The notes under the pieces were generated by a model, which was not told the DNA's origin, made no database searches, and saw only the letters and a program-made list of their open reading frames with translations. From positions 1 to 27,897 of IMG/VR virus record IMGVR_UViG_3300037427_000638: a stretch of DNA of 27,897 nt. One strand, given 5' to 3'. This document shows, one piece after another, positions 1-27,897 of this stretch. The stretch's first letter is position 1; each line of letters opens with the position of its first letter. Origin of the DNA: a virus. Both the position numbers and the translations under genes were made by a program.

Positions 1-359
1 ACTGATAATGAGACCGTAGTGGAGGTAGTGTCGATTTCTCTTTCTATCTCTGTTACGGACAGCACTTGACTGGCTGCTCTTGTTGTTATTTCTAACGTAA
101 AGGGATCGCCAACCGTGTGAATTGTAAAGACGGAATCTGAATCCACTATTCCTCCAGATGTTGCTGAAGTATGAGTGATATTGTTCCCATCCCAGGTGTT
201 TAATGCGGACCCATAGGTTGTGGTGGTTATTTCCTCCACTATTTCTTGGGTCGTTGTTGTTGTTGAGTTCATCGAGCCTTGGGTGAACTGAGGCGTGACT
301 AACTCGGCTCTTGCTACCGAGGGGGATACTAGTAGGAAGAGTAAAAGCCATTTGTTCAT
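1..359 (-). CDS. Secreted Thr-rich protein, partial (3' end outside window)
   Basis: Read from the ATG at 359, the frame stays open for 119 codons to the window edge, so the C-terminus is missing. The first 18 residues are a typical Sec signal peptide: MNK, then a Leu-rich core (WLLLFLLV), ending in VARA before ELV. The mature part is rich in Thr and Ser, including a run of five Thr near residue 34. This suggests a beta-rich exported or virion-surface protein. The start overlaps the stop of the preceding gene as ATGA, so translation is probably coupled. Similar signal-peptide proteins occur at the end of tail-fibre clusters in marine cyanophages, as far as I recall, with no assigned function. 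A role at the host envelope (lysis accessory or structural) is only inferred from position and the leader. Confidence 0.75.
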   Translation of the reverse strand, partial: MNKWLLLFLLVSPSVARAELVTPQFTQGSMNSTTTTTQEIVEEITTTTYGSALNTWDGNNITHTSATSGGIVDSDSVFTIHTVGDPFTLEITTRAASQVLSVTEIEREIDTTSTTVSLS

Positions 360-658
360 TCTTCCTTTTTCTTAGCCATTGGACAATTAAGTTTACCTTT
401 ATCTTTATGATTACCAGTAGACAAGCCAAAAGTAGCCAGTGCACCAGTAAACACACTAGCCACGAACGTGATATCTGAGTTACCAGATTTCTTAACTACT
501 GGGATATCTATGTAATTTAAAGTTATAATAAATCCAGACCAAACTACAACACCTAGTCGGACGAATGTACCGAGAATCTGGATTTGGTGTTCTTGGTCCT
601 CAGCAGCATCTTTCAGCTTTCCAAGGAGTCCTTTTTTTTCTTCCTGTTTTCCTTCCAT
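356..658 (-). CDS. Holin-like small membrane protein
   Basis: The protein has 100 residues. A charged N-terminus (about 1-28, many Lys and Glu) is followed by two hydrophobic segments at about 29-49 (containing RLGVVVWSGFIITL) and 63-82 (TFVASVFTGALATFGLS). A very basic tail ends in AKKKEE. Small size, two membrane segments and charged ends fit a class II holin. The position after the tail fibres also resembles that of T7 gp17.5. I see no diagnostic holin motif, so this is a topology-based call. The start lies 46 bases inside the preceding 129-residue gene, in another frame. The stop overlaps the next gene as ATGA. Confidence 0.7.
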   Translation of the reverse strand: MEGKQEEKKGLLGKLKDAAEDQEHQIQILGTFVRLGVVVWSGFIITLNYIDIPVVKKSGNSDITFVASVFTGALATFGLSTGNHKDKGKLNCPMAKKKEE

Positions 659-1002
659 TTGTTAACTTTAGCTTGCAGTTGTTTCTGTACTTTCTTTTTA
701 ATAGGTTCAAATAAAGATTGAGTAATAGTGGTTGTTGTCACTGCTATGACAGCTGTGGTTACAGCCGTCACTACTACTGCAGTTTCCGGTATTGGCATCT
801 TAATATCAATAACAGGAATCTTTAAAGTAGGAGCTTCTGGCTCTTCTGTTGTTTCTTCCGCCTCAGTCTCTTCAGGACGCTCCAAATCGGCTGGGGGTAC
901 GATCATAGGTTTATAGGCAGGAACGTCCGCTGTAGGCGGTCTGAAGTATATCTGAGGTATATCTAATGCCTTGGGTATCCTAGCACTAGGTATATTTATC
1001 AT
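613..1002 (-). CDS. Small protein with Pro-rich N-terminus, one membrane segment and basic tail
   Basis: The protein has 129 residues in three visible parts. Residues 1-40 are rich in Pro and Ile (starting MINIPSARIPKALDIP). An acidic Glu/Thr stretch follows at about 40-58. A Val/Thr/Ala hydrophobic segment at about 75-94 is probably a membrane helix. The C-terminus (about 98-129) is strongly basic and probably helical (KKKVQKQLQAKVNKWKENRKKKK). The MINIP-type N-terminus recalls a family found beside tail fibres in T7-like and T4-like cyanophages, with no known function to my knowledge. It starts by ATGA overlap with the upstream 64-residue gene and overlaps the holin-like gene by 46 bases. 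The genuine protein-like composition of both frames supports two real overlapping genes. Confidence 0.8.
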   Translation of the reverse strand: MINIPSARIPKALDIPQIYFRPPTADVPAYKPMIVPPADLERPEETEAEETTEEPEAPTLKIPVIDIKMPIPETAVVVTAVTTAVIAVTTTTITQSLFEPIKKKVQKQLQAKVNKWKENRKKKKDSLES

Positions 1003-1193
1003 GCAGGTTCATCAGGTGTATTGCCTGCAGCAAGCCATTCTTGATATGCTATCCAATGTCTATTATCAGTATCTTTTGGAATCCATAAAGAATAAGCATT
1101 ACGATTCACTATATTATCAGGTTTTAATTCTATTGAATTAGGACTTGTCGCAGAATCACCGCCTTTAAGTCTTACTTTTCTATAAATTGCCAT
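999..1193 (-). CDS. Small fibre-cluster protein, 64 residues
   Basis: The protein starts MAIYRKVRLKGGDS and ends in an acidic WLAAGNTPDEPA tail. The phrase YQEWLAAGNTP, with Trp and Pro near the C-terminus, resembles short proteins or domains that follow tail-fibre genes in many cyanophages, where they may act as fibre-assembly helpers. I cannot assign a function. The start lies two bases after the stop of the upstream fibre gene. The stop overlaps the next gene as ATGA, so it is embedded in a coupled operon. There are no membrane segments and no signal peptide. Confidence 0.8.
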   Translation of the reverse strand: MAIYRKVRLKGGDSATSPNSIELKPDNIVNRNAYSLWIPKDTDNRHWIAYQEWLAAGNTPDEPA

Positions 1194-1195
1194 AA

Positions 1196-2893
1196 TTAAA
1201 GCTCCGCATCAAATGTACATATACAATCAGCATCAACAGCTCCGACTATACCAGCATCACCTTGAGACCAATTACTTCCATCATTTTGCCAGTATGTAGC
1301 GTGGGCACTATGCCTAGTATTATTAGCAAAATTTAAATTAGATAAAGTTTGCTGACCAGAAGTTGCAGAGTTCCATGTCTTCCAACCTCCAGACATTGCA
1401 CCTGTAGGTTTAGACCTCATTACTACTGGGAAGTCAAATACTTTTCCAGGGAAGCTGTAGCTTGCATGATAAGCAAAGATCAAAAAGTAAGGATCTGTTG
1501 AGTTATCATGATCCCATTTCCAGTAATAACGTTGACAATCTCTTAAATCTTCAGCATACGGTTTAAAAGCAAACTCAGAAGCAGTGCTTCCTACTTCTAA
1601 CTGAACACCTGTGATCTCAAATGTAGAAGCTCCTGCTGTTATCCATGTATTAGCATCATCTGGATATCTAGTTGCACTAGAATATGCTGCCCAAGTGTTG
1701 AGGCTTACACTACCTGTTCTATCTGTTCCACTAAATAACGAGAAATTTAATCCAAGACCTACTCCATTATCATTATTAATAGTAAGGTTTGCATGTCCTG
1801 GGATTGTTTTAGTTATCTTTGTCCAAGTATTATTACCTGATGCTGTAAAACTAAATGGATAATTCTGTGCAGTACCATCATTAGTCTCCAACCTGCCATG
1901 GAAAGTTTGGTTTGTACTACATTTAAACCAGAAAGATAATGTTACATAACTAGAAGCAGATGTATAGTCCCAACCAGAACACGCTACATCCTGTGCTTCT
2001 ACCATATATTTTAATTTACAATAACTTGCGGCAGATAAACTATTACCTGCTGCACTTAAAGCTACAGAATATGAATTTCTAAAACCTTTAGCCCAAGGAC
2101 CAGTATCCCCAGAAGTTAGGGCATGTTGAGATTGAGTAATAGTTACATTTGTATTATTATCATTTAACTGCCATCTATCCATAACTTTATAGCCACCAGC
2201 TGTACTTGAAGTAGCTCTTTGTGCCACGTTCATAGCACCATTTTGGATTAAATTAGTAGCGGCACCACCACCTGCTGCAGCCCATGATAAAGCACCAGAT
2301 CCATTCGTTTTTAAGAATGTATTAGCTGCACCATCTTCTGGTAATACATAATCACTATCTTTAGTTAATGTTGTAGTTGCTTTTAAAGTGATTTTATTTG
2401 TATCACTATCATCACTATCCCATATTACTTTATTTGTTGAGCCAAATAGTAAATTAGAACTAGCAGCGGTTATATTTACATCATCATTAGCAACCACAGT
2501 ACCAGTAGCAGTGACATTTGTTGCTGAGAATGCAGTTGCACTACATGTTCCTGTACTTGGATTATAATGGAAATTACCATCCATCTCTAATCCATGACTA
2601 CCTGTTGAATCTTGAGCATTCTCTACAAATGTTATAAGATTATTTTCATTTGTTGCTTCATTGTCTGTAACAGTAACATGAGCAGATGTATCTGTTGCAG
2701 GTATTGCTTCAAAAGCTGGAGGAGAACCAGCTCCTGTTGATGTTAATACTTGTCCATCTGAACCTGGCCCTACTGCTGTAGGGTTACCAGATGCATCATA
2801 TGTTATTATTTGGCCATCAGTACCAGCTGCTTGTTTAGCTAATGTTACAGCATCATCTGCTATACCGTCGGCTTTTATTTGTGTTAATGCCAT
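1196..2893 (-). CDS. Tail-fibre-like protein with C-terminal carbohydrate-binding-like domain
   Basis: The protein has 565 residues. The N-terminus (MALTQIKADGIADDAVTL) has the short repetitive beta-rich modules seen in cyanophage fibres, with Gly-rich phrases such as GTDGQIITYDASGNP and GSDGQVLTSTGAGSPP. The middle, about residues 70-210, is Thr/Asn/Asp-rich. From about residue 214 a distinct domain begins with NLIQNGAMNVAQRAT. It runs through aromatic beta-strand-like segments to FEITGVQLEVGSTASEF near 440 and a Tyr-rich QRYYWKW segment. This C-terminal module recurs in phage fibres and looks like a jelly-roll carbohydrate-binding fold, which is an inference. It follows a 48-residue gene with a TAATG overlap. 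Likely role: receptor recognition or accessory fibre of the virion. Confidence 0.85.
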   Translation of the reverse strand: MALTQIKADGIADDAVTLAKQAAGTDGQIITYDASGNPTAVGPGSDGQVLTSTGAGSPPAFEAIPATDTSAHVTVTDNEATNENNLITFVENAQDSTGSHGLEMDGNFHYNPSTGTCSATAFSATNVTATGTVVANDDVNITAASSNLLFGSTNKVIWDSDDSDTNKITLKATTTLTKDSDYVLPEDGAANTFLKTNGSGALSWAAAGGGAATNLIQNGAMNVAQRATSSTAGGYKVMDRWQLNDNNTNVTITQSQHALTSGDTGPWAKGFRNSYSVALSAAGNSLSAASYCKLKYMVEAQDVACSGWDYTSASSYVTLSFWFKCSTNQTFHGRLETNDGTAQNYPFSFTASGNNTWTKITKTIPGHANLTINNDNGVGLGLNFSLFSGTDRTGSVSLNTWAAYSSATRYPDDANTWITAGASTFEITGVQLEVGSTASEFAFKPYAEDLRDCQRYYWKWDHDNSTDPYFLIFAYHASYSFPGKVFDFPVVMRSKPTGAMSGGWKTWNSATSGQQTLSNLNFANNTRHSAHATYWQNDGSNWSQGDAGIVGAVDADCICTFDAEL

Positions 2894-3039
2894 TAATCAG
2901 GTTCCTCCGTAATTCCAATTGCCTTTTTTTCTTCCAGTGTTGTTAGCCTTAGCCAATTCGCTGGGTATTTATAACCTCTTGATGTGAAAGCTTTATCAAG
3001 TGGTAGTGTTTTTCCGTCTAGAATAAATTTTGATGTCAT
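2893..3039 (-). CDS. 48-residue fibre-cluster protein
   Basis: A short gene between two fibre genes. The protein starts MTSKFILDGKTLPLDKAF and ends GITEEPD. It contains the phrase YPANWLRLTTLEEKKAIGI. This YPANWLR..TLEE..A.GI pattern is one I associate with small cyanophage tail proteins or the N-terminal parts of tail-assembly proteins, but no function is known to me. Its ATG overlaps the stop of the upstream 824-residue fibre gene as ATGA. Its TAA shares one base with the ATG of the next gene (TAATG). These exact couplings and the conserved-looking sequence make it a real gene despite its size. Confidence 0.8.
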   Translation of the reverse strand: MTSKFILDGKTLPLDKAFTSRGYKYPANWLRLTTLEEKKAIGITEEPD

Positions 3040-5510
3040 CGTGCATTAGCGTATTTGAAAGGACATTCGGCAAAAGCTAAAAATATGAATGTTTTTCCAG
3101 CATAGTTTTTATCAGCGCCACCATGCCTAAGTTTAAAACCATTTGATAAAAGATCAGGAGGCGTATAGTTTGCATGATTTGTAGCTTCAGCTCCTTCAGA
3201 ATGCCATAACAACCTTTTGAAATCTGCTGTTACTCCAGAATTATATGGGTCTCTAGCACTATCAAAGATATTCCAATAAGCATTCGGTGTAGTTTCTGTT
3301 CTTTTTAAAAGTAAATAAGCAGGTCTGAATCCTGTATAAACGAATGGTCCGTCTGTACTACCACCACCTTCGTAGGTACCAAACTTACTATAACCTTCTA
3401 CCTCTGAGAATACATAGGCAATATACTTCTCAGTACTTGCATTGGATTTATCATCATTGTTTACAGAGAAGACACTTCCATTAGGTGCAGTATCATTCCA
3501 AACAGCGTCAGTATCTTCAAATATCCCTGCTCCATCCATTTGTGCAGTATGTGTTGCACCCACTACGTGATGGTACATTTGCCAACCATCTTCTACATCA
3601 CGATTTTTGACTATGATAACTTCTGGCTCCACATTTAAACCATGCTTTATTGTTCCGCTAGAACCTGAGCCTGTATAACTAACAATAGACAAACCTGATG
3701 TGTGATTTACAGAACCAGAACTATCAATAGTACCTATACTTGTTGCAGATGCATCATTACTAAACGATGTACCAGCCTTCCAGTTCCAAGCTACATAATC
3801 TTCGTTATTTTCGTTTGTATTTCCTGAATCACCAGCTGTAACATTAAAACCATCTGCATTGAAAGAATTAACATGTCCGTTATCATTATCGGTAGATTCA
3901 GCATTAGCATTATTAGTAAATAGAGCTTTATTTGCTCCTCTTACGGAGTCTTGTATAAAACGCCAATCAGCTCCATCTCTGTTTGAAAGATGTAATAAAT
4001 CAGGTTGAAAACCTACACCTGTTATATCTCGATCATCTGAATCGTTACCAGTATAAAGAATAGTCTTAAAAAAATCACTACCATTTTTAATGGTTGGTTC
4101 AGGTAAGTTTGCAGCACATAAAGTTTGATATCCTGTAGGAGGAGTATGAGTGAATGCTCTCTGACCAAAATTCACTTGGAATTGGGTTCCATTTTTACAG
4201 AAGAAAGGTATGATTGGATTACCAACTAAACCAGTAGCAGCAGATAAACTTATAGCACCTGTTCCTGAAGCTCCACTTGTAGGATCTCCACTATCTTGCC
4301 AAGTATTATCTTCTGCAAAATATAACTTTCCATTATCAACATCTAAAGCAACACCTATAACATTAGTGTTCCCATAAGCATTTCCGTATGTGGTAAATGT
4401 TCCATCAATTCTTTTCTTTCCATCTGATCCATAATAAACAATAACACCATCTCTCAGCATGGGATTGATTGTTATAAGATCTGTATTAATAGGAGCTACA
4501 CCAATAAAAGTATTCCCATCTGCACCATAAACTTCCCAGTAATATTTTCCAGACGTAACAGCCATTGTCCCTCTCATAGGAACCCATGCAGCACTAGCTG
4601 ATACTTCTAAACTAGCGTTATTATAAGTTGCAGTTCCATAACCACCTTCTATGTTATTTAAAGTGCAAAAATTATTTGTAGGTGTATCTGTCATTGAGTC
4701 ACAACCTGTACCTGCTGCAACTGAGAAATTAGCAGGAGTCCAGTCATTATCATTACCAGAACGATCTTTTCCTAATGTTGATGATGTAGTATCTGAATTG
4801 TCTGAGAAATCAAGATAGAACCCTGTTGTTCCATATGTTCCTTGATATTCTATCGGGATGAATTCACCTGTATCTGGATCTGTTTTACCAAAAGAAGTCG
4901 GAGTTAACTGTTGATTATCAATCCAATACATATCTGCCATATACCCATGCCATCTAGTGTTTGCGCCAGAAGTAGGTCCGGGGTATGCGTAACGTCCTAT
5001 AGCATGTAATTGCTCTTTATTCCATCCCATTTCTTCATCTTCATCAGGATAAGTTTCTGTAGTCCATTCAGTTTCTTGAATACCGTTAAAATATACCTTT
5101 ATTCTATTTGCTGCTGTTCCTTGAGTGGTATCAACAGCTACTACTAAGTGCATCCAAGCAGATGGATCTCTAAACCTTCTATCAGAAATAAGACTGCATC
5201 TGCTATTACTGGAATCTTGCATATAAAAGCGGTCACTTGAGTCAAGACCCATTACTGATTCATTAGAACCGTCTCCACCTCTATATGGACCGATGAAATG
5301 CTTTGTGGAATTACCTGATACTGTTCCTTGTTGAGTTATTTTAAACCAAACGGCAAAAGTCCATTTCAGTGCGTTTCCACCAGCTTGAATATCTCTATCT
5401 AATTGTCCAGCAGCCGTACCACCTTTTAATCCTTCAAACCTTAAGGATCTGTCGATTTCATAGGCTTCAGTAACACCACTGGAGCCCATTCGTGTCATAG
5501 TTTCAAACAT
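3036..5510 (-). CDS. Lectin-like fibre protein (LamG-like + SPRY-like + three C-terminal repeats)
   Basis: The protein has 824 residues and three regions. Residues about 20-240 resemble a LamG/concanavalin-type lectin sandwich (LKWTFAVWFKI, AWMHLVVAVDTTQG, RIKVYFNG, GYMADMYWID). Residues about 300-450 resemble a SPRY/B30.2 domain (SGKYYWEVYG, IGVALDVDNGKLYFAEDNTW, VNFGQRAF). From about 490 to the end there are three diverged tandem units. Each opens with a G.xP..L...R/K phrase (GFQPDLLHLSNRDG, NVEPEVIIVKNRD, FRPAYLLLKRTE) and closes with Y.AW.WK, YIAYVFSE or FIFLAFAE. This architecture is known from marine phage structural proteins and suggests glycan binding at the virion surface. It begins two bases after the stop of the gp17-like fibre gene. 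Confidence 0.85.
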   Translation of the reverse strand: MFETMTRMGSSGVTEAYEIDRSLRFEGLKGGTAAGQLDRDIQAGGNALKWTFAVWFKITQQGTVSGNSTKHFIGPYRGGDGSNESVMGLDSSDRFYMQDSSNSRCSLISDRRFRDPSAWMHLVVAVDTTQGTAANRIKVYFNGIQETEWTTETYPDEDEEMGWNKEQLHAIGRYAYPGPTSGANTRWHGYMADMYWIDNQQLTPTSFGKTDPDTGEFIPIEYQGTYGTTGFYLDFSDNSDTTSSTLGKDRSGNDNDWTPANFSVAAGTGCDSMTDTPTNNFCTLNNIEGGYGTATYNNASLEVSASAAWVPMRGTMAVTSGKYYWEVYGADGNTFIGVAPINTDLITINPMLRDGVIVYYGSDGKKRIDGTFTTYGNAYGNTNVIGVALDVDNGKLYFAEDNTWQDSGDPTSGASGTGAISLSAATGLVGNPIIPFFCKNGTQFQVNFGQRAFTHTPPTGYQTLCAANLPEPTIKNGSDFFKTILYTGNDSDDRDITGVGFQPDLLHLSNRDGADWRFIQDSVRGANKALFTNNANAESTDNDNGHVNSFNADGFNVTAGDSGNTNENNEDYVAWNWKAGTSFSNDASATSIGTIDSSGSVNHTSGLSIVSYTGSGSSGTIKHGLNVEPEVIIVKNRDVEDGWQMYHHVVGATHTAQMDGAGIFEDTDAVWNDTAPNGSVFSVNNDDKSNASTEKYIAYVFSEVEGYSKFGTYEGGGSTDGPFVYTGFRPAYLLLKRTETTPNAYWNIFDSARDPYNSGVTADFKRLLWHSEGAEATNHANYTPPDLLSNGFKLRHGGADKNYAGKTFIFLAFAECPFKYANAR

Positions 5511-5511
5511 A

Positions 5512-8500
5512 TCACTTCACATCTAAACTAGCTACACAATGTATCTGGTCTGCAGCTACTACAAGATAATCAATACGGTCAACAGCTGATGCTGTAGTAG
5601 TAAGAGTAGGTGCAGTTCCACCAGTCCATTTAAACTGGTTAGACCAGCCACAAGTTCTCGACCCAGTACCATCCTGCGTAATTATTATCGACCCCGACTG
5701 CCCAACGGATTCTGTTGTTGGGTTCTGTACAACAACATTACCAGTAAGTGTCATAGTAATATAGTTAGCAACAGTGAAATCAAATGTTGGATTACTGGCA
5801 GTATTACCTAAAGCATTAACAGCACATTCAGAGTGTCCGTTTAGTTTTACACCACCTGATTTGGTTTCAATTTCAGATACATTATTATAATAAAGTTTTA
5901 CTGCTCCATCTGCATCTGATGAAATAATATTCTCATTATTAGCATTATTATTGATACGAATAGTATCTGCATTAATTACAAAAGTACCTGTATTATTTTT
6001 TAAATAACCATGACCTCCAGAATGATATAATTCAATATCTGTTCCATCACCAAATACAGCTTTAACATCATCCCTAAACTCTAAAGCTTTATCTGATTCA
6101 TCCCATGTCAAATCAGCACTAGCATGGGTACTATTATCAAAGATAACATCACCAGTTATAGTTCCACCTGCTAAGACGTTAGTATTGGTATCAGTGGGAG
6201 TAGCCCATAATAAACCACCAGTTCCACCTGTTTGTTTTGATAGAAATTGTCCGTTAGAACCAGCGTTATCTATATAAAGATTATCTTCATCAACGGATTG
6301 AGAAGACATATGTTCTAGATCTACTGCTCCAGCTGCTATATGTTCTGAGTTTACAGCATCATCTTCAATTCTTGTACCATCTACAGCATCTGCAGCTAAT
6401 TGAGCAGTATCTACTGCACCATTTTGTATTTTAGTTTGAGATACACTATCATCAGCTGGTACTTGAAGATCAGTTGAAGCTCCAATTTGTACTATAAAGA
6501 CTGAAGAACCACTAGAAGGTGCAGTAGCAAACATTATAGTATCTGCATCTACCCGACAGAATCCTTCATCTCCACCTGATCCTGATACAGAAGTACCTGA
6601 ATTAGCTTTCTGTATTACACCGTTTACACTAATTAATAACTGAGCAGCATTTGTAACACTAGCTGCAGTTGATGTACCTAGTAGTTTCAGATTATAAGAT
6701 CTAGCGTTTCCACCATCATAAGTAGGAGAACTATCATCAGCTGCATCTTTTAACTCAAGCAGTTTGAATTCACCTACAGAACTTACTTCACTCCAAGCAT
6801 TATCTATATCTGAGTTACTTGTACCACTATCACCTGCTTTATCATAGACATACATCTTATCAGCAGCTGTGTTCCAATACATATCACCATCACAAGGATA
6901 TGAACCTGAACCTGTCCCATTAGCTCCACAAACACCTGTTCTTACACCAGACGCTGCAGCAGCTACACGATATCTTTGGTTAAAGTCATCAATATCAGCT
7001 GATAAGCGTACAAAGTCTGCTTCCCTTATTAGTGCTTGATGATAATTATAAACCTGACCTGATCCAGTAGATGTAACCATCAAACCAGCACCAGATGCAA
7101 ATACATATGGATCAGCATTAGTACCTTCTCCACCTCTTAATTCAGTAGGAAAGTTATTAATTGTTACAGTTGAATTATCGAGTGTATCACCATTAGTAGA
7201 GACACCACTAGAATTAACTTGTAAACCAGCTGCGTCAGCTATACTAATTACAACACCAGCAGCTGGGATTGTATTAGGGAATGATTCATCATCTGCTATA
7301 ACTTCTAAACCACCAATAGGTGCTATCTGTGCTGCTACATAATCTACAACAGCTCCAGAAGTTGGAAGATGAGAGTCACTATCTGTTATGGTTGTCTGTT
7401 CACAACCTATCATTCCTATTTCAACTGAATCATTTGCAAGAGTTACCGCACCTGTTGTTGCTATAGTAGCGTCTCCAGACATGGAAACTTCAGTAGCTTT
7501 ATTACTGCCATTACCAACTAATATTTTTGTACTATCTAAGTCCTCTAACTTAGTAAATTCAACAGCAGCACCAGATGCTAATGAGGCATTTACTACAGCA
7601 TCTGCAGCTAACTGATCAGCACCTACTGCGTCGTCAGCTATCATAGCTTGTTCCACAGCATCATTTGCTATGGTAACAGCACCTGTATTAGCTAAAGTTA
7701 CATCACCTGATATAGCTACACCTGTAGGAACATTTGACCCACTTCCTACAATTACTTGAGCACTAGTTAAATTAGCTAGTTTACTATGTGCAATTGCTGC
7801 ACTTGAATTTATATCAGCATTAACAATAGAATCATTTACAATGTTATCTGAATCTACTGAAGCAGAAGACATATGCTCAAGATCAATAGCACCTGCGGCT
7901 ATATGCTCAGAGTTAACAACATCATTTCCGATATTATCTCCATCTACAGCATCACCTGCTAACATATCATGTTCTACTGAACCATTAGCTATAGTGAATG
8001 CACCTGTATTAGCCATGGTTACATCCCCTGAAGGGGTAACTGCAGCTGCTACACCGCTACCATTACCTGCTAAAATCTTACCATTAGCAAGTGGTTGTAC
8101 TGCTACATTAGCATTAATTCTATCATCAATAGCAGCAGCTGTCATCAGATGATTATTACTATCTGTAAAAGCTTCTGTACTATCTAATGTCTCAGTTGTT
8201 TTATTCCATTTAAGTTCAACAGCAGCTTCTGATTCTTGTCCTGAATAAAGTGTTTGGAAAAAGTCTTCGTTCAAATCTTGAGATCTAATAGCTGATCCAG
8301 AGAAGAATTCAGACTTTAGACTATCAATATTTGTATCACGATAGATTCTAATTGTTTTGCTACTTGTTCCCGAAGCACTATTTAATTGTATTTGAGTTGC
8401 ATTGGCAAACGTGAAGGCAGTCGTATCTACTTGATCAATAGATACTTTAACATCAGTTTTTTCTAAATATGGAAATGTGAAGGAAAACAGTACGGTAGAT

Positions 8501-8538
8501 CCGTCTCCTGTATAAGTATTCTCAATAACGTATGCCAT
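5512..8538 (-). CDS. T7 gp17-like tail fibre
   Basis: The protein has 1008 residues. Residues 1-125 match the T7 tail-fibre N-terminal domain that attaches the fibre to the tail (MAYVIENTYTGDGSTVLFSF, TIRIYRDT, SQDLNEDFFQTLYSGQE). The rest does not resemble T7 gp17. Residues about 154-375 hold three repeats of about 80-110 residues, each built as KIL.GNGS, then SGD.T.ANTGA.TIAN, then SVE..M. A block VNSEHIAAGA(I/V)DLEHMSS occurs twice, near residues 208 and 729. The C-terminus (about 780-1008) has beta-rich segments such as IELYHSGGHGYLKN and GSIIITQDGTGSRT. T7 fibres are usually 550-600 residues, so this one is long. Role: primary host-receptor fibre; the variable distal part is expected to set host range. 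Confidence 0.92.
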   Translation of the reverse strand: MAYVIENTYTGDGSTVLFSFTFPYLEKTDVKVSIDQVDTTAFTFANATQIQLNSASGTSSKTIRIYRDTNIDSLKSEFFSGSAIRSQDLNEDFFQTLYSGQESEAAVELKWNKTTETLDSTEAFTDSNNHLMTAAAIDDRINANVAVQPLANGKILAGNGSGVAAAVTPSGDVTMANTGAFTIANGSVEHDMLAGDAVDGDNIGNDVVNSEHIAAGAIDLEHMSSASVDSDNIVNDSIVNADINSSAAIAHSKLANLTSAQVIVGSGSNVPTGVAISGDVTLANTGAVTIANDAVEQAMIADDAVGADQLAADAVVNASLASGAAVEFTKLEDLDSTKILVGNGSNKATEVSMSGDATIATTGAVTLANDSVEIGMIGCEQTTITDSDSHLPTSGAVVDYVAAQIAPIGGLEVIADDESFPNTIPAAGVVISIADAAGLQVNSSGVSTNGDTLDNSTVTINNFPTELRGGEGTNADPYVFASGAGLMVTSTGSGQVYNYHQALIREADFVRLSADIDDFNQRYRVAAAASGVRTGVCGANGTGSGSYPCDGDMYWNTAADKMYVYDKAGDSGTSNSDIDNAWSEVSSVGEFKLLELKDAADDSSPTYDGGNARSYNLKLLGTSTAASVTNAAQLLISVNGVIQKANSGTSVSGSGGDEGFCRVDADTIMFATAPSSGSSVFIVQIGASTDLQVPADDSVSQTKIQNGAVDTAQLAADAVDGTRIEDDAVNSEHIAAGAVDLEHMSSQSVDEDNLYIDNAGSNGQFLSKQTGGTGGLLWATPTDTNTNVLAGGTITGDVIFDNSTHASADLTWDESDKALEFRDDVKAVFGDGTDIELYHSGGHGYLKNNTGTFVINADTIRINNNANNENIISSDADGAVKLYYNNVSEIETKSGGVKLNGHSECAVNALGNTASNPTFDFTVANYITMTLTGNVVVQNPTTESVGQSGSIIITQDGTGSRTCGWSNQFKWTGGTAPTLTTTASAVDRIDYLVVAADQIHCVASLDVK

Positions 8539-8544
8539 AAAATT

Positions 8545-11500
8545 TTATTTGTAAATGTTTAATAAAGCACCAGCTTCGTTGTGTTGTTGTCGGCTTAGGG
8601 ATGGATTTTTATTTCTATTATATTTCGCTGCATCTTCTTTCTTCTGTGCTTGTACCAGAGCTATAACATTAGGATCAGTTTGAATTGATGCCCATGCCCT
8701 AGATTGAGCACGTTTCATTAAAGCTTGAATTAATATATTATGTGTGTAACTCATAGGAGATATACCAGGTGGTCTCTTATGCCTACCTGTTCTGATATCT
8801 TCTTCCATTCTAGCTAAAGATTCTATTACTTCTGGGTTCTGTGCTAACTTAGCTAGCTGTAATTCCAAGTCTTGATCACCTAATGCTTTCTGATATTTAG
8901 AACGTACTGAAGGCGAATTCGCCAAGCTAATACCATTAGGTGAACTCATAGCAGTAGTACGTAGAGGATAATTACTTTGTATTAATAGCTGTCTACCGGG
9001 TGATTGATCGAAATTTAACTGTATAGGACTAATAGCATTGAACATCCTAGTAGCTGGATTCCAATTTTTAATCGGCTGACCATTTAATATATCATATTTA
9101 ATAGGTAATTCATCTTCACCTGCTACTTGCTCCATGAATAAATTTCTATTTCTTATACTATCCCAGAATCCAGAATCAAGTTCTCTTTGATATGGAGTGA
9201 TAACACGACCTAATTCATTTCTTAAACCAGCAAGTGGTACAGTATTATTAGCTAATGATGCAGCTATTTTCTGCATAGATTTAGGGTTGTTACCAAATAA
9301 ATCTACTAGTTGATTGATACCTTGTAGATATGTTTTAGTAACTAATCCTTTAGCTATAATTAAAGAGTGTGCTAATAAACCTTTCTCTACCCATTGATCG
9401 CCCATCATTCTTTGATTGTCACCCATATCAGCTATAGCAGCTAACATGTTAGAAAATGGTTCCATGGATTCATAGCTGACCCATACATCTCCTAATTTGA
9501 TTGATCTAGGTTTCCAACCAGCAGACTCCCATACACGTCTATCTTGTATATCAGCAGGTCCATTACCTGTTAGTCCACCATTTAGATACTTCTGTGACGC
9601 CATAAACATGACACTACTACCTATTGCTAATCTACCATTCTGTAGAGCTTTAGCATTAGCTAAATCTTGAGCATTTTCTATACCATATTTTCTAACAGCA
9701 TCTAAATTATCAGCTGTAGCCCATGCTACTTCATTGAATTCTTTTACTAAGAAGTTAAGTCCCGGTATATGTTTAAATGATAATTCAAGACCATTAATAC
9801 CAGTTCTAGCAAATAGATAGAATGGTTTAAGCATTGGTTGCTTAGAGAACATTTCATCTAAAGCCTTTCCAAATCCTGTTATATCCTTACTTAAGGTAAC
9901 TTCACCTCTAGCAAATTTTAACATGCTATCATTAATACTAGCATCTGCAGGATCAAAGATCTCATTATAGAAACGAGTCTCATACTCCTTCATAGCTTGT
10001 GGAGTAACATCTGGTATTCTACCATCTTGCCATACTGCCTGTAATGCTCTTTCTTTAGCTCTAGCTCTTGCTAGAATCATAGTGAAAGCATCATCAGTAG
10101 CTGCCATTAACTTAGTAGAATAAGTAAGGAAGTTATTTTGATTAGCAGATCGTGCTAAGTTTGTAACACGATACGCTGCTTTCTCACCTACAGTACCTCT
10201 AGTTTCAGCCCAATGACCCATCAATTCCCAATGATTATCAGCTACAGTATATTCAGAATATCTACTTTTAATTGTATTAATATCACCACTCCAATAGCTA
10301 TCTAATCTAGATCTAAAATATTGATAAGATTCAGGTACAGCTTGTATCATAGAGTTAGCACTAGCTAATGCACTCTTAAGTGTGGAGGAATCTCCAGAAC
10401 CTAAATACCTTATAGCACCACCCATTATCTGTGACATTGGTCTAGTAAAGGTTGCAGTAGCAGTACCCATAATAGCTCTTAATGGAGTTTTAGGACCACT
10501 AAGTATACTATTAATCATTACACCCTGTAACTCTTTAATCATTTGACCTGTATGTTGTACCCCACTTTCACCAGTACTACCTATAAGTTTCTTATGCATA
10601 TAGTTATCAAAGTCATTCCAATTATGTATCTTATTAGACATTGAGAATGCTTCTAATACAGCATGTAAAAAGTCATCTGTAGGATCTTGTCGTGCAAGAT
10701 CTAACATCATATCTACTTGTTGTTTAGAGGTACTATGGATATCTAGCAATGTTTCAGCCATTTCTTTTTTAGTTAAACCTAAACTTTCTTGAGCTGCTTC
10801 TTGTAAAAATCTAGATGATTTTGTCTCTGTCATTAAAACAATTAGATTATCTCTAATAGATTTTAAAGGACCGTCTACATCAGCTACGTCAGCTATATCT
10901 TTTAATTCTCTAGAAGCTACAGCTAAATCCCGTAACTTTTTCATTAGAGAAGATTGTATTAAATCAGCTGCAATTACTGTTTCTGGAGACCAATTACCTG
11001 GACCTTTACGTGGTTCATTACGTACAAGAGGATCTAGGAATTCATCTGGAGTCATATCACCAGCATCTCTGCCATGAGTAACTTCCATCATACGTTCGTA
11101 TGCATCACCAAAAGCATCTTGCCAAGTCTTACGTTGATTTCTTAACTGTTCTCCTAGTATCTTAGTACGTGTATCACCAAAGAGTTCTTTAGCAACATCT
11201 TCATTAATAGATCTTTTACCAACACCATTGTTAGCAAGCTCTTCAGCAGCAGCTGCAGTAATAATATTATCTGTAGATCCTTTTTCTGCACCCCAATCCT
11301 TATCGATCTTTTTTAAATCTTTAGCTATATCCCACGCATGACCAGTAGAGTTAGGACTACCTTGCCAAGGATCAGCAATAGGCTTATTTTTATGTCCACG
11401 GAATCCTTCATCTTCTAATTCAACCAAACCTTTTTCAGTTGATTGAGTTTGAACATTGTCATTACGTTCATCAATTTTCCGTTCAGCTCTAGCTTCATTA

Positions 11501-12519
11501 TTTTCTAGAGGATCATTCCATGAGCGATAAAGACCTTTTTTATCTGCTTTGTGAACCTTCTTCATTTCTGCTATCTGTCTTTCAGGAGATAATTTATTAA
11601 AATCAATACCTTTAGTAAACAGTTTCTGTGCAGTTGCTCTTCTTAAATTAATATCAATTTGTTCTTTAGCAGCGGCTTCAGCTTTGGCTACTCTTCTAGC
11701 TTCTATCTGATTCACTGCTTTCAGATCACCTTCAGTTGGTTTTTTAGTTATACCTTTAGCTGCTCTTGATTTACCAATAGCTCTAAATATAGTATCAGTT
11801 ACAGCACCAATACCCATACCCTCAGTTACATTCTTAAGGGTTTTCATTAATGGATGATCTGAATCTTTAGTTGCTAAAGGTGTATCAATAAAACCAAAAC
11901 GATCTCTTAGTACAGCTAATCCATTAGCATCTTGAGAATACTCAGATACTAAATCAGAAGCTGCACCAACGGCTGCACCTTTAAGAAGATGATTTTGAGC
12001 AATAGTTCTACCTGCTTTAGATCTAGCTACTCTATTAATCAGTTTACCAGCTTGACCTAGTTTACCTTTTCTAGCTAAACCTACTGCTCCTACTACACCA
12101 CCAGCTAATGTACCAAAGTGTACACCACTACGTATTAAGCTTCCCCACCAAGTCTTCTCAATAGGATTTGCATTCTCAAGTGGACTCCAACCGGGTTTAT
12201 AACCTTCACCCATAGGGTTGCCAGTTGCCATATCCACATATCTTTGAGGAGCTGTTAATACAGAACTAGCTGTATCACGAACCCCACCAACGACAGCTTT
12301 ACCTACTTCTGCTACATTTTCTTTAAGTCCAAAATTTTTTGGATCTTTAGCAGCATGGGAATCCTCTAGTTCAGCTTTTCTTTGTGCTGCGGCTTTCTCA
12401 GCTTCTAATTGATTCTGTGCTTCTAAAGCATCTTTTGCTTTCATCTCTTCAAGAGAAGTTTCAGCAGAGTCAATCCTGCGATTCCTCGCTTGTTCATTTA
12501 TAAGTACTGGATTTCCCAT
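8545..12519 (-). CDS. Internal virion (ejection) protein, T7 gp16-like
   Basis: The protein has 1324 residues, close to T7 gp16 (1318), and lies just before the tail fibre as gp16 does. In T7 this protein is part of the inner core, enters the cell and helps form the DNA ejection channel. Visible features are a charged coiled N-terminus (about 15-60), a Gly/Ala-rich hydrophobic stretch at about 124-150 ([23 protein letters not shown]), long charged helical regions and a basic C-terminus. I do not recognise the lytic transglycosylase domain that occupies the N-terminus of T7 gp16. Assignment is by size, position and composition rather than motif. The ATG is immediately downstream of the gp15-like stop, with an AGGG-type ribosome site inside the end of that gene. 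Confidence 0.85.
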
Positions 12520-12520
12520 G

Positions 12521-15199
12521 CTATTTCCCTTTAGCTTTAATTACATTTACATCCACACATCCTGAATTGGCATCATTGTATGGATTATTAGGTTGTACGT
12601 TTCGTGTATATTTATCGAAGGTAGCTTGATTTACAGTTGATAAGGATGGGAATCGTTCACGTAGACCTGCTAATGAGTTATTAGCTTTACACCTTTCTCT
12701 AATTGAGTACAAGAATATTTTACCTTGTGTAGAACTATCGAAAGGTTGGTTCACATCAAGTTTTAATTCTTTCAGTGCAGCTTTGATAGTTTCTCTATTA
12801 ACATTATAAAGACCTACATTATCACTGAAGTGACCATTATCCATACCTAATAGGACTGCATAGATTGAATCACCTGTAGTACCATTTTGTACGGAGTCTC
12901 TATTACCAATTAACTCTAATAAGTCCTCTTGATTTACTACACCATCTTTATTAACATCACCTTCTACTTCAGGCTTCTTCTCTTTTGTCTCAGATTTTGT
13001 AGTATCATTAGTGCTTGAGTTATCTTCTTCCTCTTCACCTTTAGACTCACCTTTTGGATGTGTGGTTACAATAACTCTATTAGTACGTGCCATGCTAGGT
13101 TTAGAACTTAGCATAGATTCTAGATATGGCTGGAGTTGACCAGTTGTATTCATATGGTTAGGTAGTGGTAGATCCTTACCAGTATATGCTTTGTATTGTG
13201 CGGCAGCTAGTGCCCACTCAGCTGGTACACCATTAACAGGTTTATAATCAGCACCAATAGATCTAAACATTGGAGGTAATTTGAAAGATTCCCCACTAGC
13301 TATCTTATCTAGTTGTTGGATAGTACTAAGAGTACCCTTACTTTCATCACCATTAGTATCTAATCCGGGTATCTTATTAGTGAAGTCATTATTATTAGCT
13401 CTTAAATGTTTACTACCTAAGATATAATTCTCTACTGACCTGTGTCCTTCAGATGCTTCAAGTGGTTTAACAAAAACACCTTTATCAGAATCAGTATCTA
13501 GTTGCTTCATAGCTTCTGTATGAGCATCTGCATCACTCATACCATTCAATTTATTTTTAGCGTAATTTCTTTGGTATGATTCTAATCCTCTAGTTTCAAA
13601 ATCTTGGATATCTCTTGGAACAGCTTGGTTTGGACCAATATTTGTATTATAATAAGTGTTTGCTCCTGTTCTAGCACGAATTTTTGCAGCGTTTAAATTC
13701 TCAGTTGAAGCATGAGCAAAGCGTCTTGTCTTAGTTTTAGATTTATATTCGTCAGCATTTCTAACGGCCCAAGGTAATGTATCTGCAATATCTTGAGGTA
13801 AATACCCTAATTCCCTTATGTAGTAATCAGCTGTAGCTTGAGCATCATCTTCTGCTTGATCTTCAGCTGTAAGATACTTAGTTATTTCTTCAGGAACCTC
13901 ACCAATATTACCATCTTTCTTTTTGACACTATTCCATTGGTTAATGAACTGTTTCAATTCATCTTCAGTAATAGCCCTACCTTTATCATTTTCAAACTGT
14001 CGTATAGATTCTAAAGTAGTTTGTTTTAATTTAAAAGTTTCACGTTCAATTAAATTATTATGTTTATTAACCACTCTATTTTTTTGATCTTCAATTTTAT
14101 TTGAAATACCATTATTTGATAGAGCTTTTCTATAGACAACACTATCTCTTAATTTAATTTCTTTACCACCAGCTGATTTGTCTTTGATCATCATATCAAG
14201 TAAAGCATCAACTTCTTCACCTGTTATTTGGTCAGAATCTAAAGCTTTACCAATACCAACGAATACATTATCAATTAAACCTTGTGGTGTATATCTACCA
14301 CCATGTAACTTTACAAGTTCTTCTAGCTTCTCCTTAGCAGCTTCCGGTCCATTCTGTAAAGCTACAATAAATTGATCGTTAATCTCTTGTTTTCTTTGCT
14401 TGTCATGGGATTGACGCATTTCTTCGCCACGTGCATTGGCAATAGCAGTTTCATGCTCATCCATCTTCTGCCAAAGATATTTATTTCTACCAGTTAGAGT
14501 ACCTAACCCTTTATATTTCTGAAGGTATTGCTTCTTAACTTCTGTAGTAATAGCAGCTATCTCAGCAGAGCTTCCAGCGGATTGAAGATTAACATGCTTC
14601 ATACCACCCTGACCATCAGGTACTGGTACTGTTATATTCTGAGCTTCTTCACCTTGTCTCCACTGCGAATAATTATTACCTGCAGTTTGTAAGAGTTGGT
14701 TTGTATAAGCTACCTTAGCATAAGCACCTAAGTTTTCAAAGTTTTGTACTATTTCAGTGGAAGCTCCATCATTTTCAGCTGATGCTCCAAGATCATTTGC
14801 TAATGCTTGACCTTCAATAGCTCTCTCTGTATCTCCGGGTACGTTAGGTTCTATTGCAGCTATATGTGCAGCACCTTGAGTATGAGCTAATGCTTCACCT
14901 TCAGCTTCTTGTTTCTCTATTATTTTCTTAGCACCAGTATTAGCTAAACTAACTAATCTATCAGAAAACTTTTCAAGTTGTGCTACATTTCTATTTTGTG
15001 AATATTTTTCCCATTCATTTTGAAATGCTATATTTTTATCACCTTGAGCTTGGGCTCTAGTAAAATTATCCCAAGCTGTCTTTTGGTTTTTCTCCATTAA
15101 AGGAGTTACATCTGCAGCGATAACTGGATCAAAATTAACTGGCAAAGCAGCAGCGTTGAATTCAGCTTCGTCTGTAAATACTGTTTGATTGTCTGCCAT
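12521..15199 (-). CDS. Internal virion (ejection) protein, T7 gp15-like, with dockerin-like EF-hand
   Basis: The protein has 892 residues (T7 gp15 has 747) and sits between the gp14-like and gp16-like genes. It is mostly charged and helical, typical of inner-core proteins that leave the capsid to form part of the periplasmic DNA conduit. After an acidic low-complexity linker (about 725-745, many Glu, Ser and Lys) there is a canonical calcium loop at residues 748-759, DVNKDGVVNQED, with acidic or Asn ligands at positions 1, 3, 5, 9 and 12. It resembles a dockerin or EF-hand repeat. A C-terminal region follows (about 770-892) containing YNVNRETIKAALKELKLDVN, vaguely like phage muramidase-associated domains, though that is weak. 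Assignment to gp15 rests on order and size. Confidence 0.87.
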   Translation of the reverse strand: MADNQTVFTDEAEFNAAALPVNFDPVIAADVTPLMEKNQKTAWDNFTRAQAQGDKNIAFQNEWEKYSQNRNVAQLEKFSDRLVSLANTGAKKIIEKQEAEGEALAHTQGAAHIAAIEPNVPGDTERAIEGQALANDLGASAENDGASTEIVQNFENLGAYAKVAYTNQLLQTAGNNYSQWRQGEEAQNITVPVPDGQGGMKHVNLQSAGSSAEIAAITTEVKKQYLQKYKGLGTLTGRNKYLWQKMDEHETAIANARGEEMRQSHDKQRKQEINDQFIVALQNGPEAAKEKLEELVKLHGGRYTPQGLIDNVFVGIGKALDSDQITGEEVDALLDMMIKDKSAGGKEIKLRDSVVYRKALSNNGISNKIEDQKNRVVNKHNNLIERETFKLKQTTLESIRQFENDKGRAITEDELKQFINQWNSVKKKDGNIGEVPEEITKYLTAEDQAEDDAQATADYYIRELGYLPQDIADTLPWAVRNADEYKSKTKTRRFAHASTENLNAAKIRARTGANTYYNTNIGPNQAVPRDIQDFETRGLESYQRNYAKNKLNGMSDADAHTEAMKQLDTDSDKGVFVKPLEASEGHRSVENYILGSKHLRANNNDFTNKIPGLDTNGDESKGTLSTIQQLDKIASGESFKLPPMFRSIGADYKPVNGVPAEWALAAAQYKAYTGKDLPLPNHMNTTGQLQPYLESMLSSKPSMARTNRVIVTTHPKGESKGEEEEDNSSTNDTTKSETKEKKPEVEGDVNKDGVVNQEDLLELIGNRDSVQNGTTGDSIYAVLLGMDNGHFSDNVGLYNVNRETIKAALKELKLDVNQPFDSSTQGKIFLYSIRERCKANNSLAGLRERFPSLSTVNQATFDKYTRNVQPNNPYNDANSGCVDVNVIKAKGK

Positions 15200-15205
15200 A
15201 ATTAA

Positions 15206-16048
15206 TTAAAATGAGGTTGGTGTTGTGTTAGCTTCTAATCCACTAAATGCATTTTCTGGAGCAAAAGGCATAGCTGCATTAACAGCACCAAGTCCTGCAC
15301 TAAGAAGACTTAATGGACTACCTTGTAAATGAGAAGTACTACCCATACGAGCATCACCTCCATGCCAAGCCATTCTAGGAACAATAGCAGTTTTAGCCCA
15401 TGATTGGAAATCACTACTAAGATGCTTTCTTCCTATACCAGCCATTTGTTCTTTAGCAGAAGCTCTCGCACCAGCAAGACTTGCAGTCATTTTAGCTTGT
15501 TGACGTCCAAAATTACCAAGGCTATTAATTAAATCAGCTCTATCAGCACTACGAGAAGATCCTCTTCTACTTGCACCTTTAGCTGCTTGCATACCTTGAA
15601 CATGTGCTAATTTCTGTTGTAACTGTTCTCTAGCATATGATGCTCTAGCAAATGTATTATTTAAGTTACGTTGTACATTAGCGTAAGCTCCGCCTGCAGC
15701 TGAAGCATAAAACTCCGACTGCATTTTACCTTGTTTTAATCTTTCTTTAAAGATACGGACAGTATCTTCATTGTGTTGTCCTACTTTAAGTTTATTAAAG
15801 TGAGCATTATATACATTTCTACCATGTTGAGCCGCGAATTGTTTTACAGCAGCTCTGCTTTTACCATGAGCTCCTAACAGAGATGAACCAAAACTTGCAC
15901 CACCAGCAAGCATCATTGCACCTGTTATAATGATATTCGATTCAATGCCGGATTCGGCTATTATTTTTTTGGCTAAATTATGTCCGCCCGGAGGAAGCAT
16001 TGCTTCTTCGGCAGGGTTCATTGGAACGCCAAATTCATTAAATTGCAT
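15206..16048 (-). CDS. Internal virion protein, T7 gp14-like
   Basis: The protein has 280 residues, somewhat longer than T7 gp14 (196). It begins MQFNEFGVPMNPAEEAMLPP. A hydrophobic Gly/Ala/Met segment at about 38-60 (NIIITGAMMLAGGASFGSSLL) fits a membrane insertion region. Most of the rest is Ala/Gln/Arg-rich predicted helix (REQLQQKLAHVQGMQAAKGA). In T7, gp14 is the smallest core protein and is inserted into the outer membrane during DNA ejection. The gene order (gp12, gp13-like, this, gp15, gp16) supports the call. Its start overlaps the preceding gene by 11 bases, and the next gene starts six bases after its stop. Confidence 0.85.
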   Translation of the reverse strand: MQFNEFGVPMNPAEEAMLPPGGHNLAKKIIAESGIESNIIITGAMMLAGGASFGSSLLGAHGKSRAAVKQFAAQHGRNVYNAHFNKLKVGQHNEDTVRIFKERLKQGKMQSEFYASAAGGAYANVQRNLNNTFARASYAREQLQQKLAHVQGMQAAKGASRRGSSRSADRADLINSLGNFGRQQAKMTASLAGARASAKEQMAGIGRKHLSSDFQSWAKTAIVPRMAWHGGDARMGSTSHLQGSPLSLLSAGLGAVNAAMPFAPENAFSGLEANTTPTSF

Positions 16049-16487
16049 AATTTTTAATCTTTACGAATTCTACAAAGTACAGGTTATTTGGTCCAGTTGG
16101 AATGACCCGTAGAAACTTATAACCAAGATGTTTTAATAATTTTAGGTGAGCAACATTTCTAATATCTGCAATATTATAATGTAGCTTGTGCGGTAAAGAG
16201 TTGAGCCACCGCTTTAATGCTCTCATAAATGCTATGGGATGATTACGTACTTCATTAGTACTTAACATCCATATACAACCTGTATCATCTATACCTGCCA
16301 TAGCGACAATCTTGCCGTCGGGTGTTTCAAAAACAACGGTATAAATAGCTACAACACTACGAGCAATAGCAAGGACCGGATGCATACCCGATCCATCTAC
16401 CACTTCTCTCATGTCATCTGGTTGTAAATTCAAAGCTGTATGTGCAGCATCAGCTAGGGTGGGTAGTCTGAAGCTAATTTTATCCAC
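16038..16487 (-). CDS. T7 gp13-like protein with GNAT acetyltransferase-like fold
   Basis: The protein has 149 residues. The pattern resembles a GNAT fold: strands with aromatic/Val content (about 42-56 and 58-75, containing GKIVAMAGIDDTGCIWML), a helix (MRALKRWLNSLPHKL), then NVAHLKLLKHLGYKFLR at 111-127. That last phrase matches the usual GNAT C-terminal N..A..LL..LGF element. T7-group gp13 proteins (a DUF2833-type family) have this relation and are needed for virion morphogenesis in T7. Whether it is catalytic cannot be told from sequence; I see no clear acetyl-CoA loop (R/Q-x-x-G-x-G/A). It overlaps the tail tubular B gene by 8 bases and the gp14-like gene by 11. Confidence 0.83.
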   Translation of the reverse strand: MDKISFRLPTLADAAHTALNLQPDDMREVVDGSGMHPVLAIARSVVAIYTVVFETPDGKIVAMAGIDDTGCIWMLSTNEVRNHPIAFMRALKRWLNSLPHKLHYNIADIRNVAHLKLLKHLGYKFLRVIPTGPNNLYFVEFVKIKNYAI

Positions 16488-19400
16488 GTCTATAGAATTT
16501 ATCTGTGTATCTACCTTCCCAGTTCATACCTAATAAACTGACTGGTAGTGGTGTATCTCCTACAATACTGAGAGAGACGTTTTCATTTCGCTGATATATT
16601 GGTACATCATGTATCGCATCAGCTGTCATATTAACGTTTCCTAATTGATATTGATGTGGTTTATTAACACTAATAGTTTGACTTCTATTTGGTATACCTG
16701 TTAAATTTACATTATAAGTTATAGGTCCACTAAGTCCTGTAGCAATTTTAATTCTATGTATAATTACATTAGAAGTATAATCAGCTTTAATACCGTCTTC
16801 ACCTTCTTTTTGAGTAGGATAAAGTCTAGGTACATCAACTTGCATATCATAGATATATCCAATAATAACGTTCTGTCCTCTATAATCTCCATCAATATCT
16901 ACATACTGACCACCACCTTGTACACTATTGAGATTACCAGCAACAAAAGTACCAGCGACAGTTGGATATATAATAGCTCCAACACCACCAACACCTGTTG
17001 CTCCTATATAACCACCTAACGCTAATACTGCTAATTTTTTTGTTGCAATATGTTGCCAAGGTAAGAAAATCCTAGTTGTTTCAGCAGTAGAATCATATGT
17101 TCTATATGGGTTTGTATAATATAAATCCATACAAACATCAGTCTTTTCACCTGTAGGTAAAGTTAAGAAACCTGTATCACTAGCTTGGGATAGCTCAATT
17201 GATTCAACATATACATCAGATCCATTAGCTACAACAGCATAGAATGTACTAACATCAAAGAATTGGTGTAATAATGTACCAGTTAACTCCCATTTATACC
17301 ATGTAGATGCAGCTCTTTTCTCTCCTAATTGATAGAATCTATATTGATATACAGTACTAGACCCTGTTTGACCAATTGAAACTATACCATTACCAGCTGA
17401 TTCTACTACACTATCTATTGTAGCAGGTACTAATTCAGGTACAATTTTTGTTTGGTCAAACATATATGGTGGTGTTGTTGTACTAATTTCAAACAACTCA
17501 TACAGTTTAGTCCATAAAGGAGTCTTAGAAATAAATGCGATGGAAGTACCTAAGTTAATTGCTGGTACTGTTGGATCAGATTCATAACTTGATATTGCAT
17601 TTATCTTAGCTGTTGTAGGACTCAGTACATCAGAGTCAGTTGACATCAAGAACTGCTCATTGTTACTAAATAATACTAAACCTGCTGCTGTATTTTTAAC
17701 ATAGTTTAAGAAAATAGGTTTTGTAGAAGAAGCAGATAAATCAATAGGATCATTTGCAGCTGCAATGGTAGCAGAACCTACAAAGAAATTATAGAAATCA
17801 TTTGCTTTACTCAGTACCATATACTCACCAGCTAAGAAACCAAATCTGTTCCTATAAAAGAACATGTTTCTAATAGCTATACCAGTACCACTATCTGTTC
17901 CATCAGAGCTTAAGAATGAAGGTAATGGGTTTGTAACAGCATCCCCTACAGTTCGATCTTCCCAATCAATTGATTGAAATATAAATGAACCATCAGCTTG
18001 TTGTTGTAACTTATGTGGCATAGTGAGAGGATCAATTTCGTATTTAATCCCCGGACCATTAGTTTCAATCCAAGTACCCGGTCCAACAGCAGCACTGTTT
18101 GTGGTTTCAAATTCAACCCACATATCATCAGCTTCAAAATCTGCAGCATTAGATATTTTTAATTTATAACCATCTTTACATTGTAGAGGTAAGCGTGTAA
18201 TATCTGCAACTTGATCTTGAAATACATATAAAGCATCATCTTGAGAACCACCAGATACTGAAACAGTAAACGCTGATGACTTAGTGATATGTATACCCGG
18301 ACCAACAGCTGTAGCAGTAACGCCAGTTAAGGCATCAAGTGATGTCTGTAAAGCAGCAACAATTGTACTAGCGTCAACAACACCTGCACTAACAGTTTGT
18401 CCTGTTGTATGTGTTACTGTATCACTACCTACTGTTACTTTATAATTAGCATTATATGCAACAACATTAATAACAATAAAAGCTTGATGTGTTAAGGCTG
18501 CTACAGTACTAGCTGTCATAGCTGGTATTTTCTTTTTATTAAGAACAAATACTGTCTGTTCTAATGTAAGAAATTCTAGATCATCTGCAGTTGCATCTTT
18601 AAGATAACCATCACTAGGGATAGCAGAGATATTACAATTAGTTATTTCAGCATCATAATTATTTTGAGCAGTTTCTTCAGCTGTTACAGCGTTAGTATAA
18701 TTTGTCTGAGCTGTGTTCATTGCTGACAAAGCTGTAGCTAATTCACCAGCTGTATTAACAGGGTCGTTACTTTTTTTAGCTCCGTATAACTTATAACCTT
18801 GAGAAGCTAAGATAGGATGTTCATTAGTTTTATCTGTTCCTAATGCATATTGTATCTTAATTACTTTGAAGGTAGCATTACCACCACCACCTGTTATAGT
18901 AATAACTTCATCAATTTTATAACCATCATTAGCTAAAGGTATACCGTTTGAAACAGCTCCACCTCCACCACTTGCTATAGTAACAGCCTGATCAATCACA
19001 CCACCTGTAACTGTATATGTTACTGTAAGCCCTGTTCCTGAGCCTGAGGATGTTGTTGCTACTCCACTTAATGCAGAGTAACCTGTACCTCCTGAGACAC
19101 GTTCTAGAGTCACGACGGGGCCAGTCAGGACACCTGCTGAGACATACTTAACTACTTTATTATCTACAATAGTATATGTATCACTTGTTTCTTGTTGATA
19201 TATACCATCTGTAAGTATCTCCTCAACCGTTCCAGAGGTTAAATTATAATCATTATTAGTACTCCATAGATATGATTCAACTCTATCTTGTCCTGCTAAT
19301 GTTTCAGAGTAAGTAGCTTGTGCAGTATTTAATGTATCACGTCTTGCTTTCGTTGTTGCAACTGCATTGTAATATGCTTCAGTATCAGTTTGATAGTTGG

Positions 19401-19737
19401 ATGTATTGCAGCTACCGGGTAGGCCAGTATTAGTACCCATATCAATACGTCTAGGGCTACCATCAATTAGACTCCAGATTCTAAATTTAAAATTAGTAGG
19501 ATCATACTGTCCTATATATTTTTGATTGTCAGTTCTAAGTATAGAGAACCATTTACCTCTAGCAGTAGCTCCATATAAATTACTAATATATTTACCACCG
19601 GGTCTTTTTAACATACCCAAAGCATAATCAGGAAATGTATTTACAGCATCATTAACTTGACCCGGAAATTTTCTATTGTCAGGTTGCTGAGATATACCTA
19701 ATAAGAAGTTAGGTATTCTTTGGGTAACTGTACTCAT
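16480..19737 (-). CDS. Tail tubular protein B (T7 gp12-like nozzle)
   Basis: The protein has 1085 residues, against 794 in T7. The N-terminus has the family signature QRIPNFLLGISQQPD followed by R.PGQ..D..N.FPDY..G...RPG. Later matching stretches include SFIFQSIDWEDR, IRNMFFYRNRFGFLAGE and NDFYNFFV. The protein forms the tail nozzle below the adaptor and binds the fibres. Extra length comes partly from a Gly-rich beta insertion at about 204-296 (SGGTGYSALSG, TSSGSGTGLTVTY, TITGGGGNATF) and from Thr/Asn/Ala-rich segments at about 120-145 and 330-365. Its ATG overlaps the stop of tail tubular A as ATGA, so the two tail-tube genes are coupled. Confidence 0.93.
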   Translation of the reverse strand: MSTVTQRIPNFLLGISQQPDNRKFPGQVNDAVNTFPDYALGMLKRPGGKYISNLYGATARGKWFSILRTDNQKYIGQYDPTNFKFRIWSLIDGSPRRIDMGTNTGLPGSCNTSNYQTDTEAYYNAVATTKARRDTLNTAQATYSETLAGQDRVESYLWSTNNDYNLTSGTVEEILTDGIYQQETSDTYTIVDNKVVKYVSAGVLTGPVVTLERVSGGTGYSALSGVATTSSGSGTGLTVTYTVTGGVIDQAVTIASGGGGAVSNGIPLANDGYKIDEVITITGGGGNATFKVIKIQYALGTDKTNEHPILASQGYKLYGAKKSNDPVNTAGELATALSAMNTAQTNYTNAVTAEETAQNNYDAEITNCNISAIPSDGYLKDATADDLEFLTLEQTVFVLNKKKIPAMTASTVAALTHQAFIVINVVAYNANYKVTVGSDTVTHTTGQTVSAGVVDASTIVAALQTSLDALTGVTATAVGPGIHITKSSAFTVSVSGGSQDDALYVFQDQVADITRLPLQCKDGYKLKISNAADFEADDMWVEFETTNSAAVGPGTWIETNGPGIKYEIDPLTMPHKLQQQADGSFIFQSIDWEDRTVGDAVTNPLPSFLSSDGTDSGTGIAIRNMFFYRNRFGFLAGEYMVLSKANDFYNFFVGSATIAAANDPIDLSASSTKPIFLNYVKNTAAGLVLFSNNEQFLMSTDSDVLSPTTAKINAISSYESDPTVPAINLGTSIAFISKTPLWTKLYELFEISTTTPPYMFDQTKIVPELVPATIDSVVESAGNGIVSIGQTGSSTVYQYRFYQLGEKRAASTWYKWELTGTLLHQFFDVSTFYAVVANGSDVYVESIELSQASDTGFLTLPTGEKTDVCMDLYYTNPYRTYDSTAETTRIFLPWQHIATKKLAVLALGGYIGATGVGGVGAIIYPTVAGTFVAGNLNSVQGGGQYVDIDGDYRGQNVIIGYIYDMQVDVPRLYPTQKEGEDGIKADYTSNVIIHRIKIATGLSGPITYNVNLTGIPNRSQTISVNKPHQYQLGNVNMTADAIHDVPIYQRNENVSLSIVGDTPLPVSLLGMNWEGRYTDKFYRRG

Positions 19738-20369
19738 CGTTGTAAGGCTGCGTAAGGTTGATAGCTGTTATGATAGTTTTCACCATCTTTAAATCCAAAC
19801 ATAGAGAAGTCACCTTGGGAGGTTTCATATTCAAGTGCAGCAGCTCTAGTATTTATTTCTTGTTGTTGTAATAGTTGAACTAACTCTTTGTCGCCAACCA
19901 TTTTTACAGCACACATAACAGAAGTACGTGCTACTATATAGTTCTGTACTGCATTAGGTATTTCAGTGAAATCAAACAACCATTTCACATCAACTTGAAT
20001 AGTTTTTGCAGTACCATCTTCATTCTTCCACTCGAAAGTATGTTTATGACGGTCATATAATTTACCGTTACGACGTACAACATCGTAGTCATCAAAGTGC
20101 TGATCTCTATTGGTATCAATTTGTAATGCATTAGAAGGATAAGCTATTTGAAATGTTGTCCCGTCAGCAGTCATCTCATAGTGACGTTCCACATTAAATG
20201 TCCAACCTTCAGCTTGAACTTGCTTGCTTGTTTCTCTTAAAGTAGATAAAGCAATAGCAACTTCAGGGTTCTGTTGGTCTAAAGTGGTGACAGGAGCCTG
20301 CCCCACTGAGCTTAATATTTGATTGATAGCATCCAGTTCGGTGGACACAGCATAAGTAGGATAAGGCAT
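19734..20369 (-). CDS. Tail tubular protein A (T7 gp11-like adaptor)
   Basis: The protein has 211 residues (T7 gp11 has 196). It has the family N-terminus ELDAINQILSSVGQAPVTTL and the later AEGWTFNVERHYEM and AVQNYIVARTSVMCAVKMVGD. It forms the dodecameric ring that joins the portal to the nozzle. The gene follows a strong terminator with only 16 bases between the U-tract and its ATG, so it depends on read-through or an unseen promoter. It is coupled to the nozzle gene by an ATGA overlap. Confidence 0.93.
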   Translation of the reverse strand: MPYPTYAVSTELDAINQILSSVGQAPVTTLDQQNPEVAIALSTLRETSKQVQAEGWTFNVERHYEMTADGTTFQIAYPSNALQIDTNRDQHFDDYDVVRRNGKLYDRHKHTFEWKNEDGTAKTIQVDVKWLFDFTEIPNAVQNYIVARTSVMCAVKMVGDKELVQLLQQQEINTRAAALEYETSQGDFSMFGFKDGENYHNSYQPYAALQR

Positions 20370-20385
20370 GTGTATTTTTATTAAT

Positions 20386-20413
20386 AAAAAAAAGGAGGGC
20401 GGATAACCCTCCT
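20386..20413 (-). terminator. Intrinsic terminator after the capsid cassette (Tphi-like position)
   Basis: Read on the minus strand, AGGAGGG and CCCTCCT pair perfectly (7 bp; plus-strand arms at about 20393-20399 and 20407-20413) around a 7-base loop. The 3' arm runs into eight U (20386-20393, sharing its last base with the stem). This is a textbook rho-independent terminator. It lies just after the small genes downstream of the capsid gene and just before tail tubular A, the same place as Tphi in T7. It would raise capsid transcript relative to tail transcript. Confidence 0.93.
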
Positions 20414-20421
20414 ATATATAA

Positions 20422-20598
20422 TTAGGTAACGTCACACTCTTGTGTGGCGTAAGCTGTTCTGAGATTTTTGGTTAGTGATAGCACAGCATTAGAGCTGCGA
20501 ATATCAGTACCTCCACCATCAGTACGAGATACGCTTTCTCTTGAAGCGTCTCCAGTAGAGCAAACACCTGTGTTACCTGCTGCGACAGCAGTTGCCAT
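20422..20598 (-). CDS. Small capsid-cassette protein, 58 residues
   Basis: The protein starts MATAVAAGNTGVCSTGDAS and ends ATQECDVT, with Cys at positions 13 and 55. The middle is rich in Ser, Thr and Asp. A GAGG ribosome site lies 8 bases before the ATG. The gene lies between the 64-residue gene and the terminator, so it shares the capsid transcript. Small proteins encoded directly after the major capsid gene are often decoration or stabilising proteins, but I do not recognise a family here. The function is an inference from position only. Confidence 0.72.
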   Translation of the reverse strand: MATAVAAGNTGVCSTGDASRESVSRTDGGGTDIRSSNAVLSLTKNLRTAYATQECDVT

Positions 20599-20619
20599 TT
20601 GTTTTACCTCGTATATTTA

Positions 20620-20814
20620 TTAGCAGCCAGGGGTTGCGGTTAGATCGCAAGAGCCTGTGGCTGTAGCTGAACTAGCAGCGATTCCAAAGGAAGATGTTCC
20701 TAAAAGAGTTCTACCATATTCAACAGGTGTAGGAGGGTTCTCAGAAATAGTATCGAGACCACCGATTCCTACAGTAATTGTGCGCTTTCTATTCTCACCA
20801 GGGATAGTAGACAT
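20620..20814 (-). CDS. Small capsid-cassette protein, 64 residues
   Basis: The protein starts MSTIPGENRKRTITVGIGG. It has a Pro-rich middle (ISENPPTPVEYGRTLLG) and a C-terminus with two closely spaced Cys (SCDLTATPGC). A very strong ribosome site (AAGGAGGT, 6 bases before the ATG) begins at the stop codon of the capsid gene, so expression should be high. That level and the position right after the capsid gene suggest a virion protein needed in many copies, such as a decoration protein. No family is recognised, and I see neither membrane segments nor a signal peptide. Confidence 0.82.
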   Translation of the reverse strand: MSTIPGENRKRTITVGIGGLDTISENPPTPVEYGRTLLGTSSFGIAASSATATGSCDLTATPGC

Positions 20815-20825
20815 AGTATACCTCC

Positions 20826-21836
20826 TTATTGGTTAGAGAATTCGATAGCAGCAGCTGGGTTAAGTGTTCCGGCACCCATTGCGAGGCGTCCTAGAATTAC
20901 ATCACCCTGGTATAAAACCGATACATCCCCTGATGTCACTTGGACTTGAGGGCCAATGGCTTCGACTACCCCTGCTACGTCTTTCTGATAGATAAGACCA
21001 CAGTGATATTGGAAGTCACCAGAGTAATCATTGTTCTCACCAGACTGAGAATTAACTGTACCTGCCAAGAATGGTAGGTTGTTAGAACGTCTGATCTGGA
21101 TTCCAGCAATCTCATAGAGACCGTCACCAGAGTTCAGGTTGCCTTGCTTGTTACCGTAATCACGGTTCAGGATGTTAGTAGATACCTGAGAGACTAGAGC
21201 GTAGTACTGTCTTGGAGATAGTACAGCTGTTCTGCCTGCTTTAGGTACATTCTTTTCATCGAGAATTGAAGCAGCTTCGAAGAAGCCATCAACTAATGCT
21301 TGTGCATCGTACTCTTTACCAGTACCGAGTTTGATGGTTGAACCACCTGGCTCTGGACCTGGAGCAGCAGTAATAGGATGTGAAGCACGAGCTGCTAGAG
21401 CAATCGTTCTGAAGATCTTCTTATCATAAGCTTCTGCAAGTGCATGACCAATCTTCTTAGAGATCTCTCCCCTTAAAGAATAGTGTGCAAGTGTCTCATC
21501 TAAATCATAGACGAAAGCTGAACTAATAAGTAGGTCGTCGCAGACGATTGTCTTCTCTGCTACTGGAGGATCACCTGATCCGAGGATAGGTTCACCTGGC
21601 GTATGATATGCCGCCTGCATGCGTCCCGTGAAAATGAACTGTAATGATTTACCGTTCTTTAGGGTACGTCTTTGTACTGTATCACGTGCGATTGTAGCTG
21701 ATTCATAAGCCTTAAACAATTCACCACTGAACAGTTTCAAATAGGTTGAGTACTTGGTATCATAAGAGTTAGCTCCAGAAGTGGAGGTCACTGCCTTATT
21801 CAGGGTACCTAGTACTGATTGTGTGGCGTTAGCCAT
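20826..21836 (-). CDS. Major capsid protein (T7 gp10-like)
   Basis: The protein has 336 residues from the ATG at 21836 (MANATQSVLGTLNKAV). The frame extends two codons upstream to a TTG (21842), but the ATG gives the expected start. HK97-fold T7-type capsid features include an N-terminal arm, the phrase LFSGELFKAYESATIARDTV, the conserved GKSLQFIFTGRMQAAYHTPG, and LVDGFFEAASILDEKNVP. The C-terminal part has VSVLYQGDVILGRLAMGAG. It forms the icosahedral shell around the scaffold. No strong ribosome site is visible; a hairpin (21846-21868) lies just upstream of the start. No 10A/10B-style frameshift signal is evident at the 3' end. Confidence 0.96.
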   Translation of the reverse strand: MANATQSVLGTLNKAVTSTSGANSYDTKYSTYLKLFSGELFKAYESATIARDTVQRRTLKNGKSLQFIFTGRMQAAYHTPGEPILGSGDPPVAEKTIVCDDLLISSAFVYDLDETLAHYSLRGEISKKIGHALAEAYDKKIFRTIALAARASHPITAAPGPEPGGSTIKLGTGKEYDAQALVDGFFEAASILDEKNVPKAGRTAVLSPRQYYALVSQVSTNILNRDYGNKQGNLNSGDGLYEIAGIQIRRSNNLPFLAGTVNSQSGENNDYSGDFQYHCGLIYQKDVAGVVEAIGPQVQVTSGDVSVLYQGDVILGRLAMGAGTLNPAAAIEFSNQ

Positions 21837-21845
21837 TATCAATTC

Positions 21846-21877
21846 GAGAGTATAATTTACAGACTCTCAACGTTGAG
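21846..21877 (-). promoter_or_regulatory. Hairpin plus 12-bp palindrome in the capsid gene leader
   Basis: Two overlapping inverted repeats lie just before the capsid start codon. Plus-strand arms GAGAGT (21846-21851) and ACTCTC (21863-21868) form a 6-bp stem with an 11-base loop. CTCAACGTTGAG (21866-21877) is a perfect palindrome. The two share bases, so in RNA they compete, whereas in DNA the palindrome could be an operator-type site. Possible roles are control of capsid translation, RNase III processing (which occurs at such places in T7 mRNA), or protein binding; none is proven. Confidence 0.5.
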
Positions 21878-21934
21878 AAAATTTTGCGCTATATTGTTGT
21901 GGTCTATCCCACCGTCTAGACAGCTTAAGGGTAT

Positions 21935-21992
21935 CCTCCTTAGAGGGCCAGAAGCCAATGAAGAGAGAGTCCGACTCTGAGGTGCTCTCTCT
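21935..21992 (-). promoter_or_regulatory. Alternative-fold hairpins and orphan Shine-Dalgarno between two capsid-cassette genes
   Basis: AGAGAGAG (21962-21969) pairs with CTCTCTCT (21985-21992) over 8 bp. The inner piece 21966-21978 can instead fold as a 5-bp stem with a 3-base loop (AGAGT-ccg-ACTCT on the plus strand). The two structures exclude each other. Further along the minus transcript, TAAGGAGG (21942-21935) is a near-perfect Shine-Dalgarno with no start codon at the proper distance, and it can pair with an adjacent CCTC. No U-tract follows the long hairpin, so it is not a simple terminator. RNA processing or regulation is possible. Confidence 0.45.
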
Positions 21993-22002
21993 CCGAAGTG
22001 TG

Positions 22003-22554
22003 TTACCACTTCTTCCATACTACATTGGAACCTGCCAAGAGGTGAGTTCCAGCTGCAGAACCAGTTATGTTGGCTGCTTGGAATACAATGTTGCCTTTTG
22101 TAGATGCAGTTGATAGTGCATTGAAGGTTACTTGTAAATATAAAGCAGAAACTGCTGCGCCATTATCGACACCAACAGTAACACCAGCACCATCAGTTGA
22201 ATAAGTACCAGTACATTCAACCTGAGCTGCTGCAGGTGTAGCACCACTAGTTATCTCTGTTACGGATGCAACTGATTGAGTTGCAATAGTTGTACCAACT
22301 GCTGTTGATCCATCAGATTGAGCTAGGTTTGCTACTCTGTAGCTAAGTTCATTAGTGTTATCTGTATCATACCAGATAGTATAGATACCCATAACTCTTT
22401 CATAGCCACCTATCGGAATACTAAGAGCTGACTGAGTTGCTAGTGTAGCAGATGATAGAGATGATCCATCATTAGCTAGAATTGCACTGTTGTCATATAG
22501 TGTTCCTGTTGAATAATTAACAGTTCCGTAAGTGGAATTACTTGTGAAAGGCAT
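22003..22554 (-). CDS. Putative structural protein upstream of capsid, 183 residues
   Basis: The protein starts MPFTSNSTYGTVNYSTGTLYDNSAIL. It is very rich in Ser, Thr, Ala and Gly, with alternating hydrophobic residues (for example TVNYSTGTLY, ALYLQVTFNAL), and ends VVWKKW. The pattern suggests an all-beta protein such as a capsid fibre, knob or decoration protein. It begins after the terminator that ends the accessory insertion and precedes the capsid gene, so it probably shares the capsid transcript. I recognise no family. No signal peptide and no membrane helix are visible. No good ribosome site is visible; an A/T-rich stretch (TTTTTTAAACA) precedes the ATG. Confidence 0.8.
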   Translation of the reverse strand: MPFTSNSTYGTVNYSTGTLYDNSAILANDGSSLSSATLATQSALSIPIGGYERVMGIYTIWYDTDNTNELSYRVANLAQSDGSTAVGTTIATQSVASVTEITSGATPAAAQVECTGTYSTDGAGVTVGVDNGAAVSALYLQVTFNALSTASTKGNIVFQAANITGSAAGTHLLAGSNVVWKKW

Positions 22555-22586
22555 TGTTTAAAAAATAGTATTAGTTAATTGAACTC

Positions 22587-22603
22587 CCGTAGTTCCGCTA
22601 CGG
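22587..22603 (-). promoter_or_regulatory. Hairpin in leader of the 183-residue gene
   Basis: CCGTAG and CTACGG pair perfectly over 6 bp with a 5-base loop. It lies about 30 bases upstream of the start codon of the 183-residue gene in the minus transcript. No U-tract follows directly, so it is not a standard terminator. It could protect or process the 5' end of the capsid message. Confidence 0.45.
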
Positions 22604-22630
22604 AAGACATGTTTAGTTTTCTGTGGTTTC

Positions 22631-22664
22631 GCACGGCACTTCATTACGATGGTAATTTACGTGC
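22631..22664 (-). other. Two-part stem-loop between terminator and 183-residue gene
   Basis: An outer 5-bp stem (GCACG at 22631-22635 with CGTGC at 22660-22664) encloses an inner stem ATTAC (22643-22647)/GTAAT (22652-22656) with a 4-base loop. It lies in the 173-base gap that also holds the terminator and another hairpin, so this gap can fold extensively. A 21-codon open frame (22678-22613) overlaps it. The function is unknown; it may be an untranslated leader, a processing site or part of a small RNA. Confidence 0.4.
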
Positions 22665-22681
22665 ATTGTTTCTATCATTAC

Positions 22682-22713
22682 AAAAAAGGATAGCAGTAAA
22701 AAAACCGCTATCC
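22682..22713 (-). terminator. Intrinsic terminator after the accessory (psbA) insertion
   Basis: On the minus strand GGATAGC (22713-22707) pairs with GCTATCC (22694-22688) over 7 bp around a 12-base loop that includes seven T. A run of six T (22687-22682) follows. This is a clear rho-independent terminator placed 14 bases after the stop of the porin-like gene. It separates the psbA insertion from the capsid cassette, which implies that the capsid cassette has its own promoter or relies on read-through. Confidence 0.92.
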
Positions 22714-22727
22714 ATAGTTCATTAGAT

Positions 22728-23084
22728 TTAGAACTTAAACTTGGCACCTATCTTAGTGCCATAAGCTGTATCAGCAGTCTCATCAGTAACGAATGAAACT
22801 TCACCGTATACATCTAACTTCTCTGTAGCAGCAATGGATAGTCCACCTTTGCCTGAGAAATCTGTGTTACCATCTGCACCATCCGGAGCTTGGAAAGCAG
22901 GACCACCTTGAATATAATACCCAAGTTTACCTGCGTCTCCTTCATATCCTAGATGAAGATCAGTAGTACGGGAAGTGAAATCATTGCCTGTATAAGATGC
23001 GTTAGACTCAGCGTTAATATAAACGCCAGCCATTGCAGGAGCAGAAGCGATAGATGCCGCTAGAGCAAGTGCAAGTTTTTTCAT
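22728..23084 (-). CDS. Porin-like outer-membrane beta-barrel protein with signal peptide
   Basis: The protein has 118 residues. Residues 1-19 are a signal peptide (MKKLALALAAS...) with an AMA cleavage motif before GVYINAES. The mature part has amphipathic beta-strand patterns (TTDLHLGYEGDAGKLGYYIQ, KLDVYGEVSFV). It ends GTKIGAKFKF with a terminal Phe, the hallmark of outer-membrane beta-barrels recognised by the BAM machinery. At about 99 mature residues it would be a small barrel or one half of a dimer. Related porin-like proteins are, as I recall, common in cyanophages, especially T4-like ones. It probably acts in the envelope of the infected cyanobacterium (permeability, superinfection exclusion or lysis), but the role is unknown. 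It is directly followed by a terminator. Confidence 0.8.
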   Translation of the reverse strand: MKKLALALAASIASAPAMAGVYINAESNASYTGNDFTSRTTDLHLGYEGDAGKLGYYIQGGPAFQAPDGADGNTDFSGKGGLSIAATEKLDVYGEVSFVTDETADTAYGTKIGAKFKF

Positions 23085-23094
23085 GTTAAGTTAG

Positions 23095-23145
23095 TTACTT
23101 TGTTTTTGTGTACTCAACACCACGATACCTTAGTTGTACAGTCAT
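23095..23145 (-). CDS. Candidate micro-gene, 16 residues, DUF4278-like fragment
   Basis: The peptide MTVQLRYRGVEYTKTK is preceded by GGAG seven bases before the ATG. The phrase LRYRGVEY resembles the start of DUF4278, a short cyanobacterial family typified by L.YRG..Y, usually about 50 residues or more. The gene could be a truncated relic or a genuine micro-peptide. The same frame is open with no stop back to the TAA of the 51-residue gene at 23271. It lies 10 bases before the porin-like gene, so it could also serve as a leader peptide coupling translation to that gene. Confidence 0.35.
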   Translation of the reverse strand: MTVQLRYRGVEYTKTK

Positions 23146-23158
23146 TGTAAACTCCAGT

Positions 23159-23256
23159 ACCACAACCCCGTTCCATGCTGTGGTTTCATGCGTCCCCCGA
23201 AGGGATGAACGGACGTAGTGTGAGGTGGCTTCTACTGATTCGACAATCGAGCCGCC
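23159..23256 (-). other. Structured intergenic block downstream of psbA
   Basis: Three hairpins lie in a row within the 184-base gap. ACCACA (23159-23164) pairs with TGTGGT (23179-23184). CGTCC (23191-23195) pairs with GGACG (23211-23215) around an inner CCC-GAA-GGG. GGTGGCT (23224-23230) pairs with AGCCGCC (23250-23256, one wobble or mismatch) around an inner GATT-CGAC-AATC. None is followed by a U-tract on the minus strand, so they are not intrinsic terminators. Protection of the psbA mRNA 3' end, mRNA processing or a small RNA are possible roles. Confidence 0.45.
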
Positions 23257-23268
23257 ATTAATTATGGT

Positions 23269-23424
23269 TTAACCACCCAGAGCTTCTTTCAAGGCTGCAT
23301 TTCTTTGCCTAGCTTTTTCTTTTGTATACTTAAGATTTTCTGAAGCAGTTGTCTTACCAGTATCCCTCTTTTTCTTTTCGTAATAGTCAATGTAATCTTG
23401 ACCAGTTGTTTTTGGATTACCCAT
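23269..23424 (-). CDS. Small charged protein, 51 residues
   Basis: The protein starts MGNPKTTGQDYIDYYEKKKR and ends ALKEALGG. It is strongly charged (many Lys and Glu) and predicted helical. The ATG lies one base after the stop of the 18-residue gene (TAATATG), so translation is probably coupled; there is no independent strong ribosome site. I recognise no family. A nucleic-acid-binding or virion role is conceivable from the charge, but nothing in the sequence fixes it. It belongs to the micro-gene chain that follows psbA. Confidence 0.72.
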   Translation of the reverse strand: MGNPKTTGQDYIDYYEKKKRDTGKTTASENLKYTKEKARQRNAALKEALGG

Positions 23425-23425
23425 A

Positions 23426-23482
23426 TTATTTTTTAGGAGGTCTTCCCTTTGTAGTACCGTAAGTGCCTTTACCTTTAGGCAT
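23426..23482 (-). CDS. Basic micro-protein, 18 residues
   Basis: The whole product is [18 protein letters not shown]. Seven of 18 residues are Lys or Arg, and the tail RPPKK could bind nucleic acid. The start overlaps the last codons of psbA by 8 bases. Its ribosome site AAGGAG (23495-23490, 7 bases from the ATG) is formed by the final Lys-Glu codons of psbA. This strong signal and the tight spacing to the next gene argue for real translation. I recall similar MPKGKGTYG peptides in cyanophage genomes but know of no function. Confidence 0.65.
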
Positions 23483-24527
23483 ATTCTATCTCCTTAGTAG
23501 CCGCTAAGTCAAGCGGGAAATTGTGTGCGTTCCTTTCATGCATTACTTCCATTCCTAAGTTAGCCCTGTTGAGCACGTCAGCCCATGTTGGAATAACCTT
23601 ACCACTGGAGTCAACGATAGACTGATTGAAGTTAAAGCCGTTGAGATTAAAAGCCATGGTGCTGACTCCCATAGAGGTAAGCCATATGCAAACGACTGGG
23701 AAAACAGCAAGGAAAAAATGAAGAGAACGAGAATTATTAAAGCTAGCATATTGAAAAATAAGTCTACCAAAGTAGCCATGTGCAGCTACAATGTTATAAG
23801 TTTCTTCTTCTTGTCCAAATTTATATCCGTAATTCTGGGATTCAGTCTCAGTCGTTTCTCGAACCAGTGAAGATGTAACCAGGGAACCATGCATAGCAGC
23901 GAAGAGAGCTCCGCCAAACATCCCCGCAACTCCCAACATATGGAAAGGATGCATAAGGATATTATGTTCCGCTTGAAAGACAAACATAAAGTTGAACGTC
24001 CCTGATATCCCCAACGGCATACCGTCAGAGAAACTTCCTTGTCCGAACGGATAAACCAAGAAGACTGCAAAGGCAGCTGAGACTGGGGCACTATAAGCAA
24101 CACAAATCCATGGTCGCATCCCTAATCTATAACTAAGTTCCCATTGGCGTCCCATGTATGCTGCGATACCGATGAGAAAGTGGAATACAATAAGTTGATA
24201 TGGTCCTCCGTTATATAACCATTCGTCGATGGTTGCAGCTTCCCAGATTGGGTAGAAGTGAAGACCGATTGCGTTGCTTGATGGGACGATAGCCCCTGAG
24301 ATGATGTTGTTTCCATAGAGTAATGATCCAGCAACAGGTTCACGTATTCCGTCTATGTCTACAGGCGGTGCTGCGATGAAAGCGATAATGAATACTGTTG
24401 CTGCAGTAAGTAAGCATGGAATCATAAGGACACCGAACCAACCAACGTATAGTCGGTTGTCGGTATCTGTTACCCACTTGCAGAACTGATTCCAATTATT
24501 CTGTTGAGGTATAGCAAGAGTACTCAT
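23475..24527 (-). CDS. psbA: Photosystem II reaction-centre protein D1
   Basis: A complete D1 of 350 residues, two fewer than the usual number before the reaction-centre ligands. Conserved residues, in host numbering, include D170 (here D168 in SFSDGMP), E189/H190 (E187/H188 in FQAEHN), the chlorophyll ligand H198 (H196), and the Mn-cluster set H332, E333, H337, D342 and A344 (here H330, E331, H335, D340, A342 in [14 protein letters not shown]). Residue 130 is Gln, the low-light type. During infection phage D1 replaces host D1 lost to photodamage and keeps photosystem II supplying energy. The processed C-terminal extension is only 8 residues and atypical (ATKEIEYA). No intron interrupts the gene. 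The start overlaps the upstream stop as TAATG. It sits between scaffold and capsid, as in several T7-like cyanophages. Confidence 0.98.
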
Positions 24528-24790
24528 TAAGGTATCTGACTTGTATAAAGGTGGGTAGTAGTGGTAGGTGGGGTTATGTCAGCACCAGTAGCACTGGCAC
24601 CTGTGTTAGGTGGTGAAGCATTGACACTTTCAACACCTTTGGGTGAAACTTTAGCATGTTCATAGCCTGCTATGCTACCTTGCTCTCTATAGGGTGCAAG
24701 GAACCAGCTGTTACCAGTAGTATGTACTACATATGTTACTGCATTATCAGCAATTAATGTAGTACTATCTGGGTCATAACCCATTGGCAT
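24527..24790 (-). CDS. Unknown 87-residue protein upstream of psbA
   Basis: The protein starts [26 protein letters not shown]. It contains an aromatic phrase [18 protein letters not shown], and the last third is rich in Thr, Pro, Ala and Ser ([24 protein letters not shown]), probably flexible. It has a strong AAGGAG ribosome site 7 bases before the ATG, and its stop shares one base with the psbA start, so psbA translation is likely coupled to it. No signal peptide or membrane segment is seen. It is not a high-light-inducible protein, which often accompanies phage psbA. The function is unknown; a small virion protein is one guess, from its place after the scaffold. Confidence 0.8.
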
Positions 24791-24801
24791 AGTAATTCTC
24801 C

Positions 24802-25632
24802 TTAGAAGTTTAAGTTAGATTGTTCTAATTTATTATAAACATCCTGTCTATATGCAGGATCGTTGTCGTATCTATCATCAGCCATGGCACGTACTACTTC
24901 AGCTTGACTTCGGAAACCCTCAGTTGCTGTAGCTGCTTTGCCTTGTATCATCTCACCTTCAGAACCATTTGAATCTGCATACCTATAGTAAAGGGCTTGT
25001 AAAGCTAGGTTAATAGTAGATAAGTTACCTGATTCAAGTGCATTATCATAAGCTTGGATCTCTCCTTCAGTGAAGTTTTCTTGAGCCCAACCTATCATAT
25101 TTTTATAAGCTTGCTCTCCTCCTACTGCGTCTTGAATAGCATTCACTTCTTCATCTCCTAGTTCAGCAGGTGAATCAGCACCGGGATCTTGATAACCACC
25201 ATCAGCTACCATCTTATTGATACGAGTGTAGGCTTCCATTACTTCCTTACCACTCATCTCTTCGATAGCTTTAGCTGTGTCAGCTGTAATCTCACCATTC
25301 TCAGCAAACTCTTCAGATGCTTTGAAGACTACATCAGCTTGAGGGTCATCCTCGAAAGGATTTATCTCTTCCTCATCCGTAGATTTTTCTTCTACAGGTT
25401 CAGAATCAGGTTCGGTTTCTTTTGTATCCGGCTCAGATTTTTCCCCCATTTTTCTTTGGAGTTCTATGTAAGCCTGTTCTAATTCTTCTGCGTCCTTATA
25501 CTTCCCAGCCAGCAGTTCATTCTCTTCTTGACCTAGTTTCTCTGCGATCTCTAGTGATTCAGCATCCCTTTCTTCGGTAGCTTCTAGTGCTTGAGGGTCA
25601 TCACTAGGATCGTATGTCATATTAATTGCCAT
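24802..25632 (-). CDS. Capsid assembly scaffold (T7 gp9-like)
   Basis: The protein has 276 residues (T7 gp9 has 307). It is very acidic, with Glu/Asp-rich runs (for example KETEPDSEPVEEKSTDEEEI at about 70-90), high helix propensity, and a basic/aromatic C-terminus (RYDNDPAYRQDVYNKLEQSNLNF). Scaffold proteins bind the capsid protein through the C-terminus and leave before the shell matures. Its position, directly after the portal region and before the capsid gene, matches T7. The first ATG (25632) overlaps the previous gene by 11 bases. An in-frame ATG four codons later (MTYDP) lies just after that gene's stop and is a possible alternative start. Confidence 0.92.
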   Translation of the reverse strand: MAINMTYDPSDDPQALEATEERDAESLEIAEKLGQEENELLAGKYKDAEELEQAYIELQRKMGEKSEPDTKETEPDSEPVEEKSTDEEEINPFEDDPQADVVFKASEEFAENGEITADTAKAIEEMSGKEVMEAYTRINKMVADGGYQDPGADSPAELGDEEVNAIQDAVGGEQAYKNMIGWAQENFTEGEIQAYDNALESGNLSTINLALQALYYRYADSNGSEGEMIQGKAATATEGFRSQAEVVRAMADDRYDNDPAYRQDVYNKLEQSNLNF

Positions 25633-25864
25633 AATTTGTATTAGTTTCTAGTCCTCCGAGACCAACATGAGTGACTACTCCACCAGGAGGGTGGATGATA
25701 GGCTCACCTATTAAAGTTTCTTGAGCGTACTTAAATTTGTTGGTATCGAAAGAGGTGGGTTTAGCTATTTCTGTGCCTTCAAGCTTAGGCTTGGGCTGGA
25801 TTTTGGGCTTGCTGTTCCGGACTTTCTTCGGTCTGGTAGCCTTGACCTTGACCTCCTGTGACAT
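25622..25864 (-). CDS. Small basic protein overlapping the portal 3' end
   Basis: The protein has 80 residues from the ATG at 25864 (MSQEVKVKATRPKKVRN). The frame could extend two codons to a TTG, but GAGGAG lies about 10 bases before the ATG. The N-terminal half is rich in Lys, Pro and Arg (SKPKIQPKPKL), and the C-terminal half has PPGGVVTHVGLGGLETNTNYG. It overlaps the portal reading frame by 80 bases in another frame. It is the only frame that fills the 150 bases between portal and scaffold, which supports it as real. The function is unknown; a capsid-associated role is suggested only by neighbours. Confidence 0.75.
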   Translation of the reverse strand: MSQEVKVKATRPKKVRNSKPKIQPKPKLEGTEIAKPTSFDTNKFKYAQETLIGEPIIHPPGGVVTHVGLGGLETNTNYGN

Positions 25865-27425
25865 TTGCAATCATCTCCTCTGCGTTAGGGTTTTTAGATG
25901 GATCAGCGATAGGAGAATTCATAAACGATCCAGCTTGTGATGCCATGGTTTGATCCATTTCAGCATCTTGTGCATCTTGTGCTTCCTGTTGCTGTTGATC
26001 CATAGACTTAACAAGATTGAGTACATCAATTCCTTGTGCAGCTGCAAGACGTTTAATTGCTTCATCAGCATTAACATACTTAGTCATAGCTTCTGGACCA
26101 AGTACTTGTGAGATAGTGGTGATGAATGTTGTTAATGATTCTCTATCTTGACCACGACCTAGTGCATTAATACCTGCTACGATAGTAGGTTTAACTATGC
26201 CTTTAGGTATACGTGGTAACTCACCTGTTCTTTGTAAGGTAAGTAGTTTTCTATTTAGATATGGTACTAAGAACTCAACAGTTAACAGTGAGAATAAACC
26301 ACCGAGTTGTTGTTCTAGTTCTAGTTGTGTGAGGCGTACCTCTTCAGCTGTAGTGCGTTCACTCTGCCTTATGTTTAATACTAGGTGAGCTTCAAGTAAA
26401 CGTTTCTCTATCTGTTGGGACAACTCCGAAGCTGTACGGAAATCTGCTGTCTTACCAACTTGGATGACACCTATATCATCAGGACGTCCTTGGACTATTG
26501 CTCCATTACCTGCCTGCGCTATTGTGGCTGGCTTAGTAGAGCTTGAGGGTGATACAGTAAAGATTACTTTTGCAGCCGCTGCAGAGCCTTCTACGAGTGC
26601 CTGAGAGAGTGCTTCCAATGATCGGAAGTCTCCTAAGAACTCTTCTACTCTACCACGTCCATAATTCTCACCATCAATTGAGTTGAATCTTAATACTAAC
26701 CATGGTGTAGCATCCTTAGGTGCTTTACCTTCAGTATTAGGAATTATTTTATCGAATGCTTCTTGGTGCCACACCCATTTGTTACCTCGTAACTTAACAC
26801 AGGTGTAAACTTCCACATCTTCAGTATTGCCACTAGTACCTTGTGTGCCATAGTCACCGGGATGATTTGGTCTCCCCGATAGTGCTAAGAACTCAGCTGG
26901 TAGTAGCTCTCTGTTTATTAATTCTTTTGTGGCGATCTCAATTACGTTGCCGCTTCCATCTCGTTCTATAACATATCTGTTCAATGGATAATGCTTAATT
27001 CCATCCTTACCCATAAATAATAGGGCGTTACCACCTACAACTAGATGTTTTATCGCTTGGTGTATCGTTACTCTATCACTTGAAGCTGCGATAGAATCCA
27101 TTACCTGTCTTTCAAGTTTCGAGAAACTTAAGTCAAGTTCAGACCGTACATCTTTTGGTAGTTCTGTTCCAAGTTTATCATCTTGAATCTGAAACTTAAA
27201 GAAGGTGCTTTGTGGTGGTAGTAAAGCCAGCATTAATTTAGCTGCCAATGTTACTACACACTTAGCTCCAACGGATTGCCAAGGGGTATCTAGTTTTATA
27301 TGTGATGTTCTACCCTCATCATTTTGAATGAGGTAAGGAAGTGTAAGCTTAGAGCATTGAACTGCAGTGTCAAGAAACTGTGTCCGGTTCCTAGTAAGGT
27401 GATCGTACCTTTTACGTGCGTTCAT
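25785..27425 (-). CDS. Portal (head-tail connector) protein, T7 gp8-like
   Basis: The protein has 546 residues (T7 gp8 has 536). Family phrases are visible: LTLPYLIQ near residue 28, then TPWQSVGAKCVVTLAAKLMLALLPPQSTFFKF at about 47-78, then VVGGNALLFM and PWLVLRFNSIDGENYGRGRVEEFLGDFRSLE. The dodecameric portal sits at the unique capsid vertex, conducts DNA and binds the terminase and tail adaptor. The last 60 residues are Gln/Ala/Pro-rich and low in complexity; the final part is overlapped by the next gene in another frame. It starts seven bases after the stop of the upstream small gene. Confidence 0.95.
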   Translation of the reverse strand: MNARKRYDHLTRNRTQFLDTAVQCSKLTLPYLIQNDEGRTSHIKLDTPWQSVGAKCVVTLAAKLMLALLPPQSTFFKFQIQDDKLGTELPKDVRSELDLSFSKLERQVMDSIAASSDRVTIHQAIKHLVVGGNALLFMGKDGIKHYPLNRYVIERDGSGNVIEIATKELINRELLPAEFLALSGRPNHPGDYGTQGTSGNTEDVEVYTCVKLRGNKWVWHQEAFDKIIPNTEGKAPKDATPWLVLRFNSIDGENYGRGRVEEFLGDFRSLEALSQALVEGSAAAAKVIFTVSPSSSTKPATIAQAGNGAIVQGRPDDIGVIQVGKTADFRTASELSQQIEKRLLEAHLVLNIRQSERTTAEEVRLTQLELEQQLGGLFSLLTVEFLVPYLNRKLLTLQRTGELPRIPKGIVKPTIVAGINALGRGQDRESLTTFITTISQVLGPEAMTKYVNADEAIKRLAAAQGIDVLNLVKSMDQQQQEAQDAQDAEMDQTMASQAGSFMNSPIADPSKNPNAEEMIANVTGGQGQGYQTEESPEQQAQNPAQA

Positions 27426-27431
27426 TGTTTT

Positions 27432-27779
27432 TTATAAGTTAGCTGTTCCACCAGATCCTGGGACATTAGCTGAAGGTGTAGCACTAGGGTTAAGTTGTAT
27501 TCTTAATCCAGCTAATCCTTTAGCTTTCTTAGCTTTTTTCTGTCTTCTAACACCTGTATTTGCATCATCTAAGTTACTCTTTACCTTAGTAGGATTAGGA
27601 GTATAGTCTAATGCATCAGGTTTCTTATCTATCATGGACTGCATTGCAGCCATAGTTTTATCATTAGATGCCTTTATAGCTGCTGCTTCTCTTGTCGCAG
27701 AGTCTCTGGCGTCTCGTGCTGCTTTTTCAGCAGCTCTTCGTGCATCTCTAGCAGCATTTTTTCCTGGCCACCAACACAT
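27432..27779 (-). CDS. Small pre-portal protein, 115 residues (possibly T7 gp7.3-like)
   Basis: The protein begins MCWWPGKNAARDARRAAEKAARDARDS. That is a short Cys/Trp start followed by a long Ala/Arg/Lys helix to about residue 50. A basic stretch (RRQKKAKKAKGLAGLRI, about 78-94) and a Pro/Ser/Gly tail follow. Short proteins starting MCW or MC and ending in a GLRI-type motif often precede the portal gene in T7-like phages. T7 gp7.3, a tail-assembly/host-range protein, lies in the same place. The link is positional and compositional, not firm. Confidence 0.7.
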   Translation of the reverse strand: MCWWPGKNAARDARRAAEKAARDARDSATREAAAIKASNDKTMAAMQSMIDKKPDALDYTPNPTKVKSNLDDANTGVRRQKKAKKAKGLAGLRIQLNPSATPSANVPGSGGTANL

Positions 27780-27781
27780 AA

Positions 27782-27897
27782 TTAAAGTTCCTCGTCATCT
27801 ATACGTGATTGAATCCAACTAACAATAGACCTTTGACCAGCCTTATACATTATAGATTCTATTTGTTCTTTTGGGTGGGGGTTAACGGGTGGGAATT
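27782..27897 (-). CDS. C-terminal end of an unidentified protein (5' part outside window)
   Basis: The frame is open from the window edge and ends with a TAA two bases before the next ATG. The visible C-terminal 37 or so residues include NPHPKEQIESIMYKAGQRS and end WIQSRIDDEEL. The AGQRSIV.WI pattern followed by an acidic tail recalls a small conserved protein upstream of the portal in cyanopodoviruses, but I cannot name its function. The tight spacing to the pre-portal gene places it in the same transcript. Confidence 0.7.
   Translation of the reverse strand, partial: FPPVNPHPKEQIESIMYKAGQRSIVSWIQSRIDDEEL

Follow-up and report, generated by a model that had tools for sequence, protein, structure and literature searches.

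The gp15-slot ejection protein of a T7-like cyanopodovirus carries a complete dockerin-type EF-hand loop, DVNKDGVVNQED, which immediately precedes a candidate catalytic helix at the start of a decayed lambda-lysozyme-like domain. Our tentative reading, to which we give somewhat less than an even chance, is that the loop forms a calcium-stabilised clip, N-capping the first helix of this domain after a flexible acidic linker.

The gp15-slot gene and its protein

The window, i.e. the whole stretch of 27,897 nucleotides analysed, is a fragment of a T7-like cyanopodovirus with psbA. Its gp15-slot gene sits between the gp14-slot and gp16-slot genes, in the same gene order as in P-SSP7. The gp16-slot protein matches the internal virion protein family phrog_6651 (E 5.7e-282), and tblastn of the window gp16 finds matches in P-SSP7, S-TIP37, P-GSP1 and NATL1A-7. 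The gp15-slot protein is similar to other cyanopodovirus gp15-slot proteins (blastp, E down to 1e-32), while tblastn against 50,697 phage records at 1e-5 returned no match to it, and by this search the gp15 of no named phage, including T7, was found similar. The label "gp15-like" in an earlier note on this DNA is thus borne out by synteny and by the cyanopodovirus gp15-slot similarity, but not by a sequence match to gp15 of a named phage. The protein of this marine cyanobacterial virus is probably injected into the host. The parts discussed below are:

12521..15199, minus strand: gp15-slot ejection (internal virion) protein, 892 residues (open reading frame, synteny and blastp)
12959..13048, minus strand: acidic low-complexity linker ...GESKGEEEEDNSSTNDTTKSETKEKKPEVEG, residues 718-747 (sequence; pLDDT mostly 33-40)
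12923..12958, minus strand: dockerin-type EF-hand loop DVNKDGVVNQED, residues 748-759 (PS00018 match)
12896..12931, minus strand: exiting helix QEDLLELIGNRD, residues 757-768 (predicted helix 757-765 with pLDDT about 50; profile match)
12830..12895, minus strand: shortened middle region, residues 769-790 (residue counting against the relative L115)
12596..12829, minus strand: C half of the lambda-lysozyme-like domain, GLYNVNRETIKAAL...FDSSTQGKIFLYSIRER, residues 791-868 (hhalign)
12524..12595, minus strand: C-terminal tail, residues 869-892 (no match; segment 880-892 with pLDDT <50)

Elsewhere in the window, positions 22728-23084 (minus strand), near psbA, encode a beta barrel of outer-membrane type that seems to have a signal peptide (Pfam Phage_OMP, E 1.6e-42). 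The gene between this one and the capsid gene (22003-22554, minus strand) codes for a 183-residue protein with no PHROG or Pfam match.

Sequence, rarity and class of the loop

The loop satisfies the ligand pattern D.N.DG.[LIV]N..D and is complete against both PS00018 and the dockerin consensus, which confirms the earlier claim of a fit at all ligand positions; it also falls within the interval 12915-12965 originally given for it. The plus strand of this stretch is non-coding. PS00018 matches the protein once, at residues 748-760, and the search for a second calcium loop, a check proposed at the outset, found none when all 892 residues were scanned with PS00018 and the strict dockerin pattern. 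By shuffling the gp15-slot protein (20,000 shuffles), 0.0052 PS00018 matches are expected per shuffled copy and 0.0005 matches to the strict form D.N.DG.[LIV]...[DE]. Over the open reading frames of the window and its relatives (455,467 residues), the strict form was observed 2 times with 0.12 expected, a relaxed loop pattern 5 times with 2.9 expected, and PS00018 alone 3 times with 2.6 expected. These counts place the PROSITE pattern at background level and the strict, glycine-containing dockerin form above it.

The near-chance count of PS00018 over all scanned reading frames favours the main rival to a calcium-stabilised clip, namely that the loop matches by chance or is left over from decay at a boundary between domains; it would then be a turn rich in Asp and Asn, N-capping a helix and in practice free of calcium. 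The adjoining linker, already rich in Asp, Glu and Asn, the low pLDDT of the loop and its confinement to one population point the same way. The strict form (Gly6, a hydrophobic residue at position 8, Asn9, Asp12 and then the LLELI helix) is, however, far rarer in shuffled proteins than the PROSITE pattern, and we consider coincidence or decay rather unlikely.

The loop is of a known kind in an unusual protein. Pfam Dockerin_1 aligned over one half of the model (18-19 residues) with 16.3 bits for the whole protein and 18.1 bits for its C-terminal part, below the curated gathering cut-off of 22.9 bits, and the Pfam EF-hand models gave weak matches to the loop region. A full dockerin domain was rejected, since a single repeat is present instead of two tandem loop-helix repeats and the score lies below the cut-off; both point to one loop with its exiting helix. 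That only half a dockerin is present also speaks against a docking module, in which the loop and helix would bind a virion or host-envelope protein as dockerin binds cohesin, and no cohesin-like family occurs among the scanned window proteins. Docking, which we regard as very unlikely, would agree with the dockerin-like sequence and with the frequency of such loops in viral proteins: a degenerate DNA pattern for D.N.DG.[LIVMF]N..DLL found 84 stretches in viral contigs, with 67 matches in open frames, many of them accompanied by a second loop. By these counts dockerin-type loops are familiar in viral proteins, and it is the protein carrying the loop that is unusual here. A further candidate, an "EF-hand in gp11" (DTNRDQHFDDYD), was dropped as it fails PS00018.

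Wall-hydrolase domains at the C-termini of gp15-slot proteins

As judged from the sequences, the C-terminus of gp15-slot proteins is a place where wall-hydrolase domains are swapped. It differs among cyanopodoviruses, with Pfam matches to a glucosaminidase and M23 in S-SRP01, to SLT_3 in S-CBP3 and, below threshold, to Phage_lysozyme2 in Syn5. Twelve loci form a group with a lambda-lysozyme-like domain (L021, L022, L024, L025, L062, L071, L075, L084, L089, L114, L115 and L126), in which S-TIP37 is placed by its sequence; 11 of the 12 match the endolysin families phrog_90 and phrog_1200. The model of L115 aligns with lambda lysozyme (1am7/3d3d; Z about 10, rmsd 4.0-4.5 over 121-130 residues) and with cyanophage A-1(L) 8kea (Z 10.4, rmsd 5.7 over 143 residues), and in Foldseek alone 1am7 ranked first with an E of just 0.3.

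Individual loci show the variety of these C-termini. Pfam finds a glucosaminidase with M23 in L013 (2293-5451) and SLT in L014 (2288-5263). By eye, L024 (1689-4520) has a lysozyme followed by an apparent M23, and L058 (3272-5725) an M15-like end, while the gp15-slot proteins of P-SSP7 and relatives (L007, 2559-5072; L127, 3404-5845) end in repeats of the form GxWxxI...GYxVxxGxxWxxSGxxG. In the alignment, L078, L088 and L090 retain the lysozyme-like domain and apparently lack the catalytic Glu, which suggests that decay of the domain may be common in cyanopodoviruses. A swappable, often decayed wall-hydrolase module in this position should aid the annotation of a slot that is mostly blank in databases.

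The decayed domain behind the loop

In the window protein, the linker directly follows the last stretch common with the gp15 bodies of relatives (residues about 640-717). Further downstream, residues 791-868 align with 32 relatives (hhalign, probability 93.6, E 2e-7), with a score of 52.7, where the best of 200 shuffles scored 20.4; by this profile comparison, the C half of the domain is homologous to the lambda-lysozyme-like (lytic transglycosylase family 4) domain. For the preceding part, a profile built on the catalytic helices of relatives (e.g. FLELVKNKES in L115) reached its top score in the window protein at residues 758-769, EDLLELIGNRDS (12.6, with 7.4 at the next-best position; 9e-5 of null positions score as high). 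This helix ends in RDS, with Asp768 at the position of the catalytic Glu in active relatives. The exiting helix is therefore probably the equivalent of the lysozyme catalytic helix, in which Asp768 has taken the place of Glu. From the catalytic-Glu position to the G.Y motif there are 28 residues in the window and 55 in L115, about 27 fewer, which suggests that the substrate-binding lobe has been lost. Given the Asp768 replacement and this shortening, the domain is probably not an active lysozyme, and peptidoglycan catalysis by it appears unlikely. A MAFFT register that placed the loop on the GEYDAMN stretch of the relatives was dropped, because the helix profile yields a better register, and is held to be an artefact of a forced long gap.

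Structure prediction, proposed earlier as a check, recovered the helix but left loop and helix at low confidence. In an AlphaFold2 run on residues 600-892 with 34 sequences, the exiting helix was predicted at 757-765 and no helix in the preceding residues 718-747; pLDDT was mostly 33-40 in the linker and 37-52 in the loop and helix, rising to 84-96 at residues about 780-840. Against the PDB, the best Z of the window model was 4.1, to an unrelated structure, with CBS-domain rows at Z about 4 and no lysozyme among the chains compared. A PDB sequence match to elongation factor Tu (E 0.06) was at chance level, and a phage match to MT839521 (E 0.3), which would read as a ROK-type repressor, was likewise put down to chance.

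Distribution of calcium-type loops among relatives

The gp15-slot set comprised 117 proteins including that of the window, picked by synteny from named phages and from loci found via gp16 alignments. Neither PS00018 nor the strict dockerin form matched any of the 116 others (0/116), so the proposed check for the loop in gp15 of other cyanopodoviruses found none in this set. The sole other gene copy found (L001) is 100% DNA-identical, and searches of viral_contigs and genome_contigs for close homologues of the C-terminus returned just the identical contig, or none. The nearest diverged relatives end short of the loop region; L002, the 76% relative, spans residues 1-418, and L003, a 91% relative by gp16, begins within gp16. 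With an identical copy on one side and contigs lacking the region on the other, the comparison of ligands is limited to L001 and the distant relatives. The earlier note had made its reading depend on ligands conserved in relatives; the distant ones all lack the element as a whole.

A second loop, DRNGDGQFTFAD, was found in gp16 of cyanophage NATL1A-7 at residues 180-191 (L010, 1001-5578, minus strand). It lies within an N-terminal extension at which the gp16 proteins of the window, P-SSP7, S-TIP37 and P-GSP1 have gaps, and Pfam leaves it unrecognised. Positions 1, 3, 4, 5, 6 and 12 are kept in six relatives from viral contigs (L135-L140), one of them at 56% identity, which suggests selection. 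Going by this conservation, and as a post hoc find, the gp16 loop is a better case than the window loop for calcium in an ejection protein.

Possible role of the loop

If the loop acts as a clip, the single dockerin-type site, loop plus exiting helix, would N-cap the first helix of the decayed domain. It would be empty while the protein is synthesised in the calcium-poor host cytoplasm and would take up calcium after release of the virion into seawater or arrival of the protein in the periplasm. The filled loop would then keep linker, helix and domain rigid, like the stabilising EF-hand of the lytic transglycosylase Slt35. In favour of a clip are the complete ligand set, rare by chance, the lambda-lysozyme-like domain at the equivalent place in relatives together with the homologous C half in the window, and the best catalytic-helix match directly behind the loop. 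Precedents exist, by analogy, in LysGH15 and in family 3 lytic transglycosylases, and the conserved gp16 loop of NATL1A-7-like cyanophages suggests that another cyanopodovirus ejection protein has such a site under selection. The case is weakened by the low model confidence for loop and helix and by the lack of an independent homologue with the loop in the sequences searched. In addition, the window model has no lysozyme match, hhalign with residues 746-790 alone gave no match at all, and calcium binding may be weak in a single loop that lacks the entering helix.

Two roles had been proposed in the earlier note. Of these, fixing of the C-terminal domain agrees best with the results, as the helix leaving the loop resembles the first, catalytic helix of the lambda-lysozyme-like domain. 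The other, that it senses passage through the envelope, is unsupported; there is no sign of a switch, and the loop is single and absent from the gp15-slot relatives found. As a switch, it would leave the C-terminal domain open at low calcium during assembly and refold it at high periplasmic or seawater calcium, so that during ejection the protein could get through, dock or lengthen the tunnel. A loop placed behind a flexible linker, the refolding of the C-terminal part of T7 gp15 upon ejection (PMC8954989) and the conserved EF-hand in gp16, another cyanophage ejection protein, would suit such a switch. The loop is, however, unpaired and not conserved in gp15, nothing in the structure hints at two states, and calcium would be bound before infection, since released virions are already in seawater. 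We therefore consider a switch improbable.

Similarly doubtful is a broader proposal, that cyanopodovirus ejection proteins repeatedly gained EF-hand-type sites, in gp15 of the window and in gp16 of NATL1A-7-like phages, and exploit the jump in calcium between cytoplasm and seawater or periplasm as a lock or timer for the ejection machinery. Should the loop bind calcium, a phage ejection protein would have a calcium site, for which limited searches found no earlier description, and, with the conserved gp16 loop added, a role of calcium in the genome ejection of marine phages would become directly testable.

Comparison with known systems

With dockerin type I (PF00404) the window loop shares the twelve residues of the form D.N.DG.V...D and, as predicted, a helix behind them; dockerin has two such repeats, whereas the window has one, below the gathering score and in a phage ejection protein. 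The NATL1A-7-like gp16 loop is likewise of dockerin/EF-hand type and belongs to an ejection protein of cyanopodoviruses, but it lies in an extension missing from the window gp16, follows a helical-looking run and is conserved down to 56% identity.

Closer in layout is the phage lysin LysGH15, whose 12-residue "EF-hand-like" loop has one flanking helix only and is required for activity (PMC4022735). Both loops have twelve residues and one flanking helix, a predicted one in the window, and lie in phage proteins of wall-lytic type; the LysGH15 site belongs to an endolysin CHAP domain with proven calcium dependence, that of the window is a putative site in an ejection protein, at its lambda-lysozyme-like domain. 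The family 3 lytic transglycosylases Slt35 and SltB1-3 have an EF-hand within the catalytic domain, and thus in a lysozyme-like fold (PMC12547810); the title of a work cited there calls calcium important for the stability of Slt35. Their loop is longer (17 residues in SltB2) and inserted late in the catalytic domain, whereas the window loop has 12 residues, precedes the first helix and belongs to a domain in which catalysis is probably lost. Finally, gp35 of K1E and K1-5 resembles the window protein in that a lysozyme is carried by the gp15-like, not the gp16-like, ejection protein (PMC8954989); the window domain differs in lacking the Glu and in having gained a calcium-type loop.
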